Origin: an uncultured Acidobacteriia bacterium
GTDB lineage: Bacteria; Acidobacteriota; Terriglobia; Bryobacterales; Bryobacteraceae
Direction of reading: 5' to 3'
DNA length: 64,000 nucleotides
Assembly (NCBI GenBank): GCA_903923395.1
Contig: CAIXXM010000031.1
Location: 1-64,000 of the forward strand
Part shown: positions 1-64,000 of the stretch, piece after piece
Layout: each line of letters opens with the position of its first letter
How positions within the stretch are numbered: position 1 is the stretch's first letter
The notes under the pieces: generated by a model
The model's input: only the letters and a program-made list of their open reading frames with translations
The model's database searches: none
What the model was told of the DNA's origin: nothing
Translations under genes and position numbers: made by a program

Positions 1-387
1 CCGGCCGGCGCCGGCACCGATGCTGGTGTGCGTCCGTTCGGCCGGCGCCTGTGTGTTCGCGTGCCCGCGAGACCGCGCCGCCGCCTCGGCCCGAGAGCCG
101 GCTGCGGTATCATCATGATGAGTGCCGTTTCGGACAATGAAAAGGTGAGGACACGGGAAGCCATGGAAAGAAGACCAGCCCGTTCCGAGCAACGACCGAC
201 TTCGAACGTTTCGAACAAAATACGGACGCGAGAGGCAACAATGCGCGGACTGCGTCCGCAGGCTGCGCGGGCCCTGGAGGGCCCAGAGGGGCGCTGCATC
301 GTCGTCGCGACGAGTCCCGGCCCGTTCCGGCGGGTCTCGGCGCCGGTAGGCGCCGCGTGTTGCGGGGGTTAAAAACACCTATGGCAG
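1..387. other. Compositionally distinct leading segment with no recognisable gene
   Basis: No reading frame here gives a recognisable protein. The segment is very rich in GGCC/CCGG-type words and arginine-coding triplets, unlike the acidobacterial genes that follow. The protein frame that is clearly meaningful from about 388 onward meets a stop (TAA) at 370-372, so homology-like sequence begins abruptly around 373-388. This could be a chimeric or contaminating contig end, or an unrelated insertion that removed the 5' part of the gene at 388-861. I cannot decide between these without reads or a search. Confidence 0.5.
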
Positions 388-861
388 GTGATCATGGACC
401 CCGTGCCGCAACAGGGCGCGAAGTGGAAAAACGCCCTTGGCGCCGACGCTCTTTCCGCCTATGCCGCTTCCGGCGGCGGTATCGAAGCACCGTATTCCGC
501 GCTCACCAAGTACGCGGAGGAGTTCTGGGACCGTTGCAATTCCGCCGGTGGCGCGGTCGTGCCGCTCGTCATGTCGGGCTGGGACCGCCGCCCCAGGGTA
601 GTCCATCCCATGCCCTGGGAGACTTACCAGAAGCCGGGAGTGGGGCTCGACCGTTACTACCAAACGGCAACTCCTGCCGCGATTGCGGAACACCTGCAAC
701 ATGCCGTTTCCTGGACCCTCGCCAACAAGAAGGCAGCCCCGGCGCAGGCCATTCTGATCTATGCATGGAACGAGAATGATGAGGGCGGATGGCTGACACC
801 CACTCTGAACGAAGGCAGCGCCCGGTTGGATGCAATCCAAAAAGTGCTGCGCCGCCCATAG
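388..861 (+). CDS. C-terminal fragment of a glycoside-hydrolase-like protein (barrel type), 5' end missing
   Basis: The frame gives about 157 residues that read like the end of a secreted (beta/alpha)8-barrel carbohydrate enzyme. It contains VVPLVMSGWDRRP, a tail YAWNENDEGGWLTPT and a closing helix RLDAIQKVLR. The W-N-E-x-D-E-G-G-W pattern resembles the last barrel strand of GH71/GH99-like proteins, where an acidic residue lies next to the active site. No signal peptide or start region is present; the GTG at 388 is only the first possible start after the stop at 370-372. The upstream part seems to have been lost at a junction near 373-388. The family assignment is inferred from motif style only, and the fragment is unlikely to be functional alone. 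Confidence 0.5.
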   Translation: MIMDPVPQQGAKWKNALGADALSAYAASGGGIEAPYSALTKYAEEFWDRCNSAGGAVVPLVMSGWDRRPRVVHPMPWETYQKPGVGLDRYYQTATPAAIAEHLQHAVSWTLANKKAAPAQAILIYAWNENDEGGWLTPTLNEGSARLDAIQKVLRRP

Positions 862-1336
862 CGTTCCGTTTTGATTCACAAATTTGGTGGATTATTCAGG
901 CCGGAAATGGGACACCCTGGAATACGCTCAGATTCCTGGGTCCATCTGCATCTATCGCTGGATGTTCGTGCGCCATTCTGGCGCGCGTGCCCAGGCAAAG
1001 ACAACTTCCCGAAACAGGCGGTGTATTCGTCCATTTCCGTGGCTGGCACGGCCAAAGCCCAAGACGCGGCTAGCTAGAGCAGTCGCGTCTGCCCAGTCCC
1101 CGCGGAAACGCGGTTGGTAGCCGCGTGTCCAACATCACAACTGATTGTGACTGCTTATTCCAGACATGGAATGATCACCATTCTGTGTGAATCACTCCAC
1201 TGGCAGCTTGTTGAAAAATCCGACATACCGCTTGATGGCGCGCGCGGGAGGGGCATCTCGCCACATTTCTCAACAAGCTCATCCAGCAGCCCGTGGATTC
1301 AGCCAGCTTCATGTTCGGCACCAGGAAGATGCAGTC
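862..1336. other. Intergenic, apparently degraded stretch
   Basis: About 475 bases without a convincing coding frame. The overlapping short frames in this interval share no recognisable motif. The only structured element I see is the 75-bp inverted repeat at 1205-1279, listed separately. Confidence 0.5.
1205..1279. repeat. 75-bp MITE-like element with 15-bp terminal inverted repeats
   Basis: AGCTTGTTGAAAAAT at 1205-1219 is matched in inverted orientation by ATTTCTCAACAAGCT at 1265-1279, with 14 of 15 positions complementary. The ends resemble the TTGTTGAAAAA-type termini of several insertion-sequence families. The internal 45 bases are too short for a transposase. It could be a miniature element or a solo IS scar; a transcription terminator is less likely because the loop is long and no T-run follows. 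Confidence 0.55.
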
Positions 1337-1900
1337 CTGATACCAACACTCCAATTGGCACTGTCGCTCCTCCTGCTGACCTTCTACGCCTCTGCTGCGC
1401 CTATCGTTTTCACTCTGGGCGCGGACCCCGTGCAAGATTATCTCGGTGAAGATGTTGGTCCCTGCGAAGGCACGCTGACCAACACCAATCTCACCGGCTT
1501 TTTCTGTTTGGATCAGGATCTCGGGTCCACCTTTGGCACGCGTTATACGGGTACGGAGTCGGCCCCGTTGACGCAGCAGGAGCAGGAGGCGGCGTTTCTC
1601 GCTGCTTTGGATCTGGATCTGGGTCCGTCAGTGAATGGCCCGGTCTCGTATGCGATCTGGGAGGTCATGGGGACCATGGCCAGCAATGCGATTGTCCCCG
1701 CGGCAGCGAAATACATCGAGCTCGCCGAATACGCCTACGCACAGAAGTTGATTTGCAGTTCTGTTCTGGATCAGGCGATCATCTTCACGCCAAGCGATGT
1801 CACCGTGCAGCTGTTCATTACGGCGGTTCCGGATGACTGCGGGATTGGTGCGCCGCAAGAAGTAATTGTTTATCCGGCTCTTTCGGCCATTTGCTTCGAA
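1337..1900 (+). pseudogene. Remnant of a PEP-CTERM-type secreted protein gene
   Basis: The frame encodes a hydrophobic leader (LALSLLLLTFYASAAP) and then a stretch typical of small exported proteins found with PEP-CTERM systems: FFCLDQDLGS, PLTQQEQEAAFLAALD, GPVSYAIWEVMGTM and a central AEYAYAQKL helix. Similar proteins end in a PEP motif, a transmembrane helix and an arginine cluster, but here no PEP motif or anchor follows. After about residue EVIVYPAL (near 1880) the sequence loses all family character. No good ATG precedes the leader: an ATG at 1329 is out of frame by one base, and only CTG 1337 or distant GTG 1187 are in frame. I read it as a gene broken at both ends that happens to stay open in frame with the lyase gene downstream. 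Confidence 0.5.
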
Positions 1901-2047
1901 AGTTCCATGACCACCAGCATCGCGGTTGGTCCAATGCCGAGCCACATGATGCGTGAAATCACCTGGTGGCGCATAAAAAATCCATGCACTGCGCTAACCA
2001 CCAACACCGTGTTTTCCGTCATTCTGGCTATGTGTTCCGTGAAGTGC

Positions 2048-3358
2048 ATGTCATTACCACCTGCTCTACAAACGCTGTTGCAGCCCGGAAAGTTGCTCAG
2101 CTTTGCCAAGGTTTACAAACAAACTTTGTTCTTAACATTCATAACGGCCGGACTTGCCGTGGCGCAGACCACGCAATTGCCGCTCAAAACGTGGATTGAC
2201 AAGGACACGGGCCACCGCATCGTCCGTCTGACCGACGAACCGAACAGCGCCAGTCTGTACTTCAATCAGAACGGCTATACGGCAGACCGCAAGAAGATGG
2301 TCTACACCACGCCGGAGGGGATTTCGGTCCTGAATTTGGAGACCAAGGAAGCGAAGTCAGTGGTCAAAGGCCGCGTGCGGATCATCGTGACGGGCCGCAA
2401 GAGCCAGAACGTTTATTACACCAAGGGTGATGCCGTTTTCGCGACGGACGTGGATACGCTGCAAACCAAAGAGATCGCCAAGCTTCCGCCCCGCGGCAGC
2501 ATTGCCACGGTGAATGCCGATGAAACGCTGTTGGCCGGCACTTACATTGAAGGTAACGGCACGGATTACAACCAGGCCGCCCGTCAGTCGCCCAACGCTC
2601 CGGCGCAAACCCTGGAGCAACCTCTCAGCAAGGGGCAGATGATGGAGCAACGGCTGGCGGCCCGGCTGCCCATGGCCCTCTTCACCATCAACGCGAAGAC
2701 GGGCGAAACCAAAGTGATCCACCGCGCTACAGACTGGCTGAACCATCTGGAGTTTTCCCCCACTGACCCCACTTTGCTGATGTTCTGTCACGAAGGTCCG
2801 TGGCATAAGGTCGACCGGATCTGGACCATGAAGACCGATGGCACTAACATCCGCAAGATCCACACGCGCACCATGGCGATGGAGATCTTCGGTCATGAGT
2901 TCTGGAGTTCAGACGGGTCCACTATCTGGTATGACCTGCAGACACCGCGCGGAGAAGATTTCTGGCTGGCCGGTTTCAATGTGAAGACCGGCGCGAAGAC
3001 CTGGTATCACCTGCAGCGCAATGAATGGTCGATTCACTTCAATGTGAATGATGACGCCACGCTGTTCTGCGGCGATGGTGGTGACCCGGGCCAAGTGGCG
3101 AAAGCTCCAGACGGGCAGTGGATCTACCTCTTCCGTCCGCAGCTTTCTCCGGTGAAGAAGGATGGCACTCTGGATGAACCCGGTTTCGTGCATCCCGGTG
3201 TTTTCAAGGCGGAGAAGCTCGTCAATATGTCCAAACACAATTACCGTCTGGAGCCGAATGTGAGCTTCTCCCCGGATCAGAAGTGGGTCATCTTCCGTTC
3301 CAACATGATGGGACCCACTTACGCGTTTGCGGTGGAAATCGAGAAAGCCAAGCAGTAG
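2048..3358 (+). CDS. Oligogalacturonate lyase family protein (PL22-like), secreted
   Basis: A seven-bladed beta-propeller enzyme of the oligogalacturonide lyase family, which cleaves unsaturated pectin oligomers by beta-elimination. The mature part starts near TTQLPLKTWIDKDTGHRIVRLTDEP and carries family motifs: HLEFSPTDPTLLMFCHEGPW (metal-site region), IHFNVNDDATLFCGDGG, and the closing VSFSPDQKWVIFRSN. A signal peptide (LFLTFITAGLAVAQ) precedes the mature domain. The ATG at 2048 gives 436 residues, a little longer than the usual ~390; TTG at 2093 is a tighter alternative. The reading frame is open far upstream to 1187 and would fuse to the broken PEP-CTERM gene, but the internal signal peptide argues for a separate gene. 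The neighbouring alpha-galactosidase suggests a role in plant cell-wall use. Confidence 0.8.
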   Translation: MSLPPALQTLLQPGKLLSFAKVYKQTLFLTFITAGLAVAQTTQLPLKTWIDKDTGHRIVRLTDEPNSASLYFNQNGYTADRKKMVYTTPEGISVLNLETKEAKSVVKGRVRIIVTGRKSQNVYYTKGDAVFATDVDTLQTKEIAKLPPRGSIATVNADETLLAGTYIEGNGTDYNQAARQSPNAPAQTLEQPLSKGQMMEQRLAARLPMALFTINAKTGETKVIHRATDWLNHLEFSPTDPTLLMFCHEGPWHKVDRIWTMKTDGTNIRKIHTRTMAMEIFGHEFWSSDGSTIWYDLQTPRGEDFWLAGFNVKTGAKTWYHLQRNEWSIHFNVNDDATLFCGDGGDPGQVAKAPDGQWIYLFRPQLSPVKKDGTLDEPGFVHPGVFKAEKLVNMSKHNYRLEPNVSFSPDQKWVIFRSNMMGPTYAFAVEIEKAKQ

Positions 3359-3359
3359 C

Positions 3360-4376
3360 TTAGCTGACTTTCAAGACCACACGGAACTTCGCCTTGCCGC
3401 TCATCATCCGCTGGTACGCCTCATTGGCCTGTTCCAGCGGATAAACCTCATTCATCGACCGTACCCCGGTGAGTGCGCTGAAGTTCAAGGTATCTTCTGA
3501 TTCAATCGCCGTTCCCGAAGGCCAGCCCGACACCGAACGGCGCGCCGCAATCAGGTTCAGTGTATTCACGGGCAAAGGTTCCATGCCCACGCCGACGATC
3601 ACTAGCTTGCCTTCCCGCGCGAGGCCCGGAATGACGGCGGCAATGGCGTCGTTATTGGTCGCCGTTGCCAGGATGACCTTCGCCCCGCCCAGTTTCATCA
3701 ACGCCGCGCCGGGGTCACCGGCCTGGCTGTCGATGTAATGGTGTGCGCCGAGTTGACGGGAGAGCGGCTCCTTGTCCGCACCGCGTGCAATAGCCACGGT
3801 GTGGAAGCCCATCTTGACTGCGTACTGGATCGCCAAGTGCCCCAGGCCGCCGATGCCGAGAATAGCCACTAAATCACCGCCCCGTGCGCCACTGTTCCGC
3901 AGCGAATTGAACGTCGTAATACCCGCGCACAACAGAGGACCGGCTTCCACCGCGCCCAGACCGTCCGGGATCAGGGCTACGGCTTCTTCCGGTGCCACCA
4001 TATATTCCTGATAGCCGCCATCGTATGAAAACCCGCAGATCTTTTCGTTCGCACAGCAGATGAAATCGCCGCGGCGGCAGGCATCACAGCGGAAGCAATG
4101 TCCACCATGCCAGCCCACGCCGACGCGCTGTCCCACGCTCCAGCCCTGTACATCGGCTCCCAGAGCATCAATGACGCCAGCCACTTCATGGCCGGGAACC
4201 CTGGGATACTGCAGGCCGGGCCAATACCCCTCCACCGCAAGAGAATCGCTGTGGCAAACGCCGCAGGCTTCTACTTTGATTCGAATTTCACGGGGACCCG
4301 GAGCGGGGATTTCGCGCTCCACCATTTCCAGCGGTCCGCCGGGTTTTGTGATTTGCATTACACGCATCGTTGGCAT
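3360..4376 (-). CDS. Zinc-dependent alcohol dehydrogenase (MDR family)
   Basis: A 338-residue medium-chain dehydrogenase/reductase that would oxidise primary alcohols with NAD(P). All zinc ligands are visible: catalytic Cys41 in CGVCHSD, His63 in PGHEVAG and Cys150 in LLCAG; structural zinc cysteines at about 94, 97, 100 and 108 (HCFRCDACRRGDFICC). The Rossmann motif GIGGLG lies near residues 174-179. An SD-like AAGGA sits 7 bases before the ATG. The gene is convergent with the lyase gene and only one base separates the two stop codons, so neither has a terminator of its own. The substrate cannot be read from the sequence. It is closest to the AdhA/AdhP-type group with intact structural zinc. 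Confidence 0.88.
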   Translation of the reverse strand: MPTMRVMQITKPGGPLEMVEREIPAPGPREIRIKVEACGVCHSDSLAVEGYWPGLQYPRVPGHEVAGVIDALGADVQGWSVGQRVGVGWHGGHCFRCDACRRGDFICCANEKICGFSYDGGYQEYMVAPEEAVALIPDGLGAVEAGPLLCAGITTFNSLRNSGARGGDLVAILGIGGLGHLAIQYAVKMGFHTVAIARGADKEPLSRQLGAHHYIDSQAGDPGAALMKLGGAKVILATATNNDAIAAVIPGLAREGKLVIVGVGMEPLPVNTLNLIAARRSVSGWPSGTAIESEDTLNFSALTGVRSMNEVYPLEQANEAYQRMMSGKAKFRVVLKVS

Positions 4377-4434
4377 AGACAGTCCTTTGACTCAGCAGTG
4401 CGCCTGCAGGCTTCCAACATTTTGCGGCGGGGAA

Positions 4435-4440
4435 TATAGT
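4435..4440 (+). promoter_or_regulatory. -10-like box TATAGT, 7 nt before the start codon
   Basis: TATAGT ends seven bases before the ATG at 4448. If used, transcription would start at or next to the start codon (leaderless). It supports ATG 4448 rather than the in-frame GTG at 4439. Confidence 0.5.
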
Positions 4441-4447
4441 GGTGTCG

Positions 4448-5914
4448 ATGAAGCTGATCTATCCTGTCCTCTTCCTGACCTTGGTTTCCGTTGCGGCTGC
4501 GGCGGACCTCACCGGCAACTGGGTCGCGGGAAACCCCGGTTCTGATGGCTTCGCCCGCAAGCAGTATTTCGATCTGAAACTGGAAGGCGGCAAGATCACG
4601 GGCCATGTCCGGACGGGTCAGTTCTACTACACAGTGGCTTCCAGCACCGGTACTCCAGAGGCTTTCACTCTGGATGTCGAAATGATGGACGGCTCCCAGA
4701 AGCGCACCGCGAAATTTGAGGGCAAGCTGGTGGGGGATTCGCTCCACATCATCACCCGCCGCAACGGGAATGCCAGTGAGATTACGGCACGGCGCGCGCC
4801 CGCCGGGGAAGGTGCCATGCCGCCCCGCATCCAGTTGCCCACGCTCCACAAGGTGCCGGAGAATGGACTGGCGAAGACCCCGCCCATGGGCTGGAACAGC
4901 TGGAATAAGTTCGCCGGGCGCGTGGATGATGCTGCCGTACGGGGCATGGCCGATGCCATGGTTTCCAGCGGCATGCGCGACGCGGGCTACATCTACATCA
5001 ATATTGATGACACCTGGGAGGGTGAACGCGACGCGCAGGGCAATATCACCTCCAACAAAAAATTCCCCGATATGAAGGCGCTGGCGGATTACGTCCACAG
5101 CAAAGGCCTCAAGATTGGCATCTATTCCTCTCCCGGACCCAACACTTGCGCCGGTTACGAAGGCAGCCACGGCCATGAACTGCAGGACGCGAAGACCTGG
5201 GCGGCGTGGGGGATCGATTACCTCAAATACGACTGGTGTGGCGCCCGCAACCTCTATACCGATGCGGAAATGCAGGCGGTCTATCAGGTGATGGGCGATG
5301 CGCTGGCCCAGGCCGGACGCCCGATTGTATACAGTCTCTGCCAGTACGGGCGGCAGGATGTTTGGAAGTGGGGGCCGGAGGTGGGCGGCAATCTTTGGCG
5401 GACCACCGGCGATATCCGCGACGCCTGGGATTCCATGACGAAGATCGGCTTCGAGCAGAACGATCTTGCGCCCTATGCCAAGCCCGGGCACTGGAATGAC
5501 CCCGATATGCTCGAAATCGGCAACGGCAAGATGAGCGCGGAGGAATACCGGACCCACATGAGCCTCTGGTCGATCCTCGCGGCGCCGCTGCTGGCTGGTA
5601 ATGACCTGCGGGACATGACGCAGGAGATCAAAGACATCCTCATGAACCGCGAGGTGATTGCGGTAGACCAGGACGCCGCCGGCAAGCAGGGCCGCAGGAT
5701 TTCGAAGGAAAACGATATCGAGATCTGGTCCCGTGATTTGGCGGATGGCACGAAGGCTCTGGGCATCTTCAACCGCGGTGCCGTTGCGCAGAAGGTTCCG
5801 GTGAAGCTGAGCCAGGCGCGGGATCTTTGGGCGCATAAGGATGTGACTGCTCCGGGTACGTATGCGCCGGAAGTTCCCAGTCATGGCGTGGTCCTGCTGA
5901 AAGTAAAAAAATAA
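4448..5914 (+). CDS. Alpha-galactosidase, GH27, secreted, with N-terminal beta-domain
   Basis: Removes terminal alpha-1,6-galactose from galactosides and galactomannan. Residues 1-19 are a signal peptide; residues about 20-118 form a small beta-rich domain (GNWV...KITGHVRTGQF) often seen in secreted acidobacterial hydrolases; the GH27 barrel begins at about 141 with TPPMGWNSWN. The catalytic nucleophile is Asp262 in YLKYDWC and the acid/base is Asp322 in RTTGDIRD, both intact. A C-terminal beta-domain closes the protein near residue 488. There is no obvious Shine-Dalgarno sequence at the right distance from the ATG; the -10-like TATAGT directly upstream fits a leaderless message. An alternative GTG start at 4439 would add three residues. 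Confidence 0.92.
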   Translation: MKLIYPVLFLTLVSVAAAADLTGNWVAGNPGSDGFARKQYFDLKLEGGKITGHVRTGQFYYTVASSTGTPEAFTLDVEMMDGSQKRTAKFEGKLVGDSLHIITRRNGNASEITARRAPAGEGAMPPRIQLPTLHKVPENGLAKTPPMGWNSWNKFAGRVDDAAVRGMADAMVSSGMRDAGYIYINIDDTWEGERDAQGNITSNKKFPDMKALADYVHSKGLKIGIYSSPGPNTCAGYEGSHGHELQDAKTWAAWGIDYLKYDWCGARNLYTDAEMQAVYQVMGDALAQAGRPIVYSLCQYGRQDVWKWGPEVGGNLWRTTGDIRDAWDSMTKIGFEQNDLAPYAKPGHWNDPDMLEIGNGKMSAEEYRTHMSLWSILAAPLLAGNDLRDMTQEIKDILMNREVIAVDQDAAGKQGRRISKENDIEIWSRDLADGTKALGIFNRGAVAQKVPVKLSQARDLWAHKDVTAPGTYAPEVPSHGVVLLKVKK

Positions 5915-5962
5915 TTTTGCGGTTCGTGACAGAGTCCGGCAGACTTTCTTGTTTTCCTTATT

Positions 5963-5983
5963 GAAGCTTTAGGCTTCTCAGGA
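5963..5983 (+). promoter_or_regulatory. Small hairpin followed by Shine-Dalgarno before the PEP-CTERM gene
   Basis: GAAGC (5963-5967) pairs with GCTTC (5973-5977) around a TTTAG loop, and AGGAG follows directly, seven bases before the ATG at 5991. The stem lies beside the ribosome-binding site and could tune access to it. It is only five base pairs, so chance is possible. Confidence 0.3.
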
Positions 5984-5990
5984 GAAACAA

Positions 5991-6980
5991 ATGAAACGAT
6001 CCGGCACGTCCCTTCTACTCGGTGCGCTCATCGCAGCTTCTTCGGCCACCCTGGCGCATGCGGAACTGTCGCTCATCCAGACGATCAACACCGGTACGCT
6101 GGGGTTCAGCGGTTTGGGCGGCGGTGGCGGTCTCACCGTCGATGGCAACGGGAATCTGATTTTTGGCACCAACAGCCACACCGTTGTGACCTACAACCCG
6201 AACACGGATACCACGGTGTCGAGTTTCAACTCGCCAGCCGGGGACCGGGTCGTCTCCACGGCCATCGCCCCCAACGGAACTCTTTGGCTGGCGCTTGACG
6301 GCTATTCCGGCGTTTATTCTTACAACCAATCCACCAGCACTGCGCTGTATTACTCGGCGTCCCAGGCCGGTTTCGGTTGGCACAATTCTGATCAAGTCAC
6401 CGTGGACAGCAGCGGTGCCGTCTACGTGGCAAACTTCTGCTGCAGCGCAAACGGTGGCGACATCATCAAGTTTCAGCCGAATGCCAATCCCGCCACACAG
6501 GGTGCTTTCGCTTCGTACCAGGCCTTCAATACCTATGCGGCCACTGGTTACACCGGGCCCGAGGGCGTCGGTATCGACAAGAACGGCAATGTTTGGTTCT
6601 CGCAGGGGAATGGGGTTGTGGGCGAGTTCAACTTCAATAACGTCTCGGCGGGAGTGACTTACACGCAGAGTCTCGGAACGGGTTACAGCACCTACGGGCA
6701 GTTCGCCAATGATGGCAATGGTGATCTTTACGTGACCGCGGACGGGGGCGTCTTCAAGCTGAATGCATCGACGGGAGTCTGGTCAAACTATCTGACGCCG
6801 GGAGTTTCGTCCGCGACTGGTCTGGCCTTTGATGCCGCTGGCCACATGTTTGTCGGTAATGTAAACACCGTGTATGAATACGCAGCGCCGACGCCGGAAC
6901 CGTCGACTATCGGACTGGGTGCACTGGCTCTGGCTGGCTTTGTGGCGCTAAAAAAGCGCCGTTTTTCTTCTGCGCGATGA
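5991..6980 (+). CDS. PEP-CTERM sorted extracellular protein with beta-propeller-like repeats
   Basis: 329 residues. A signal peptide ends near residue 24 (TLAHA). The middle consists of repeated strands with phrases such as LTVDGNGNLIFG, VTVDSSGAVYVAN, VGIDKNGNVWFS and FANDGNGDLYVT, the pattern of NHL or SMP-30-like propeller blades. The C-terminus has the full sorting signal: PTPEPST, a hydrophobic helix GLGALALAGFVAL and the basic tail KKRR. Such signals are recognised by exosortase and direct the protein to the surface or matrix; no exosortase gene lies in this window. AGGAG precedes the start. The function is unknown. A second PEP-CTERM gene follows 45 bases downstream. Confidence 0.85.
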   Translation: MKRSGTSLLLGALIAASSATLAHAELSLIQTINTGTLGFSGLGGGGGLTVDGNGNLIFGTNSHTVVTYNPNTDTTVSSFNSPAGDRVVSTAIAPNGTLWLALDGYSGVYSYNQSTSTALYYSASQAGFGWHNSDQVTVDSSGAVYVANFCCSANGGDIIKFQPNANPATQGAFASYQAFNTYAATGYTGPEGVGIDKNGNVWFSQGNGVVGEFNFNNVSAGVTYTQSLGTGYSTYGQFANDGNGDLYVTADGGVFKLNASTGVWSNYLTPGVSSATGLAFDAAGHMFVGNVNTVYEYAAPTPEPSTIGLGALALAGFVALKKRRFSSAR

Positions 6981-7025
6981 CACAAGCCGTACGCTTTTCT
7001 TGTTGCTTCTGATGAGAGCCTGCTT

Positions 7026-7790
7026 ATGCTATCCCGATTCAGCCGCGTCGTATTCTTGCTTGTTGCCGGTACTTCCCTCGGATACTCCGAACTGGTTCCA
7101 GTTTCCCTGAGCGGCTGGAATCAGGATGTGATTGCAGAGAACACTGCCGTGAATCCATTGACGGGAACGACCTCCGACGCAGGGGCGGGCTGGGTCTGGT
7201 ATGAAAGCGGTGCTCCGAATGCGCCCGGAGGGAGTCCTGGTCTCCCGGTGAGCGGCTCTTTTGTGAGTGCGGTGAATGCCGCGGTCACGTTCCAGTTTCA
7301 AAATTACACCGCGGAGAACGTACTGTTCGGCGGATCAGCTTCAACCGCAACCCTGACTGCTGCGGGCACAAACGCGTACACCAGCCTCGCGTTCCTAACC
7401 TCCTGCCAGGGCAGTTGCGGCTTCGCGCCGACACTGCATTTTGCAGATGGCTCAACGCAAGCACTGGGGTCCACTTCTGACCCGGATTGGACATCAGGAG
7501 GGCAGAGTAACGTGGCACTCGCTCATGCCGGGTTGCTTTTGCGCAGCACCAGTTGGTCCGGATATTACTCCGGGACACTGAATATGTACGAGCATGATTT
7601 CACTGTTGCGGCGATAGATCAATCGAAAGCCGTGACCAGCATCAGTTTTGCGCTCACCGGTAACGAAATGATCTTCGCCGTGAGCGGTGCGCAAGGTGCC
7701 GTGGCAGCCGCGCCGGAGCCTTCCACGTTCTGCTTCCTGGCGGGAGGCTTGGCCGTGCTGCTGCTGGTGCGGTTTCGTGAAGCCGCTTAG
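7026..7790 (+). CDS. PEP-CTERM sorted extracellular protein, function unknown
   Basis: 254 residues with an N-terminal hydrophobic leader (VVFLLVAGTSLGYS) and a C-terminal sorting signal: APEPST, helix FCFLAGGLAVLLLV, then R and E/A residues. The basic tail is weak (VRFREAA) compared with the neighbour's KKRR. The body is rich in Ser, Thr, Gly and Ala, with beta-strand-like repeats and one CxxxC pair (TSCQGSCGF) that may form a disulfide outside the cell. No enzyme motif is visible. It follows the first PEP-CTERM gene on the same strand and may be co-transcribed. Its stop codon overlaps the end of the convergent M2 peptidase gene. Confidence 0.8.
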   Translation: MLSRFSRVVFLLVAGTSLGYSELVPVSLSGWNQDVIAENTAVNPLTGTTSDAGAGWVWYESGAPNAPGGSPGLPVSGSFVSAVNAAVTFQFQNYTAENVLFGGSASTATLTAAGTNAYTSLAFLTSCQGSCGFAPTLHFADGSTQALGSTSDPDWTSGGQSNVALAHAGLLLRSTSWSGYYSGTLNMYEHDFTVAAIDQSKAVTSISFALTGNEMIFAVSGAQGAVAAAPEPSTFCFLAGGLAVLLLVRFREAA

Positions 7791-9601
7791 CGCGACTTCA
7801 GCGGGTCCGCCGGTAAATCCCAGCCCAGCTTTTCGCCCTTGTTTTGTTCTTTGAGCCACCGCAGCAGCGGTTCAAAGTATTCGACCATGGCGGAGGCATC
7901 GGCTTTGTCTTCGCCGGTCATCGCCTTGAGCGCCTCGGGCCAGGGTTTCGATTGCCCCAGTTCCAGCATCTTCGCCAAGTTTGCTCCGGCTGTTTTCGAA
8001 TCAAAGAACGAACAGCGGTTCAACGGACCCTGATAGCCGGCCGCCCGGCACATGGAGCGGTAGAACTGGAATTGATAGATGCGCGCCAGGAAGTAGCGGA
8101 TATAAGGCGTATTACCGGGAATGTGATACTTGGCGCCGGGGTCAAAGTCGGCTTCGCTGCGGTCCACCGGCGGCGCGACGCCTTGATATTGCTCGCGCAA
8201 ACGCCACCACGCTTTGTTGTAATCCGCGGGCTTGGTCTGACCGGAGAAGACTTCCCAGCGCCACTTATCAATCAACAGGCCGAAGGGCAGGAATGCGATC
8301 TTATCCATGGCCGTGCGTAGTAACAAGGGTAAGTCGGCTTCCGCGGGCGGTTCTTTCTCAATCAGGCCGATCTTCTTGAGGTAACCGGGAGTAATGGAAA
8401 GTGCCACTGCGTCTCCGATTGCCTCATGAAAGCCGTCATTCGCGCCGCTTCGGAATGATGGATCGAGCTTGCGGTAAGAAAGATAGTAATACACGTGACC
8501 TAACTCGTGGTGCACGGTGATGAAGTCATCAGAGGTGTCATGGATGCAGAGCTTGAGGCGCACATCCTGATCGGTATCGATATCCCAGGCGCTCGCGTGG
8601 CAGACTACATCGCGGTCGGCCGGCTTCGATAACATGGAGCGCTGCCAGAAGGTCTCCGGCAGTTTTGGAAAGCCGAGGGAAACGAAGAAATTTTCGCCGA
8701 ATTCGACCACCTGCCGGGCGGTGGCTTTGCGCTTGGTCAGTATGTCGCCGAGGTCGAAGGGTTGCGGGGCGGCAGGCGGTGCGGCGAGGTCATAAATATT
8801 CCCCCATTCCTGCGCCCACATATTCCCCATGAGATGGGCGGGGATGAGTCCATCTTTGCGGGTGGCTGCTGCGCCGTACTTCTGAATTAGCTTCTTGCGT
8901 GTGTACGCATGCAGTTCTTTGTAGAGGGGTTCCACCTGTTTCCAGAGACGTTCCAGGTCCGCGGAAAACTCCTCAGGCGTCATGTCATAACCCGCGCGCC
9001 AGATCGCGCCGGTATCTTTGAAGCCAAGTTCCCGCGCACCTTGATTGGATAACTCCGCGAACCTCGCATAGCGGTCTTTCATGGGTGCGCCGATGGCATG
9101 CCAGCCAGCCCAGAGCTCAGCCAACTTTTGGGGATCGCGGATGGTGACCATCTGCTCTTCCAGGTCGTCGATTCCGTAGCATTTTTCCTTCGGGCCGCCG
9201 GGACAATATTTACCTTTGCCGTAGCTGCCGTCGAGCGACGCAGCCACTTGGGTCAACTCCTCCCGCAGTTTCGCGTTATTCGGTGCCGGCATGGGCAGAG
9301 AGAGCTTCAGCAGCAGGAATTTCCGGGCCAGGGCAGGTGGCAGTTTGAGTCCGTCATACTTCTTTGACTCCATGACGAGAGCCGTGGTGCGGGCGATCAA
9401 CTGGTCCGTGAGGAGCGCGTTGAGTTTTTCTGTGTCGTCATTGATATAGGTTTCCTGCACCCAGGTGGCCCGCTGGGAATCAATGCCCAGCTTGAGGAGT
9501 TCATTTTCCGCCCTGGTCATAAAGGCTTCGGCCTGAGCGATGGTAGGCTTTTGGGCCGCCGCGGAAACCGCAAACAACAGCAACAACGACAGGAGACGCA
9601 T
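7787..9601 (-). CDS. M2-family zinc metallopeptidase (bacterial ACE-like dipeptidyl carboxypeptidase)
   Basis: 604 residues, the normal length for a single-domain bacterial homologue of angiotensin-converting enzyme, which removes C-terminal dipeptides. The signal peptide is residues 1-17 (LLLLFAVSAAAQ). The zinc site is complete: His365 and His369 with catalytic Glu366 in HHELGH, and the third ligand Glu393 in FHEAIGD. The region from MTPEEFSADLERLWKQV on matches the helical M2 fold, and the paired cysteines in CPGGPKEKC are a known disulfide position in the family. The gene is likely periplasmic. It is convergent with and overlaps the PEP-CTERM gene by three bases. A TAAACT box ends eight bases before the ATG, fitting leaderless transcription. 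Confidence 0.92.
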   Translation of the reverse strand: MRLLSLLLLFAVSAAAQKPTIAQAEAFMTRAENELLKLGIDSQRATWVQETYINDDTEKLNALLTDQLIARTTALVMESKKYDGLKLPPALARKFLLLKLSLPMPAPNNAKLREELTQVAASLDGSYGKGKYCPGGPKEKCYGIDDLEEQMVTIRDPQKLAELWAGWHAIGAPMKDRYARFAELSNQGARELGFKDTGAIWRAGYDMTPEEFSADLERLWKQVEPLYKELHAYTRKKLIQKYGAAATRKDGLIPAHLMGNMWAQEWGNIYDLAAPPAAPQPFDLGDILTKRKATARQVVEFGENFFVSLGFPKLPETFWQRSMLSKPADRDVVCHASAWDIDTDQDVRLKLCIHDTSDDFITVHHELGHVYYYLSYRKLDPSFRSGANDGFHEAIGDAVALSITPGYLKKIGLIEKEPPAEADLPLLLRTAMDKIAFLPFGLLIDKWRWEVFSGQTKPADYNKAWWRLREQYQGVAPPVDRSEADFDPGAKYHIPGNTPYIRYFLARIYQFQFYRSMCRAAGYQGPLNRCSFFDSKTAGANLAKMLELGQSKPWPEALKAMTGEDKADASAMVEYFEPLLRWLKEQNKGEKLGWDLPADPLKSR

Positions 9602-9609
9602 ACGCGCTG

Positions 9610-9615
9610 AGTTTA
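9610..9615 (-). promoter_or_regulatory. -10-like box TAAACT, 8 nt before the M2 peptidase start
   Basis: Read on the minus strand, TAAACT is followed by eight bases and the ATG of the M2 peptidase. No Shine-Dalgarno sequence is visible. The REP palindrome at 9637-9673 begins about 20 bases upstream, where a -35 element would be. Confidence 0.45.
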
Positions 9616-9636
9616 CCGCAAACCACTCTCAATATT

Positions 9637-9673
9637 CCGTAAAGAATCGGTGCCAGGCACCGATTCTTTACGG
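9637..9673. repeat. REP-like palindrome, copy 1 (perfect 18-bp arms)
   Basis: CCGTAAAGAATCGGTGCC (9637-9654) is the exact reverse complement of 9656-9673, with a single A between. An outer AAACCAC...GTGGTTT pair (about 9620-9680) extends the structure. The core GGTGCCAGGCACC recurs at 25257-25269. This is the form of a RAYT-associated REP element. The rest of the interval 9674-9839 shows no gene or motif. Confidence 0.75.
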
Positions 9674-9839
9674 GTGGTTTACGCGCGCGGCCCGAGCCCA
9701 CCGGGCGCATGCTGTCTCGAAACGAAACAATACGCTTGCCGGCCTGTTCTGTTTTCGCCTGGTCCCTTCGTTTGGATACCTCTAAGCCATTGAAAGTACG
9801 ACGCCTAATTACGGCATTCTGATTGCAAACCTTCCGGGC

Positions 9840-10277
9840 ATGGTACTCGATGCAGCCATTCAATCAAGAGTATTCCCGTGGAGCGGCGGCCTTCGGGAAG
9901 GTAGAATCTTCCGTGCGGCGGCTCCCCGGCCGAGATTCCCATTGAAGCGCACGCGCGAGCCGGAAATCGTTGCAGGCTATCCCTGCTGTCTCAAAGAAGT
10001 CGGTTGCAGCCAGTCGATTCGCACCGTGACGCGCAGCCTGAGCAAAACCCGGATCGTCGTGATTTGGGATGCGCAGCGCCTCGCCCCTGCACCGGGAACA
10101 AAGATGTATGTCTCGATCAGCCTTCCCCACGAGCGGTCCGGTGCCCGCACGCTCATGGAGTGCGCAGCCACGGTCAGTCTGGTGGAACGGATGACATCAG
10201 AAAGCACGGTGGAACTACGGATCGAAACGGCACGGTTTCGCGAATGCCCTCCGGGTTACAAGCTAAGTTGTGAGTAA
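9840..10277 (+). CDS. Small PilZ-domain-like protein (tentative)
   Basis: 145 residues. The N-terminal third (rich in Arg and Pro) has no recognisable character. From about residue 58 on, the pattern TVTRSLSKTRIVVIWD, APAPGTKMYVSISLP, LMECAATVSLV and TVELRIETARFR resembles the small beta-barrel of PilZ-like proteins common in Acidobacteriota, although the strict c-di-GMP motif (RxxxR, DxSxxG) is not complete. If the assignment holds it would be a cytoplasmic c-di-GMP effector or a degenerate relative. No Shine-Dalgarno sequence is evident, so the true start may be internal. It sits alone between the M2 peptidase and a convergent amidohydrolase. Confidence 0.45.
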   Translation: MVLDAAIQSRVFPWSGGLREGRIFRAAAPRPRFPLKRTREPEIVAGYPCCLKEVGCSQSIRTVTRSLSKTRIVVIWDAQRLAPAPGTKMYVSISLPHERSGARTLMECAATVSLVERMTSESTVELRIETARFRECPPGYKLSCE

Positions 10278-10280
10278 CCG

Positions 10281-11918
10281 TCAGCGAACGGAGTAGACGG
10301 TCTTCCCGCCGACCACGGTCTGCAGTACTTTCAACTCCCGCAAGGCCATCGGTTCTACTTTCAACGGGTCTGCGTTGAGGATGACGAAGTCTGCCAACTT
10401 TCCCGGCTCGATGGAACCTTTCTTCGCTTCTTCAAAGTTCTGCCAGGCTGCCGTCGATGTTACAGCGCGCAACGCCTCCAGGACACTAATGCGCTGCTCC
10501 GGCCCCAGAACCTTACCGTCCCTGGTGACACGGTTCACGGCGTCCCAAACCAGCATCAAAGGATTCACCGGAGTTACCGGCGTATCATCATGCACCGTAA
10601 ATGGAATGCCCCGCCGCAATGCGGAAGCCAGAGGACTGATTCTCGCACCGCGCGCCGGACCCAGGAAGATATCGCGGTGGCGGTCTCCCCAGTAATATAC
10701 ATGGCCGACGAAGAAAGATGGCGTCACTCCGAGGCGCTTCATGGTGTCGAGTTGGTCCTCACGGGCCATCTGGGCATGTTCAATCCGGTGTCTTACATCA
10801 GGTCTGGGGAAGCTCTTCTGCGCGGCCTCAAAGGCGGCCAGGATATCGTCTATCGCCGCATCGCCATTGCCGTGGACCGCGATCTGGTAGCCTTCGCGGT
10901 GATACTTCGTAATCATGTCGATCAGTTCCTGCCTCGCGCGACGGGAGTAACCGCGAAAGCCCTGCTGTGCCTCCGGTTGCTTATAATAGGGAGCCTCAAG
11001 ATACCCCGTATAGCCCTGAATGGAGCCATCCTGCAGAAGTTTCACTGCGCCCACGGTCACGCGGTCCGGCAAACCAAGTTCCACGGCCTTTTCCCTGCTA
11101 TCAGGAACACCGGGTCCGCCGGATAACATTGCCACAATGCGAAAGGGAATTAGATCCTGGGACTCACGGAAGTTGGCGACCGCGGCCTTGGTAACTCCCG
11201 CGATCACTGCGGTGGTCACACCCTTCGAAACGTACTCATTTGCCGCCCGCTGCATAGCCTCCCGCCGCATGGCTGCCGGTTGCGCGGGGACGTGAGACCC
11301 AACCAGGCCGATGCTTTCTTCAATCACTCCGGTCGGTTCGCCTTTCTTGTCTTTCAGGATGGCGCCGCCTTTGGGTGCGGCCGTGTCACGGGTAATCTTT
11401 GCCAGCGCGAGTGCCTTGCTGTTCGCTGCTCCCAAATGCCCGGAAACGTGGACAACCCAAACGGGATGATCCAGTGAGACGCGGTCCAGGTCATTGCGGT
11501 TCGGATGGCGCTTCTCCCGCAGCAGGGTGTCATCGTAGCCCCGGCCCACAATCCAATCACCGGGCTTCGCCGTCGCGGCTTTCCGCTGGAGTGCAGCGAC
11601 GAGATCCTCAATGGATTCGATCTTGCCGACCGGTGGACTGCTCAAGTCCACCGTGAACAGGCCGAGTCCGCCTGAGCCGGGAAAGTGATCGTGCGCGGCG
11701 TAGAAACCCGGTAACATGGTCTTCCCCTGCAGGTCCTCTACCTGTGTCTCCGGGCCAACGAGTTTCCTGATCTCCGCTGTTGTGCCGGCTGCGGTAATCT
11801 TTCCATCCTTCACCGCGACGGCTTGCACAACGGTAGCCGCCTGATCCATGGTGTGGATGGTGCCGTTGAGCCAGATCCGGTCGGCTTGCAGCATCAGCAT
11901 GGCGTAGAGAAAAAGCAT
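10281..11918 (-). CDS. Amidohydrolase family 3 protein (YtcJ-like), probably exported
   Basis: 545 residues of the metal-dependent amidohydrolase superfamily that hydrolyses C-N bonds in N-acyl or cyclic amides. Seen: the N-terminal beta-domain (LNGTIHTMD), the HxH metal pair His76/His78 in PGFYAAHDHF, the later histidine motifs IAVHGNGDAA and RHRIEHAQM, and the C-terminal GSIEPGKLADFVILNADP, which is diagnostic for this group. The first residues are hydrophobic (LFLYAMLML) and could be a short leader. A GGAG sits a few bases before the ATG. The gene starts 11 bases after the TonB receptor stop, so the two form an operon, suggesting that the receptor imports a substrate for it; that link is inference. 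Confidence 0.85.
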   Translation of the reverse strand: MLFLYAMLMLQADRIWLNGTIHTMDQAATVVQAVAVKDGKITAAGTTAEIRKLVGPETQVEDLQGKTMLPGFYAAHDHFPGSGGLGLFTVDLSSPPVGKIESIEDLVAALQRKAATAKPGDWIVGRGYDDTLLREKRHPNRNDLDRVSLDHPVWVVHVSGHLGAANSKALALAKITRDTAAPKGGAILKDKKGEPTGVIEESIGLVGSHVPAQPAAMRREAMQRAANEYVSKGVTTAVIAGVTKAAVANFRESQDLIPFRIVAMLSGGPGVPDSREKAVELGLPDRVTVGAVKLLQDGSIQGYTGYLEAPYYKQPEAQQGFRGYSRRARQELIDMITKYHREGYQIAVHGNGDAAIDDILAAFEAAQKSFPRPDVRHRIEHAQMAREDQLDTMKRLGVTPSFFVGHVYYWGDRHRDIFLGPARGARISPLASALRRGIPFTVHDDTPVTPVNPLMLVWDAVNRVTRDGKVLGPEQRISVLEALRAVTSTAAWQNFEEAKKGSIEPGKLADFVILNADPLKVEPMALRELKVLQTVVGGKTVYSVR

Positions 11919-11929
11919 GGGGTCTCCGA

Positions 11930-14900
11930 TCAGAAGTTAAAGCGCAGGGAGAATTCGATCATTCTCGCTCCGGGGTTATTGGTGCCCGCCACGGTGAAGT
12001 CACGGAAGGCCGCGGTGGTTTGACCAAAGCTGTTGTTATTGTTCAGTGTTGCAGTGGTTACGGAATTCCCAGCGTCAGAAAGCAGGAAATTCGTGAAGTT
12101 GAAGATATTCAGGAACTGCGCCCGGAGTTCAAAGTTCTTCTGCTCCGTGACCTTGAATTTCTTCGCTATGTTGAAATCAATGTGCGTCTGCCAGGGGCCG
12201 TATAGATAAATACGGTCGCCCAGTTGGCCGGCCACTGTGGGCGGCCCGATATACGGTGCGTTGGGGTCCAGGTTCGCCAGCGTCTTGCCGCCAGTTTCGA
12301 AGGCTGCTTCCGTATTGTCAATCAGCTTCTGTGGCAGATAGTAGACGATGCCGCCTGGGTCTTTGCGGATGCTCATCATGGACTGCAACTGCTGCGCCGT
12401 CATGTTATGCAGAATGACTCCGCCATCCGCCTCCAGACCCTGGTTGCCTGTGGAGTTAAACACCTGGCGTCCACCGCGGAGTAACTCCGGTGATCCAGAC
12501 TGCAGCCGCGAAACCCAGGCGATCTGCCAGCCCTCTACCAGTGAACGCACGCCGTGGCTGCTCCGGGCCAGAAAGCGCTTTCCCGTTCCAAAGGGCAACT
12601 CATAGATGAGGTTGCCTTTCCAACTGTGTCGGATGTCCCACGGCGAAGGGCCTTTGTCATAGGCAGGGTTGCGAAGAGTCGTCGGCTGGCTGCGCGCTCC
12701 AGACCTGCTGGAATCCATATTGCTGAGCGCTTTCGCGAAGGCATAACTCGTCTGAAAGAAGAGCCCTGCCGCGACTCTTCTACGGGCTTCCAACTGCAGT
12801 GCATTGTAAGTGGATTGACCGCCATTCGTCGTCAGCATGGAACCTCCGCTGCCCACCGTCGGATTCACTATAAAGAAGTTCGCCGGATAACCCGCGCCGG
12901 TTAGATTCTTCATTCGCGCGGCATTGAAGGCAATCGCATCCGCGAACCGGCCTGCCTCGCTGTTCTTCAGATAAGTCGCGAAAGTGGTATCGCTTGAAAG
13001 TCCCAGCGCCGTGGAGATGATCGGGATATTCTTCTGCCCGGGCAGGCCCTGATTGCCGAAGTTCGTGCTGGAAGGGTTGGTTTGGCGCGCGATATTCAGG
13101 TTGTTCTGTGCGATGAGGAATTCATTGAGAAAGCCATTCTCCACGATGTTGACCTCATTCAAGTCAAAGCGGCGGACGAGGCTGGTGCCATGGTTGCCCA
13201 CATAGCGGACATCCACGGCGGTCTTGAGTATCTCCCGCTGTAAACTGAGAGTCCACGATTGCACATACCCGGGCCGTAGGTGCGGGTCGAAGTCATAGAC
13301 TCCGTTGCCTGAAGTCGCGGGGATGGGGTAGGATGGCGTGGCGGCCACGGACAGCGAAGGCAATGTCGCATCACGAAGCCACACGCTCCCTGCCGGTCCA
13401 AAGGCAGCTGGGTTACTCGATGGGGAGATGCTCGTCGAAAGTGTTCGGCCCTGATTGGAGCCCCAGCCATTGGTCAGGAAGACATCCAGACCTTCCCGCA
13501 CGGAGGCGATGGAGTATCCACCCCGCAGCACGAGTCCTGTCTTTCCCGGCGCGCGCCAGGCGAAGCCGAACGAAGGCTCAAACATCCGCCAATAAACGGG
13601 ATAAGGTTGGGAGTCACTGTTCGTCTGGTTATACTGCGGCGCACTGCCAGTCAGCACCCCGGGTTCGAATAAGTGCCCCACACCAGATACTCCATAGAGT
13701 GCTGCGTAACCGGGGCTGGTATAAGTTCCCCCTGTGCTGACGTAGGGAAGCTGCACATCCCGGCGAAGGCCGGCGGTAACCGTGAGGGTGGGCATGACCT
13801 TCCATGCATCCTGCACAAAAAGACCAAGCTGGCTTTGGTGGATGGCATCCGTCGTCGGATTGGCACCATACTTGCCGGTAGTAGGATTCAGGTTTACGGA
13901 ACTGCTGATGCTTGCAATCCGTCCGGTCAGCAGGGCGTAGAGTGAGGCGGCGTCACTGCGGTTAGTCGCGGTGCTGTTGGGGAAGTTCGCAGTCGTGAAG
14001 ATAGCTGTGCTGCCGGTGTTGATGGGATCGCCGGTGGCAATCCCTAAACTTACCTGGGGAATCATGGCCAGTCCGATACTTTGCTGCCAGAGACTCACAT
14101 AGGAGAAGTTACCGCCGAAGGTGAGCAGGTGCGCTTCTCTGGTGAGCGTCATATTCTCACTGCCCTGCCATGTGGGACGGTCATTTCTGGTTTGACTCGC
14201 TGTGGTGAAGGGATTCGACACATAGTTGAAGACCGGTGCTGTTCCCTTCCATGGTGCGAACTCCGCTGCGGTCACATCGTCCCGGTAGAGCGTGCTGCCG
14301 GCCGTCATCCCCAGGCGGAATTCACTAATCCAGTTGGGTGTGATGGTGCTGCGGAGGGAGGCGGTGGGCGAGTAAGCGATTCTGCGCGCTCCGCCATTCC
14401 CGGCGGTGAGCGGCGTGCCGAGTACGGCACCTGCTCCCGGCAACACGGGATAAATGCCATTGACCGCATCAGGTACGGCGACATAAGTCTGATAGCGGTA
14501 CGTGAAGGCGACCTGGTTCCTGCTGTTTACGTTCGCATCCACTTTTCCCGTAATCCAGCGCCGGTGATTATTCCCGGGGACCTGAAAGTATAAGTCACTT
14601 CGATTGTAATCAGACGATTTCGCGATCCTGCTGACCAGGTTTCCATTCGCTGCCAGGCTGTTCATCTGTTGCAGAGTAGAGTAGATCGAAGGGTCAGGCG
14701 TTGTGGCATAACTTCGGATGCCCGCGGGAAGACTTGGATTGATCTGCACCGCCAGCGAATATAAGTTGATATTCTGCATCTGGCCGGTGGAATCTTTGTA
14801 TTGGAAGATGCCGTTGATAGCATTGGGGTTCAGCAGGGAAGCGGAGGAGTTATAACTCTGGGGCAGCCTGAATTCCTCATCGGCAAAAAAGAAGAACAGC

Positions 14901-15781
14901 TTGTTGCGGAGGATGGGGCCGCCGACCCGTCCCCCGAACTGGTTTAAGTTGATACGGTCGCGGGGCAGGCCATTGATCTTGTTGAAGTAGTAGTTGGCAT
15001 CCAGTGCATCATTCCGTATCTGCCAGAAGACACCGCCGCGGAACTGATTGCTTCCGGAACGGGTGACGAAACGAACCTGTGCCGCGCCTTCGGAAGAACT
15101 CTCCGCGCCCAGTGCGGCCGTTTGCACGCTGACCTCTTCCACCGTGTCAGCCCGCGGCATCAGCCAGGCAAGGAAACCATCGCTGCTCTTGAGGACGGCA
15201 TCCTGAATATTGACCCCGTCGAGAGTAATATTCATGCTCGACATGCCGAGGCCATTGATGGAGGTGGTGCGCTGTGTTCCCGGCGTTGCGGTTCCCGCCT
15301 GCGAAACGATGAGATCCAACGCATTGCGGCTCTGAAACGGCAACTCGCTGATCTGCCGTTGCGTCATGGTGGAGCCGACGGTGGCCGACTCGGTCTGCAA
15401 AATCTCACCGCCTCCCGAGACCTGCACCGTCTCTGCCACCGCGCCCAGTTCCAGTTTCGAGAAGACCGTTGCCGGGACGTTCGGCTCCAGAATGACGCCG
15501 GATGTTACAGCCGTCTTGAAAGAGGCCGCGGAGATGCTGACGGTGTATTTGCCCGTGGGCAGCGAAGGGATGGTCCATTCACCAGTGGCGGCAGTCTTCG
15601 TCTGGAATTTCCCGCCGGATGCCTCATTTGTTACTTCCACCAGCGCGCCGGCTACGAACTCGCCTTGCGGATCACTCACCGTTCCCCCAATGCGGGACGT
15701 GATGGTTTGCGCGGTCAGGGGCAGGCAGTTCGCTGCCAGAAGCAGGATCAGAAGCAGGATCACAAGGAGGTGTCTGGCCAT
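11930..15781 (-). CDS. TonB-dependent outer-membrane receptor with carboxypeptidase-like regulatory domain (Oar-like)
   Basis: 1283 residues from the ATG at 15781. Order: signal peptide (LLVILLLILLLAANCLPLTAQ); carboxypeptidase-regulatory-like beta-sandwich (GGTVSDPQGEFVAGALVEVTNEASG...TGKYTVSISAASF); plug domain (VGSTMTQRQISELPFQSRNALDL...NGLGMSSMNITLDGVN); then a ~1000-residue beta-barrel that ends in an aromatic residue (EFSLRFNF), as outer-membrane proteins do. Such receptors are numerous in Solibacter-type genomes and import oligosaccharides, peptides or siderophores using TonB. The ligand is unknown. The start at 15781 was chosen because a TTGACA-17-TACTCT promoter lies directly before it and the upstream frame extension has no leader. 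It is divergent from a DUF1549/1553 gene. Confidence 0.92.
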   Translation of the reverse strand: MARHLLVILLLILLLAANCLPLTAQTITSRIGGTVSDPQGEFVAGALVEVTNEASGGKFQTKTAATGEWTIPSLPTGKYTVSISAASFKTAVTSGVILEPNVPATVFSKLELGAVAETVQVSGGGEILQTESATVGSTMTQRQISELPFQSRNALDLIVSQAGTATPGTQRTTSINGLGMSSMNITLDGVNIQDAVLKSSDGFLAWLMPRADTVEEVSVQTAALGAESSSEGAAQVRFVTRSGSNQFRGGVFWQIRNDALDANYYFNKINGLPRDRINLNQFGGRVGGPILRNKLFFFFADEEFRLPQSYNSSASLLNPNAINGIFQYKDSTGQMQNINLYSLAVQINPSLPAGIRSYATTPDPSIYSTLQQMNSLAANGNLVSRIAKSSDYNRSDLYFQVPGNNHRRWITGKVDANVNSRNQVAFTYRYQTYVAVPDAVNGIYPVLPGAGAVLGTPLTAGNGGARRIAYSPTASLRSTITPNWISEFRLGMTAGSTLYRDDVTAAEFAPWKGTAPVFNYVSNPFTTASQTRNDRPTWQGSENMTLTREAHLLTFGGNFSYVSLWQQSIGLAMIPQVSLGIATGDPINTGSTAIFTTANFPNSTATNRSDAASLYALLTGRIASISSSVNLNPTTGKYGANPTTDAIHQSQLGLFVQDAWKVMPTLTVTAGLRRDVQLPYVSTGGTYTSPGYAALYGVSGVGHLFEPGVLTGSAPQYNQTNSDSQPYPVYWRMFEPSFGFAWRAPGKTGLVLRGGYSIASVREGLDVFLTNGWGSNQGRTLSTSISPSSNPAAFGPAGSVWLRDATLPSLSVAATPSYPIPATSGNGVYDFDPHLRPGYVQSWTLSLQREILKTAVDVRYVGNHGTSLVRRFDLNEVNIVENGFLNEFLIAQNNLNIARQTNPSSTNFGNQGLPGQKNIPIISTALGLSSDTTFATYLKNSEAGRFADAIAFNAARMKNLTGAGYPANFFIVNPTVGSGGSMLTTNGGQSTYNALQLEARRRVAAGLFFQTSYAFAKALSNMDSSRSGARSQPTTLRNPAYDKGPSPWDIRHSWKGNLIYELPFGTGKRFLARSSHGVRSLVEGWQIAWVSRLQSGSPELLRGGRQVFNSTGNQGLEADGGVILHNMTAQQLQSMMSIRKDPGGIVYYLPQKLIDNTEAAFETGGKTLANLDPNAPYIGPPTVAGQLGDRIYLYGPWQTHIDFNIAKKFKVTEQKNFELRAQFLNIFNFTNFLLSDAGNSVTTATLNNNNSFGQTTAAFRDFTVAGTNNPGARMIEFSLRFNF

Positions 15782-15791
15782 GGTGGCAACA

Positions 15792-15820
15792 AGAGTAGCC
15801 GGAGACGTTCGTTCTGTCAA
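15792..15820 (-). promoter_or_regulatory. Sigma70-type promoter of the TonB receptor gene
   Basis: On the minus strand TTGACA (15820-15815), a 17-base spacer, then TACTCT (15797-15792), ending 10 bases before the ATG at 15781. This is the best -35/-10 pair in the window and would leave a leader of only a few bases. Confidence 0.7.
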
Positions 15821-15831
15821 TGCGGGCGGCC

Positions 15832-15860
15832 TTGCGGCGCGGGTTCCCAGTGCGGATAAT
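15832..15860 (+). promoter_or_regulatory. Sigma70-like promoter of the DUF1549/1553 gene
   Basis: TTGCGG (15832-15837), a 17-base spacer, and GATAAT (15855-15860), then six bases and ATG 15867. It is divergent from the TonB promoter with 11 bases between the two -35 boxes, so one regulator could control both. Confidence 0.55.
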
Positions 15861-15866
15861 AGCGGG

Positions 15867-18050
15867 ATGCAGCACTGGCACAAACGCGTGGTTTCCGCCG
15901 CCTTACTGGCGCTGGCTTTCGTGCTGCCGGCTGCCCTTTACCCTGCGGCTGATGCGGAGACGTCTTTCATCGGCGCCCGCGGCCGCTTGTGGACCTTCCA
16001 GAAAGTGATCCGCCCTGCTATCCCCCCGGTGCAGGACACCTGGATCGCCAATCCCATTGACGCTTTCCTTCTTGCCGCAATGCGCGCGAAGCAACTGGAC
16101 CATTCGCCTGCGCTGCAGAAGACAGCACTCATCCGCCGCGTGACCTTCGATCTGACTGGATTGCCGCCCGCGCCTGAAGCGGTCACGGCGTTCGTGAATG
16201 ACCGTTCGCCCGATGCCTATGAAAAGCTGGTGGACAAGCTGATGTCGTCGCCTGCTTACGGCGAGCGGTTGGGCATGAAATGGCTGGATGTAGTCCGTTA
16301 TGCCGATACCAATGGCTATGAGCATGATGGTGACCGTCCGCACGCGTGGCGTTACCGTGATTATGTGATTTCCTCGTTCAACACGGATAAGCCATATGAC
16401 CGCTTCATCCGGGAGCAAATCGCCGGGGATGATGCTTATCCCGGTAACCCGGAAGCCCTGATCGCGACCGGTTATCTACGCGCAGGTTCAGAGCATCTCA
16501 CCTCAGGCAATATTGATCCGGAGGAATCCCGGCAGGAAGTTCTGACGGAGATTGCAACCAGCGTTGGACAGACATTCCTCGGCATGACGGTGAACTGTGC
16601 CCGTTGTCACAACCATAAGTTCGACCCCATTTTGCAGGCTGACTTTTACCGGTTACAAGCCGTGTTCGCGGGAGCCAAAGGCAAAGAAGTCGAACTGGTC
16701 AATGCAGAGGAGAAAGCAAAGTGGACTGCGGCGCAAGCGGCTTATAAGGCCCGTCTCAAGCCGGTGGAAGATGCGTTGAAGGCGCTGGCTCTGCCGTTTG
16801 AAACAGCGCTGAAGGAGAGACGCCGGGCGCAACTTCCGGCGGATATTCTGGCTGCGGAAAATACGCCGAAAGAGAAGCGCACGCCGGCGCAGGCTGCCAT
16901 TGTGAAAGATGCCGAGGCGCAGATACAGCCGACTTGGGATGAAGTCGTGGCGGAGATGCCCGCGGAGATTAAAGCCGCACGGGAGAAGCTTCGCGAGACC
17001 CTGCATCTCATTGAGGCCACTGCACCCGAGCCTCTGCCTTCCGCTTATGCCTATGTAAATACCGGAGAAGCTGCGCCGCAGAGTTACATCCTGCGCATGG
17101 GGGATCCGCACGACAAACTGGACCCCGTTGAGCCGGCCGTGCCCCGTGTGGTGAAGGCTGACTTTGAGATTCCCAGAGACGCGAAGGGGCGGCGGACGGC
17201 GCTCGCGGACTGGCTGGCTTCAAAAGAAAATCCACTTACTGCCCGCGTGATGGTGAACAGGCTCTGGCAATTGCGCATGGGGACTGGTTTAGTGCGGACT
17301 CCGAATGACTTCGGCGTGATGGGGGATAAGCCGGAGTCCCACGCCTTGCTGGACTGGCTGGCAGCGGAGTTCATGGACCAGAACTGGAGCATCAAGAAAC
17401 TGGACAGACTGATTGTAACTTCGAGCGCTTACCGGCAGAGTGCGGATGATAACTCCGCGAAAGCAAAGCTGGACCCGGAGAACCGCCTCTACTGGCGGAT
17501 GAATCACAAGCGCCTGGAAGCAGAGATGATTCGCGACGCTGCTCTTCTTGTGTCAGGCACTTTGAATCCACAACTCGGTGGCCGGCCCGTGAAGCTGCCG
17601 CTGGAACCGGAAGTGTATGACTTGATCTTCACGGAATCAGAACGGGATGGTTTGTGGCCGGTCAATCCGGATAAGACGGTACAACACCGGCGAACGGTCT
17701 ATCTGTATAACAAGCGCGGTGTCCGTTTGCCGCTGCTCTCTGCGTTCGATGAGCCGGATAACATCACCTCCTGCCCGGTACGCCCTGTTTCCACGCATCC
17801 TTTGCAGGCCTTGTCTTTGTTCAATTCGCCAATGATGCAGGAGACGGCGGGAGATTTCGCATCGCGGCTCGAAAAGGCCTGTGCCAAGGACCGCAACTGT
17901 GTGGTGGATACCGCGTGGCGTTTGGCGCTGGGGCGCGTGCCGCGCATGGAGGAGAAAACGCTGGCACTCCGCTTTCTAAATACCGGCGGACTTCTGCCGG
18001 ACTTTGCCTTGGCCCTCTTCAACAGAAATGAGTTTCTCTATGTCCCTTAA
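15867..18050 (+). CDS. DUF1549/DUF1553 (PSD1-type) secreted protein without the cytochrome domain
   Basis: 727 residues. A signal peptide ([20 protein letters not shown]) is followed by DUF1549 ([54 protein letters not shown]) and by DUF1553 in the second half ([29 protein letters not shown]...YRQS...[26 protein letters not shown]). A CxxCH (CARCH, residues 244-248) lies in DUF1549. Unlike its two paralogues here it lacks the N-terminal PSCyt1 cytochrome-like domain. These proteins are typical of Planctomycetes and Solibacter-type Acidobacteriota and have no proven function. The ATG at 15867 is chosen for the leader and the adjacent promoter. The next gene overlaps its 3' end. Confidence 0.88.
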
Positions 18051-19455
18051 CCCGCATATCAAGAACGCAGTTACCCGCCGCGATGTGCTGGTGCGGGCGG
18101 CGCACGGGTTCGGATCGTTGGCGCTGGCTTCGATGTTGCCTGCCGCAACGAGGGTGAACCCGCTGGCGCCAAAGCCTCCGCATTTTGCGCCAAAAGCGAA
18201 GTCTGTCATCTTTCTGTTCATGGTGGGCGGTCCCAGCCAGGTGGATACCTTTGACCCCAAGCCGGCCTTGACGAAGTATCATGGGCAGCCTTTGCCGGAG
18301 AGCTTCGGGAAAGTCATCAGCCAGTTCACCAAGGGTGACACGCCTCTATTGAAGAGTCCGTTTGCGTTCAAGAAATATGGGCAAAGCGGGCGTGACGTTT
18401 CTTCGCTGTTTCCGCATATTGCGCAGTGCGTGGATGATATCTGCTTTGTCCGCAGCTTCAAGACAGACAGCACGGTGCATGCTCCTGCGATGTATCAGGT
18501 CAACACAGGCCGCACGCTCATGGGATATCCAAGCATGGGCTCCTGGGTGACTTATGGCCTGGGCAGTGAGAGTGAGAACTTGCCGGCCTATGTGGTGATG
18601 CCGCAACCGGAAGGTACGCCGGAGGGTGGTACGCCCTGCTGGGGTGCCGGGTTTCTGCCTGCTGTCTACCAAGGGACGGTGTTCCGGTCCGGCGCAAATC
18701 CTATTCTCAATTTGAAAGCGCCGGAAGGGATGTCCAGCGCGCGGCAGAGAAAGGCGCTCGACTTTCTGCAGCAGATGAATGAGATGGATGCGATGAACGG
18801 CGACAGTGAACTGGCCGCGCGCATTAACTCCTATGAACTTGCGTTCCGGATGCAGTCCCATGCGCCGGAAGCGGTGGACTTATCCAGGGAGACCGAAGCC
18901 ACGCGTAACTTATACGGTCTCAACCAGAAACATACGAATGAGTTCGGGACCCGCTGCTTGCTGGCGCGGCGGCTGGTGGAGCGCGGTGTCCGGTTTGTGC
19001 AACTCTACTCAGGCGGCGGGCCGGTCTCTGTGCAATGGGATGCGCACAAAGATCTGGTGGGGAACCACGAGAAGATGTGTTCGATGACAGACCAGCCCGT
19101 AGCCGGTTTATTGAAAGATCTCAAGCAGCGCGGTCTGCTTGAATCCACGCTGGTGGTTTGGGGCGCGGAGTTCGGACGTCTTCCCATGTCACAGGCGGGC
19201 GGCGGGCGGGATCATAATCCGCATGGCTTCACCATGTGGTTTGCGGGCGGCGGCGTAAAGCCGGGCATCGCGATCGGAGAAACAGATGAATTCGGTCTGC
19301 GTGCACTCAACGGCGGATACCCGATGCGGGATTTCCACGCCACTATTCTCCATTTGCTGGGGTTGGATCAAAACCGCCTCTGGATTTTGCACAATGGCCG
19401 CAATGAAAAGCTCACCGATTTCGGCGGGAATGTGATCAAGGAAATGCTGGCTTGA
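18040..19455 (+). CDS. DUF1501 protein, Tat-exported, partner of the DUF1549/1553 gene
   Basis: 471 residues. A twin-arginine leader ([23 protein letters not shown]) indicates folded export. The DUF1501 body, related to alkaline-phosphatase-like sulfatases, shows [90 protein letters not shown] and the end motif [12 protein letters not shown]. No enzymatic activity has been shown for this family that I know of. ATG 18040 overlaps the previous stop by 11 bases (ATG 18028 is an alternative giving four more residues), so translation of the pair is coupled. The consistent pairing suggests one extracytoplasmic complex or pathway. Confidence 0.88.
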
Positions 19456-19483
19456 ATCGTTGAGACCGGCGGCTCTGTTATTT

Positions 19484-20479
19484 CTACAGGCTCGCCCAGC
19501 CAATAAGGATCAATCCAGCAGCGTAACTTGCGAACATAAGTGCCAGCAGTGTGCGGGTACTGTCCCCGGCCGCGCAGAATTCTTTCCACACAAACACTCC
19601 CCAGATCGCCGCGACCAGCGTAGCTCCCTGGCCGAGAGCATAAGATACCGCGGGTCCGGCAACACCGGAGGCCAGTACATTCAGGCTGAGCGCGAGCATC
19701 CAGATCAATCCGCCCAGAATGCCGAGCGAGTGGAGCCGCGCACTTCCCGCCGTGTATTCAGACAGGCGCAGTCCGTTGAGCTTGACGAAGATGGTATTCA
19801 CCGCGAAGTTACTGCCTGCCACACCGAGCGCGAAGAATAACAGCGCAGTGTAAGGCGTGAGCATTCCCGCTTGTATCGAACCACTGCGGAAGCCCGGAGA
19901 AATCGCTGTCATGAGTTGTGGATAGAAGACTCCCATCAGACAGCCGGCGACGACCGCGAAGATCAATCCCCGGGCTGCTTTGCCTCCTGTCTGCCGTGGC
20001 AGCCGCGCATGTGCAAGTGCGGATAAGATCATCGCGAGAACAACCAGTGCGACTCCGCCGAAGAGAAAGGCCGGGTTCCCTTTCGGCGCACTTAGATAAC
20101 TCTTCACCGTGCCAATTACCAGGGCGAGACCAACTCCTACAGGGAAGGCAACGCTCATCCCGGCGGCATCAATAGCAGCGACCAGCAACAGGTTCGACAC
20201 GTTGAACTCCAGTCCGCTCAGGAGTGCAGCGCCGATGGGGCCTGCGGCAGCGTGGGAAAGGTTCGTCAGACCGCCCTCGCCTGCCGTTCCGAAGCTGCCC
20301 GGGGCAGCCAGGAAGAGCAGCGAAAAGAGCAGCACGCCGAAGCCGTAATCCCAGTAATAGAGTGGAAACGGCCAGCGTTCGCGGCCCGCGAGTTTCTGGG
20401 TGTTTGCCCAGGAACCCCAGCCCAGCATGGTGATCACGCAGCAAATAATGGCCACAAACGGGCTGTCAACTACAAACAT
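19484..20479 (-). CDS. GRP/RhaT-type sugar permease (RbsU-like)
   Basis: 331 residues, about ten predicted membrane helices (FVAIICCVITMLGWGSWANTQ, FGVLLFSLLFLA, MSVAFPVGVGLALVIGTV, GLIFAVVAGCLMGVFYP, ALLFFALGVAGSNFAVN, LGILGGLIWMLALSLNVLAS, TLLALMFASYAAGLILIGWA). The GWGSWAN start, PVGVGLAL and SYALGQGATLVAAIWGVFVWKEF are typical of the glucose/ribose porter (GRP) group of the drug/metabolite superfamily. It starts within the last codons of the ribokinase gene (10-base overlap), so the pair is a coupled operon; ribose or a related pentose is the natural guess for the substrate. It is convergent with the DUF1501 gene. Confidence 0.8.
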   Translation of the reverse strand: MFVVDSPFVAIICCVITMLGWGSWANTQKLAGRERWPFPLYYWDYGFGVLLFSLLFLAAPGSFGTAGEGGLTNLSHAAAGPIGAALLSGLEFNVSNLLLVAAIDAAGMSVAFPVGVGLALVIGTVKSYLSAPKGNPAFLFGGVALVVLAMILSALAHARLPRQTGGKAARGLIFAVVAGCLMGVFYPQLMTAISPGFRSGSIQAGMLTPYTALLFFALGVAGSNFAVNTIFVKLNGLRLSEYTAGSARLHSLGILGGLIWMLALSLNVLASGVAGPAVSYALGQGATLVAAIWGVFVWKEFCAAGDSTRTLLALMFASYAAGLILIGWASL

Positions 20480-21417
20480 ATGGTCTCCCTGGTGGCGGTT
20501 TGGAGTAAGTCGTCCACTTCCTGGCGGGTTGGCATGGAGGGCTGCGCTCCCCGTCGGGTCACGGAGATCGCCGCCGCAGCACAGGCGAACCGGGCAGCGC
20601 GGTCTTCGTCCTGGCCTTCCATGAGGGCAACCGCAAAGGCCGCATTAAATACATCGCCGGCTGCGGTGGTGTCGAGGGCTGTTACCGGCCAGGCGCTGTG
20701 CGCGCGGACACCGGCCTCATTGGCGATGACACAGCCCAGAGCACCCAGCTTCACGATGACTCCGGCTGGCCCGAGCTTGCGAAGTTCCCGCGCTGCCGTG
20801 GCGGCGCCGTCATAGCTGTCGATTTGTAGTCCCGGCTCGCCAAGCAGGATGGCGGCTTCGGTCTGGTTGGGCGTCAGCCAGTCAGTCAGGCGAAGCAGTT
20901 CCGCGGGAAGCGGCCTCGCGGGAGCCGGATCCAGAATCGTGACCGCGCCCCGTTCGCGGGCATGGCGCATGGCGGCGAAGGTCGTGTCGAGCGGGATTTC
21001 GAGTTGGGCCAGCAGACAGTCCCCCGCACGAAGTTGCAGGGCTTCCAGACCGCTGGCATCCAGTGCAAAGCTGCCGTTGGCTCCCGCGGAAATCATGATG
21101 CTGTTTTCGCCGTTCGGCAGCACCAGGATCACCGCTGTTCCCGTTGCTCCGGCAATGGTGCGGACGCTGCTGATCTCTGTGCCGGAAAGCTGCAGGCTGC
21201 GCAGCAATTCCGCACCGAAAACGTCATTACCCACTTGGCCGGCCATCCTGGCTGCTCCACCAAGTCTGGCCGCGGCGCAAGCCTGATTCGCACCCTTGCC
21301 GCCCGGTACCGTGACCAATTCGCTGCAGGCGAGCGTTTCGCCGGGTACGGGGATACGCCCCGCTTCCAGCACGAGATCCATGTTGAGACTGCCCGCAACG
21401 ACAATTCTCCGGCTCAT
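20470..21417 (-). CDS. rbsK: Ribokinase (PfkB family)
   Basis: 315 residues. Phosphorylates D-ribose at O5 with ATP in the cytoplasm. Seen: the N-terminal VVAGSLNMDLV, PfkB signature 1 around TVPGGKGANQACAAARLGG, the ATP/sugar-loop motif ALDTTAAGDVFNAAFAVAL with the catalytic Asp, and the helical end RFACAAAAISVTRRGAQPSMPTRQEV, which is typical of ribokinase rather than fructokinase. ATG 21417 was chosen because MSRRIVVAGSLNMD is the standard N-terminus; the frame is open for 59 more codons that match nothing. It is divergent from the GH127 gene with 64 bases between, and overlaps the permease gene downstream. Confidence 0.88.
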   Translation of the reverse strand: MSRRIVVAGSLNMDLVLEAGRIPVPGETLACSELVTVPGGKGANQACAAARLGGAARMAGQVGNDVFGAELLRSLQLSGTEISSVRTIAGATGTAVILVLPNGENSIMISAGANGSFALDASGLEALQLRAGDCLLAQLEIPLDTTFAAMRHARERGAVTILDPAPARPLPAELLRLTDWLTPNQTEAAILLGEPGLQIDSYDGAATAARELRKLGPAGVIVKLGALGCVIANEAGVRAHSAWPVTALDTTAAGDVFNAAFAVALMEGQDEDRAARFACAAAAISVTRRGAQPSMPTRQEVDDLLQTATRETICL

Positions 21418-21481
21418 GTGAACGACTATTTCATGCAAATGTCCGGCAGGAGTCAACCCCTTTTCGATAAGCTCTTGGATC

Positions 21482-23236
21482 ATGCGCCGTTTCCTCGTCT
21501 TCCTGATGGCAACACTGCCCCTTTCCGCCCAGAGTAATGCCGTGACGGACCGTTTCGTCCCCGCTGCTTTTGCGAGCCAGCAAATGGGCGGCATCCTGGG
21601 GGCGCGGATGCGCGTGAATCTGGAAGGCCGTCTGCTGCATGTGGATGAAAAAGGGATTCTCGATTGCTTCCGCCAGCGGCCTGGCCATCAGGATTGGGCG
21701 GGCGAACATGCGGGCAAGTTCCTCGATGCCGCAGCGAATACCTGGCTCTATACGCACGATGAGCGCCTCAAAACCTTGATGGACCGCGTGGCGAAGGAGT
21801 TGATCTCGACACAACTACCAGACGGCTATCTCGGCACTTATCTCGATTCCAAACGCTGGACCAGCTGGGATGTGTGGGTGCATAAGTACGATCTGCTGGG
21901 CTTGCTCGCGTATTACCAGGCGACCGGTGATGCAGCGGCGCTGGAGGCTTCCCGCAAGATCGGTGATCTGCTGGTTCGGACCTTCGGGACTGGACCAGGC
22001 CAGAGGGATATCATCGCCTCCGGAACGCACGTCGGAATGGCCGCGACCAGCGTGCTGGAGCCGATGGTGCTGTTATACCGGCAGACTGGTGACCGCCGTT
22101 ACCTGCTGTTCTGTGAGTATCTGATTCAAGCTTGGGAGCAGCCGAATGGTCCGAAGATTCTAAGTTCCCTGCTGTCTGGCCACAGTGTTTATCAGACGGC
22201 TAATGCCAAGGCGTATGAGATGCTTTCGAATCTGGTGGGCCTGCTCGAAATGTACCGTGTTACGGGCAAAGCGGAGTATCTGCGCGCACCCCAAATGGCA
22301 TGGAATGACATCGTGGCGCACCGCTTATATGTGGATGGAACCACCAGCGCCGCGGAACACTTCCATGATGATGCGGAATTGCCCGCGGACGAAATGTCCA
22401 ATGTCGGCGAAGGCTGCGTTACAGTTACTTTCCTACAGTTGACTCTACAGTTATTCCGGCTGACGGGAGAGGTGAAGTATGCAGAGCAACTGGAGAATAC
22501 GGCTTACAATGCGGTGCTTGCCGCGCAGGACCCAGTGAAGGGAAACATTTGTTACTTCACACCTTTGAACGGGAAGAAGGGGCCGACGCCGGGTATCAAT
22601 TGTTGTGTTTCGAGCGAGCCCCGCGGTATCTCCATGATTCCCGGCCTGGCCTGGGGGACTTTGGCGGACGGCGTTTCGGTGCAGTTCTATGTTCCAGGGA
22701 AAGTGGTCCTCGGGGATATTACGCTCGAAACAGCAACCACTTATCCGTTGGAAGGAAGCGTCAAGTTAACTCTGCGGCCTGCTGCTGCGAAGCGCTTCCC
22801 GCTGGCGCTGCGGGTTCCTCAGTGGACAAAGCGTTATACCGCGGTTGTCGCGGGCAGGAGTTACGATGGCGTTCCGGGGGAGTGGCTGAAAATCGACCGT
22901 GAATGGAAGCCCGGAGATACGGTCGAAATCGACATGGATATGACCGCGCGCCTGCTGCCCGGCGGACCCAGCAATCCGCATCAGGTTGCCATCATGCGCG
23001 GTCCGCAGTTGCTGGCGCTGGACAGCACGGTGAACCCCAAGCTGATCGATCTGCCTGCTGCTGGTCCGCGCGTGGCGGAGTTACAGTTGGCGGATGCACG
23101 CGAAAAGTTGCCGCTCAGGTGGACCGGCACACAGGCCTACAGCCTCGACGGTGTGGCAGGTGGCAAGCTGAAGGAATTGCTGCTGGTGCCGTTCGCTGAT
23201 GCCGTCAACTACCGGGTCTGGCTGCTGCGCCCCTGA
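21482..23236 (+). CDS. GH127-type beta-L-arabinofuranosidase (DUF1680 family), secreted
   Basis: 584 residues with signal peptide (RRFLVFLMATLPLSAQ). The (alpha/alpha)6-barrel region is seen from GKFLDAAANTWLYTHDERL, STQLPDGYLGTYL and VWVHKYDLLGLLAYYQATGD through to AEHFHDDAELPADE, VGEGCVTVTFLQLTLQLFRLTG and INCCVSSEPRGISMIP. In characterised GH127 enzymes a Zn site made of one Glu and three Cys carries the cysteine nucleophile; the E-G-C in VGEGCVT and the CC pair in INCCVSS match that layout. The C-terminal beta-domains follow (LRVPQWTKRY). The enzyme would release L-arabinose from plant arabinans or glycoproteins, which fits the neighbouring pentose-type kinase and permease. Other activities exist in the DUF1680 superfamily. 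Confidence 0.85.
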   Translation: MRRFLVFLMATLPLSAQSNAVTDRFVPAAFASQQMGGILGARMRVNLEGRLLHVDEKGILDCFRQRPGHQDWAGEHAGKFLDAAANTWLYTHDERLKTLMDRVAKELISTQLPDGYLGTYLDSKRWTSWDVWVHKYDLLGLLAYYQATGDAAALEASRKIGDLLVRTFGTGPGQRDIIASGTHVGMAATSVLEPMVLLYRQTGDRRYLLFCEYLIQAWEQPNGPKILSSLLSGHSVYQTANAKAYEMLSNLVGLLEMYRVTGKAEYLRAPQMAWNDIVAHRLYVDGTTSAAEHFHDDAELPADEMSNVGEGCVTVTFLQLTLQLFRLTGEVKYAEQLENTAYNAVLAAQDPVKGNICYFTPLNGKKGPTPGINCCVSSEPRGISMIPGLAWGTLADGVSVQFYVPGKVVLGDITLETATTYPLEGSVKLTLRPAAAKRFPLALRVPQWTKRYTAVVAGRSYDGVPGEWLKIDREWKPGDTVEIDMDMTARLLPGGPSNPHQVAIMRGPQLLALDSTVNPKLIDLPAAGPRVAELQLADAREKLPLRWTGTQAYSLDGVAGGKLKELLLVPFADAVNYRVWLLRP

Positions 23237-23244
23237 ATTGGCGG

Positions 23245-23250
23245 TACAGT
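23245..23250 (+). promoter_or_regulatory. -10-like box TACAGT, 8 nt before the serine dehydratase GTG
   Basis: TACAGT ends eight bases before GTG 23259. No Shine-Dalgarno sequence is present between. It is part of the leaderless pattern described in the findings. Confidence 0.4.
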
Positions 23251-23258
23251 GAAAGCCA

Positions 23259-24608
23259 GTGAGAACCTCTGTTTTTGAACTGTTCAAAGTCGGTGTAGGG
23301 CCGTCGAGTTCGCATACCGTCGGGCCGATGCGGGCCGCGCGGGAGTTTGTTGCGCGACTCGAATCGGCAGGGCTGTTAACCCGGACGTCGCGTGTGACCG
23401 CGGAACTCTTCGGGTCGCTGGCACTGACGGGCAAAGGCCACTCCACGGACCATGCGATTCTGCTGGGTCTGGCGGGGGAAGACCCTGCCACGGTGGACCC
23501 GGCTGCGATGGAAGGCAAGTTGGCTGCGATCCGCGGGCAGAAGTCGATTGCCTTGCTGGGCAGGCAGACCGTGCCGTTCGATGAGGCCGTGGATCTGCCG
23601 TTTCACAAGGATCTGGTGCTGCCCGGGCATCCCAACGCCATGCGTTTCACGGCGTTCGATGCGGACCGCGCGGTGTTGGCGACGGAGGTTTACTTCTCAA
23701 TCGGCGGCGGGTTCATCCAGCGGCAGGGCGCACCTGTGGCGCGGGATGCCAACCGTGCCGCTGTTCCGTATCCGTTCAGTTCCGGCGCGGAATTGCTGCG
23801 GATGCCACTGCCCATGTGGCAGGTGATGCTGGAGAACGAAAAGGCCTGGAGACCGGAAGCTGAGGTTCGGGCGCACTTGGCGCTGGTATGGCAGGTGATG
23901 GAGGAGTGCGCCGAACGGGGTCTGCGGACGGAAGGAATCTTGCCGGGCGGGTTGAAGGTCCGCCGCCGGGCACCGCGGTTGCTGCATAAGCTGGAGACCA
24001 GCAAGGTACATGATCCGCTGGCGGTGATGGACTGGGTCAACGTGTTCGCGATGGCCGTCAATGAAGAAAATGCCGCCGGGGGGCGCGTGGTGACGGCTCC
24101 AACGAATGGCGCCGCCGGAATCATTCCCGCAGTGGGGCTCTACTATCTGCGGTTTCTCTTTGGCAGTCGCGAGGGCATCATGCGCTACCTGCTGACTGCC
24201 GGTGCGATTGGCGTGCTCTATAAGGAAAATGCCTCGATTTCCGGGGCTGAGGTGGGCTGTCAGGGCGAAGTGGGCGTGGCGTGCTCCATGGCTGCCGCGG
24301 GTTTGGTGGCTGCGCTCGAAGGTACGAATGCACAGTGCGAGCATGCGGCGGAGATCGGCATGGAGCACAACCTGGGCATGACCTGCGATCCCATCGGCGG
24401 ACTGGTACAGGTGCCTTGTATCGAACGCAATGCCATTGGTGCCGTGAAGGCGATCAATGCCTGCCGTATGGCGATGCAGGATACCGATGGCCACATCGTG
24501 CAGTTGGATCAGGTGATTAAGACGATGTACGAAACGGGGCTCGATATGCAGAGCCGTTACAAGGAGACTTCGCTTGCGGGGTTGGCGCTGAATGCGGTCG
24601 AATGTTGA
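23259..24608 (+). CDS. sdaA: L-serine dehydratase (L-serine ammonia-lyase, iron-sulfur type)
   Basis: 449 residues; converts L-serine to pyruvate and ammonia using a [4Fe-4S] cluster, not PLP. This is the single-chain form: the beta-domain first ([25 protein letters not shown] with the SSSHT substrate loop; [12 protein letters not shown]), then the alpha-domain ([18 protein letters not shown]). Cluster cysteines are visible in [16 protein letters not shown] and [18 protein letters not shown]. The length is normal. It starts at GTG 23259, 22 bases after the GH127 stop, with no Shine-Dalgarno sequence. The last 17 bases overlap the start of the sirtuin gene, so the two are translationally coupled. 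Confidence 0.93.
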
Positions 24609-25227
24609 AGCCGCGCGGGAAGAGCTGCGGGAAGCGCGGGCCGTCGCAGTTCTGACCGGCGCGGGGATCTCGGCGGAATCGGGCATCCCCACCTTTCGCG
24701 GTGCTGGCGGGTATCGGAAGAGTCTGCGGTTTGAGGATCTGGCCAGTCCCCAGGGTTTTGCGGCGAATCCCGTACTGGTTTGGACGTGGTACGAAGAACG
24801 CCGCCGGCAGATTGCGAAGGCGAAGCCGAATGCCGGACATGAAGCTCTGGTGGAACTGGAGCACCGCAAACCGTCGTTCACTCTGATCACGCAGAATGTG
24901 CATGGGCTGCATGAACTCGCGGGATCGCGCAAAGTGCTGCGGCTGCACGGCAATATCTGGAGTATCCGTTGTGAGTCTTGCGGGGCGGAGAGGATTGACC
25001 GCAGCGAGCTGGACGTGTTGCCGCCGGTGTGCGCGCAGTGCGGCGGGCGCGAACGCCCCGGTGTCGTCTGGTTTGGGGAGAGCCTGCCCGCGAACGTCTT
25101 GAGCCGGGCCTCCCGCGCGGTGATGGAGTGCGATGTGTTGCTGGTCGTTGGCACTGCCGCGCAGGTGTATCCGGCGGCGGGGATGATCGATATCGCGCTC
25201 TGCGGGGGCCAGCCGGCAAAATCCTGA
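24592..25227 (+). CDS. cobB: NAD-dependent protein deacylase (sirtuin, CobB-like), C-terminus truncated
   Basis: 211 residues. Removes acyl groups from lysines with NAD. Seen: [15 protein letters not shown] (residues 23-37), Tyr67 and Arg70 in WYEERR (the Y-x-x-R pair linked to desuccinylase activity in CobB/SIRT5), [13 protein letters not shown], catalytic His119, zinc cysteines 127/130/147/150, and [15 protein letters not shown] (185-199). The family normally continues for 25-35 residues through a strand and an NPE-type NAD-binding turn; here it ends in [10 protein letters not shown] and a stop, 20 bases before a REP palindrome. The core catalytic residues are intact but NAD binding may be impaired. 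Translation is coupled to the serine dehydratase gene. Confidence 0.85.
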
Positions 25228-25247
25228 CCGCCCTAATCAAAAAACCA

Positions 25248-25278
25248 TAAAGAAATGGTGCCAGGCACCGATTCTTTA
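25248..25278. repeat. REP-like palindrome, copy 2
   Basis: The arms 25248-25262 and 25264-25278 are complementary except for one position, around a single A. The core GGTGCCAGGCACCGATTCTTTA is shared with the copy at 9637-9673. It separates the end of the sirtuin gene from the end of the convergent LacI gene, the usual intergenic location for REP elements, and may also act as a bidirectional terminator (TTTTTCC follows at 25281). Confidence 0.7.
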
Positions 25279-25286
25279 GTTTTTCC

Positions 25287-26306
25287 TTATTGTTTGGGGC
25301 GGGTGGATTGGCGGACCACCAGTTTCGGTTCCACCAGAATCACCTTCGGCTTCATCGGCGTCTTTGACTCGATCAACGCCAGCGCCAAACGCGCAGCCCG
25401 TTCGCCGATCGCCTGGCTGCCCTGGTCCACGCTGGTCAGCGGGACGCGCAGATAGCTGGCATAACGGATATTCCCTGTGCCGCAAATCGCAAGATCTTCC
25501 GGGATGCGCTTGCCGCTGTCCAGCGCCGCCTTCATGGCCCCCATCGCGATGGGATCGTTCGAAGTATAGAGTGCCGTGGGCGGTTCATCGAGACCCAGCA
25601 GATCCATCATCGTCATGCCGGCTTCATCTTCGCCCGCGTCACCGGTCTCACTCAGCGTGCGGATATATTCCGCCCGTTCCGGAATGCCGTGTTTCGCCAG
25701 GGCCTTTTGGTAGCCACGAAGGCGGCCTTCCGCGGTCGTGACGTCTTTGCCGCCGATGTAAGCGATCCGCGTGTGCCCGCACTGAATCAGATGTTCCGTG
25801 CCGATTTGGCCCACCAGTTCATCATCCACGCCCACGAAATTCGCATCGAGATCATCGATCCGCCGGTCGATCAGAACATACGGAACCTGCTGGTCTTCAA
25901 TGGTTTCGAATACGTGGCTGCCGCGCTGCGTGGAGGCGACAATAACCGCGTCCACACGGCGTGCCAGGAGCTGATCGATTTCGTCGTGTTCCAGTTCGCC
26001 GTCTTCATCGGAACTGGCAATCACCAGGCCGAAGCCCTTCTTGCGCAATACGCTGGTCATGCCCTGCGCCACTTCCGCAAAGAACGAATGCAGCAGTGCG
26101 GGGACGACGAAGCCGATGATATTCGACCGCCCCGTAACCAGCGCACGCGCGGCTAGATTGGGACGGTAATTGAGCTCCCGTATGCGCTGCAAAACGCGCG
26201 CGCGGGTCTCTTCGCTAATGTCATCGTGGTTGCGCAGCGCCTTGGAAACCGTTACGACGGAGACCCCAAGTTCGAGCGCGATATCTTTCATCCGGACAGC
26301 GGCCAT
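25287..26306 (-). CDS. LacI-family transcriptional regulator
   Basis: 339 residues. The N-terminal helix-turn-helix is complete (VRMKDIALELGVSVVTVSKALRNHDDISEETRARVLQRI), followed by the hinge (LNYRPNLAARALVTGRSNIIGFVVP) and the periplasmic-binding-protein-like sensor domain (FFAEVAQGMTSVLRKKGFGLVIASSDED; DAVIVASTQRG; FVGVDDELVGQIGTEHLIQCGHTRIAYIGG; ALYTSNDPIAMGAMKA; LTSVDQGSQAIGERAARLAL). It should bind a palindromic operator and respond to a sugar-like ligand. It is the last gene of a minus-strand operon: its ATG is 12 bases after the stop of the DUF1501 gene. A candidate operator is the inverted repeat at 30553-30565, in front of the first gene of that operon; this is inference. Confidence 0.92.
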   Translation of the reverse strand: MAAVRMKDIALELGVSVVTVSKALRNHDDISEETRARVLQRIRELNYRPNLAARALVTGRSNIIGFVVPALLHSFFAEVAQGMTSVLRKKGFGLVIASSDEDGELEHDEIDQLLARRVDAVIVASTQRGSHVFETIEDQQVPYVLIDRRIDDLDANFVGVDDELVGQIGTEHLIQCGHTRIAYIGGKDVTTAEGRLRGYQKALAKHGIPERAEYIRTLSETGDAGEDEAGMTMMDLLGLDEPPTALYTSNDPIAMGAMKAALDSGKRIPEDLAICGTGNIRYASYLRVPLTSVDQGSQAIGERAARLALALIESKTPMKPKVILVEPKLVVRQSTRPKQ

Positions 26307-26318
26307 GTGTCCTACATG

Positions 26319-27782
26319 TTACGCCATAATTCCGCGGTGTACGTTTCCGGCCACATCCGTCAGGCGGAAATCGCGCCCGTTGTACTTGTAAGTGAGCTTT
26401 TCATGGTCCATGCCGAGCAGGTGCAGCACAGTGGCATGGAAGTCATGAAGGTGCATCCGGTTTTCCGTTGCGTGATAGCCGATCTCGTCAGTCGCGCCGT
26501 AAATGAAGCCGGGTTTCACGCCGCCACCGGCCATCCAAAGCGTATACCCGTAGGGGTTGTGATCGCGGCCATTCGCACCCTGGGAAACCGGCGTGCGGCC
26601 GAATTCCCCTGACCAGATGACCAGCGTGTCTTCGAGCAAGCCGCGCGCCTTCAGGTCCTTCAAAAGGCCGGAGATCGGTTTATCGACCTCCTTCGCATTC
26701 TTCGTATGGCCCACGACAAGGTCGGAATGCTGGTCCCACTTGTAGCTGTGGGTGCATTGGATATAACGGACGCCCCGCTCAGCCAGCCGGCGCGCCAGCA
26801 GGCACTGCCAGCCGAAGTCCTTCGTCACTTCCTCGTCCATGCCGTAGAGCTTTTTCGTTGCCTCGGATTCCTTCTCCACCTGGAAGGCCTCCGGTGCCTG
26901 GGCCTGCATGCGGAAGGCGAGTTCGAAGGCCTGTATGCGCGCTTCCAGCTGCGGATCATGTTTGCGCAATTCCGCGTGCTTGCGGTTGATGTTCTGGAGC
27001 ATATCCAGCTCATACCGCTGCTCATCGGGCGTATACATCTTGTTCAGCAGGTATTCGATGGGCTCGCCCTGAATATCGCTCACCTTCATGCCCGCATTGC
27101 CGATCGCCGTGCCCTGATAGGAGCCGGGTAGAAACGCACTGGCCCAGTTCTTGGAGCCGCCATGCGAAAGCGCCGGCTTGATGGTGATGAAGCCGGGCAG
27201 ATTTTGATTCTCCGTGCCGAGCCCATAAAGCACCCAGGAACCCATACTGGGGCGGATGAACGTGCTCGACCCTGTGAAGCTCTGCAGCAGTGCCGCGCCA
27301 TGGTCCACGCCTTCCCCGACCAGCGAACGGATGACGCACATATCGTCCACGCATTCGGCAACGTTGGGGAACAGTGAACTCACCGGGATACCGCTCTGGC
27401 CGTAGTTCTTGAATTCCCACGGCGACTTCATCAACATGCCGAGGTCCTTCGAAAAAGAGAGCGGCGCTTTGATGGGGGATGGCTTGCCGTTATCGGTATC
27501 GAGCCGGGCTTTGGGGTCGAAGGTATCGACTGACGAGGGTCCGCCATGCATGAAAAGGAAGATGACGCGCTTGGCCTTTGCCGGGAACATGGGCGGTTTC
27601 GGGGCCATCGGGTTCACCGGAGCCGCCGTGTCACCAAGTGCTTCCTGCGCGAGTAATCCCGCGAGTCCCATGAAGCCGAAACCGCAACCCGCCGCACGCA
27701 GCATGGCACGTCTTGTGGCGGGTTTCTCTTCCTGGTGGTACAGGCGCCGCAGCGCGTTTAGAGATTGGTCAGAAAGGCTCAT
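26319..27782 (-). CDS. DUF1501 protein, Tat-exported (second pair)
   Basis: 487 residues from ATG 27782. The twin-arginine-like leader is ATRRAMLRAAGCGFGFMGLAGLLAQ. DUF1501 motifs: [110 protein letters not shown] and FHATVLHLLGMDHEKLTYKYNGRDFRLTDV. It starts five bases after the stop of the cytochrome/PSD1 gene and is followed by the LacI gene. The start was chosen at the coupled ATG; the frame is open upstream inside the previous gene without family similarity. It is exported and of unknown function. Confidence 0.88.
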   Translation of the reverse strand: MSLSDQSLNALRRLYHQEEKPATRRAMLRAAGCGFGFMGLAGLLAQEALGDTAAPVNPMAPKPPMFPAKAKRVIFLFMHGGPSSVDTFDPKARLDTDNGKPSPIKAPLSFSKDLGMLMKSPWEFKNYGQSGIPVSSLFPNVAECVDDMCVIRSLVGEGVDHGAALLQSFTGSSTFIRPSMGSWVLYGLGTENQNLPGFITIKPALSHGGSKNWASAFLPGSYQGTAIGNAGMKVSDIQGEPIEYLLNKMYTPDEQRYELDMLQNINRKHAELRKHDPQLEARIQAFELAFRMQAQAPEAFQVEKESEATKKLYGMDEEVTKDFGWQCLLARRLAERGVRYIQCTHSYKWDQHSDLVVGHTKNAKEVDKPISGLLKDLKARGLLEDTLVIWSGEFGRTPVSQGANGRDHNPYGYTLWMAGGGVKPGFIYGATDEIGYHATENRMHLHDFHATVLHLLGMDHEKLTYKYNGRDFRLTDVAGNVHRGIMA

Positions 27783-27786
27783 GAGG

Positions 27787-30528
27787 TTACTCGATGTAAA
27801 TGAACTCGTTGGAACTGAAAAGTATCTGGCAGAAGCTCTGCCAGGCTTTCGCTTCAGGTTCCTTGAAGCGCTCCTGCATGTTGCTGATGTAAGTGAGCGC
27901 GCGGTCGGCTTCTTCGCCGGATGGCTTGCGGTTGAGGATGCGCACGAAGGCCTGGTTGATGCGCTCGCGCGGGTCACTGGCTGCCGCGAAGACTGTCTTC
28001 GCGAGTTCAGACGACCGCTGCTCCACAAAGCCGCTGTTCATCATGAAGAGCGCCTGTGGTGCAACGTTGGTCAGGGAGCGGTGTCCGTTGACGGTGGTGG
28101 CGTCGCCGAAGTCGAAGAGGTTCATCATGTTGGGCAGGTTGGCGCGGCGGAGCGGCACGTAAACCGTGCGGCGGGTGAGTGCCTCGGGCTTCATCGAGAG
28201 ACGTCCGGAACTGTTTTCGCCATCCGTGCCGAAGCCGGATTGCAGGGTGCCGCCCATGGTTTCATCCAGCTTGCCGCTGATGAAGAGCATGGAATCGCGC
28301 AGTTGCTCCACGCTCATGCGCTGGCGGTTGAAGCGGCTGAGCATGCGGTTTTCGGGGTCCACTGTGTAGGCTTTGTCTTCGGTTTCCGCCGCCATCTGGT
28401 AGGTGTTGGAAAGCATGATGGCCTTGGTGAGTTGCTTGACTGACCAGCCGTTTTGGATGAAGCGGTTCGCCAGGTAATCCAGCAGTTCCAGGTTATCCGG
28501 ACGCTCGCCAGTCTTGCCGAAGTTATCCACGGAACGGACGATGCCTTCGCCGAAGTGCCAACTCCAGATGCGGTTGACCATCACGCGGGAGGGCAGGGGA
28601 TTGGCGGGGTCCACCAGCCAGCCGGCGAATTCCATGCGGCCGCTGCCCTGGAACTGCTTCGGCGGATTGTAACTGGAGAGAATCGCCGGCACAGCCACGG
28701 GTGCATCTTCGCCGGGGTTATTGAGATCGCCGCGGATGAGCACCTTCTGGTGCACCGGCTTATCTTCTTCCACGGCGTCCGCCATATCGGGTTCCGGCAT
28801 GGCCTGCTTCTTGAAGTCGTCGTAGATCTTCTTCAAGTCCCCCAGCTTTGCAAAGGCTGCGGGGGGGAAGATCTTCTCCTGCTGCTTTTCCGCTACGGCG
28901 AAGATGCCATTGCCCATGAAGAGCTCATTTACAACAGGGGATTTCTTCGCGTCGAACTTTGGTTTCTCCGGCGGGGCCATGTCGCTGTCCGCGGGAACCT
29001 TGCGGGCCTTCTCCCGCCATTTGTCGAGTTCGGTATCCCAGGTTTTGAGGGCCTTCTCCGCATCGGCCTGCATCTTTGCCGCGATCTTCGGCACATCTTC
29101 CACGGATGCCTTGGCCAGTTCCGCCCAGTGCTCTTTCGCCTTGGGGTTGGTAATCATGCCCGCCAGTCTTTTCACGATTGCTTCGTCGAGACCTTCGCGG
29201 GAAGCCTTGGGATCGCGCGCGGCCGTCAGATACGCCGCCAGTTTCGCAGCCATCTCATGGGAATGTGCCTGCACCTGTTGTTCGGCGTACTCATCCACGG
29301 CGAATTTCAAAGACTTCAGGTGTGCCTGCTCTTTTTGATACTGCTTGTACTTCGCTTCCGGCACCAGCGGCTTCAAGAGCATCTCAGAAACGAAGGCATC
29401 GGGCTTGGCGAAGCTCTTCGTGCTGGCGAACATGCCGGTGAGCGAGTAGTAATCGCGGGTCAGAATGGGGTCGAACTTATGGTTGTGGCAGCGCGCACAG
29501 GCCATGGTCATGCCGAGGAATGCTTTGGAGACAACGTCGACCTGTTCGTCATAGACGTCGTAAAGCATCTTCTTCTTGTCCTGCTGTGCGAGTGCTTTGG
29601 CACCGAGGGCCAGAAAACCAGTCGCCGTAATGGCCCGCTTGTTGAACTTGTCTTCCGTATTGCCGGACATCAGATCTCCCGCGAGCTGTTCGCGCACGAA
29701 CTGGCTGTAGGGCATGTCGTCATTGAAGGCCTGAATCACATAGTCCCGGTAGCGGAAAGCGTAGGGATAGCGGTGGTCTTCGTCATTGCCCGTGGAATCG
29801 GCATAGCGGGCTACGTCGAGCCAGTGCCGTCCCCAGCGCTCGCCATAGCGCGGTGAAGCCAGCAGGCGGTCGATGAGTTTCGCATAGGCTTGCGGGGATT
29901 GGTCCGCCTCGAAGGCTTTGATCTCATCCGGCGTGGGCGGCAGGCCCGTCAGGTCGAGCGTGGCACGGCGCAACAGGGTCAGCTTGTCGGCCTTCGGTGC
30001 GGGTTTCAGACCGCGTTCTTCGAGCTTCGCAAGAATGAACTGGTCAATCGGGTTCTGGACCCAGGCCTTATTCTTCACGGCAGGCGGAGCGGGGTCTTTG
30101 CGCTGCTGAAAGGCCCAGAAAGCCTTCTGTTCCGGCGTGAAATCCGCAGGTTTGGCTGCTGTGGAAGTGGCTTTCGATTCCGCTGCACCGGGCCACGGCG
30201 CACCCATCTTGCACCATTCCGCCAGCTTCGCGAGGTCATCGGCCTTCAACTTGCCCATGGGCGGCATTTTGACCGAGCCTTCATAGCTGGTGACAACGAG
30301 AATGCGGCTGGCTTCCGGCTTGTCTTTCTTGAAGAGTCCGGCTTCCTGGAAGCCCGTGGCGGAACTAAGGTCCACGCCGCCGCTCTGCAGTTTGGCGTTA
30401 TGACAGCCCTGGCAGTTCTTCACCAGCAAGGGGCGAACGTTCTTTTCGAAATATTCGACCTGGTCCGGGGATTGCCCAAACACGGCGGAAGCAAGCAGGG
30501 TAAGGGACAGAATCCGTAAGGAAAGCAT
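27787..30528 (-). CDS. PSCyt1-DUF1549-DUF1553 (PSD1) secreted cytochrome-like protein
   Basis: 913 residues. Signal peptide (LRILSLTLLASAVFGQ), then a PSCyt1 c-type-cytochrome-like domain with heme motif CQGCH (residues 39-43) and a distal methionine candidate in KMPPMGKL. Next DUF1549 ([82 protein letters not shown]), a helical, charged middle and DUF1553 (NPLPSRVMVNRIWSWHFGEGIVRSVDNFGKTG ... RRTVYVPLRRANLPNMMNLFDF). The family is thought to act outside the cytoplasm, perhaps in redox-linked polysaccharide breakdown, without proof. It is the first gene of the operon with DUF1501 and LacI genes. Upstream, divergent to a PQQ-type protein, lies a GTGATA-T-TATCAC inverted repeat. Confidence 0.9.
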   Translation of the reverse strand: MLSLRILSLTLLASAVFGQSPDQVEYFEKNVRPLLVKNCQGCHNAKLQSGGVDLSSATGFQEAGLFKKDKPEASRILVVTSYEGSVKMPPMGKLKADDLAKLAEWCKMGAPWPGAAESKATSTAAKPADFTPEQKAFWAFQQRKDPAPPAVKNKAWVQNPIDQFILAKLEERGLKPAPKADKLTLLRRATLDLTGLPPTPDEIKAFEADQSPQAYAKLIDRLLASPRYGERWGRHWLDVARYADSTGNDEDHRYPYAFRYRDYVIQAFNDDMPYSQFVREQLAGDLMSGNTEDKFNKRAITATGFLALGAKALAQQDKKKMLYDVYDEQVDVVSKAFLGMTMACARCHNHKFDPILTRDYYSLTGMFASTKSFAKPDAFVSEMLLKPLVPEAKYKQYQKEQAHLKSLKFAVDEYAEQQVQAHSHEMAAKLAAYLTAARDPKASREGLDEAIVKRLAGMITNPKAKEHWAELAKASVEDVPKIAAKMQADAEKALKTWDTELDKWREKARKVPADSDMAPPEKPKFDAKKSPVVNELFMGNGIFAVAEKQQEKIFPPAAFAKLGDLKKIYDDFKKQAMPEPDMADAVEEDKPVHQKVLIRGDLNNPGEDAPVAVPAILSSYNPPKQFQGSGRMEFAGWLVDPANPLPSRVMVNRIWSWHFGEGIVRSVDNFGKTGERPDNLELLDYLANRFIQNGWSVKQLTKAIMLSNTYQMAAETEDKAYTVDPENRMLSRFNRQRMSVEQLRDSMLFISGKLDETMGGTLQSGFGTDGENSSGRLSMKPEALTRRTVYVPLRRANLPNMMNLFDFGDATTVNGHRSLTNVAPQALFMMNSGFVEQRSSELAKTVFAAASDPRERINQAFVRILNRKPSGEEADRALTYISNMQERFKEPEAKAWQSFCQILFSSNEFIYIE

Positions 30529-30552
30529 ATTGACTTTATCGATTACTTCTTT

Positions 30553-30565
30553 GTGATATTATCAC
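30553..30565. promoter_or_regulatory. Inverted repeat GTGATA-T-TATCAC, possible operator
   Basis: Perfect 6-bp arms around one T, in the 75-base gap between two divergent genes. Its distance from both start codons (25 and 39 bases) fits a repressor site. The LacI-type protein at the end of the adjacent operon is a candidate ligand-responsive regulator. A 13-base match of this kind can occur by chance. Confidence 0.4.
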
Positions 30566-30603
30566 GATCCGGGCGGCTGGACCGTCCTGCCGGGGGCTTC
30601 CTT

Positions 30604-32259
30604 TTGTACAAAACACTCCTTTCTGTGACAGCAGTTTTCGCTTTCTTCTTACAGGCAGCCAATTGGCCGCAGGCAGCGGGCCCGAACGGCACCTGGGCGG
30701 TGGCGGATAAAAACGCCCCTGTCGAATGGTCCGTCGCGCGCGGCAAGAACATTCTATGGCGGACTCCTCTGCCGAATGGCGGACAGAGCGGCATCGCCGT
30801 CTGGGGCGACCGCTTGTTCCTGACCACCTTCGAACCATGGAAGAAGGGGCAGAAGCCTTTTTCCGGTGTGATTCTGGGCCATTGCCTCAACGCGAAAACG
30901 GGCAAAATCCTCTGGAGCGTCCGCCTGGAAGGTCCCACGGTCAGCCCCATGATGTACAGCTACAGCGATTCCACCTCGCCCGCGCCCATCACCGATGGCA
31001 AGACGGTATGGTTCACGAATAACTCCGGCGAAATGGGTGCTTTCGATATGAATGGCAAGGAACTGTGGCGCCACAAGTGGACACCCTGGGGCGAACCCTA
31101 TCCCTTCAACAAGCAGCACAAACCGATTCTCTACGGCGACTGGATCTTGAACGTGGAACCGCTCGATGGCAATCCGCCGGAGAAGAAGGGCTGGAATTAC
31201 ATACGGGCGATTGATAAGAAGACGGGCAAGACTGCCTGGATCGCCGAAGATGGCACCACGACCTACACGACTTCCGTGTTTGGACTCCGCAAGGACGGCG
31301 CTCCCGCGGTACTCACCGGGCGCGGCGGCTGGCACGATGTGCCGGAACGCCCTGTCGGTTTGAGTCTGATTGATCTGCGCCCCGGCAGTGCAGGGAAGAC
31401 CATCTGGCGCTTCATCGCGCCCACAGATTCAGAAGGGAAACCGCTCGCCGAACCCGGTTCGGTGCAGGCTCCCACCTGGCAGGCGCTCTACACGCTGCAC
31501 TGGGATAAGCAGTTTGCCTACTGGTTCCGTTTGAATCCCGAAGAAACGCATCTCGTGCTGGATGCAGAGACCGGCAAGGTGGTCAAGGAACAGTCCCTGA
31601 TTGAGAACGTGGATTACCGGCAGTGGGACCCCGTGGCAAAGAAATACATCGAAAACCTGAACGTGAAGTTGCGGGAGATGAAAGACCTTTCGCCGCGAGT
31701 GAAACAGGCTCCGGGCGAAGTGATCCGGGTGATGCCGGCCTGGCACGCCAATATTGTGGCGGAGGGTTATCACTACTTCCTCTGCTCCACGGCCCACCGC
31801 AGAAATGGGCATGCGCCGAAGGGCAAGGGCGGTCCGTCGCACAGCATTGGCCGCGTGAATATAGCCACGGGCAAGGTGGAATATCTGGAAGTACCTGTGA
31901 CTGTGATCCGCAAGCCGGGCGAGCCGGATGAGAAGGTCTACGGGGTAGCGGTGAACACCAAGACTGTCGACAACGAGGGCAATGACGTGTCGTCTGAAGC
32001 GCGTTCGAAGACGGACGGCTGGGAGATTCCGGCCTTTTGGGGCGCGCCCGTGGCTTTAGGCGGCAAGGTGTATTTCACGACGACGCTCGGGATCACCTAT
32101 GTGGTGGATGCCGCGGCGAAGGTGCTGAATGAGAAGGCTGTGGTGGCCATCAATGACCTGGGGCCTTCGGGCGAGACCTGGAGTTTGAATACGCCGAGTT
32201 ATTCGAATGGCGTACTCTATCACCGGAGTTTGAAGGAAGTGGTGGCAATTCGGAAGTAG
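30604..32259 (+). CDS. Secreted PQQ-binding-like beta-propeller protein
   Basis: 551 residues from TTG 30604. The leader KTLLSVTAVFAFFLQAA is followed by the pattern of outer-membrane or periplasmic propellers: NWPQAAGPNGTWAV near the start, then blades with LNAKTGKILWSVRLEG, FDMNGKELWRHKW, AIDKKTGKTAWIAED, LDAETGKVVKEQ and a final YVVDAAAKVLNEK. Alternating Trp-docking motifs show the eight-bladed PQQ-like fold, but the residues that bind PQQ and calcium in true dehydrogenases are not evident, so it is probably a non-catalytic or uncharacterised propeller. TTG 30604 is preferred because a GGGGG stretch lies 8 bases upstream and the signal peptide follows at once; GTG 30553 would add 17 residues. 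Divergent from the cytochrome/PSD1 operon. Confidence 0.75.
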   Translation: MYKTLLSVTAVFAFFLQAANWPQAAGPNGTWAVADKNAPVEWSVARGKNILWRTPLPNGGQSGIAVWGDRLFLTTFEPWKKGQKPFSGVILGHCLNAKTGKILWSVRLEGPTVSPMMYSYSDSTSPAPITDGKTVWFTNNSGEMGAFDMNGKELWRHKWTPWGEPYPFNKQHKPILYGDWILNVEPLDGNPPEKKGWNYIRAIDKKTGKTAWIAEDGTTTYTTSVFGLRKDGAPAVLTGRGGWHDVPERPVGLSLIDLRPGSAGKTIWRFIAPTDSEGKPLAEPGSVQAPTWQALYTLHWDKQFAYWFRLNPEETHLVLDAETGKVVKEQSLIENVDYRQWDPVAKKYIENLNVKLREMKDLSPRVKQAPGEVIRVMPAWHANIVAEGYHYFLCSTAHRRNGHAPKGKGGPSHSIGRVNIATGKVEYLEVPVTVIRKPGEPDEKVYGVAVNTKTVDNEGNDVSSEARSKTDGWEIPAFWGAPVALGGKVYFTTTLGITYVVDAAAKVLNEKAVVAINDLGPSGETWSLNTPSYSNGVLYHRSLKEVVAIRK

Positions 32260-32262
32260 AAT
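32257..32262 (+). promoter_or_regulatory. -10-like box TAGAAT, 6 nt before Uma2 gene 1
   Basis: TAGAAT overlaps the stop codon of the propeller gene and ends six bases before ATG 32269. The same arrangement is repeated before the second Uma2 gene (32895-32900). No Shine-Dalgarno sequence is visible in either copy. Confidence 0.5.
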
Positions 32263-32268
32263 CAGGTT

Positions 32269-32865
32269 ATGGCTTCGATTGCAATCCCGGTTCTGGAGTG
32301 GAAGGAAGTTCCGTCGCAGCGGAAGAAGTTCACCCGTTCCGAGCTTGAGCGCTTGGAGGCGACCGGCCTATTTGACGGCCAGCGGCTGGAACTGCTCAAC
32401 GGAGATCTCATAGACAAGATGGGACATAACCCTCCCCACGCAGATGGCATCGTGGAATTGACCTATTTGCTGAATCAAATTTTCCGAAACGGGCGGGTCC
32501 GGGTGCAGGTTCCGATTGAGTTGCCTGAGCCGGATGCGAATTGGAATCAACCGCAGCCGGATTTGGCCGTGACTCCTGCCGGAAAGAGATATTCGAAGGG
32601 CCATCCGGCAGGCAGCGATCTTCTGCTGGCGGTGGAAGTCGCGGACAGCAGCGTCAGGCAGGATACCGGTCTGAAGCGGTTGCTGTATGCGCGGGCTGGC
32701 GTTCCGGAATACTGGGTGCTTGATATTCCGTCCCGCAAGTTGCTGGTTTACCGGAAACCGGAAGGTGGGGAGTTTCAGGAAGCAGTGGAACTTTCCGATG
32801 CGGAATTCGTGCCCTACAGTTCGAATGCCGGTGTGCCATCGCTGGTTCGTGATTTGTTGCCGTAG
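32269..32865 (+). CDS. Uma2-family (DUF820) putative restriction-endonuclease-like protein, copy 1
   Basis: 198 residues of the PD-(D/E)XK-like Uma2 family, which is strongly expanded in Cyanobacteria and some Acidobacteriota. Seen: FTRSELERLEATGLFDGQRLELLNGDLIDKMG, catalytic-type residues in QPDLAVTP and LLAVEVADSS, and the typical end KRLLYARAGVPEYWVLDIPSRKLLVYRKP. The Asp of PDLAV and the E-V of LAVEVAD fit a nuclease core. The biological target is unknown for the family. It is followed 41 bases later by a diverged paralogue. Confidence 0.85.
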   Translation: MASIAIPVLEWKEVPSQRKKFTRSELERLEATGLFDGQRLELLNGDLIDKMGHNPPHADGIVELTYLLNQIFRNGRVRVQVPIELPEPDANWNQPQPDLAVTPAGKRYSKGHPAGSDLLLAVEVADSSVRQDTGLKRLLYARAGVPEYWVLDIPSRKLLVYRKPEGGEFQEAVELSDAEFVPYSSNAGVPSLVRDLLP

Positions 32866-32894
32866 CGGTGTCGGAAGTGGTGGCAATCCGGAAG

Positions 32895-32900
32895 TAGAAT
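32895..32900 (+). promoter_or_regulatory. -10-like box TAGAAT, 6 nt before Uma2 gene 2
   Basis: Second copy of the duplicated box, ending six bases before ATG 32907. It was copied together with the 3' end of the propeller gene. Confidence 0.5.
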
Positions 32901-32906
32901 CAAGTT

Positions 32907-33524
32907 ATGGCTTCGATTGCAATCCCAGTCCCGGAGGGCAAGGACGCGTCCGCCGCGGCCGTCGAATTCAATGTTCGCAGGAAGCGCTTCACCCGTGCTG
33001 AAGTGGACCGCCTGGAAGCAATTGGGTTTTTCGCGGGTGCCCGGTTTGAATTGATCAACGGAGATCTGGTGGACAAAATGGGACAAATTCCCCCGCACGC
33101 CGGTGGCGTAAGTAAACTGGCCAAGCTTTTGGCGAGGATCTTTCCTTCGGTCACCATTCGGACGCAAGCCCCGGTGGAAGTCTCCGCCGCCGACGCTGCC
33201 ATCAGTCTTCCAGAGCCAGATGTTGTTGTCCCAAATCACCCCGGCGATTTTCTGGATCGCCATCCCAGGGCCGATGAAACTGTGCTGGTGGTGGAAGTCT
33301 CTGATTCCACTATCCGCCAGGACACGATCACGAAACGCGCCCTCTATGCGCGCGCCGGTGTCCCTGAATACTGGGTGCTCGACATCACCGGACGTAAGTT
33401 GCTGGTGTACCTCGATGCCGCAAACGGAGATTTTCAGAAATCCTTTGAGCTGGATGAGACCGGAACCGTGCCGCACAGCGCGGAAGCCGGTGTTCCAACA
33501 CGGATCGCATCCCTACTGCCTTAG
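32907..33524 (+). CDS. Uma2-family (DUF820) putative endonuclease-like protein, copy 2
   Basis: 205 residues, paralogous to the gene just upstream: the first residues (MASIAIPV) and the segments RFELINGDLVDKMG, PEPDVVVPN, VLVVEVSDSTIRQDT and KRALYARAGVPEYWVLDITGRKLLVYLD correspond. A short insertion near residue 15 (ASAAAVEFNVRRK) and a different central region distinguish the two. The putative metal ligands (Asp in PDVVV, Glu in VVEVSD) are present. The start codon, -10-like box and 34 upstream bases are copied from the first gene. Confidence 0.85.
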   Translation: MASIAIPVPEGKDASAAAVEFNVRRKRFTRAEVDRLEAIGFFAGARFELINGDLVDKMGQIPPHAGGVSKLAKLLARIFPSVTIRTQAPVEVSAADAAISLPEPDVVVPNHPGDFLDRHPRADETVLVVEVSDSTIRQDTITKRALYARAGVPEYWVLDITGRKLLVYLDAANGDFQKSFELDETGTVPHSAEAGVPTRIASLLP

Positions 33525-33531
33525 ACGGGTA

Positions 33532-33537
33532 TAAACT
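33532..33537 (+). promoter_or_regulatory. -10-like box TAAACT (within TATAAACT), 6 nt before the GMC gene
   Basis: TATAAACT occupies 33530-33537; six bases later is GTG 33544. It lies in the 19-base gap after Uma2 copy 2 and provides a promoter for the oxidoreductase. Confidence 0.5.
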
Positions 33538-33543
33538 ATCCGT

Positions 33544-35190
33544 GTGCTGCAAGTCACCTCAACTCCGGAACAATTCGATGCGATCGTAGTGGGCTCAGGC
33601 GCCACAGGCGGGTGGGCCGCGAAAAAGCTTACCGAAGCGGGCATGAAAGTCGTCATGCTCGAAGCCGGCAAGCGGATTACCCCCAAGGATTACACCGAAC
33701 ACGTGAACTCCTGGCAGATGCCGTATCTCGGCATGGACCCCAAGATCAAAGAGAAGCGTCCCATCCAGGGCCAGTGCTACGCCTGCCACGAAACCAATCA
33801 GGAATGGTTCGTGGATGACACTCTGAACCCCTACGTGCAGGAGAAACCTTTCAACTGGATTCGCATGCGCGTGCTTGGCGGACGTTCCATGAGCTGGGGC
33901 CGGCAGAGTTACCGCCTGAGTCCTCTGGACATGAAGGCTAAGTCGCACGATGGTTATGGCGATGACTGGCCGGTGACTTATGAAGAACTGGTGCCTTATT
34001 ACGAAGAGGTCGAGCGGTACGTTGGTGTCACGGGGCTCGAAGAAAACCTTCCCCAGCTGCCCGATAGTATCTTCCAGCCGCCCATGGCTTTTACCTGCGG
34101 TGAGCAGTTACTGCGGGACCGTGTGAAGCAGAAGCAGGGCCGTGTTGTCACCATCGGCCGTGCCGCCGTGCTGACCAAACCTTTGAACGGCCGGCAGGCA
34201 TGCCATTATTGCGGACCCTGCGAACAGGGCTGCATGACTTCTTCTTACTTCAATTCCCCCTCCACAACCTTGAAGGATGCCATGGCGACCGGGCGGCTCA
34301 CTTTGCTGACCGATGCTGTTGTGGCGAAGGTCGAAGTTAGTGGCGGCAAGGCGACGGGCGTGACTTACATGGACCGCACCACTAAACAGGAGCGTACGGT
34401 CAAGGGCAAGTATGTGATGTTGTGCGCGTCGACTTTGGAATCAACGCGCCTGATGATGCTTTCCGGGATTGGTGCACAGTCAGATGCGTTGGGTAAGTAT
34501 CTGATGGATCATATTTACGGTGGCGGTGCTTCGGGCACCATGCCTGGTGTGGAAACGCGCGCCTGGGCTGGTCCGCCGCGGCGCCCGAATGGCATCTATG
34601 TGCCGCGCTTCCGGAATGTGAAGGAGAAGTCGACCAACGGCTTCATCCGCGGTTACGGCTATCAGGGCGGCTCCGCGCCGGGTTTCTCCTACGGTGCGCC
34701 CGGGTTCGGTGCCAAGTACAAAGAAGCGGTTCGCGAGACCAGTTATGGGATCAACCTGGGTCTTTGGGGTGAGTGTCTCGCGCGCAAGGAAAACTACGTC
34801 ACGCTCGACAAAGACCAGAAGGATGCCTGGGGCATTCCGGTTCTCCGGATTCATGCGGATTGGAGCGACAACGACAAGGCATTGTTCGAAGACGGGCGCA
34901 ACCAGGCGGCGGAGATGCTGGAAGCTGCCGGTGCGAAGAACGTCCACAAGACGGGAGGCTACTCGGTACCCGGCTTCTGCATTCACGAAATGGGGACGGC
35001 GCGCATGGGGGATGATCCGAAGACCAGTGTGCTGAACAAGTGGGCGCAGGCGCACGATGTTTCGAATGTCTTCTGCACGGACGGTGCGGCCTGGGTCTCC
35101 AGCGGATGTGCGAACCCGACGCTGGGGATGATGGCGATCACGGTGCGGGCGTGCGATTACATGGTGCGGGAAGTCGCAAAGAAGGCCTGA
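33544..35190 (+). CDS. GMC-family FAD-dependent oxidoreductase
   Basis: 548 residues. Flavin binding is shown by FDAIVVGSGATGGWAAKKLTEAGMKVVMLEAG near the N-terminus. The substrate domain includes LGGRSMSWGRQSYRLSPLDM, DDWPVTYEELVPYYEEVERYVGV and the C-terminal GTARMGDDPKTSVLNKW, CANPTLGMMAITVRACDYM. This is the group of bacterial GMC proteins that oxidise sugars or alcohols, often with a small partner subunit and a cytochrome; no such partner is adjacent. Two cysteine-rich stretches stand out: QCYACHETN near residue 78 and CHYCGPCEQGC near residue 220. No signal peptide is seen. A rho-independent terminator follows at 35216. Confidence 0.88.
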   Translation: MLQVTSTPEQFDAIVVGSGATGGWAAKKLTEAGMKVVMLEAGKRITPKDYTEHVNSWQMPYLGMDPKIKEKRPIQGQCYACHETNQEWFVDDTLNPYVQEKPFNWIRMRVLGGRSMSWGRQSYRLSPLDMKAKSHDGYGDDWPVTYEELVPYYEEVERYVGVTGLEENLPQLPDSIFQPPMAFTCGEQLLRDRVKQKQGRVVTIGRAAVLTKPLNGRQACHYCGPCEQGCMTSSYFNSPSTTLKDAMATGRLTLLTDAVVAKVEVSGGKATGVTYMDRTTKQERTVKGKYVMLCASTLESTRLMMLSGIGAQSDALGKYLMDHIYGGGASGTMPGVETRAWAGPPRRPNGIYVPRFRNVKEKSTNGFIRGYGYQGGSAPGFSYGAPGFGAKYKEAVRETSYGINLGLWGECLARKENYVTLDKDQKDAWGIPVLRIHADWSDNDKALFEDGRNQAAEMLEAAGAKNVHKTGGYSVPGFCIHEMGTARMGDDPKTSVLNKWAQAHDVSNVFCTDGAAWVSSGCANPTLGMMAITVRACDYMVREVAKKA

Positions 35191-35215
35191 GCAATCGGGC
35201 AGTGATCCAAAAAAC

Positions 35216-35255
35216 AAACGCAGGCACCGGGGAAGGATCCGCTGCCTGCGTTTTT
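35216..35255. terminator. Intrinsic terminator, probably bidirectional
   Basis: AAACGCAGGCA (35216-35226) pairs perfectly with TGCCTGCGTTT (35243-35253), followed by a T-run on the plus strand and preceded by an A-run that serves the minus strand. It lies between the convergent ends of the GMC gene and the acidic-protein gene. Confidence 0.8.
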
Positions 35256-35277
35256 CGTTTGGGGAGTGAAAAATCCC

Positions 35278-35589
35278 TTATTCTTCGTCGTCGTCTTCTT
35301 CGAAGTCTTCGTCCAGATCTTCATCCAGATCGTCGTCGTCGTCCTCGTCGAGGTCATCATCATCCTCGTCCAGGTCGTCGTCTTCGAAGTCGTCGTCCTC
35401 ATCTTCGTCGAGGGCATCGTCCTCGTCTTCATCCTCTTCGTCTTCGTCGAGATCGTCGAGGTCGTCATCTTCTTCGTCGAGATCGTCTTCTGTGTCGTCC
35501 ATCTCGTCGAAGCCCATGTCATCGGGGTTGCGACGGGCCGGGCTCATTGCCCATTCCCGTTCGGTCGCGAAGTCATCCAAGTACGCCAT
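35278..35589 (-). CDS. Small, extremely acidic Asp/Glu-rich protein
   Basis: 103 residues; about two-thirds are Asp or Glu. The first ~27 residues are ordinary (AYLDDFATEREWAMSPARRNPDDMG), the rest is an almost unbroken D/E run interrupted by single Leu, Phe or Ala residues every 4-8 positions. A strong Shine-Dalgarno sequence (AGAGGAGAT) precedes the ATG, and a terminator lies downstream, so it is a genuine gene rather than low-complexity noise. It has no membrane segment, and such tails can act as nucleic-acid mimics, histone-like chaperones or metal sinks. I do not recognise a family. It is divergent from hslV. On the DNA level the tail is a GTC/TTC-type trinucleotide tract that could vary in length by slippage. 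Confidence 0.8.
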   Translation of the reverse strand: MAYLDDFATEREWAMSPARRNPDDMGFDEMDDTEDDLDEEDDDLDDLDEDEEDEDEDDALDEDEDDDFEDDDLDEDDDDLDEDDDDDLDEDLDEDFEEDDDEE

Positions 35590-35765
35590 ATCTCCTCTTG
35601 ATTCCGGGCCTGCGCCAGCCGCTGAAGCATAGCAGAATACCCGACTCCATCTGTGATTTCAAAGCCGGAAACTACTGCCTTCGATTGCAGTGTACACGGT
35701 CCGGGTGCGCAGGAAACACCGCGACGCGAAAAACTTGAAAGAAGAGCGGTTTCCGCGCTCTGCGA

Positions 35766-35771
35766 TACACT
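35766..35771 (+). promoter_or_regulatory. -10-like box TACACT upstream of hslV
   Basis: The string GATACACT occurs here, 13 bases before ATG 35785, and again before the aldolase (38689-38696), MBL (46275-46282) and 47321 (about 47258) genes, suggesting a shared promoter word. Confidence 0.45.
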
Positions 35772-35784
35772 AAAGATTCAATTC

Positions 35785-36324
35785 ATGAAGCAGCGAATTC
35801 GCTCCACAACGGTGCTCTGTGTGCGCCGGGATGGAAAAACGGTGATGGCGGCGGACGGCCAAGTCACTTTTGGTGGTGAAGTCCTGAAAGCAAACGCGAA
35901 GAAGCTGCGGCGCCTCTACAACGATAAAATCGTGGCGGGGTTCGCGGGGTCAACGGCGGACGCATTCTCTTTGTTCTCGCGGTTTGAGGCCAAACTGGAG
36001 CAGTTCAACGGCAATCTGCCCCGCTCCGTGGTGGAACTGGCGAAAGACTGGCGGACCGATAAGATCCTGCGGCATCTGGAAGCAATGCTGCTGGTGGCGG
36101 ATGCGAAAAACACGTTCATTCTCAGCGGCAACGGCGATGTGATTGAACCGGATGAGCAGGTCGCGTCGATCGGCTCCGGTGCTCCTTACGCGCTTTCTGC
36201 GGCGACGGCACTGCTTCGGCATACGAAGCTTGGGTCCAGGGCAATCACCGAAGAAGCCATGCGCATTGCCGCGGACACCTGTATCTACACGAATCAAAAC
36301 ATCATCTACGAGGAACTGGCTTAA
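35785..36324 (+). CDS. hslV: ATP-dependent protease proteolytic subunit HslV (ClpQ)
   Basis: 179 residues, normal length. The N-terminal threonine protease forms a dodecamer that is gated by HslU. After a short propeptide (MKQRIRS) the mature protein would begin at the catalytic Thr of [47 protein letters not shown] and LAKDWRTDK follow, and the end [25 protein letters not shown] carries the C-terminal contact with the ATPase. The start at 35785 removes an unrelated upstream extension. The stop is directly adjacent to the hslU start. Confidence 0.96.
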
Positions 36325-37719
36325 ATGGTGATCTATCTTCCGGTCAATTCGGTGGAGGAAACGCCGGTTCTTGATGAACTGACGCCGCGCGAGATTGTGC
36401 GCGAACTCGACAAGTACGTGATTGGGCAGCCGGAGGCGAAGCGGGCCGTCGCGATTGCCTTGCGGAACCGTCTGCGGCGGCAGAAGCTCCCGCCGGAAAT
36501 GGCCGATGACGTGATGCCGAAGAACATCCTCATGATCGGGCCCACCGGCGTCGGCAAGACGGAACTGGCACGGCGGCTGGCCAAACTGGCGAACTCCCCC
36601 TTCATGAAGGTGGAAGCGAGCAAGTTCACTGAGGTCGGGTATGTGGGGCGGGATGTGGAGTCGATGATCCGCGATCTGGTGGATATTGCCATCGACATGG
36701 TGCGGGAAGAAAAGCTCGACGAGATTGGCGACCGTGCCGAGAAAGCCGCTGAAGAGCGGATTCTCGATATCCTGCTGCCGCCGGCGCCGGAAGCAGTGGA
36801 TGGCGTGGAAGTTGTGGTGGAACCCGCAGCCAGGGAAACCGCGACAAAGACCAGAGAGAAATTGCGGGAGAGGCTGCGCGCGGGCAAGCTGGATGAACGC
36901 TCCATCGAACTGGAAGTGAAAGACCGGATGCCGGCGTTCGAAATCGCCAGCAACGTCAATCTGGAAGAGATGGGCATCAACATCAAAGACATGATGCCCG
37001 CCATGTTCGGTGCCCGCAGCAAGAAGCGGAAGATGACTGTGGCCGATGCCATGGATTATCTGGTGCAGGAAGAAGAGCAGAAGCTCATCGACATGGATCA
37101 GGTCACCCGCATTGCTCTTGACCGCGTGGAATCAAGCGGCATCATCTTCCTCGATGAAATCGACAAAATTGCCGGCCGGGAAGGCGGCGGCGGACCGGAT
37201 GTGAGTCGTGAGGGCGTCCAGCGCGACATTCTTCCCATCGTGGAAGGCACCACGGTGAATACCCGCTATGGCTTCGTGAAGACAGATCACATTCTCTTCA
37301 TTGCCGCCGGTGCGTTTCATGTCTCCAAGCCGAGCGATCTGATTCCGGAACTCCAGGGCCGGTTCCCGATTCGCGTCGAATTGAAGTCCCTCTCGGTGGA
37401 AGATTTTGTCCGGATTCTGAGTGAGCCGAAGAATGCGCTGGCCAAACAGTATGTGGCGCTGATGGAGACCGAAGGCATCAAGTTGAACCTGACGCCGGAT
37501 GCGCTTGAAGAAGTGGCGCGGTTCGCGGCCCAGGTCAATGAATCTTCTGAGAACATTGGGGCGCGGCGTCTGCACACCATCATGGAAAAGCTGCTCGAAG
37601 AGATTTCCTTCGAGGGGCCGGATCTCAAGAAGAAGAGCGTCAAGGTGGATGCCGCGTATGTGCGCAAGCAACTGGCCGCGATTGTGAAAGACCAGGATCT
37701 GAGCCGGTATATCCTCTGA
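36325..37719 (+). CDS. hslU: ATP-dependent protease ATPase subunit HslU (ClpY)
   Basis: 464 residues. AAA+ unfoldase that feeds proteins to HslV. Walker A GPTGVGKT (72-79), the pore loop GYVGRD (105-110), the I-domain (about 115-240, helical and charged), Walker [13 protein letters not shown], sensor region [24 protein letters not shown] and the C-terminal EISFEGPDL...[20 protein letters not shown], whose final residues insert into HslV. ATG 36325 follows the hslV stop with no gap. It overlaps the lipoprotein start downstream by one base. Confidence 0.97.
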
Positions 37720-38681
37720 TGCGCTGGCTGCTGACCATCCCGCTGTTCGTGGTGCTGACAGGCTGCGGCTTTGTCAGTGAACCCCTGCCGCCTGCTCTGC
37801 AGCGCCCGACGCGCGTGACGGATCTGGCCGCGGTGGAGCGTGGTTCGAAGATCATTGTGCAGTTCACCCTGCCGGAGTTCACCACCGAAGGCCTGCCGAT
37901 CAAGAAAGCGCACTCGGTCGAGTTGCGTTATGGCGTCTGTCCGGTGAGTCCGTTCAAGTATGAGCCCTGGGAGCAGGCTGCAGAGGTCAAGCGCGATATC
38001 CCGTGGCAGAAGGGCCTGGTGCGGCTGGAACTTCCCGTGGAGAAGCTCATCGGGAAAGATGTGGTGATCGGCGTGAAGGTGCTGGGGCCGGCGGGCCGGA
38101 ACATTGGGTGGTCGAATCTGGTGCAGTTGGTGCCGGTGACGCCCCTGCCAACTCCGCTGGGCGTCGCAGCGAAAAACGTCGCAGCCGGCATCCAGCTGGA
38201 ATGGCATGCTGCCGCGGCGCATTTCCGTGTGTTCCGTAAAGTGCAGGGCACCACGGACTGGGTGCAGGCCGGATTGAGCGACAAGCCGTCCTTCGTGGAT
38301 GACGCCATCGATTACAGCAAAACGTACCAGTATTTCGTGCAGACGATTGAAAAGTCGGGCGAGGCACTGGCGGAGAGTGATCTCTCCGAGATTGTGGATT
38401 TCAAGCCCGTGGATACGTTCCCGCCCGCGGTCCCTGGCGGGTTGACGGCGGTTCCGGGGGCGAAGTCGATTGAGCTGTTGTGGGACCGGAACATTGAAGC
38501 CGATCTCGCGGGATATCGCGTTTACCGCGATGGCAAACGGCTCGGCGACACGATTGTGTCTCCTGCTTACAGCGACAAGGCTGTGCAGCCGGGAACGAAA
38601 TACAGGTACCAGGTCAGTTCAATTGACCGGGCAGGCAATGAAAGCGCTCTGTGCAGTGCGGTGGAAGCCGTCATTCCCTGA
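37719..38681 (+). CDS. Lipoprotein with fibronectin type III domains
   Basis: 320 residues. A lipobox LTGC at residues 13-16 follows a short hydrophobic leader, so the protein should be lipidated. The mature part contains at least two beta-sandwich domains of the fibronectin III type: one around PTPLGVAAKNVAAGIQLEWHAAAAHFRVFRKV...YQYFVQTI and one around FPPAVPGGLTAVPGAKSIELLWDRNIEADLAGYRVYRDG...YRYQVSSIDRAGNES; an earlier stretch may be a third, more divergent copy. No enzyme motif is visible. Its start codon shares one base with the hslU stop (TGATG), so it is translated from the hslVU message, an unexpected partner for a cytoplasmic protease. Confidence 0.82.
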   Translation: MRWLLTIPLFVVLTGCGFVSEPLPPALQRPTRVTDLAAVERGSKIIVQFTLPEFTTEGLPIKKAHSVELRYGVCPVSPFKYEPWEQAAEVKRDIPWQKGLVRLELPVEKLIGKDVVIGVKVLGPAGRNIGWSNLVQLVPVTPLPTPLGVAAKNVAAGIQLEWHAAAAHFRVFRKVQGTTDWVQAGLSDKPSFVDDAIDYSKTYQYFVQTIEKSGEALAESDLSEIVDFKPVDTFPPAVPGGLTAVPGAKSIELLWDRNIEADLAGYRVYRDGKRLGDTIVSPAYSDKAVQPGTKYRYQVSSIDRAGNESALCSAVEAVIP

Positions 38682-38690
38682 GCGCGGGAT

Positions 38691-38696
38691 ACACTG
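38691..38696 (+). promoter_or_regulatory. -10-like box TACACT before the aldolase gene
   Basis: GGGATACACT with the hexamer at 38691-38696, giving a leader of roughly 25 bases with an AGGAAA Shine-Dalgarno element at about 38711. Confidence 0.45.
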
Positions 38697-38726
38697 GGTT
38701 TAGACAAAAAAGGAAAACATACAGCC

Positions 38727-39374
38727 ATGAAATTCTTTCTCGACACCGCTAATCTTGATGAACTCCGCCGCGGCGCGGAATGGGGCATTGTGGACGGCGT
38801 TACCACAAACCCCAGCCTGATTGCCAAAGAAGGCCGACCGATCAAGGAACAGGTTGCCAAGATTTGCGAAATCATTGACGGACCGGTGAGTGCGGAAGTG
38901 GTCGCGGTGGATGCCAAGGGCATGATCGCGGAAGGCAAGGAACTGATCAAGATCCACGAGAATATCGTGGTCAAGGTGCCTCTGACCCGTGACGGCATTG
39001 AAGCCTGTTCGGCACTGAGCAAGGAAGGCATCCGCGTCAACGTGACGCTCTGCTTCTCGCCCGCGCAGGCCATCCTCGCGGCGAAGGCCGGCGCTTACTT
39101 CGTGAGCCCCTTCGTGGGCCGTCTCGATGACATCGGCCAGACGGGCATGGATCTGATCCGTCAGATCGTGGCGATCTATGAGAACTATCAGTTCGACACC
39201 CAGGTGCTGGCGGCATCCCTCCGCGGACCCATGCACGTGGTGGAATCGGCTCTGGCCGGTGCGCACATCGGCACCATGCCCTACAAGGCCATGGACGCTC
39301 TCTTCAACCACCCGCTGACCGACAAGGGCCTGGAGCAGTTCCTGGCAGATCACAAGAAGGCTTTCGGCGCATAG
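38727..39374 (+). CDS. Transaldolase / fructose-6-phosphate aldolase (small subfamily)
   Basis: 215 residues, the length of the FSA/TalC-type short transaldolases. Motifs: [15 protein letters not shown] at the start, [13 protein letters not shown], the Schiff-base lysine in [11 protein letters not shown] (about residue 88), [20 protein letters not shown]-type motif as [16 protein letters not shown], and [11 protein letters not shown]. The protein transfers dihydroxyacetone units in the pentose phosphate pathway, or cleaves fructose 6-phosphate; the two activities cannot be told apart here. It has its own promoter and Shine-Dalgarno sequence. The next gene starts directly after its stop. Confidence 0.92.
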
Positions 39375-39815
39375 TTGAACGTGCAGCAAGTGTTACAGCA
39401 GGTGGTACAACAGCCCGGGGCCATTGGCCTCGGGCTCGCTGTATTAGCCATCGTCATCTGTGCCGCACTGGGTATCTGGCTTTACCTCAGACGGCGGCCG
39501 ACCCCGGAAGAACTGGAGCGCAGACGCAGGGAAACTCTGTATCTGCGCGGCAAGATCAGTGACGGAGAAGTGATCGAGTTTGACGGGACCTCCATCATGT
39601 ACTCGTATTACGTGGCCGGTGTAGGCTACACGGCGATGCAGGATCTCTCCGCGCTGCTGGATTTCCTGCCCTCGGACCCCATGGCGCTGATCGGGCCCGT
39701 CTGTCTGAAGCATGACCCGCGCAACCCTCCAAACTCGATTGTCGTCTGCGAAAAATGGAGCGGCTTGCGCCATTTGGAAACCGGTGCGGGCACACGTCCC
39801 GAACGGGTAGCATAA
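39375..39815 (+). CDS. Small single-pass membrane protein, function unknown
   Basis: 146 residues from TTG 39375, directly after the aldolase stop (GTG 39381 is an alternative two residues later). One clear membrane helix, IGLGLAVLAIVICAALGIWLYL, is followed by a basic stop-transfer region (RRRPTPEELERRRR) and a cytoplasmic, beta-rich domain of about 90 residues (LYLRGKISDGEVIEFDGTSIMYSYYVAGVGYTAMQDLSALLDFLP...VVCEKWSGLRHLETG). The pattern resembles DUF3592-like small domains but the match is weak. It forms an operon with the aldolase and probably the A/B-barrel gene after it. Confidence 0.65.
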   Translation: MNVQQVLQQVVQQPGAIGLGLAVLAIVICAALGIWLYLRRRPTPEELERRRRETLYLRGKISDGEVIEFDGTSIMYSYYVAGVGYTAMQDLSALLDFLPSDPMALIGPVCLKHDPRNPPNSIVVCEKWSGLRHLETGAGTRPERVA

Positions 39816-39820
39816 GAGCT

Positions 39821-40195
39821 ATGAAGAAGCTTCTCCTCTGTTTGGGTCTCATTGCTCTGTTCGCCTGCGGCATGCTGGTGGGCGCGAATACGTTTGGGCA
39901 GCCGCAGACCGTGCTGCATGTGATTACCGTGAAGTTCAAGGCCGATTCCACGCCCGCGCAACAGCAGGCTGCTTTGGATGGCGTCCGCAAGATGGCGGCT
40001 GAAGTTCCCGGCATCAAGAACGTTTGGCTCAAAAAGATCAAGGTGCAACCGGCGGATTTCAGCACCGTGATCGCCATGGAATTTGAGAGCAAGGCAGCGT
40101 TCGATGCCTATACGAACAGCCCCGCGCACAAGGCCTGGGAAGCAGTCTATCTGCCAATCCGTGAGCAAAGCACCACGCACGACGTGACGAACTAA
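39821..40195 (+). CDS. Exported Dabb-family (stress-responsive alpha/beta-barrel) protein
   Basis: 124 residues. A leader (KKLLLCLGLIALFACGMLVGANTFGQ) is followed by a ~95-residue dimeric alpha/beta-barrel domain: TVLHVITVKFKADSTPAQQQAALDGVRKMAAEVPGIKNVW ... VIAMEFESKAAFDAYTNSPAHKAWEAVYLP. This fold is shared by stress-response and monooxygenase-like proteins; catalytic function is unproven. It has a normal-looking leader with a Cys (FACG) but the lipobox is poor, so lipidation is doubtful. It follows the membrane protein gene by five bases. Confidence 0.8.
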   Translation: MKKLLLCLGLIALFACGMLVGANTFGQPQTVLHVITVKFKADSTPAQQQAALDGVRKMAAEVPGIKNVWLKKIKVQPADFSTVIAMEFESKAAFDAYTNSPAHKAWEAVYLPIREQSTTHDVTN

Positions 40196-40212
40196 GAGGC
40201 CCGAGCCAGATC

Positions 40213-41583
40213 TTGCCGCAGTCAGGCCCTATCCCGAAGAACCCCCGTGCGGGCAGCTTGCTCCGCCAGCTTGGTCTGGTGAGTGCAACGGCGCTGGTTG
40301 TGTCGAATATGATCGGCACGGGGATCTTTGCGACCACGGGCTTTCAAGCCGGCGACCTCGGTGACGGACGCTTGATTCTGGCGGTCTGGGGCATTGGTGC
40401 CCTGTTTGCCCTTTGCGGTGCGTTGAGTTATTCCGAATTGGCTGTGAACTTTCCCAGTTCCGGCGGTGAGTATGTTTATCTCACGCATGCCTTCGGACCG
40501 GCTTGGGGTTTCATGAGCGGCTGGGTCAGCTTTTTTGCCGGCTTCTCCGCGCCCGTTGCGGCCGCGGCACTGGCGTTCTCTGATTACGCAGGCTACTTTC
40601 ATCCCGCTTTGAAGCAAGGTGGAACCGGGTTGCTGCGGGCAGGCTGGGCCCAGGTTGTCGCGTCGGCCTTGATTGTGCTTTTGACTGTGGTGAATCTGAC
40701 CGGCGTGAAGCGTGTCGCCAGACTGCAAAACATCCTGACCGCGACCAAGCTGATTGTGATTTTCGCATTCATCATTGCCGGCTTCACCGTTGGCCATGGG
40801 AATTGGAGTCATCTCTGGACCCCCGCCGTAAGAACTTCCACAACGGCACTGCCAGCCGCTTTTGTGGTGAGCCTGTTATGGGTGATGGTGGGCTACAGCG
40901 GATGGAACGCGGCCACCTACGTGGGCGAAGAGGTACGGCAGCCCGGGAAGACACTGCCGCTGTCTCTCGGTATCGGCACAGCGATTGTGAGTGCTGCCTA
41001 TTTGGGTTTGAATTTGCTGTTTATCTACGCGGCTCCGCTCGATCAGATGCGGAATGTGGTGGCCGTGGGCTCGCTTGCCGCCCATAACTTGTTTGGCGCA
41101 GGCATCGGCGGTGTCTTCTCTGCTCTGATGGCCGTTTCCCTGATTTCTACGGTGAATGCCATGATCACCATCGGACCACGGGTATACTACGCCATGGCAC
41201 ACAACGGCGCGTTTCTGAAAGCGGCGGCCCAGGTGCATCCGCGCTGGCATACTCCGGTGGTGGCAATTGTCTGTCAGGGCATCTGCGCGGCGTTGCTGAC
41301 CATGACTTCATTTCCTGAACTGATTGTGTACATTGGCTTCAGTTTGACGTTTTTCACGGTGATGGCAGTGGCATCACTATTCGTGTTCCGCCAGCGGGAA
41401 AACTGGCAGCGGCTGCAGGCTGTGAGCTTTCTTTTTCCGTTGATCCCTGGAGCCTATATTCTGGTAGGACTCTGCATGATTGCATATGGAATTATTTGGC
41501 GGCCACTGCCGTCACTGCTGGCCTTGGCCACGATTCTGGCAGGTGCAGGGGTCTATGGGTTCAGCCGCAGGAGGGCGCGTTGA
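40213..41583 (+). CDS. APC-superfamily amino-acid permease
   Basis: 456 residues with about 12 membrane helices. The start SATALVVSNMIGTGIFATTGF, with the NMIGTGIF motif, is the substrate-binding first helix of APC transporters; LFALCGALSYSELAVNFPSSGGEYVYL, SGWVSFFAGFSAPVAAAALAF and LWVMVGYSGWNAATYVGEEVRQPGKTLP are equally typical. It probably moves an amino acid with protons or by exchange; the substrate is unknown. TTG 40213 is the first start after the upstream gene; an AAGAGG lies 12 bases further up. The last codons carry the AGGAGG for the methyltransferase gene, and the two genes overlap. Confidence 0.88.
   Translation: MPQSGPIPKNPRAGSLLRQLGLVSATALVVSNMIGTGIFATTGFQAGDLGDGRLILAVWGIGALFALCGALSYSELAVNFPSSGGEYVYLTHAFGPAWGFMSGWVSFFAGFSAPVAAAALAFSDYAGYFHPALKQGGTGLLRAGWAQVVASALIVLLTVVNLTGVKRVARLQNILTATKLIVIFAFIIAGFTVGHGNWSHLWTPAVRTSTTALPAAFVVSLLWVMVGYSGWNAATYVGEEVRQPGKTLPLSLGIGTAIVSAAYLGLNLLFIYAAPLDQMRNVVAVGSLAAHNLFGAGIGGVFSALMAVSLISTVNAMITIGPRVYYAMAHNGAFLKAAAQVHPRWHTPVVAIVCQGICAALLTMTSFPELIVYIGFSLTFFTVMAVASLFVFRQRENWQRLQAVSFLFPLIPGAYILVGLCMIAYGIIWRPLPSLLALATILAGAGVYGFSRRRAR
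41569..41574 (+). promoter_or_regulatory. Shine-Dalgarno AGGAGG that fixes a TTG start
   Basis: AGGAGG lies five bases before TTG 41580, inside the 3' end of the permease gene. It decides the start of the methyltransferase against the longer open frame. Confidence 0.75.
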
Positions 41584-42434
41584 ACTGTCCTGTTTGTGCC
41601 GCCTCCGCTCCCCGTGCGGGCCGCAAGAGCGATTACACCGCATACCGCTGTGCTTCCTGCCGCCATCTGTTCATGTGGCCGCCTCCTGCAGATGTGCTTG
41701 GCCTCTACACAGAGAAATACTTCACTGGTGGCGAAAACGGCTTCGGCTATGTGAACTATGACCTCGACAAGCAGCCGATGCTGGAATCACTGCACCGCTA
41801 TCTGGATCTTCTAACCGCCCGGACTGGTGGGCCGGGCCGCCTCTGTGATATCGGCACCGCGACCGGATTTTTTCTGGATCTGGCACGGCAGCGGGGCTGG
41901 GAAACCACGGGTTATGAGCCTTGCGCGTATGCGGCCGCCGCCGCACGGGCCAAGGGTTTGAATGTGATTGCGGGAGTGCTGCCCCGGGGGGCTGGTCCTT
42001 TCGATGCGATTACCGCACTGGATGTCATTGAGCATGTTCCTGAGCCACGGGAATTTGTCCGCACGGTGCGCTCTGCCTTGCGTGATGACGGTTACTTTGC
42101 CATCAATACCCCCGATAGCAACAGTTCGGTTGCCAAGTGGATGGGCATGGACTGGCACGCGATTCTTCCGCCGGAGCATCTGCACCTGTTCAATGCAAAA
42201 TCTTTGAAGATGGTGCTGGAGCAGGAGGGTTTCCGGGTACTCTCCACGCAGTGGATCGGCAAGCGTTTTACCGTCCAGTACATCGCACAGACGCTCGCCC
42301 GCTGGCGCAGGTTTGCGATGTTCCGCAGTATCGCGGACGCATTGCAGCACACCTCGATCGGGCAGCTTGATTTGTCGCTCAACTTGAAAGACAACCTGTT
42401 CGTGATCGCCCAGAAGAGGCAGCGCGAACGGTGA
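41580..42434 (+). CDS. SAM-dependent methyltransferase with N-terminal zinc ribbon
   Basis: 284 residues from TTG 41580, which overlaps the permease stop (TTGA). The N-terminal CPVC...CASC pair forms a zinc ribbon (residues 3-6 and about 25-28). The class I methyltransferase core follows: LCDIGTATGFFLDLARQRGWETTGYEP (SAM binding), FDAITALDVIEHVPEPREFVRTVRSALRDDGYFAINTPDS, then PPEHLHLFNAKSLKMVLEQEGFRVLS. Such zinc-ribbon methyltransferases usually modify sugars or nucleotide sugars in glycan pathways. The coupled membrane protein downstream suggests a glycan or lipid context, but the substrate is unknown. Confidence 0.85.
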   Translation: MNCPVCAASAPRAGRKSDYTAYRCASCRHLFMWPPPADVLGLYTEKYFTGGENGFGYVNYDLDKQPMLESLHRYLDLLTARTGGPGRLCDIGTATGFFLDLARQRGWETTGYEPCAYAAAAARAKGLNVIAGVLPRGAGPFDAITALDVIEHVPEPREFVRTVRSALRDDGYFAINTPDSNSSVAKWMGMDWHAILPPEHLHLFNAKSLKMVLEQEGFRVLSTQWIGKRFTVQYIAQTLARWRRFAMFRSIADALQHTSIGQLDLSLNLKDNLFVIAQKRQRER

Positions 42435-43858
42435 GCCTCCCTGGTTTGCAAAGCCCGCCCGGTTTCAGCCGCAGGAACCTGTATGTCGCGGCAATTGTAA
42501 TCGTTCTGGGCTATCTGTTTTACTTCACCCGCGGTGGTTTATCTTTCTATTTTGACAACGATGATATGTACAGTATCTATCTGGGCTGGTCGAAGCCCTG
42601 GTCGGAATTGTTACTTGGCGCGTTGACGTTTTGGAGTACTTCATTCCGGCCGTTTGGGCTGCTCGTCTACCGGAGCCTTTTCGAACTGTTTGGCTTTGAT
42701 CCGCTGCCCTTCCGCATTGTTTGCTTTGCGCTGGCTCTGTGGAATGTTTGGATCAGTTCCCGGCTCCTGCGGCAATTGACGGGTTCGGAGATGATGACAG
42801 CCTTCGGAACGTTGTTGTTTGCTTATCATGCCCGGCTGATGGAAATGTGGATCCGCACGGCGGTAATCTACGATATCCTCTGCTTCACTTTTATCTACAC
42901 GGCACTGAGTTTGTATGTGGAGGTGCGTAAGTCCGGGCGCTTCCCCGGTGTCTTGCGGTCAGCGGGCATTCTGTTGCTGTACCTGCTGGCCATTGATTCC
43001 AAGGAGATGGCTGTCGCATTTCCCGTGTTCCTGCTGGCCTATGAGCTTCTATTTGAGAAAGTATCCTGGAAGCTTGGCCGCTACTGGATCATCGCGGTGA
43101 CCGGCTTGATGGCGGCGGGCCTCATGTGGAGTAAGTCGCATGGCGGGCCATCCACCATGAATGATCCTTCGTTTACTCCGTCTTATACGCTGGAACGGTT
43201 CGAACATAACGGCAATGGCCATTTGCGCCATATCTTCCTGCTGAATCAAGATATTACCGGGCATTGGCCGGTTTATGTATTTGCCGCGTTGCTGTTCGTG
43301 GCCGCCCTGCTGCGCAGCCGCGTATTGGTCTTCGCCTGGGTGCTCCTGTTCTTTGGCATACTGCCTGTGATTTTCATTCCTCCCAGAGGCGGCTATGTTC
43401 TCTATATTGCCTATTTCGGCTGGGTACTTTACGCTGCGACTCTGCTGGGGATGATGGTGAATCTTGCGACAAGGTCCTGGCCCGGTTACCGGACTCCGGC
43501 TGCCATCGTTTTGTTTCTGCTGATCGGGTGGCGCTTCGGGAAGGCAAACCTGCATGATCTCCGGCTCGATAAGACGAAAGCATGGCTCAATGAGAGTCCG
43601 GCCCAGGTCCGTGATTTTGCGGCGCAGATGCGTGCGTTGCACTCCCGTTTCCAGCCAGGCACCAGGATTCTGTTATTGCAGGATGCGTTCCAGACAGATG
43701 AGTGGACACCGGTATTCGTCGGCAGGCTGATTTACAACGACCGCTTTCTCACAGTGGACCGGATGAAGATGCTGGATGTGAAACCGCAGGATTGGAAAGA
43801 CTATGAGTATGTCTTCGACTATGTGGACGGGCGGTATGTGGAGCGCAAGGGGAAATAA
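42431..43858 (+). CDS. Polytopic membrane protein, glycosyltransferase-like (PMT/GT-C-type), uncertain
   Basis: 475 residues. GTG 42431 overlaps the methyltransferase stop (GTGA), so translation is coupled. About ten helices (LYVAAIVIVLGYLFYF, IVCFALALWNVWI, FTFIYTALSLYVEV, SAGILLLYLLAID, WIIAVTGLMAAGLMW, VYVFAALLFVAAL, VFAWVLLFFGILPVIFI) are followed by a soluble C-terminal domain of about 110 residues (FAAQMRALHSRFQPGTRILLLQDAFQTDEW). The first loop contains FYFDNDDMYSIYLG; an acidic pair in the first loop is the catalytic feature of GT-C enzymes such as PMT, which fits a lipid-linked sugar transferase. No close family is recognised. Confidence 0.6.
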   Translation: MSLPGLQSPPGFSRRNLYVAAIVIVLGYLFYFTRGGLSFYFDNDDMYSIYLGWSKPWSELLLGALTFWSTSFRPFGLLVYRSLFELFGFDPLPFRIVCFALALWNVWISSRLLRQLTGSEMMTAFGTLLFAYHARLMEMWIRTAVIYDILCFTFIYTALSLYVEVRKSGRFPGVLRSAGILLLYLLAIDSKEMAVAFPVFLLAYELLFEKVSWKLGRYWIIAVTGLMAAGLMWSKSHGGPSTMNDPSFTPSYTLERFEHNGNGHLRHIFLLNQDITGHWPVYVFAALLFVAALLRSRVLVFAWVLLFFGILPVIFIPPRGGYVLYIAYFGWVLYAATLLGMMVNLATRSWPGYRTPAAIVLFLLIGWRFGKANLHDLRLDKTKAWLNESPAQVRDFAAQMRALHSRFQPGTRILLLQDAFQTDEWTPVFVGRLIYNDRFLTVDRMKMLDVKPQDWKDYEYVFDYVDGRYVERKGK

Positions 43859-43869
43859 GACAGGCGGTG

Positions 43870-44169
43870 TTATTGGTGGAAGGCCTTATGCTGGTCCCTC
43901 ATCCCGTGAACGATTCTGACAATCTTCACGTACTGAGAATCCATCGTGTAGTAAACGATATATATCCCGCAAGGAATACAGCGCAGGCCGGCAGCCATGT
44001 CTTCGCGTTGGATGCCAGCCTTGGGATTCGAAGCGAGCACCTTGAATACCGACACGATTCTTAGAATGAGGCGATCCGCGGTTTCCGCGTTGCCGGATGC
44101 TTCTGCAACATAGTCCCAGATGGAATCAAGATCCTGCTCTGCCAATGCGGCGACTTGGATCTCCATCAT
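43870..44169 (-). CDS. RelE/ParE-family toxin
   Basis: 99 residues. Fold and motifs of ParE-type toxins: VAALAEQDLDSIWDYVAE at the start, ADRLILRIVSVFKVLASNPKAGIQREDM, then GLRCIPCGIYIVYYTMDSQYVKIVRIVHGMRDQHKAF, where IVYYT and IVRIVHGMRD are the hallmark strands. ParE relatives poison gyrase and RelE relatives cut mRNA; this one is more ParE-like, but the target cannot be read out. Its start overlaps the antitoxin stop by four bases, with the antitoxin first. Confidence 0.85.
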   Translation of the reverse strand: MMEIQVAALAEQDLDSIWDYVAEASGNAETADRLILRIVSVFKVLASNPKAGIQREDMAAGLRCIPCGIYIVYYTMDSQYVKIVRIVHGMRDQHKAFHQ

Positions 44170-44462
44170 CGGACTGGAGTGCCGGAAGATTTCTGGAGTC
44201 GCTTCCTGCCGCGTGCATTGACCCTTGTGGCCAGTTCATCCAGGTTGTCGACGTTGAAGGCGGTAAACCTTCCCTCTCTGATGTCAACCAGTCCCGCTGT
44301 CACATCCTGACGCAAAGACTCGGTGCCGTCTTCGCCAGTGTCCCTGGTCTGCGCAGTATTGCGGGCGAGACTTTGAAGGAAAAGCCTGGCTGGCGTTAAC
44401 TCACTATCGGCGATGTGATCCACCAGATAATGCAGGTCTTCACGGTTTGACTGAATCTCCAT
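44166..44462 (-). CDS. Antitoxin of the ParE-type module
   Basis: 98 residues. The N-terminal part (REDLHYLVDHIADSELTPARLFLQSLAR) resembles the small helical segment found in antitoxins of this sort, and the C-terminal half (SLRQDVTAGLVDIREGRFTAFNVDNLDELATRVNARGRKR) matches the ParD-like tail that wraps around the toxin (the QDVTAGLVDI...GRFTAF segment). AGGAG lies seven bases before the ATG. It is transcribed before the toxin and overlaps it by four bases, the normal order for type II modules; as usual it should repress its own promoter. Confidence 0.75.
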   Translation of the reverse strand: MEIQSNREDLHYLVDHIADSELTPARLFLQSLARNTAQTRDTGEDGTESLRQDVTAGLVDIREGRFTAFNVDNLDELATRVNARGRKRLQKSSGTPVR

Positions 44463-44527
44463 TGCCCGCTCCTGTATGCAAGGATTTCACTTTCCCTTCC
44501 AAACTTCAACCTTCCGGTAGTCCCGGC

Positions 44528-44968
44528 TCAATCCAACTCATCGCCGGAGTGAAGCCGCAGGAATTCCGCGTCAATCTCACGCCGGCCGTCAAAACCTTCG
44601 TGCACGCCATGCCAGAAACGGATTTGATCCTCATCCATCCGGTAGCAGAGATACACTTCCTCGCCACGGAAAAGCGTGGGGAAATCGATCAGGCCCTGGT
44701 CCAGATCTTTCACCACACAGCCCATGTCTTCCAGTTTGTCGACGGCTGTTTTTAAGGCCACTTCACTGTTGTCACGCTGCGTTTTCCAGGATTCCGCGTA
44801 AGCAACATCCAGCGAAATTCCGCCCAGCACCATGATGCGCTGTACCAGCACCTGCAGAGCGTCCGTCGCCTCTTCATAACGGCTCTTCGCCTGGACCGCT
44901 TCGCGGATTGTCCTGCCTGCTTGCGCCAGGAGCCGCGTCGCCTGTTTCAGGGTGAAGTAGCGCGGCAT
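44528..44968 (-). CDS. DUF2203 family protein
   Basis: 146 residues, helical N-terminal two-thirds (FTLKQATRLLAQAGRTIREAVQAKSRYEEATDAL; LKTAVDKLEDMGCVVKDLDQGLIDFPTLFRGEEVYLCYRMDEDQIRFWHGVHEGFDGRREI). The segments GCVVKDLDQGLIDFP and YLCYRMDEDQIRFWHGVHEGFDGRR define DUF2203. Function is unknown; the highly conserved WH..EGF.GR motif hints at a ligand or metal site. The gene starts two bases after the ispG stop, so it belongs to the ispG message. Confidence 0.85.
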   Translation of the reverse strand: MPRYFTLKQATRLLAQAGRTIREAVQAKSRYEEATDALQVLVQRIMVLGGISLDVAYAESWKTQRDNSEVALKTAVDKLEDMGCVVKDLDQGLIDFPTLFRGEEVYLCYRMDEDQIRFWHGVHEGFDGRREIDAEFLRLHSGDELD

Positions 44969-44970
44969 CT

Positions 44971-46215
44971 TTACGCGGTCACTTCTTCAGGCTGTGCAGA
45001 GCGGGCGTAGTGGGAATCCACGTAACGGTTCAGAATGTCCATAAACTCGGCAACGATGTGATCTCCGCGGAGCGTCGTAGCCAGTTTGCCGTCGATGTAA
45101 ACCGGTGCCACCGGTTCTTCAAAGGTGCCGGGCAGGGAAATGCCCAGGTTCGCGTGCTTCGATTCGCCGGGTCCGTTGACGATGCAGCCCATGACCGCGA
45201 CTTTCATCTCTTCTACGCCGTCGTACTGCGTCTTCCAGACGGTCATCTGTTCGCGGAGATAGTTCTGAATTTGATCCGCCATGTCCTGGAAGAACGTGCT
45301 GGTGGTGCGCCCGCAACCCGGACACGCTGTCACCTGCGGGGCGAAGCTGCGGATGCCGAGCGACTGCAGAATCTGCTGGCTCACAATCACTTCTTCGGTG
45401 CGGTCACCGTTGGGAAGCGGAGTGAGGGACGCGCGGATGGTGTCGCCGATGCCCTCCTGCAACAGGATGGAAAGCGCCGCCGTGGTGGCGACAATGCCCT
45501 TGGCGCCGAGTCCGGCTTCCGTCAGGCCGAGGTGCAGCGCGTAATCGCTCTGCCGTGCCAGGGGACGGTAAACATCCACCAGATCCTGCACGTTGCTGAC
45601 CTTCGCGCTGAGAATAATATGGCTCTTCGGCAGGCCGTAGCGTTCCGCGGCCGCCGCCGATTCAAGCGCACTGACCACAATGGCATCGAGCGTCACCTCG
45701 CGGGCGTCCTTGGGTTCCGCCAGCAGGTTGTTCTCATCCATCATGCGGGTCAGCAGCGCGCCGTCGAGCGAACCCCAGTTCACACCAATCCGGACCGGCT
45801 TCTGGTACTCAATCGCCGCTTCAATCATGGTGCGGAAGTTGTCATCGTGCTTCTTGCCGATGTTCACGTTGCCGGGATTGATGCGGTACTTCGCGAGGCG
45901 GCGGGCACATTCCGGATACTTCTTCAGCAGGAGGTGGCCGTTGTAATGGAAATCACCCACAATCGGCACATTGACGCCGAACATGCGCAGGGTGTCATAG
46001 ATCTTCGGCACGGCAGCCGCGGCCGCTTCCGTATTCACCGTGACACGCACAATCTCAGAGCCGGCTTTCGCCAGCGCCATGATCTGGTTGACAGTTCCGG
46101 TAACATCCGCCGTGTCGGTATTGGTCATGGACTGGACCACAATCGGGTTGTTGCCCCCGACCTTTACTCCACCCACATTGACTTCGACAGACTTCCGGCG
46201 TGTGATTTGAGCCAT
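44971..46215 (-). CDS. ispG: 4-hydroxy-3-methylbut-2-enyl diphosphate synthase (flavodoxin/ferredoxin)
   Basis: 414 residues; penultimate enzyme of the MEP isoprenoid pathway. A TIM barrel occupies the first ~260 residues ([64 protein letters not shown]). The [4Fe-4S] ligands are Cys298, Cys301, Cys344 and Glu351 in CPGCGRT and [10 protein letters not shown]. The bacterial two-domain form is intact with no inserted A* domain. A strong GGAGGA precedes the ATG. Divergent from the MBL gene; DUF2203 follows. Confidence 0.96.
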
Positions 46216-46276
46216 ATTCCTCCAGCTTGGAAACTTCTATTTTAACAGCCGTTCCGGGAGCGCCCGCGTTTTCCGA

Positions 46277-46282
46277 TACACT
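46277..46282 (+). promoter_or_regulatory. -10-like box TACACT, 7 nt before the MBL gene
   Basis: GATACACT with the hexamer at 46277-46282; seven bases later is ATG 46290. It fits a leaderless transcript. Confidence 0.5.
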
Positions 46283-46289
46283 TACGCAG

Positions 46290-47249
46290 ATGAGTCTTCG
46301 TCTCTGTACCTCCGCCGTCTTTGCTCTGCTGCTGGGCGGGACGTTCCTGCTCACGGATGCCCCGGCGCAATCGAACGCCGTGAAAAAGATTGTGGATGGC
46401 GTCTGGTTCCGCGAAGGCGACCTGAAGCTGGGCCACTGCAACAACGCGATCATCGAGATGAAGGATTACCTGATCATCGTGGATGCGAACTATCCCTCCG
46501 GCGCGCGGCTCACCATGGCGGATGCGAAGAAGCTCTCCACCAAGCCCGTCAAATATGTCTTCGACACGCATCATCACGGCGATCATCTCTATGGCAACGC
46601 CGTCTGGACTGCCTCCGGTGCCACAACTCTGGCATTCCAGGGCGTGACCGACGAGTTGAAGCGCTATGAGCCGGGCCGTTGGAAAACCACGGGCCGCCCC
46701 GATGTGGATGAACTCAAGCTGCCCACGGCCGAAGCGCCGAAGCAGTTGATTCCCGCAGCGACGAAATTCACTTTGAACGATGGCACCCGCGAGGTCCAGT
46801 TCCTGCAGGTGGGCTGGGCACACACCAAGGGTGACGGCATGGCCTGGCTGCCGAAAGAGCGGGTCCTCTGCACAGGCGATGCGGCCACGAACGGTCCCTA
46901 CAACTACACGGCAGACGGCAACATCACGAACTGGCCCAAAGCGATGGAGGGCGCGATGCAGCTGGACCCTCTGTATGTGATTCCCGGCCATGGTCGCTCT
47001 GGCGGCAAAGAGATTTTGAGCGGGCAGTCCGCGTATATGACGGAACTGCGTGCGGCGGTGGCGAAGGAAGTCGCGGCAGGCAGGAAGATTGGCGATCTTG
47101 TGCAGACGAAAAACGGCAAGACGACGACGCTGGTTCAAGTCTCCGCGGCGGTGCAAAACTGGGTCGGGGGATCGCTTCCGGGCCAGGTGAAAGACGCCTA
47201 TACAGAAATCACGACGGGGAAAGCTGTAGGAGAGCTTCCTCATCCGTAG
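46290..47249 (+). CDS. Exported MBL-fold metallohydrolase
   Basis: 319 residues. The signal peptide (LRLCTSAVFALLLGGTFLLTDAPAQ) is followed by a metallo-beta-lactamase fold: VDANYPSGARLTMADAKK, the metal motif DTHHHGDHLYGN, VLCTGDAATNG and the late histidine in VIPGHGRSGGKE. All expected dizinc ligands (HHxxDH, Asp in GDA, His in PGH) are visible. The subfamily is that of secreted bacterial MBL proteins of unknown substrate; antibiotic hydrolysis is not implied. ATG 46290 was chosen for the adjacent -10 box and the signal peptide directly after it. Confidence 0.85.
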   Translation: MSLRLCTSAVFALLLGGTFLLTDAPAQSNAVKKIVDGVWFREGDLKLGHCNNAIIEMKDYLIIVDANYPSGARLTMADAKKLSTKPVKYVFDTHHHGDHLYGNAVWTASGATTLAFQGVTDELKRYEPGRWKTTGRPDVDELKLPTAEAPKQLIPAATKFTLNDGTREVQFLQVGWAHTKGDGMAWLPKERVLCTGDAATNGPYNYTADGNITNWPKAMEGAMQLDPLYVIPGHGRSGGKEILSGQSAYMTELRAAVAKEVAAGRKIGDLVQTKNGKTTTLVQVSAAVQNWVGGSLPGQVKDAYTEITTGKAVGELPHP

Positions 47250-47320
47250 AAGCAATTGATACACTACGGCTTAATCTTTTCTGCCCTCGTGTTTGGGCAC
47301 ACTGACAGGAGATTCACGGT

Positions 47321-47728
47321 TTGCGTTACATCTGGTTTGTTCTGCGCGGCTACAGTTTCGTATTTGAGGCGGTTCTGAGCGCCATGGCTCTGGCGTTCGG
47401 CATCTTCCTGCATCTGATTCCTCCCTCGACGGTCAACCTCGGCTGGCTGCCGTGGACTGGCACCACGCTGGCGGCGATGCTGGTGGGTCTGGGCATCTTG
47501 GGCTTGCTCTCCGTGCTGCTGGCCGCGACGGGCACGTTCCGCCTGCTGCACTTCCTCTTCGCTGTCGCGGCTGCAGTGATCCTGATCCGCGGCTTGTTCC
47601 TCGGTTCGTGGTCATTCCATGGCATGGATGACTTCAAGCAGTCCATTTACCTGTGCGTTGGCGCGGTAGTGGCGGCACTGGGTTCACTGCCGGTCAACGT
47701 CAGTGCCAAAACCTCCACCCGTGCCTGA
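47321..47728 (+). CDS. Small polytopic membrane protein, unknown
   Basis: 135 residues from TTG 47321, with AGGAG nine bases upstream. About four membrane helices (FVFEAVLSAMALAFGIFLHLI, TTLAAMLVGLGILGLLSVLLAA, LHFLFAVAAAVILIRGLFL, YLCVGAVVAALGSLPV) make up most of the protein. No family is recognised. Its 3' end overlaps the acyltransferase-like gene, making it the first of a run of four membrane-protein genes. Confidence 0.7.
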   Translation: MRYIWFVLRGYSFVFEAVLSAMALAFGIFLHLIPPSTVNLGWLPWTGTTLAAMLVGLGILGLLSVLLAATGTFRLLHFLFAVAAAVILIRGLFLGSWSFHGMDDFKQSIYLCVGAVVAALGSLPVNVSAKTSTRA

Positions 47729-48809
47729 AACAGCACCAAAGCGGCTGCTGTCCCTGGATGCGTTTCGTGGCGCAACCATCGCCAGCATGCTGCTGGTGAA
47801 CAACCCGGGTGACTGGGGCCACGTGTACCAGCAACTGGAACACGCGGAGTGGAGCGGCTGGACGTTTACAGATCTGGTCTTCCCCTCTTTTCTTTGGATT
47901 TCCGGCGTCTCTCTGACGCTGTCTTTCGCCAAGCGTGTGGAAGCCGGTGCGGATAAGGGTAAGCTGATGCTCCATGCGGCTCGCCGTGCGGCGCTCATCT
48001 TCCTGGTCGGGTTTCTCATTGCGTATCTTCCCCGCCTGGATCTGGCGCATGTGCGCATTCCCGGTGTGCTGCAACGCATTGCGGTCTGTTATCTGATCGC
48101 CTCTGCCATTTTCCTCACTCATCAACTGCGCGGCATCCTGGTCTGGATCGCTGGCTTGCTCACCGTCTACTGGATGCTGATGACGCTGGTGCCCGTGCCT
48201 GGTTGCGGACCCGGCGTGCTGACCAAGAGCTGCAATTTCGCCGGCTGGATCGACAGCATGGTGCTCACCGGCCATATGTGGAGCCAGACGAAGACCTGGG
48301 ACCCGGAAGGTCTGATCTCCACGTTGCCTTCCATTGCGACGGCACTCTTCGGTGTCACCTGCGGGTCCCTGTTGCGGAGTGCTTTGAGCATGGCAGAAAA
48401 GACAGCATGGCTGTTCACCACTGGCTGCGCGCTGATGCTTTCCGGCGCGGTGATGAACATCTGGCTGCCGATCAACAAGAGCCTCTGGACCAGTTCCTTT
48501 TCCGTCTTCATGGCGGGCATGGCATTCACCGTCTTCGCGTTCTTTTACTGGATCATTGACGCGCAACAGTTCCGCAAGTGGGCGCAGCCGCTGGTGATCT
48601 ACGGCAGCAATGCCATTGCAATCTACGTGGTTTCCGATATCATCGTCATCACCATGAGCAAGCTCCACTGGCATGCAGCGGCTTATGCGCCTTTCAAGGC
48701 TGTCGCTCCGCCCTATGTGGCTTCGGTCTTATTCGCTCTGACGCATGTTCTGGTGATGGGGCTGTTTGCGTGGTTTCTTTACCGGAAGAAGTTGTTCGTC
48801 CGGCTCTGA
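47703..48809 (+). CDS. DUF5009/HGSNAT-like membrane acyltransferase-family protein (paralogue 1)
   Basis: 368 residues (GTG 47703; GTG 47721 is an alternative that overlaps the upstream gene by only eight bases). Motifs: RLLSLDAFRGATIASMLLVNNPGDW, the family's N-terminal signature; FPSFLWISGVSLTLSFAKR; DLAHVRIPGVLQRIAVCYLIAS; TKTWDPEGLISTLPSIATALFGV; INKSLWTSSFSVFMAG. About ten helices. The family includes lysosomal HGSNAT, which acetylates glucosamine of heparan sulfate, and bacterial relatives of unknown substrate, so transfer of an acetyl group to a surface glycan is a reasonable guess. A second copy lies at 62047. Confidence 0.82.
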   Translation: MPKPPPVPETAPKRLLSLDAFRGATIASMLLVNNPGDWGHVYQQLEHAEWSGWTFTDLVFPSFLWISGVSLTLSFAKRVEAGADKGKLMLHAARRAALIFLVGFLIAYLPRLDLAHVRIPGVLQRIAVCYLIASAIFLTHQLRGILVWIAGLLTVYWMLMTLVPVPGCGPGVLTKSCNFAGWIDSMVLTGHMWSQTKTWDPEGLISTLPSIATALFGVTCGSLLRSALSMAEKTAWLFTTGCALMLSGAVMNIWLPINKSLWTSSFSVFMAGMAFTVFAFFYWIIDAQQFRKWAQPLVIYGSNAIAIYVVSDIIVITMSKLHWHAAAYAPFKAVAPPYVASVLFALTHVLVMGLFAWFLYRKKLFVRL

Positions 48810-48811
48810 AC

Positions 48812-49756
48812 ATGAACATACAAGACAGTCTCGGGCAGTGGAAAGAGCGCAGTGCCCTGACAGAGGAGCAACATGCGCTGTTGCTGGGGCTTTCACGTGG
48901 CGAACCTGCGTCTGTCTATCTGGAACTGAATATCCTGCTGTATGCCGGCGTGCTGGCCTTGATCGGTGGACTGGGCTGGACGGTCACCACCTGGTCGCAA
49001 CAACTGGGTTCCCTGCTGATTCTTACCCTGCTTTCGGTTTTGTTTTGCGGCAGTCTCTGGTACAGCTTTACCAGGGCGGTTGCCTGGTCCGCGGAGAAAG
49101 TAAGTTCTCCGAATTTGATTTTTGACTATGTGCTCTACTGCGGGTGCCTGACGTGGTCAGTGGAACTGGGCTACATCGAAAAGCACTTTCACCTGCTGGG
49201 CGGACAGTGGGACAGTTATCTGCTGGCGACAGCAGTTCTGTTCGGCTTCTTCGCTTACTGGTTTGATAACCGCTTTGTTCTCACGCTGGCCCTCTCTTCG
49301 CTGGCTGGCTGGTTCGGATTGACGATTTCTCATTGGCCCGCACATCAGGACGCTGCCTACCGGCAATGCGCTCTGGTCTACAGTGCCACGCTGATGGCGG
49401 CGGGGTTATTGCTGGAACGCCGCGGCTGGAAAGCACACTTCCTGTGGACCTATCTCAATATCGCAGCCAACGTACTGTTCTGGGCCTTGCTTTCCGGGGT
49501 CTTTCCAGCGCAGGGCTATTGGCCGTGGATCTTCGGACTCGTGCTGGCCTGCGGCACTTCCCTAACTTGGGGACTCAACCGGCGCGAGTTTTCATTCGTT
49601 GCCTACGCTGCGGTTTACGGCTATATCGGCGTTAGTTCTCTTCTGGTGCGGAACGTGCACGACGCCACACCGGGCTTCGCCTATTTCGTGATTACCGGAA
49701 TCGGCATGTTGTGGCTGCTGGTCTCCATCGCGCGGCGCTTTGGCAGGGAAGCATGA
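48812..49756 (+). CDS. DUF2157-type membrane protein 1
   Basis: 314 residues. A soluble N-terminal segment (WKERSALTEEQHALLLGL) precedes about nine helices (LLYAGVLALIGGLGWTVTTW, SLLILTLLSVLFCGSLWYS, LIFDYVLYCGCLTW, YLLATAVLFGFFAYWF, LTLALSSLAGWFGLTI, ATLMAAGLLLE, FLWTYLNIAANVLFWALLSGVFPA, FGLVLACGTSLTWGL, FVITGIGMLWLLVSIA). The arrangement is that of DUF2157 proteins, of unknown function. It starts two bases after the acyltransferase stop and its own stop overlaps the next start (ATGA). Confidence 0.72.
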   Translation: MNIQDSLGQWKERSALTEEQHALLLGLSRGEPASVYLELNILLYAGVLALIGGLGWTVTTWSQQLGSLLILTLLSVLFCGSLWYSFTRAVAWSAEKVSSPNLIFDYVLYCGCLTWSVELGYIEKHFHLLGGQWDSYLLATAVLFGFFAYWFDNRFVLTLALSSLAGWFGLTISHWPAHQDAAYRQCALVYSATLMAAGLLLERRGWKAHFLWTYLNIAANVLFWALLSGVFPAQGYWPWIFGLVLACGTSLTWGLNRREFSFVAYAAVYGYIGVSSLLVRNVHDATPGFAYFVITGIGMLWLLVSIARRFGREA

Positions 49757-50907
49757 GAGCTTACGAAGAGGCAGATGAGGAAGCCCTCCGTGCGAGGGAG
49801 TTGCTCCAGGATTGGCTGGGCGAAGGGTTTCTGACGGAAGCCCAGGCCCGGCAGTTGGAAAGCGAAACGGTTTGCGAACTGCGCCACACGAAGGGCTTTT
49901 TGCGGGTGGTTCTATTCTTCTTCACGCTCGTGATTGTGGTGGCGGTGGTGGGGCTGCTGTTTGCACTGCTGCGGCCCGCGGGAAATGGCGGCGGGGTCTT
50001 TCTGTTCTTCGGACTGGTCACTTACGGCGCCGCCGAGTATGCCGTCTCCGAATACAAACTCTACCGCTATGGGATCGAAGAGGCACTGCTGTTTTGTGCC
50101 GTGGGTTTATTTTGCGCAGGAATCCAATTGACGGGATTGGTGATTCCGCCGGCTCTCGCTGGAACTGGTTTGTACCTTTGGATTTGGCTTCGTTTTGGAA
50201 TTCCATACGCTTTCCCCGCGGCACTGCTGTTTTATGCCTTCCTGCCGGGGCACTGGATCACTGTGCGGGAGTCCGAACGGATCGTCATCGTGCTGGGTTT
50301 TGTGGTGGGTTTGTTCCTGCTAAGAAGCCGCCGTGAAACGGTCGCGGGGAGTTTTCTGGAACGGGAATATTCCTTCGCGGAAGCGCTGCTGTGGCTGGGG
50401 ATGTATCTCGCTTTGAACCTGCAACTGACCTCCATGCGCGTGGTGGGGCTCTGGTCCGGGCAGTTACTGCCAGTTACTGATTTCAAGAAGAGCTTCTACT
50501 GGGCCACCTGGGGCATCACCTGGCTTCTGCCCTGGTTGATTCTCTGGCAGGGTATCCGGGCTCGAAACCGCTTCCTGACGGGAGTGGGCGCGTTGACTGC
50601 GGTGCTGACTCTGCTCACCAACAAGGCCTATCTCGGCTGGGCACGGCAGACCTGGGACCCCATGCTGCTTGGCGCGGTCCTGATCCTTGTGGCGCTGTGG
50701 CTGCGGCGCAAACTGGAGTCCGGAGCCGATGGTGTGCGCTCTGGTTTCACTGCGCGGCGGCTCTCCGGGAGGGAAAGCAAGTTGCTGGAGGCAGCGTCCG
50801 TGGCGTTCGGCATGACAGCGGTCCACAGCCCTCCGCCTGCCCAAGCCTCTGACTTCCAGTTTGGCGGCGGCGATTCCGGTGGCGGCGGCGCAAGTGCAGA
50901 TTACTAG
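49753..50907 (+). CDS. DUF2157-like membrane protein 2 with glycine-rich C-terminus
   Basis: 384 residues from ATG 49753, overlapping the preceding gene by four bases. The N-terminal segment LLQDWLGEGFLTEAQARQLES echoes the W-x-x-x-x-x-LT-E-x-Q pattern of its neighbour, so the two are diverged relatives. About ten helices follow (LRVVLFFFTLVIVVAVVGLLFALL, VFLFFGLVTYGAAEYA, ALLFCAVGLFCAGI, RIVIVLGFVVGLFLLRSRR, ALLWLGMYLALNLQL, WGITWLLPWLILWQGI, VGALTAVLTLLTNKAYLGW, MLLGAVLILVALWLRRKLES). The tail FQFGGGDSGGGGASADY is like the glycine-rich end of TPM/YgcG proteins. Function is unknown; the pair probably forms one complex. Confidence 0.68.
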   Translation: MRAYEEADEEALRARELLQDWLGEGFLTEAQARQLESETVCELRHTKGFLRVVLFFFTLVIVVAVVGLLFALLRPAGNGGGVFLFFGLVTYGAAEYAVSEYKLYRYGIEEALLFCAVGLFCAGIQLTGLVIPPALAGTGLYLWIWLRFGIPYAFPAALLFYAFLPGHWITVRESERIVIVLGFVVGLFLLRSRRETVAGSFLEREYSFAEALLWLGMYLALNLQLTSMRVVGLWSGQLLPVTDFKKSFYWATWGITWLLPWLILWQGIRARNRFLTGVGALTAVLTLLTNKAYLGWARQTWDPMLLGAVLILVALWLRRKLESGADGVRSGFTARRLSGRESKLLEAASVAFGMTAVHSPPPAQASDFQFGGGDSGGGGASADY

Positions 50908-50918
50908 CCGGCAAAGGC

Positions 50919-50959
50919 CGGGGCGGCCTCATCACAAACAAGCATTCGCCGCCGCCCCG
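50919..50959. terminator. GC-rich inverted repeat between convergent genes
   Basis: CGGGGCGGC (50919-50927) pairs with GCCGCCCCG (50951-50959) around a 23-base loop. No T-run follows, so this may be a rho-dependent or structural element rather than a classic intrinsic terminator. Confidence 0.35.
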
Positions 50960-50983
50960 AGGTCCGTTTCGCCGGCGAATACT

Positions 50984-52195
50984 TTAGGAGCGGAACGTGA
51001 CGCCGGCAAAGCTCACTACGCTCTGTTCGTCGATATTCCACTGCTCGTACTTTTCGAGCGTGCCCTTCGCCCCAGGCACGGCCTTCAGGAACGTGTAAAG
51101 CGGTGAGGAGCCGCACCACTTCAGGTCATCACGGTTCTGCTGGATGCGTTCCCAGAAGCCTTTCGCGTCGCTGGCGTTGAGGCTCTTGATGCGGTCCATG
51201 TCCCGCACTTCCACCATGGACATTTCCTCCTGCCCGGCAATCGCTTCGAAGTTGTCGCCATAGCGCGCGCCCATGTGGGCCATATCCACGCCCATCACCC
51301 AGAGCAGTTTGTCTGCCTCCCGCGCGTGGATCTCGCCCAGCGCGCCGAGGAAACGCTTCACATTGTCGTCATCCTCCGGCATGCCGCCTTCGAAGATGCT
51401 CTTGGCGTAGGAACCGCAGAGAATCGGCAGAACCTTGATATCCGGGCCGTAGATGGATTGCAGAAACAGCACCTGGAATTCGATGGAATGCTCCACCGCG
51501 TGGCAATAGTCTTCATTGCCGATGGCATCGGGAGCCTTTGCCATCAACTCATCGAAGAGCGTCAGGTTCGTGGCGGTTCGCCCATAGGGTGTCTCATAGG
51601 GCTTGCGCGTGAGCCCGAAGCGCGATGGCGCGCCGTAATGCGACGTGCCCAGAATGACGAAAGTACGGTCTTTATACAACGGCGCCAGCTTGCTGTAGGC
51701 TGCCTGATACGACTCATAGCCGCCTCCCGGACTGACATGCGGCGCGGCAATGGCGACGAGATCCTCCGCTGGTTCCTTGTCCCCTTCCATCCACGCGTTC
51801 ATGACTTCCCGCAGTTCGTCCGCTTCCTCCGGGTACGCGGCACCGGCGTGCGAAGCCACACGCACGGGTGCGGCCGCGAACTCCGCGTGCTTCTCCGCCT
51901 TCATTCGTTCATAGGTTTCGTTTTCGAGGAAGCCGGCCGCGGAGAGTGCGGAATTCAACTGCTCCTGAATCTGGCCCACCTGGAAATCGCCGGTCATTTC
52001 GACGAGCATCTGGCGCAGGTCCAGATCGGTGTGCTTGCCATCCCAGTAGGCCAGGCATTGCACCAGCGGCGGCGGAATGATCAGGACCGCATCGGAATAG
52101 CGGAAGGAATCGCGGATCAGTAGCCCGGGCTGCTCCTCCACGGGAGAGGGCATGAAATCCAAGTCGTGGCGGAGACGCGAAAGGAGGGCAGACAC
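50984..52195 (-). CDS. Memo-family protein (AmmeMemoRadiSam system protein B) with extra N-terminal domain
   Basis: 403 residues, about 100 more than a simple Memo protein. The Memo domain begins near residue 112 (RVASHAGAAYP...AIAAPHVSPGGGYESYQAAYSKL, FVILGTSHYG, HAVEHSIEFQVLFLQ, VLPILCGSYA, LWVMGVDMAHMGARYG, and the late FAGVTF). Conserved His/Cys residues (APH, SHYG, EHSIEFQ, LCGSY) of the dioxygenase-like site are visible. Residues about 35-105 (SDAVLIIPPPLVQCLAYWDGKHTDLDLRQMLVEM...LNSALSAAGFLENETYERM) look like a winged-helix, PqqD-type module. The usual AMMECR1 and radical-SAM partners are not in this window. GTG 52195 is supported by a TACCAT box six bases upstream. Confidence 0.82.
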   Translation of the reverse strand: MSALLSRLRHDLDFMPSPVEEQPGLLIRDSFRYSDAVLIIPPPLVQCLAYWDGKHTDLDLRQMLVEMTGDFQVGQIQEQLNSALSAAGFLENETYERMKAEKHAEFAAAPVRVASHAGAAYPEEADELREVMNAWMEGDKEPAEDLVAIAAPHVSPGGGYESYQAAYSKLAPLYKDRTFVILGTSHYGAPSRFGLTRKPYETPYGRTATNLTLFDELMAKAPDAIGNEDYCHAVEHSIEFQVLFLQSIYGPDIKVLPILCGSYAKSIFEGGMPEDDDNVKRFLGALGEIHAREADKLLWVMGVDMAHMGARYGDNFEAIAGQEEMSMVEVRDMDRIKSLNASDAKGFWERIQQNRDDLKWCGSSPLYTFLKAVPGAKGTLEKYEQWNIDEQSVVSFAGVTFRS

Positions 52196-52201
52196 CTCGT
52201 T

Positions 52202-52207
52202 ATGGTA
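52202..52207 (-). promoter_or_regulatory. -10-like box TACCAT, 6 nt before the Memo-family gene
   Basis: Read on the minus strand, TACCAT ends six bases before GTG 52195. It is the weakest of the leaderless-type boxes listed. Confidence 0.35.
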
Positions 52208-52247
52208 TCGCCCTCCTTTGCTTTGTTTCCGGGAAGAAGTGTGCGGG

Positions 52248-53249
52248 TTAGTTGTCGCGGCGCTTCAGCGTGGGGCGTTCGTCCTGATCCGGCTTCGCAG
52301 CCTTCTCATCGCCGTTCGCATCGATGGTGCCGTTCGGGTTGCGGCGCAGCGTGGGCCGGCCGGAATCTTTGCTGTCGTCCGACTTCCGGCGGTTATGCAG
52401 TGCCAGCACGCGACCTTTCACATCATTGAACTCGCTGGTGGAAACCACATACTCGGGCTTCGCCTTCAGGTACTTCTGGATTTCCAACTGCGAATTCTTG
52501 ATGCGGTCATCGGTCATGGGGTGGGTCGAGAAGACTTTCGCCATGGTGCCGGGCTTCTTCTTTTCCTGCGATTGCACTTTTTCAAAGAAGTCGACGAACG
52601 AGGTCGGGTCATAACCGGCCTTGTACATATACTGCAGGCCCAGGAAGTCGGCTTCAGATTCGAAGGCGCGGGAGAAGGTCAGGAAGCCCATGGGAATCGC
52701 CAGGCCCGCTGCCTGCCGGATACCGTATCCGGCCCAGCCGCCCAGGAAGATCAAGGGAATCGAACCGTAGTTCACCAGATCCGCGCGCGACGCCTGCCGT
52801 GTGCCATGGCGTGCCGCGACGTGCGCGATTTCATGCGCCATCACGCCAGCCATTTCCGCTTCGTTTTCCGCGTTGATGAGAATGCCGGTGTTCACGAAGA
52901 AGAAGCCGCCGGGAAGCGCGAAGGCGTTGATGGTGTCGTCGTCCAGAACTTTAATGGTGAACGGTACTTTGGCGTCAGAGTTGCGAACCAGATTCTGTCC
53001 AACTCGGTTCACATATTCCGCAATGATGGGGTCATCCACAATCCGTGCCTGGCGCTCCACTTCCTGCGCCATCTGCTTGCCAAGTCCGATTTCTTTCTCA
53101 ATCGAGTAGAAATTGATACCCTTGCCGACATCCCGATTGCCAATCTCGTCGGGATCGGTCTTCTTCTTATCACCTGCCCACGAAGCGGCAGGGAGCAGCA
53201 GCGCGAACAACGTTACATACGCGACCGTTTGACGGGAGAGCACACCCAT
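52248..53249 (-). CDS. Exported M48-family zinc metallopeptidase (BepA/YfgC-like)
   Basis: 333 residues from ATG 53249. Signal peptide (QTVAYVTLFALLLPAASWA), then the M48 fold: LGKQMAQEVERQARIVDDPIIAEYVNRVGQNLVRNSD, INAFALPGGFFFVNTGIL, the zinc motif HEIAH (139-143), and the third ligand Glu197 in SRAFESEADFLG. The residue pattern GYDPTSFVDFFEKVQSQEKK...FSTHPMTDDRI is typical of periplasmic M48C proteases that act in outer-membrane quality control. The last ~60 residues are charged and disordered-looking, with a repeated RPTL(R/K)R motif. TATACT and an AGGAG Shine-Dalgarno element precede the start. Confidence 0.88.
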   Translation of the reverse strand: MGVLSRQTVAYVTLFALLLPAASWAGDKKKTDPDEIGNRDVGKGINFYSIEKEIGLGKQMAQEVERQARIVDDPIIAEYVNRVGQNLVRNSDAKVPFTIKVLDDDTINAFALPGGFFFVNTGILINAENEAEMAGVMAHEIAHVAARHGTRQASRADLVNYGSIPLIFLGGWAGYGIRQAAGLAIPMGFLTFSRAFESEADFLGLQYMYKAGYDPTSFVDFFEKVQSQEKKKPGTMAKVFSTHPMTDDRIKNSQLEIQKYLKAKPEYVVSTSEFNDVKGRVLALHNRRKSDDSKDSGRPTLRRNPNGTIDANGDEKAAKPDQDERPTLKRRDN

Positions 53250-53344
53250 AATTACAGAACTCCTGATTGCAGTATAAACCCGGGAACTGCCACTTTGGAC
53301 GCGGTGGGGCGAAATTGCGTTACACAACCCGCACAGGTGTGCGC

Positions 53345-54352
<1,008 letters not shown>

Positions 54353-54394
54353 GTGGAGTTGGATGATGCGCGGCGGGCGGGGGACGCCGGGGAA

Positions 54395-54685
54395 TTATGA
54401 AGCTTTTCGGTCCAGCGCTTCTATTCTCATCTGCTGCGCGGAGATGGCTGTCATCAGTTTCAGGGTGCTGTCTGCGAGGGAGTCGACCTTCTCGTCGATG
54501 TGTTGCGCCGTTGTATCTGTCTGAATCAGGATTTCACCAAGTCTGGTGATCATGGCGTCCTGCCGCTTTTGTTCCTGCTCAAAATCAGCGTGCCGCTTTT
54601 CGGTGGCTGCTTCGAAGTCCACAAGTCTGTGGCCCAGCAACTCGAGATTCATTGTCAGAGCCTCGAGTCGTTCTTCAATCGTCAT
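54395..54685 (-). CDS. Small coiled-coil protein, unknown
   Basis: 96 residues, entirely helical and charged (IEERLEALTMNLELLGHRLVDFEAATEKRHADFEQEQKRQDAMITRLGEILIQ...IDEKVDSLADSTLKLMTAISAQQMRIEALDRK). Heptad-like spacing of Leu and Ile suggests an oligomeric coiled coil. Similar short proteins are scattered in Acidobacteriota without assigned function. It is on the same strand as the MDR reductase and divergent from the MarR-controlled unit. Confidence 0.55.
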   Translation of the reverse strand: MTIEERLEALTMNLELLGHRLVDFEAATEKRHADFEQEQKRQDAMITRLGEILIQTDTTAQHIDEKVDSLADSTLKLMTAISAQQMRIEALDRKAS

Positions 54686-54711
54686 AGCTGCCAGTCAGAA
54701 TAACAATTCTC

Positions 54712-54740
54712 TTGCTCCGGGCAAAGGGTGCAGGTAAAGT
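54712..54740 (+). promoter_or_regulatory. Promoter TTGCTC-17-TAAAGT of the MarR-controlled unit
   Basis: TTGCTC (54712-54717), a 17-base spacer, and TAAAGT (54735-54740), ending eight bases before ATG 54749. The predicted transcription start falls inside the palindrome at 54742-54755. Confidence 0.6.
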
Positions 54741-54741
54741 A

Positions 54742-54755
54742 GTTGCATATGCAAC
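54742..54755. promoter_or_regulatory. Perfect 14-bp palindrome GTTGCATATGCAAC, likely MarR operator
   Basis: The site covers the predicted transcription start and the ATG of the following gene. TTGC-n-GCAA palindromes of this length are the usual operators of MarR-family repressors, and a MarR gene is the second gene of this unit. A repressor here would block promoter escape and regulate its own synthesis. Confidence 0.75.
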
Positions 54756-55114
54756 GATTAATTCTCTTCCTCCTTGCGGCAGTATCTCTGTTCGCCCAGA
54801 ACCAGGCGCCTCCCAAAGTTACGCACGTCCTCGCCACGCTCACTGTGAAGCCCGGCGTGCAGCGCGAACAGATCATGAAGGTCATGCAGACGGAGGTGCG
54901 CGATACCGTCAACCTGTATCTGGATGGCAAGATCCAGCAATGGTGGGCGCGTGGCGATGGCAAGGGTGTGGTCTTCCTCCTGGATTGCAAGACGGTGGAA
55001 GAGGCGAAGGTCATTCTTGAGAAGCTTCCGCTGATCAAGGAGAATTTCGCGTCCTTTGACTACATGCCGCTGGGGCCGCTCTCTCCGCTGCGGTTGCTTG
55101 TGCAACAGCAATGA
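54749..55114 (+). CDS. Exported dimeric alpha/beta-barrel protein, muconolactone-isomerase-like
   Basis: 121 residues from ATG 54749 (TTG 54743 would add two). A leader (RLILFLLAAVSLFAQ) is followed by a ferredoxin-like domain: VTHVLATLTVKPGVQREQIMKVMQTEVRDTVNLYLDGKIQQWWARGDGKGVVFLLDCKTVEEAKVILEKLPLIKENFASFDYMPLGPLSPLRLLV. The WWARGDGKGVVFLL strand and the E.LPL..E....D..PL..L..L.LL end are typical of muconolactone-isomerase-like families. Activity is not proven and export makes a classical catabolic role unlikely. The MarR gene overlaps its stop by four bases, and a palindromic operator covers its start. Confidence 0.75.
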   Translation: MQRLILFLLAAVSLFAQNQAPPKVTHVLATLTVKPGVQREQIMKVMQTEVRDTVNLYLDGKIQQWWARGDGKGVVFLLDCKTVEEAKVILEKLPLIKENFASFDYMPLGPLSPLRLLVQQQ

Positions 55115-55575
55115 GTCTGCCCGATCTTGGTTGTGCGTGCGCCAACCTCCGGCGGGCGGCGCGTCTGGTCACGCAGTTGTACAGCGACTCGATGGGCGGC
55201 ACGCTGGAACCTGCGCAGTATTCGCTGCTCTCCGCATTGCACCGCGCCCCTGGCTTGAGCCAAACCCAACTCGGCCGCGTACTGGGGCTCGATAAGACGA
55301 CGCTCTCCCGGAACTTCAAGGTGCTGCAGAAGAACGGCTGGGTCGAGGTGGTACCTGCCGCCAGGGATAAGCGGGCGCGCGGTTACGGGTTAACGAAGGA
55401 TGGCCGGGAGATTCATGAAGCCGCCCTGCCGGGTTGGGCGACCGCGCAGGACAGGCTTCGGACAGCGCTTCCAGACGGGGAATGGGAGCGGTTGTTTGAT
55501 GTCCTCAATCGCGTGACCAGCGCGGCGGTGGCTCTAAATTCCGTACCTCACGGGTCAACTCACACTGCTCCTTAA
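55111..55575 (+). CDS. MarR-family transcriptional regulator
   Basis: 154 residues. Winged helix with the recognition region LSQTQLGRVLGLDKTTLSRNFKVLQKNGWVEVVPAARDKRARGYGLTKDGREI; this is the standard MarR layout with a basic wing. The long first and last helices form the dimer interface. The start overlaps the stop of the isomerase-like gene (ATGA), so the regulator is made together with its neighbour and should repress the operon from the palindrome at 54742. Cys8 and Cys10 in LGCACANL near the N-terminus could give redox sensing; that is speculation. The physiological inducer is unknown. Confidence 0.9.
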   Translation: MSLPDLGCACANLRRAARLVTQLYSDSMGGTLEPAQYSLLSALHRAPGLSQTQLGRVLGLDKTTLSRNFKVLQKNGWVEVVPAARDKRARGYGLTKDGREIHEAALPGWATAQDRLRTALPDGEWERLFDVLNRVTSAAVALNSVPHGSTHTAP

Positions 55576-55601
55576 GCAAACCGGCGCGGAGACTGGCAGC
55601 T

Positions 55602-56312
55602 TCACCGGCCAGTGTGTTTCATTGTTTCCGATACCTCATCCCGTATCGCTTGCTCCCGCTGCTGGTCGCTGCCCCGCGTGCGGATTGCCCCGGCGGCGGC
55701 CAGCATTTTGGCGGCAGCATCCTGGTGGCTGGACATCGCAATCTCCAGCGGACTGTCGCCGGCCCTGTCCAGTGCATTCATCGCCGCACCACGGGACAGC
55801 AGGAGTTGAATGAGTTCCACATTCCCTCTGGCAGCTGCACCATGCAGCGCTGTCTTCCAGTAATAGTTATCTTTCGCATTCACCGGAACGCCATGATCCA
55901 GCAGCGCTCTCACTGTCCGAACTTCGGATCGCGCCGCCGCGTACGTCAACAAATCCGCCGACGCAGGGGACTTTGCCATCTGACCTGCAAAGGCCGTCTG
56001 CCAGAAGCCTTCCGGGAGACTGCCGGTCACAATCAACGCAGCAATCGCGCCGAGTGACATCCAGCGCTTTCGGGAAACCCTCTTCTTCTTGACCAGACCA
56101 TGGATTGTGATGACCAGCGCGATAACTGTCCAGAGCAGCAGCAGCGGCGGGAACAGGAACAACACCGCGCCGTAATCGTGTGCCAGAGAGAAGCCAACCA
56201 TCTGGGGACCTAACTGCCAGGTCAGAAATGTCTCTTCCCAAATCAAGCGGGCGAATAACATCGCAGCGCCGGTCGCAAGGAACCAGCCTATCCCACAGAA
56301 CCACTTCGACAT
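55602..56312 (-). CDS. Membrane-anchored ankyrin-repeat protein
   Basis: 236 residues. Three membrane segments occupy the N-terminal half (GIGWFLATGAAMLFARLIW, GAVLFLFPPLLLLWTVIALVITIHGLV, MSLGAIAALIVTGSLPEGF). The C-terminal half holds about three ankyrin repeats (LLTYAAARSEVRTVRALLDHGVPVNAKDN, TALHGAAARGNVELIQLLLSRGAAMNALDR, SPLEIAMSSHQDAAAKMLAAAG). Ankyrin repeats bind proteins; the partner is not apparent. It is convergent with the MarR gene and divergent from the sulfotransferase. Confidence 0.8.
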   Translation of the reverse strand: MSKWFCGIGWFLATGAAMLFARLIWEETFLTWQLGPQMVGFSLAHDYGAVLFLFPPLLLLWTVIALVITIHGLVKKKRVSRKRWMSLGAIAALIVTGSLPEGFWQTAFAGQMAKSPASADLLTYAAARSEVRTVRALLDHGVPVNAKDNYYWKTALHGAAARGNVELIQLLLSRGAAMNALDRAGDSPLEIAMSSHQDAAAKMLAAAGAIRTRGSDQQREQAIRDEVSETMKHTGR

Positions 56313-56386
56313 TGCAGATCAGCTTAGCAGGACGTGGATGAGTTATTCCACTGCGACATGCAACACGCCGGACTGCCCTCCGCTGA

Positions 56387-56392
56387 TAGACT
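56387..56392 (+). promoter_or_regulatory. -10-like box TAGACT, 7 nt before the sulfotransferase
   Basis: TAGACT ends seven bases before ATG 56400 with no Shine-Dalgarno sequence in between. It supports the choice of ATG 56400. Confidence 0.5.
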
Positions 56393-56399
56393 CCAATCA

Positions 56400-57167
56400 A
56401 TGTCTGCTTCGAGCGCGATCCCCGACGCACATAATGCACCCCAAACCCGCTTCCTGATTGCGGGTACACCCCGTTCCGGAACCAACTGGCTTGTCACCGA
56501 ACTCGACGCGCATCCCGAAATCTTCTGCGGCTGGGAAATTCTGGACGAACCCGAATTCATGGAAGCCCCTGCGTTTGCCGGCCACCCGTGGGAGGGCTTG
56601 CAGGCGTTTTACTCGGCTTCCCGTGAAGGGAAAAAGGCTGCGGGCTTCAAGCTGATGTACTTCCACTGTTGGATCAACTATCCGGAGCACCGGCAAATCT
56701 GGGACAAACTCGAAGCCGATACGGATATCCGCATCATCTTTCTCACCCGTCAGAACCTGCTGCGACTCATGGTGAGTTGGGAAACGGCGAAACAGACCAG
56801 CCAATGGGCAGTAAAGCCGGGTGAGAAGGCGCTGGGGAAGGCTTTGCCCTGTGTGCTTGATCCAACTCTGTTGCTGCAATCTTTTGCGGATATTGAAGAA
56901 GGCTTCGGGCGGATGCGCTCCGTCTTCGCGGCTCATCCGCACATTGATCTCACCTACGAACAGTTAGTCACGGCCAATGGACCATGCCAGCTTGCCGTTC
57001 ACCACTTCCTCGGAGTAACTCCAGCATTCCAGCAGGGCCGGACACTGAAACAGGAAACCCGCACTCTTCGCGAAGCGATCCGTAATTACGACCAAGTTGC
57101 AGAAACGCTTGCCGGGACGCGTTATGAATGGTTCCTGACTCATCCGGAACCGGGGGCTGACTACTAA
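56400..57167 (+). CDS. Stf0-like sulfotransferase
   Basis: 255 residues. The 5'-phosphosulfate-binding loop is [22 protein letters not shown] (about residues 17-38); the 3'-phosphate-binding region is [31 protein letters not shown] and [10 protein letters not shown] between these fit trehalose-type (Stf0) and related carbohydrate sulfotransferases, which move sulfate from PAPS to a sugar hydroxyl. Sulfated surface or storage glycans are plausible targets, and a sulfatase lies 6 kb downstream. The last four bases overlap the convergent DUF1501 gene. Confidence 0.8.
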
Positions 57168-58573
57168 GTGATCAGCTTCTCCACAATCTGCCCTGCCACA
57201 TCCGTCAAGCGGAAGTGCCGTCCCTGGAACTGGAATGTCAGGCGCTTGTGGTCCACGCCGAGACAGCGCATGACCGTAGCCTGCACGTCATGTACATGCA
57301 CTGGATCTTTGACCACATTGTAGGAGAAATCATCGGTCTCGCCATAAGTAAGTCCCGGTTTGATGCCGCCGCCGGCCATCCACATGGTGAAGCAGCGGGG
57401 ATGGTGGTCGCGTCCGTAATTGCCATCCATCAACTTACCCTGACAGTACACGGTGCGGCCGAACTCTCCGCCCCAGATGACCAGAGTATCTTCCAGCAAG
57501 CCGCGCTGCTTTAAGTCGGTAACCAGCGCCGCGGAGGGCTGATCCACACTCTGGCACTGCAGCGCGAGGTCACGGGGAAGGTCACTGTGCTGGTCCCAGC
57601 CGCGCTTGTAGATCTGGATAAAACGAACGCCGCGCTCGGCCAGACGCCGGGCAAGTAGACACTGCGCGGCATAACTGCCGGGCTTGCGGGAATCCGGGCC
57701 GTACAGATCGAAAGTACTCTGCGGCTCCTTGGAGAGATCAGTCAGTTCCGGCACGGACGTTTGCATCCGGTAGGCCATTTCGTATTGGGCGACGCGGGCT
57801 TCGATCTCCGGATCGCCGTAGGTCTCCGCGCCCATCTGGTTGAGTTTGCCGAGGCCATCCAGCATTCGACGCCGTGTCGCCTGGTCAATCCCCGCCGGAT
57901 TGGAAAGATAGAGAACAGGGTCGCCGGAGGAGCGGAAATTCACGCCCTGATACTTCGAAGGCAGAAAGCCATTTCCCCAGAGCCGCGAGAAGAGCGGTTG
58001 ATCGGTATTGATCGCGCTGGATTGCGCAATCAGGACCACGAACGCCGGCAGATTCTGGTTCTCACTGCCAAGGCCATAACTAACCCACGAGCCAAAGCTG
58101 GGGCGGCCGGGTTGCTGACTCCCCGTCTGGATAAAAGTGATGGCCGGGTCATGATTGATCGCCTCAGTGTTGACGGTGCGGATGATGGAGATATCATCCG
58201 CAATCTTGCCGGTGTGTGGCAGTAACTCGCTCAGCCACGCGCCGGACTTGCCGTATTGTTTAAAGCTGAAAATAGACTTGGTGACCGGGAAGGAGCTCTG
58301 TCCGGAAGTCATCCCGGTAATCCGTTGCCCCATTCGCACGGAACCTGGCAATTCCGTCCCGTGAAGCTTATTCAGTGCCGGTTTGTAATCAAAAAGGTCT
58401 AACTGTGAGGGCGCGCCGGATTGATGGAGATAGATAATCCTCTTCGCCTTGGGTGGAAAGTGCGGCAAGCCCTGGAGCCCACCGGTATCCGCCTGAAGCA
58501 ATGCGGCCAGGGCGGGAATCCCGATGCCCGCTGCTCCGCGTTGAAAGAAGTGCCTGCGTGTGAGCTGGATCAT
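57164..58573 (-). CDS. DUF1501 protein, Tat-exported (third pair)
   Basis: 469 residues. Twin-arginine leader ([25 protein letters not shown]); DUF1501 motifs [117 protein letters not shown] and [35 protein letters not shown]. It differs from the other two in the [16 protein letters not shown] start. Its ATG overlaps the stop of the cytochrome/PSD1 gene by four bases. Function unknown. Confidence 0.88.
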
Positions 58574-61500
58574 TGCTTTGTTATCGTCTCGTCGAGGTTC
58601 AGGATCATGCTGGCTACGGTGGTCCAGGCGGCCAGTTCGGATTTGTTGAGCTTGGGATTGACGGGGGCTTCGCCATTCTTCAGCAGAGCTTCTGCGCGGT
58701 CCTCATGCTTCTTGAATTCGAGCATTTCCGCATTCAGTTCTTCGCGGAGTATCTTCACCTCCGCCGGCTTCGGAGCGCGGGCTGTCGCGAGTTGGAAGCC
58801 ATAGCCGAGGCGCTGTTCCGGTGTGGTGCCGCCCTCCGTCATGATCCGTTCCGCCAATGCCCGCGCAGCTTCCACGAAGGTCACATCATTCAGCAGAACA
58901 AGCGCCTGTAACGGGGTGTTGGTGAGAGAGCGGCGAGCGGCGCACTTCTCGCGGTCCGGCGCGTCGAAGGTCGTCATCTCGGGTGGCGGAGCCGTGCGTT
59001 TCCAATAGGTGTACATACTGCGCCGGTGCAATGCATCGCCATGGTCCTGCTTATATGTCTGCGAAGTAAAGCCGTCACCGAAGGCAATGGCTTCCCACAC
59101 CCCCTCCGGCTGATAGGGATTCACACTGGGACCACCCAGACTTTCCTTGAGCAGACCGCTGAGGTAAAGTTCGCCGTCACGCAGCATCTCGGCAGGCAAA
59201 CGGAACCTGGGGCCGCGCGCGAGCAGACGGTTCTCGGGGTCCTTTTCGAGTAACTCCGGCGTGACGCGGGAGCTTTGCCGGTAAGTTGCGGAAGTTACAA
59301 TGAGCCGCTGCACCGCCTTCACATCCCAACCGGTGCGGATGAATTCGGTAGCGAGCCAGTCCAACAGGATTTGGTTACTGGGTGGTTCGCCCTGTGCGCC
59401 GAAATTCTCAAGAGTTTTGACGATGCCCGTCCCGAACTCCATCTGCCAGAAGCGGTTCACGGCGACGCGTGCGGTAAGTGGGTTCGCCGGATCGACCAGC
59501 CACTTCGCCAGACCCAGCCGGTTGGCGGGCAGACCGGCCTCCATGGGAGGCAGTACGGAAGGCACCGCGGGGGTAACCTTTTCCGTCTGATTCCTGTAAT
59601 CTCCACGCGCCAGAACAAAGGTTTCCCGCGGATTGGCAGTCAGTTCAGACATCACCATGGTGGTGGGAATCTGCGCCGTGAGTTTCTTCTCTTCTGCGCG
59701 CAATTCCTTTAACTCCGCCCATAACTTCTGGTCGGCTTCCGGCGCAGCCTTGGTCAAGTAATAATTCCGCAGCCAGGTCTTCTGGTCATTGGCACGCTTG
59801 GCCGGCAGTATGTTCAGTGTTGCCCGCAGCGGTTTCTGTTCCGCAAGATAGGTGACCTCAGAACCGCGCAGTGTGCGGGTGTAAATTCTCAGATCATCGA
59901 TGCGCCCTTTGTAGAAAGGGATCTCGAGCGTGGGGCCATGATCGCTGGCTTCGGTCTTTACGGGTTCGGTCGGCACTAGCGTTCCGTTCACGGCGATCTG
60001 GAAGGCCGTGCCGTCAAAGTTCACGGCCACATGATTCATGTTGTCCGGCCAGGGAAGCCGGCTCACTGTGCGGACCGCGACTGCACCCAATCGTACATAG
60101 AGTTTCGGCACGCGTTGCTGCACTCCGGAAAGTTCAAAATCGTCGAGCCACATTTCGAACTGGCCCTGCTGGAGCACCGGGATTCGCAGCTTGTTGTTGA
60201 TCTTGAGCCAGAGCGCAACGGCGAAAGGCTTCCTGGCATCGAAGGCTGGGACATGCGCGAAAACTGCGTTGGTCTGCCCGTCGAAATCGGCACCGCGGTC
60301 CACGGCGGCATTCGCATAGGTAAGGTCGCCTTTCACCACGCGGCCATATTGATGATTACCGCTGGAGTCCGCCAGATTGCCATCGAATTCATAGTGGGCG
60401 GTGAGACCGTCCATGGTCTCCGGCTGTAATGAGGCGATCAACTGCTGCTCCCAGGCCAGCTGGGCCTTGCTGATCCGGTCTTCACTCAGTGCTTTCTCGT
60501 GCGCGGCGATCAGTTTCTTGAGTTCGTCCTGCTTTGTTTTCTGTGATGCAGTGGGTAACTGCAGAAACGGCTCTGCATTGCCGTTCCGCCCGTCCAGGCC
60601 TTTCTCATTCACATTATTGAAGAAAGCAAAGAAGCGGTAGAAGTCTTTCTGGGGAATCGGGTCGTACTTATGATCATGGCAGCGCGCGCAGCCCATGGTG
60701 AGGCCCATCCAGGTTGTGGATGTTGCCTCCAGCCGATCCACTACATACTCCACCTGATATTCTTCCGGGATCGCGCCTCCCTCAAAGTTGATCATGTGGT
60801 TGCGGTTGAAGCCGCTGGCAAGTTTCTGCTCCAGAGTCGCATTCGGCAAAAGATCTCCCGCCAATTGCTCGATGGTGAACTGGTCATACGGCATGTTCTT
60901 GTTAAAGGCTGCGATCACCCAGTCCCGCCAATGCCACATTTCGCGATTACTGTCGATGTGATAGCCGTGGGTGTCGGCGTAGCGGGCAAGATCCAGCCAT
61001 TGCATCGCCATGCGTTCGCCGTAGCGGGGAGATTGCAGCAGGGCATCCACGCGTTTTTCGTAGGCGTCGGGACTCTGGTCCGCGAGGAATGATTTCAATT
61101 CAGCGGGCGTCGGCGGCAAACCGGTGAGATCATAACTGACCCGCCGCAGGAGCGTCGCTTTGTCTGCCTCCTGCGAGTGCTTCAAGCCTTCCTGCTCCAG
61201 TCTGGAGAGGATGAAATTGTCGATGGGGTTTTTCACCCACGCCGGTTCCTTGACCGCGGGGATAGCAGCACGCTTCGGTGCGGCAAACGCCCAGTGGGTC
61301 TCCCACTTCGCGCCTTCGTCAATCCACTGTTTCAGGAGCGTGACCTGCGTTGGCGTGAGTGACCGACCGGAGTAATCCGGCGGCATCTTGTCTTTGCCGC
61401 TGGAACTGACGCGGGCGAACAGGTGGCTTTCCGCGGACTTGCCTGCCACGATCACATTGCGCACAAATGCACCTTCCGCCGTATCGAGGCGCAGATTCGC

Positions 61501-61638
61501 CATGCGCTTGGAGGCATCCGGCCCGTGGCATGAGAAGCAGTTGTCCGACAGGATGGGGCGTATTTCGCGGTCGAAATTCACGGCAGCCAGTCCGGTGACA
61601 GGCAGCAGCAGGGTCAGGAGCAGGTTGGCGTGGCGCAT
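58570..61638 (-). CDS. PSCyt1-DUF1549-LamG-like-DUF1553 secreted protein (largest paralogue)
   Basis: 1022 residues. Signal peptide ([15 protein letters not shown]), PSCyt1 heme motif [20 protein letters not shown], then DUF1549 ([81 protein letters not shown]). Between about residues 410 and 600 there is an inserted concanavalin/LamG-like jelly-roll ([21 protein letters not shown]...[17 protein letters not shown]...[17 protein letters not shown]), a carbohydrate-binding fold. DUF1553 closes the protein ([35 protein letters not shown]). The insert supports a role at polysaccharides. A TAAACT box lies about 11 bases before the ATG. Confidence 0.9.
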
Positions 61639-61711
61639 GAACAGCCTCTAGTTTATTATCTTTTGTCAACCGCAGGTGAGCAGGAAAAAGTACAATGCAG
61701 TACTCATTCGC

Positions 61712-62017
61712 ATGAAACTGAATGTCTATCATAAGTTCCTGATCACCGTGATTGCGTTGTTTCTTGCCATTTATGGTTACAAGAAACTGAACTCCTATAT
61801 GGCGGAAACGTTCTCTCACAGCGATGAGAGACTGGCCGGGGAGCCGCTCCCGCCGGTGGAAGCGCCGGTGCCGGGAAGTAATGCCGATGCGGACAAGTCT
61901 AAGGTGCTGAAGGATGGCTTCGAGAAGATGAACAATGATATGAAGCGCCCGGACTTCCCGATGCCGGAGGTGGAAGCTCCGAAACGGCTAAACGAGGCAC
62001 CGCCGGATCATTTGTAA
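61712..62017 (+). CDS. Small single-pass membrane-anchored protein, unknown
   Basis: 101 residues from ATG 61712. A signal-anchor helix (FLITVIALFLAIYGYKKL) is followed by a hydrophilic, proline-rich tail (GEPLPPVEAPVPGSNADADKSKVLKDGFEKMNNDMKRPDFPMPEVEAPKRLNEAPPDH). No domain is recognised. It stands alone between the divergent cytochrome/PSD1 gene and the convergent acyltransferase gene. Confidence 0.6.
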   Translation: MKLNVYHKFLITVIALFLAIYGYKKLNSYMAETFSHSDERLAGEPLPPVEAPVPGSNADADKSKVLKDGFEKMNNDMKRPDFPMPEVEAPKRLNEAPPDHL

Positions 62018-62046
62018 GCATCCTTGTCCGCCCGGGCATATGAAAG

Positions 62047-63126
62047 TTACACCCGCACGAACCAACGCCGCCGGTACATTACCCACGCAAGCAGAAACAT
62101 CACCCCTGTGTACGCCAGTGAGTAAAGCAGCGATGCATTCGCTGGTGAAGCAAGGGGCACAAAGATTGTCTGGTAAATGAGTTTCCGCCAATGTAACAGC
62201 GACAGTATTTCCTCCGCGAACTCTGACGCCAGGTACACCACAATCGCATTGCTCCCCAGGATGACGAACGGTTTTGTCCACCGCTTCCAGCCGCAGCCAT
62301 CGATCAGCCAGAGGCAGATTCCGAAGACCGTGAAATCCAAACCGGCCATGAAAAGCGAGAACGACGAGGTCCATAACTTCTTATTGATGGGCAGCCATTC
62401 GTGGCAGATCATACCCAGGCCCAGCAGCAGGCTGCCAAGTACAAACATCCAGGTCGTCCGTTCCGCCAACTCGCGGCGCAGACGCAAGAGATGCCCGGCC
62501 ATCACACCGAATAACATCGTCGCTATTGCCGGCAGAGTGCTGACAATGCCTTCGGGGTCCCAGGTCTTCGTGTTCGCGTAGTTATGCGAACCGAGCAGCA
62601 GACTGTCAACATAGTGCGCGAAATTCCCCTCCACATCCAAATGGCCCGCACCGATGCCCGGCACCGGTGCCAGCGTCATGATCAGCCAGTATGAAGTGAG
62701 CAGGCCGATGATCCATGCGATCTGTCCACGCCAGGGTGTTGTGACATAGATCGTTCCTGCGATGGCGTAACAGATGCCGATACGCTGCAGGACACCCAGC
62801 AGCCGCAGCGTGTGCAGATCATATTCGGGGAAGCCGTAGAGCAGTAATCCAAGTGCGTAGAGAATCACCGCGCGGCGCAGAATCTGCAGGATTAGTCTTC
62901 CCTTCGGAACTCCCCCGGACAGGCGCTTGGCCAGAGACAGCGTCATGGCGAGACCTACAATCCACACAAAGGAGGGAAAGACCGTGTCCGTGATTGTCCA
63001 GCCATCCCATTTTGCATGGTGGAGCGGAGCATAGGAGTCGCGTCCGCTGCCCGGCGTATTGACGATGATCATGAGCGCGATGACCGCGCCACGGAAGACG
63101 TCGAGAGAAAGTAGGCGGTTGTTCAT
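62047..63126 (-). CDS. DUF5009/HGSNAT-like membrane acyltransferase-family protein (paralogue 2)
   Basis: 359 residues from ATG 63126. NRLLSLDVFRGAVIALMIIVNTPGSG, FPSFVWIVGLAMTLSLAKRL, LRLLGVLQRIGICYAIAG, TKTWDPEGIVSTLPAIATMLFGV and INKKLWTSSFSLFMAGLDFTVFG parallel the copy at 47703 along the whole length, so the two genes are true paralogues. About ten helices. The start overlaps the sulfatase stop by four bases, so this copy is coupled to sulfated-glycan turnover, whereas the other sits with unknown membrane proteins. The assignment to acetyl transfer is by family analogy only. Confidence 0.85.
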   Translation of the reverse strand: MNNRLLSLDVFRGAVIALMIIVNTPGSGRDSYAPLHHAKWDGWTITDTVFPSFVWIVGLAMTLSLAKRLSGGVPKGRLILQILRRAVILYALGLLLYGFPEYDLHTLRLLGVLQRIGICYAIAGTIYVTTPWRGQIAWIIGLLTSYWLIMTLAPVPGIGAGHLDVEGNFAHYVDSLLLGSHNYANTKTWDPEGIVSTLPAIATMLFGVMAGHLLRLRRELAERTTWMFVLGSLLLGLGMICHEWLPINKKLWTSSFSLFMAGLDFTVFGICLWLIDGCGWKRWTKPFVILGSNAIVVYLASEFAEEILSLLHWRKLIYQTIFVPLASPANASLLYSLAYTGVMFLLAWVMYRRRWFVRV

Positions 63127-64000
63127 TTGGTCTTGAGTTTTGCTCCGGAATACGGTGCACGGTCCCAGAAATCGGTGTGTGGATCTGTGGCGCGTGGATC
63201 GCCGGTGTCCTGCATCCATGCTTGTACTTTTGCCGCGAGGGCAATCTTCACCTTGGCAAGCTTTGGATCAGCGGCAAGGTTGTGGACTTGATCCGGATCG
63301 CGCTTCACGTCATATAACTCCTCGGCAGGCCGCTTGCCCAGAATCAGATCGAAGAAGGGTTGCGGCTTGTCCTTGAGTAACATCTGTTTGGTGGGTGAGT
63401 CATCCACATCACCGTATGGACCCACCGCCCAGTAAAACTCGGGGTCCCCGGCGGGCCAGCGATCCGGCTCAAAGTTGCGGAGATAGAGGAAGTCCGCTGT
63501 GCGAACGCCACGGACCGGGTAACTAAGATCTCCTTTGCGGACATTCGCGTGGCGTTCGCGCTCCACAAACATCTCTGCGCGGCGGTGGTTTGAAAAGAGG
63601 CTGTAAGTGGTTAGTGTCTTCGGCGCGGCGATTCCCGCGGCTTCCAAAAACGTAGGGGCAAGATCGCCGAACGAAACATAATCTTCGCGGACCTGCCCAG
63701 CCCGGATCATGGCTGGATACCGCATGGCGAGCGGGGTTCGGACACCGAGGTCATAGCAGTTGCCCAGACCGCGCGGCATCTGCCAGCCATTGTCGCTGGT
63801 CATGACGATGAGCGTATTATCGAGTTCCCCGCGCGCTTCCAAAGTCTTCAGAATCTCGCCGCATTCAAAGTCGAACTGCTCCACTTCACAGTAATAATTC
63901 AGAATGTCATCGCGGACCACTGGCGTATCCGGCAGATGCGCCGGAACCTTGACTTTCGCAGCATCCATATGTGCCTTGCGTTCCTGCCCGCGGTTCCAGG
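63123..64000 (-). CDS. Sulfatase (arylsulfatase-type), C-terminal part, runs off the window
   Basis: About 292 residues of the 3' part. The frame stays open to the window edge (WNRGQERKAHMDAAKV...). Sulfatase features: VPAHLPDTPVVRDDILNYYCEVEQFDFECGEILKTLEARGELDNTLIVMTSDNGWQMPRG, with the T-S-D-N-G metal/substrate motif; YVSFGDLAPTFLEAAGI; and the end region ELYDVKRDPDQVHNLAADP. The N-terminal CxPSR motif that is converted to formylglycine lies beyond the window, so activity cannot be judged. It probably acts on sulfated polysaccharides. The coupled acyltransferase gene follows. Confidence 0.88.
   Translation of the reverse strand, partial: WNRGQERKAHMDAAKVKVPAHLPDTPVVRDDILNYYCEVEQFDFECGEILKTLEARGELDNTLIVMTSDNGWQMPRGLGNCYDLGVRTPLAMRYPAMIRAGQVREDYVSFGDLAPTFLEAAGIAAPKTLTTYSLFSNHRRAEMFVERERHANVRKGDLSYPVRGVRTADFLYLRNFEPDRWPAGDPEFYWAVGPYGDVDDSPTKQMLLKDKPQPFFDLILGKRPAEELYDVKRDPDQVHNLAADPKLAKVKIALAAKVQAWMQDTGDPRATDPHTDFWDRAPYSGAKLKTK

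What the first reader, a model, noticed from the sequence alone, without database searches (positions are those of the whole stretch)
35278..35589. Extremely acidic Asp/Glu protein with its own Shine-Dalgarno sequence and terminator, divergent from hslVU
About two-thirds of the 103 residues are Asp or Glu, in a tail broken only by single Leu, Phe or Ala. The gene has a strong Shine-Dalgarno element and ends at an intrinsic terminator, so expression is likely. Possible roles are DNA mimicry, chaperoning of basic proteins or calcium binding. The GTC/TTC repeat DNA may be length-variable.
Basis: partly seen in the sequence, partly recalled or inferred. Interest (0 to 1): 0.55.

Follow-up and report, generated by a model that had tools for sequence, protein, structure and literature searches.

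The report
Genus-wide hyperacidic protein beside hslV
A small bacterial protein made mostly of aspartate and glutamate is a real gene: it is kept beside the protease gene hslV in every species examined of one uncultured Acidobacteria genus and was found nowhere else searched, and it probably works as a floppy, negatively charged binding partner for positively charged proteins.

Summary
Window 35278-35589 (-) encodes a 103-aa protein, 67% Asp/Glu, net charge -66. All 19 held genomes of the window's genus (uncultured MAGs, labelled Acidobacteriia to Bryobacteraceae) carry a homologue with the same N-terminal segment (consensus MAYLD...W..SPP[KR]RNPDD.[GS]FD[DE]L) and a 41-73 aa tail that is 81-91% Asp/Glu. 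In all 19 it is divergent from hslV, and a 16-bp element, ACCGTGTAMACTGCAA (one mismatch in one genome), lies 27-101 bp upstream; it resembles the hslV promoter core. Profile searches found no credible homologue in 188 other genomes of the family or 387 other genomes of the class, and 21 usable non-genus hslV upstream regions have no comparably acidic frame. There is no Pfam, NCBIfam, PHROGs, PADLOC or PDB-sequence hit, and AlphaFold gives no fold. Selection keeps the acidity: N-terminal pN/pS is about 0.18, and tail interruptions are mostly Leu/Phe, not one-step mutants of Asp/Glu codons. Best reading: a disordered polyanion with an N-terminal docking motif that shields basic proteins or competes nucleic acid off them. 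It resembles prothymosin alpha and the RNA polymerase delta tail in charge but belongs to neither family. Partner unknown; expression not testable here.

The parts
35278..35589 (-). hyperacidic protein gene, 103 aa, stop codon included
   Evidence: ORF; homologues in 19 of 19 genus genomes
35491..35589 (-). conserved N-terminal segment (M..Y....W..SPxxRNPDDxxFDxM here), the part that defines the family
   Evidence: alignment A1, invariant M1 W13 S16 P17 N21 P22 D23 D24 F27; pN/pS 0.183 over 23 codons, 171 pairs
35281..35496 (-). Asp/Glu tail with single Leu/Phe spaced through it
   Evidence: 83% D/E over 72 residues; AlphaFold: no secondary structure there
35592..35599 (-). Shine-Dalgarno AAGAGGAG
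   Evidence: sequence; GAGGA before the ATG in 14 of 19
35685..35700 (-). conserved 16-bp element ACCGTGTACACTGCAA, likely core promoter (-10-like TACACT at 35689-35694) of the acidic gene
   Evidence: one exact match per genome in 18 of 19 genus genomes, one mismatch in the 19th
35766..35771 (+). TACACT, -10-like box of the divergent hslV promoter
   Evidence: TACACT within 45 bp of the hslV start in 17 of 19 genus genomes
35195..35275 (-). terminator-like hairpin between convergent genes, possibly bidirectional
   Evidence: -32.1 kcal/mol, z -4.39
35785..36324 (+). hslV (peptidase of HslUV), conserved divergent neighbour
   Evidence: PF00227 E 1.3e-23; adjacent and divergent in 19 of 19
36325..37719 (+). 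hslU (ATPase of HslUV)
   Evidence: AAA_2/AAA Pfam hits; hslU follows hslV in the 17 of 18 long loci that hold hslV

Best explanation
It is a lineage-specific, intrinsically disordered polyanionic protein, probably cytosolic, expressed from its own promoter back-to-back with hslV. The conserved N-terminal ~30 residues (aromatics Y3, W13, F27 and the SPP[KR]RNPDD core) form a short docking motif. The long Asp/Glu tail with scattered Leu/Phe acts as a soluble nucleic-acid-like polyelectrolyte that binds basic surfaces, keeping basic proteins soluble or displacing nucleic acid from a nucleic-acid-binding machine. Shown: gene, conservation, position, conserved upstream element, selection on acidity, predicted disorder. 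Inferred: promoter function, the docking role, basic partner(s), and any tie to HslUV proteolysis beyond shared position.
For: N-terminus under purifying selection. Acidity kept while the sequence turns over: all 19 tails are 81-91% D/E. Of 170 non-acidic tail residues, 116 are L/F/I, which need two base changes from GAN codons, and 42 are one-step products (V, A, G, N, K, Q, Y). Net charge -41 to -72, beyond prothymosin alpha (-44, PMC7661507) and the delta C-terminal region (-47, PMC7749165) in 18 of 19. AlphaFold: mean pLDDT 63.2, pTM 0.14, one 4-residue helix. In all 19 genus genomes, with a conserved upstream element. Downstream genes change and the chosen downstream frame is convergent in 15 of 18 loci.
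Against: No partner identified. The obvious basic candidate, a histone-H1-like Lys/Ala/Pro-rich protein, was found in 16 of 19 genus genomes but not in G014, G017 or G018, which keep the acidic protein, and it also occurs in 22 genera without it (G017 was searched only); it is not an obligatory partner. No expression data. In 3 of 18 loci the chosen downstream frame is co-directional. A second promoter-like match (TTGAAA-17-TATTCT, 35662-35634; 0.3 expected from shuffles) lies nearer the ATG, so the real start may not be at the conserved element. Cation buffering would explain the tail equally well. The invariant N-terminal residues hint at one specific partner rather than general charge shielding.
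Confidence: 0.42

Rival explanations
1. A dedicated HslUV partner: the N-terminal motif binds HslU or a substrate and the acidic tail modulates delivery or is itself degraded (adaptor, anti-adaptor or regulatory substrate).
For: Head-to-head with hslV in 19 of 19 genomes while the downstream neighbours change; the two promoter-like elements share TACACT (17 of 19 on the hslV side).
Against: Of 61 relatives 60 have hslV but only 19 the acidic gene. A shared promoter region alone would keep the pair together. A literature search showed no such adaptor among the 8 papers listed of 80 (listing only).
Confidence: 0.17
2. A functional analogue of the RNA polymerase delta subunit tail or a DNA mimic: it displaces nucleic acid from RNA polymerase or blocks a specific DNA-binding protein.
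For: Composition like the delta C-terminal region (net -47, disordered, compared there with a DNA-mimicking loop in the cleft; PMC7749165 passages); presence in every genus genome suggests a housekeeping role.
Against: No Pfam domain at E 0.01. Known DNA mimics such as Ocr and DMP19 are folded (recalled; abstracts listed), and this one is predicted unfolded.
Confidence: 0.15
3. A divalent-cation or polyamine buffer, or a mineral-interacting protein, where only bulk negative charge matters.
For: An acid-rich disordered coral protein responds to Ca2+ and Mg2+ (AGARP, PMC12557392 passages); tail length and order of D/E vary between species.
Against: Does not explain the invariant N-terminal residues or the retained Leu/Phe; no signal peptide is evident by eye (no predictor was run).
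Confidence: 0.14
4. The open frame is a low-complexity artefact or a non-coding antisense frame.
For: Low-complexity DNA; the opposite strand also has open frames; no expression data.
Against: Conserved start and N-terminus with pN/pS 0.183, upstream element and synteny in 19 of 19 genomes, SD in 14 of 19.
Confidence: 0.03

Closest known systems
Prothymosin alpha (H1 chaperone)
   Same: About 100 residues, disordered, extreme negative charge (-44 there, PMC7661507 passages; 111 residues; -66 here)
   Different: No Pfam match for the window protein; conserved N-terminal motif and spaced Leu/Phe; bacterial, single genus
RNA polymerase delta subunit (RpoE) C-terminal region
   Same: Disordered acidic region, residues 91-173, net -47 (PMC7749165 passages)
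   Different: Delta has a folded 90-residue N-terminal domain; none found here
LysW-type carrier proteins with acidic tails in other genera
   Same: Small proteins with long D/E tails: nine loci, 44-58% D/E in the eight whose frame is not over-long
   Different: They have cysteine pairs and, in 8 of 9, a C-terminus at or near Asp-Trp (by eye); the one scanned scores TIGR01206 36.1 bits, under the 53.2 cut-off. The window protein has no cysteine
Bacterial and phage DNA-mimic proteins (Ocr, DMP19)
   Same: Acidic (recalled), compete with DNA (abstract starts)
   Different: Those are folded (recalled); this is predicted disordered

Membership tests
RNA polymerase delta subunit (RpoE) | folded N-terminal domain (HARE-HTH, name recalled) | tested here: not met
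   no Pfam hit at E 0.01; AlphaFold shows no domain
RNA polymerase delta subunit (RpoE) | disordered acidic C-terminal region | tested here: met
   tail 83% D/E, no predicted structure
Prothymosin alpha | sequence family membership | tested here: not met
   0 Pfam families at E 0.01, 0 NCBIfam at 0.1, 0 PDB sequences at 1; composition filters of HMMER may hide matches of such a tail
Prothymosin alpha | binds linker histone with high affinity | not testable with these tools
   needs a binding assay
LysW amino-group carrier | zinc-ribbon cysteines and C-terminal motif | tested here: not met
   no Cys in the sequence and no Trp near the C-terminus; no NCBIfam hit
Folded DNA-mimic proteins | stable fold presenting DNA-like charge pattern | tested here: inconclusive
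   AlphaFold pLDDT 63.2, pTM 0.14; prediction only
HslUV adaptor or regulator | binds HslU or alters HslUV degradation | not testable with these tools
   only synteny known
Phage or defence protein | match to phage or anti-phage families | tested here: not met
   PHROGs 0, PADLOC 0, viral contigs 0 relatives among 35 pattern matches

The most novel reading that the evidence does not exclude
A new protein family that arose in the ancestor of one Acidobacteria genus inside the hslV upstream region, next to the hslV promoter, and became universal there: a bacterial prothymosin-like charge chaperone whose N-terminal motif docks on one specific machine (HslUV, RNA polymerase or a nucleoid protein), with the tail acting as a tunable nucleic-acid competitor.
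Probability: 0.2. Interest if true: 0.72.

Novelty: new variant of a known kind. Interest (0 to 1): 0.48.

Why it matters
Extremely acidic disordered proteins are well studied in eukaryotes, for example as histone chaperones. Stand-alone bacterial ones with a conserved docking motif did not surface in the listings of my searches (9 of 9, 15 of 94 and 8 of 140 papers listed). A gene found in every genome of one genus and nowhere else searched, with an element that has one exact copy per genome in 18 of 19, is a clear case for studying how a new gene arises beside a housekeeping promoter and how composition rather than sequence is selected.

Tried and rejected
Homologues elsewhere: profile A1 over 200 family genomes gave only genus members at E below 0.001; the best outsider was E 0.0036. 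Ten weak loci (L021, L022, L057-L064) were examined and show no acidic frame; the other weak matches (E 0.06 to 1) were not examined for acidic frames. These searches score a capped number of candidates per genome (39, 19), so a missed relative is possible. Over 399 class genomes one outsider passed (G279, E 1.5e-4); it is a 15-residue match in a 43-codon frame overlapping a longer aminotransferase-like frame (by eye), rejected as chance. Viral contigs: none.

The 16-bp element as a regulon site: rejected. It has one exact match per genome in 18 of 19 genus genomes. With one mismatch allowed, 10 of 188 non-genus family genomes have one match each, against 16 control matches (pattern reversed) in 12 of the same 188; G010 has a second, one-mismatch site.

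H1-like protein as a required partner: rejected, because its distribution does not follow the acidic protein. Rfam over the window at gathering scores: no family. Runs of 12 acidic codons: 25 of 61 relatives have one. Those examined outside the genus (12 loci and two regions fetched) are LysW-like in nine loci and unrelated frames in the rest; the three examined second sites inside the genus are the H1-like protein. The window genome itself has no such run.

Literature: searches were seen as listings with starts of abstracts only; passages were read in three papers. No paper on this protein was seen.

Full report
What is there. The minus strand of 35278-35589 encodes a 103-residue protein, 67% Asp/Glu, net charge -66. 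Its first 31 residues are mixed (MAYLDDFATEREWAMSPARRNPDDMGFDEMD); the last 72 are 83% Asp/Glu. AAGAGGAG sits directly before the ATG. Downstream, a strong hairpin (-32.1 kcal/mol, z -4.39) lies between this gene and a convergent GMC oxidoreductase gene, so it can serve either.

Is it a gene? Yes, as far as sequence can show. The N-terminal 36 residues find a match in 19 of 19 genomes of the genus (G000-G018) among 61 relatives searched; E is 6.8e-20 to 0.011, the weakest being G018, which reaches 3.4e-18 with the profile. In the 42 other genomes the best match was E 0.06; the two best outsiders (L021, L022) have no acidic frame, and the rest (E 0.7 to 0.9) were not examined for one. Alignment of the 19 gives nine invariant residues: M1 W13 S16 P17 N21 P22 D23 D24 F27. 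Over 23 codons of this segment the mean pN is 0.130 and mean pS 0.711, ratio 0.183, across 171 pairs; pS is near saturation and the pairs share members, so the figure is approximate. GAGGA stands before the ATG in 14 of 19.

The tail. Tails are 41-73 residues, 81-91% D/E, in the 19 sequences used (for G009 the complete copy L028 was used and the contig-cut copy L007 dropped). Order and length change between species while acidity stays. Of 170 non-acidic tail residues, 91 are Leu, 20 Phe, 5 Ile, 20 Val, 13 Ala, 6 Pro, 4 Thr, 3 Gly, 2 Asn, 2 Lys, 2 Ser, 1 Gln and 1 Tyr. Leu, Phe and Ile (116 of 170) cannot be reached from GAN codons by one base change, so I read them as kept by selection rather than as mutational noise. 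In seven pairs, changed tail codons were 102 synonymous, 74 Asp/Glu swaps, 29 between acidic and non-acidic and 11 other, with 48 gap positions (summed); the pairs overlap, and alignment of such tails can hide changes. The DNA is not a pure triplet repeat. Two contigs of one MAG (G009) carry tails that differ by seven codons (read), so the tail may be polymorphic within a population, or this is an assembly effect.

Position and promoter. In all 19 genomes the gene is divergent from hslV; the hslV start lies 61-197 bp beyond a conserved element. Of 18 long loci, 17 hold hslV with hslU after it; the 18th begins at a contig end and is the second G009 copy. Downstream, 18 of 19 loci examined had a frame of 120 or more codons in reach (the contig-cut L070 was left out); 15 of these 18 are convergent and 3 co-directional, and they fall into several unrelated kinds (PQQ-type, M20-type, L-aspartate-oxidase-like, GMC, RecQ-like; named by eye except GMC). 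The element ACCGTGTAMACTGCAA has exactly one exact match in 18 of 19 genus genomes and a one-mismatch form in the 19th, G015, always on the acidic-gene strand 27-101 bp before its ATG. Its TACACT or TAAACT followed by GCAA resembles the hslV side, where TACACT stands within 45 bp of the start in 17 of 19, so I read the two as back-to-back core promoters. In the 30 bp upstream of the element only the base next to it reaches 15 of 19 agreement, so no -35 box is conserved at a fixed place. The promoter scan reports instead one sigma-70-like match on this strand, TTGAAA-17-TATTCT at 35662-35634 (0.3 expected from shuffles); promoter function of the conserved element is inference.

Distribution. 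Profile A1: 12 of 12 sampled genus genomes and 0 of 188 others in the family at E 0.001; over 399 genomes of the class, the same 12 plus one chance match, leaving 387 non-genus genomes without a credible homologue. The searches cap the candidates scored per genome. The scan of named genomes found 18 loci in 17 MAGs, all labelled Acidobacteriia, Terriglobia, Bryobacterales or Bryobacteraceae. I examined the hslV upstream region in 23 loci outside the genus: one had only 108 bp, in one hslV was not found, and in the other 21 the most acidic 40-residue stop-free stretch was at most 38% D/E. The gene therefore looks genus-restricted, inserted or born in the hslV upstream region; loss elsewhere cannot be excluded.

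Structure and families. No hit in Pfam (E 0.01), NCBIfam (0.1), PHROGs (1), PADLOC (1) or PDB sequences (1). AlphaFold with 18 sequences: mean pLDDT 63.2, pTM 0.14, one four-residue helix. This agrees with intrinsic disorder but is a prediction.

Mechanism. I commit to a disordered polyanion with an N-terminal docking motif acting on basic or nucleic-acid-binding proteins (0.42). The nearest working models are prothymosin alpha, net -44, which binds histone H1 while staying disordered (PMC7661507, abstract start and passages), and the RNA polymerase delta subunit with its C-terminal region of net -47, which helps displace nucleic acid from RNA polymerase (PMC7749165, passages). An acid-rich coral protein shows that divalent-cation binding is a live alternative (PMC12557392, passages). 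I looked for a basic partner. The genus carries a Lys/Ala/Pro-rich H1-like protein with an acidic N-terminal segment. The G000 copy is 254 aa, net +31, and weakly matches HC2 in Pfam (26.4 bits, below the 40 cut-off). The protein is found in 16 of 19 genus genomes by the two searches together, not in G014, G017 and G018 (G017 searched only), and in 22 further genera of the family, which lack the acidic protein in the sample. It can be one client but not the reason for the gene.

What speaks against. There is no expression evidence. A hairpin-plus-T signal is missing in 6 of the 18 loci with 150 bp held downstream. The partner is unknown. The link with HslUV may be only positional.

Noticed in passing
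L217 (G000:C153:36800-39000), 716-1480 (-): Histone-H1-like Lys/Ala/Pro-rich protein with a conserved acidic N-terminus (consensus MFDDLKLA..DEDEMEDFR, alignment A3); in 16 of 19 genus genomes and 22 other genera of the family sample.
   Followed up: partly
L150-L157, L161: LysW-like proteins with cysteine pairs in other genera of the family (eight loci) and one genus outside it (L161) carry long Asp/Glu tails, 8 of 9 ending at or near Asp-Trp; one was scanned and scores below the LysW cut-off.
   Followed up: partly
window 35766-35771 (+) and 35689-35694 (-): hslV and acidic-gene upstream elements share TACACT, with no conserved -35 box upstream of the latter.
   Followed up: partly
L007 and L028 (G009): Two contig ends of one MAG differ by seven codons inside the acidic tail: in-population tail-length variation or an assembly effect.
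   Followed up: partly
window 32269-32865 and 32907-33524 (+): Two adjacent, similar ORFs of about 200 aa (both begin MASIAIPV), probably tandem paralogues of the Uma2 type (name recalled, not scanned).
   Followed up: no

Follow-up and report, generated by a model that had tools for sequence, protein, structure and literature searches.

Results

Two co-directional genes on the plus strand mark the locus within the window, by which we mean the whole 64,000-nucleotide stretch of DNA analyzed. The first (54749–55114, +) encodes a 121-residue protein with a hydrophobic N-terminal segment and a predicted muconolactone-isomerase-like ferredoxin fold, the second (55111–55575, +) a MarR-family repressor of 154 residues. 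The stop codon of the former (TGA, 55112–55114) overlaps the ATG of the latter at 55111, giving ATGA. The candidate operator, the 14-bp palindrome GTTGCATATGCAAC (54742–54755, no strand assigned), covers the predicted transcription start and the ATG of the exported protein at 54749. A previous sequence-only reading of this DNA had pointed out the exact palindrome over that start codon and the ATGA overlap, and both were confirmed. The promoter it proposed, TTGCTC-17-TAAAGT, was recovered in part: the hexamers (putative −35, 54712–54717, +; putative −10, 54735–54740, +) and their spacing are present, but the −10 element abuts the operator with a gap of one base, not two. A 96-residue coiled-coil-like ORF without a clear family (54395–54685, −) runs divergently from the operon across their common short intergenic region.

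Of the 12 promoter hexamer positions, only 7 agree with the sigma-70 consensus, and for this reason the promoter fell below the threshold of the consensus scan. L076, L077, L078, and L081 also have a TTGC(A/T/G)C hexamer with a −10-like hexamer at a distance of 17 bp, and most relatives carry '..TA' directly 5′ of the operator. A possible auxiliary half-site pair, GTTGCTTGTGCAAC (55093–55106, no strand assigned), directly precedes the MarR start codon with both 5-bp arms intact, and GTTGCNNNNGCAAC was seen twice in the window, at this site and at the operator only, as compared to 0.12 expected occurrences. The GTTGCTTGTGCAAC site showed no conservation among the relatives compared, so it is possibly due to chance.

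Conservation of the operator with the gene pair

A perfect 14-bp palindrome alone, taken without its conservation, is unremarkable in 64 kb: the window contains three, as compared to about 4.6 expected from shuffles. It is conservation, not the rarity of the palindrome, that carries the signal. The gene pair was collected by a whole-genome search of relatives and from named public genomes, whose identity points to a Bryobacterales/Solibacter-type Acidobacteriota as the source of the window. An operator was counted if GTTGCATATGCAAC occurred with up to three mismatches in the 250 bp upstream of the exported-protein gene. Conservation of the palindrome upstream of orthologous pairs was the test set by the sequence-only reading, and the operator was kept in all 19 loci with a downstream co-directional MarR gene, in 17 of them with at most one mismatch. 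None of the 27 exported-protein homologues without a co-directional MarR had it (Fisher 2e-13, a value that overstates independence, since the compared loci are related by descent). In alignments anchored on the site, 117 diverged pairs were 96% identical in the operator columns and 26–37% identical in the flanks. Slightly degenerate and partly doubled operators were found in L088, L089, and L093. In L084 and L085, the MarR gene is divergent, its helix is of another type, and the operator is absent. L008 and L063, which have no partner gene, carry a degenerate operator copy over the start of the MarR gene itself.

These comparisons bear on the reading that only the −10 region and the start of the signal peptide are conserved and that there is no operator. 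The 3′ half of the palindrome does encode Met-Gln in many loci, as such a constraint would have it. However, conservation is just as high in the non-coding 5′ half, next to diverged flanks, L083 and L094 have a different frame, and the 27 homologues without MarR have no site. The locus comparison thus largely refutes this reading, which is almost certainly wrong.

The ATG within the palindrome is the in-frame start of the exported protein in 12 of 19 loci, the window included, and none of these 12 has an evident alternative start led by a Shine–Dalgarno sequence. The transcripts of these loci are thus probably leaderless, and that of the window leaderless or nearly so. In L083, L087, L093, L094, and L096, the start codon is downstream of the palindrome, usually led by a Shine–Dalgarno sequence, and the palindrome is still kept. 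It therefore seems to be conserved as DNA rather than as coding sequence or as an RNA hairpin. A hairpin controlling translation, with a 5-bp stem and the AUG in or beside the loop, could indeed form, as an RNA beginning at 54742 can fold over its first 14 nt into GUUGC-AUAU-GCAAC (z = −2.3, 59 nt), and the position of the ATG within the palindrome in many loci would suit it. However, transcription is predicted to begin inside the palindrome, which would leave the 5′ arm out of the RNA. The palindrome is also equally conserved in L083, L094, and L096, where the start is downstream and Shine–Dalgarno-led or out of frame, and its presence tracks MarR, with half-sites that covary with the recognition helix. 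We consider an action in RNA very unlikely.

Recognition helix and regulon size

The MarR protein matched PF12802 (59.4 bits, cut-off 27; E = 4e-16) and PF01047 (44 bits, cut-off 24.6), both above their curated cut-offs, in agreement with the winged helix noticed earlier. For 57 MarR relatives, we aligned the recognition helices and listed the nearest palindrome of the NNTG...CANN type. Helices ending in SR(N/D/S/G), including DKTTLSRN in the window, were accompanied by NTTG half-sites in 24 of 25 cases and the other helices in 0 of 14, with the reservation that the classes were drawn after the data had been seen and that the proteins compared are related. Helices reading DSTTLTRT or DRTSLYRA pair with (G/T/C)ATG half-sites, and DRTTLTRN helices with (C/T)GTG. 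The association would be difficult to account for if these proteins did not recognize such sites. As the half-site changes with the recognition helix, the MarR protein of the window very probably reads the palindrome. The conserved candidate operator would thus be the palindromic site at its own promoter that is characteristic of the family.

A genome-wide pattern search showed that GTTGCATATGCAAC has its sole exact copy in the 6.15-Mb genome at this locus, and the only site with one mismatch falls inside a KBL/BioF-type coding sequence. The search with mismatches thus gave no second promoter-like site, which bears out the earlier description of the exported partner as the only visible target. 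In 101 related genomes, GTTGYATATRCAAC had 13 matches as compared to 2 for a reversed control pattern. Ten of the 13 lie before this gene pair, one lies beside a related MarR gene, and two are elsewhere (G023 and G075), neither with a MarR or partner gene in its vicinity; in G075, the match falls within a DUF1501-like ORF. With about one site per genome and matches adjoining this type of MarR, the protein appears to be a local regulator controlling its own operon. The operator could in principle belong to another, global regulator, as the site is tied to MarR by comparison only. The number of sites per genome and the strict co-occurrence of the site with this MarR speak against such an assignment, which we regard as extremely unlikely.

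Cysteines of the MarR protein

The only cysteines of the MarR protein are C8 and C10, which form a CxC pair at the start of helix 1. C8 is invariant in the group, and C10 is present in 16 of 17 members. Among solved proteins, a profile search with the group placed MosR (4fx0/4fx4) far ahead of all others as the closest relative (E = 9e-30), with CxC aligned to CxC. The pair thus stands at the N-terminus of helix 1, as in MosR-like regulators; the target is exported-looking and has a predicted muconolactone-isomerase fold, and is not a secreted oxidoreductase. Because the pair is nearly invariant and the nearest solved relative uses Cys10–Cys12, release of this MarR protein from DNA by oxidants is, on balance, likely.

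The same autorepressor on the same operator could also be released by a small-molecule ligand such as a lactone or an aromatic acid, which may be the partner's own substrate, with a structural or secondary role for the cysteines. Most characterized MarR proteins respond to ligands (PMC5823404, PMC5487221), and ClcF and TftG, relatives of the partner in fold, act on intermediates of aromatic degradation. The near-invariance of the CxC pair in the group points the other way, and so does MosR, a redox sensor that uses precisely this pair. We therefore treat release by a ligand as possible but rather doubtful.

Two other assignments were rejected. The 2-Cys OhrR mechanism is ruled out because the protein lacks further cysteines besides C8 and C10, and hence a second one in helix 5. 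A match to the Saro_0803-type regulator (NF053777) reached 40.6 bits against a curated cut-off of 200.

The MarR relatives in L021, L151, L155, L156, L157, L158, and L166 have the first cysteine only (CxA/CxG) and similar NTTGYATATACAAN sites, and form a natural comparison set for the CxC pair. Their half-sites suggest that the second cysteine is dispensable for DNA binding, and the window MarR may accordingly respond to a ligand or through the reaction of a single cysteine.

Exported partner and neighboring genes

We inferred export of the 121-residue partner from its N-terminal hydrophobic segment, as judged by eye. Against PF02426 (muconolactone delta-isomerase), the partner scored 24.4 bits (E = 3e-5), under the gathering cut-off of 26.7, and 35 of 42 homologues matched this family at E values up to 0.01. 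A PDB search with the partner sequence gave no credible relative, whereas the fold search gave matches. The model built from a 42-sequence alignment had a mean pLDDT of 88 and agreed with the ferredoxin fold proposed from the sequence alone. It resembled ClcF (3zo7; Z = 12.4 over 90 residues, 3.6 Å; Foldseek E = 1e-4), as well as HI0828 and TftG of the TftG/YciI types (Z = 10.9), well above unrelated entries. The predicted model thus has the fold of the muconolactone-isomerase superfamily. E49 and W65 are among the residues invariant in the homologues (n = 42).

Partner homologues, sometimes in tandem, adjoin TetR genes in L091, L100, L101, L103, L112, L114, and L115, mostly in other Acidobacteriota, and some have no recognized regulator nearby. 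Different repressors have thus been coupled to the same exported protein, and redox control is not essential to its function.

A third gene, encoding a conserved exported protein of an unnamed family, follows MarR in L076 (6859–7548) and also in L074, L077, L078, L088, L093, and L094. Its product carries the motif GYVKxKDxxNxFTCxVSRRGG...MFYAPYLTxxDIGG...HGMIIV, had no Pfam match in the two members scanned, and gave a poor model (pLDDT 64). The gene was undetected in the genome of the window by a search without a positive control. Beyond the pair and this third exported gene (about seven loci), no flanking gene was conserved. Elsewhere, MarR relatives adjoin a gene for a 4Fe-4S protein with a weak SCP2 match (Pfam, L071 protein) in L071 (3680–5026) and L072 (3000–4385), and the two genes of L072 are separated by a stretch that contains a GTTGTATATACAAC palindrome.

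Discussion

Conservation of the operator, its linkage to MarR, its uniqueness in the genome, the covariation of helix and half-site, the CxC pair, and the predicted fold of the partner can all be read from the sequences. From these we strongly infer that MarR binds the operator and regulates its own operon. Autoregulation was also the main conclusion of the sequence-only reading, and the presence of the operator wherever the co-directional pair exists argues for it.

The best model, which we hold with good confidence, is that of an oxidant-released, MosR-like autorepressor that acts on GTTGCATATGCAAC and controls an exported protein. A MarR dimer would bind the operator over the transcription start and the start codon, block RNA polymerase, and so repress both the exported-protein gene and its own. 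Oxidation of, or electrophilic attack on, Cys8/Cys10, probably yielding a C8–C10 disulfide, would loosen DNA binding. An oxidant or electrophile would thereby raise the export of the muconolactone-isomerase-fold protein, which may act outside the cytoplasm on a small, probably oxidized or lactone- or quinone-like compound. Accumulating MarR would then shut the operon again. A broader proposal is offered only tentatively: the unit may be a recurrent oxidant- or electrophile-response operon of Bryobacterales, not described before, in which a CxC MarR protein would control the export of an enzyme of muconolactone-isomerase fold, often along with a third exported protein. Outside the cytoplasm, a reactive lactone- or quinone-like compound would thereby be destroyed, and the operator would be placed over a leaderless start.

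To the first reading, the analysis adds the CxC pair, the partner's muconolactone-isomerase fold, the finding that half-sites covary with the recognition helix, and the recurrent in-frame ATG of the operator. It provides a concrete, testable unit of regulator, operator, and target in Acidobacteria, an abundant group of soil bacteria with little-studied genetics. It also extends CxC (MosR-like) redox regulators, with predicted operators, beyond mycobacteria, and points to an exported family of muconolactone-isomerase fold. Within this MarR subfamily, operators could be predicted from the relation between recognition helix and half-site.

Compared with known systems, the gene pair and its operator are very probably a further example of an established type, the MarR/MosR-type local autorepressor. 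It has an unstudied exported target and a recurrent layout with the operator over the start; the exact operator was not found in print in the literature searched. MosR (Rv1049, Mycobacterium tuberculosis) has an identical CxC placement at helix 1. It is described as a redox-dependent repressor that controls the gene of a secreted protein and loses DNA affinity through an intrachain Cys10–Cys12 disulfide (PMC5823404). The MosR target is an oxidoreductase, whereas a protein of muconolactone-isomerase fold takes that place here.

EstR of Agrobacterium tumefaciens, which binds the 14-bp palindrome GTTATCGCGATAAC over the −10 element (PMC5201249), shows that a cysteine-sensing MarR protein with such a palindrome over the promoter is an established arrangement. 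EstR/EstC shares with our system a MarR repressor with an N-terminal cysteine (the sensing Cys16 in EstR), a 14-bp palindrome over the promoter, autoregulation (predicted here), and a regulator gene next to its target. It differs in its divergent genes with two operators, the operator sequence GTTATCGCGATAAC, its esterase target, and its 34-nt mRNA leader (PMC5201249). OhrR (B. subtilis, X. campestris) resembles the window MarR in its cysteine-sensing MarR fold and autorepression. However, its 2-Cys form links Cys22 to Cys127′ between subunits, whereas our protein has only C8 and C10, and its operator is another one (TACAATT-AATTGTA in A. tumefaciens). The partner shares its predicted fold and a weak Pfam MIase match with ClcF/muconolactone isomerase and the TftG/YciI types. 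Unlike these, it has an N-terminal export segment, is about 18–20% identical to them, and lies outside any evident aromatic-degradation cluster.
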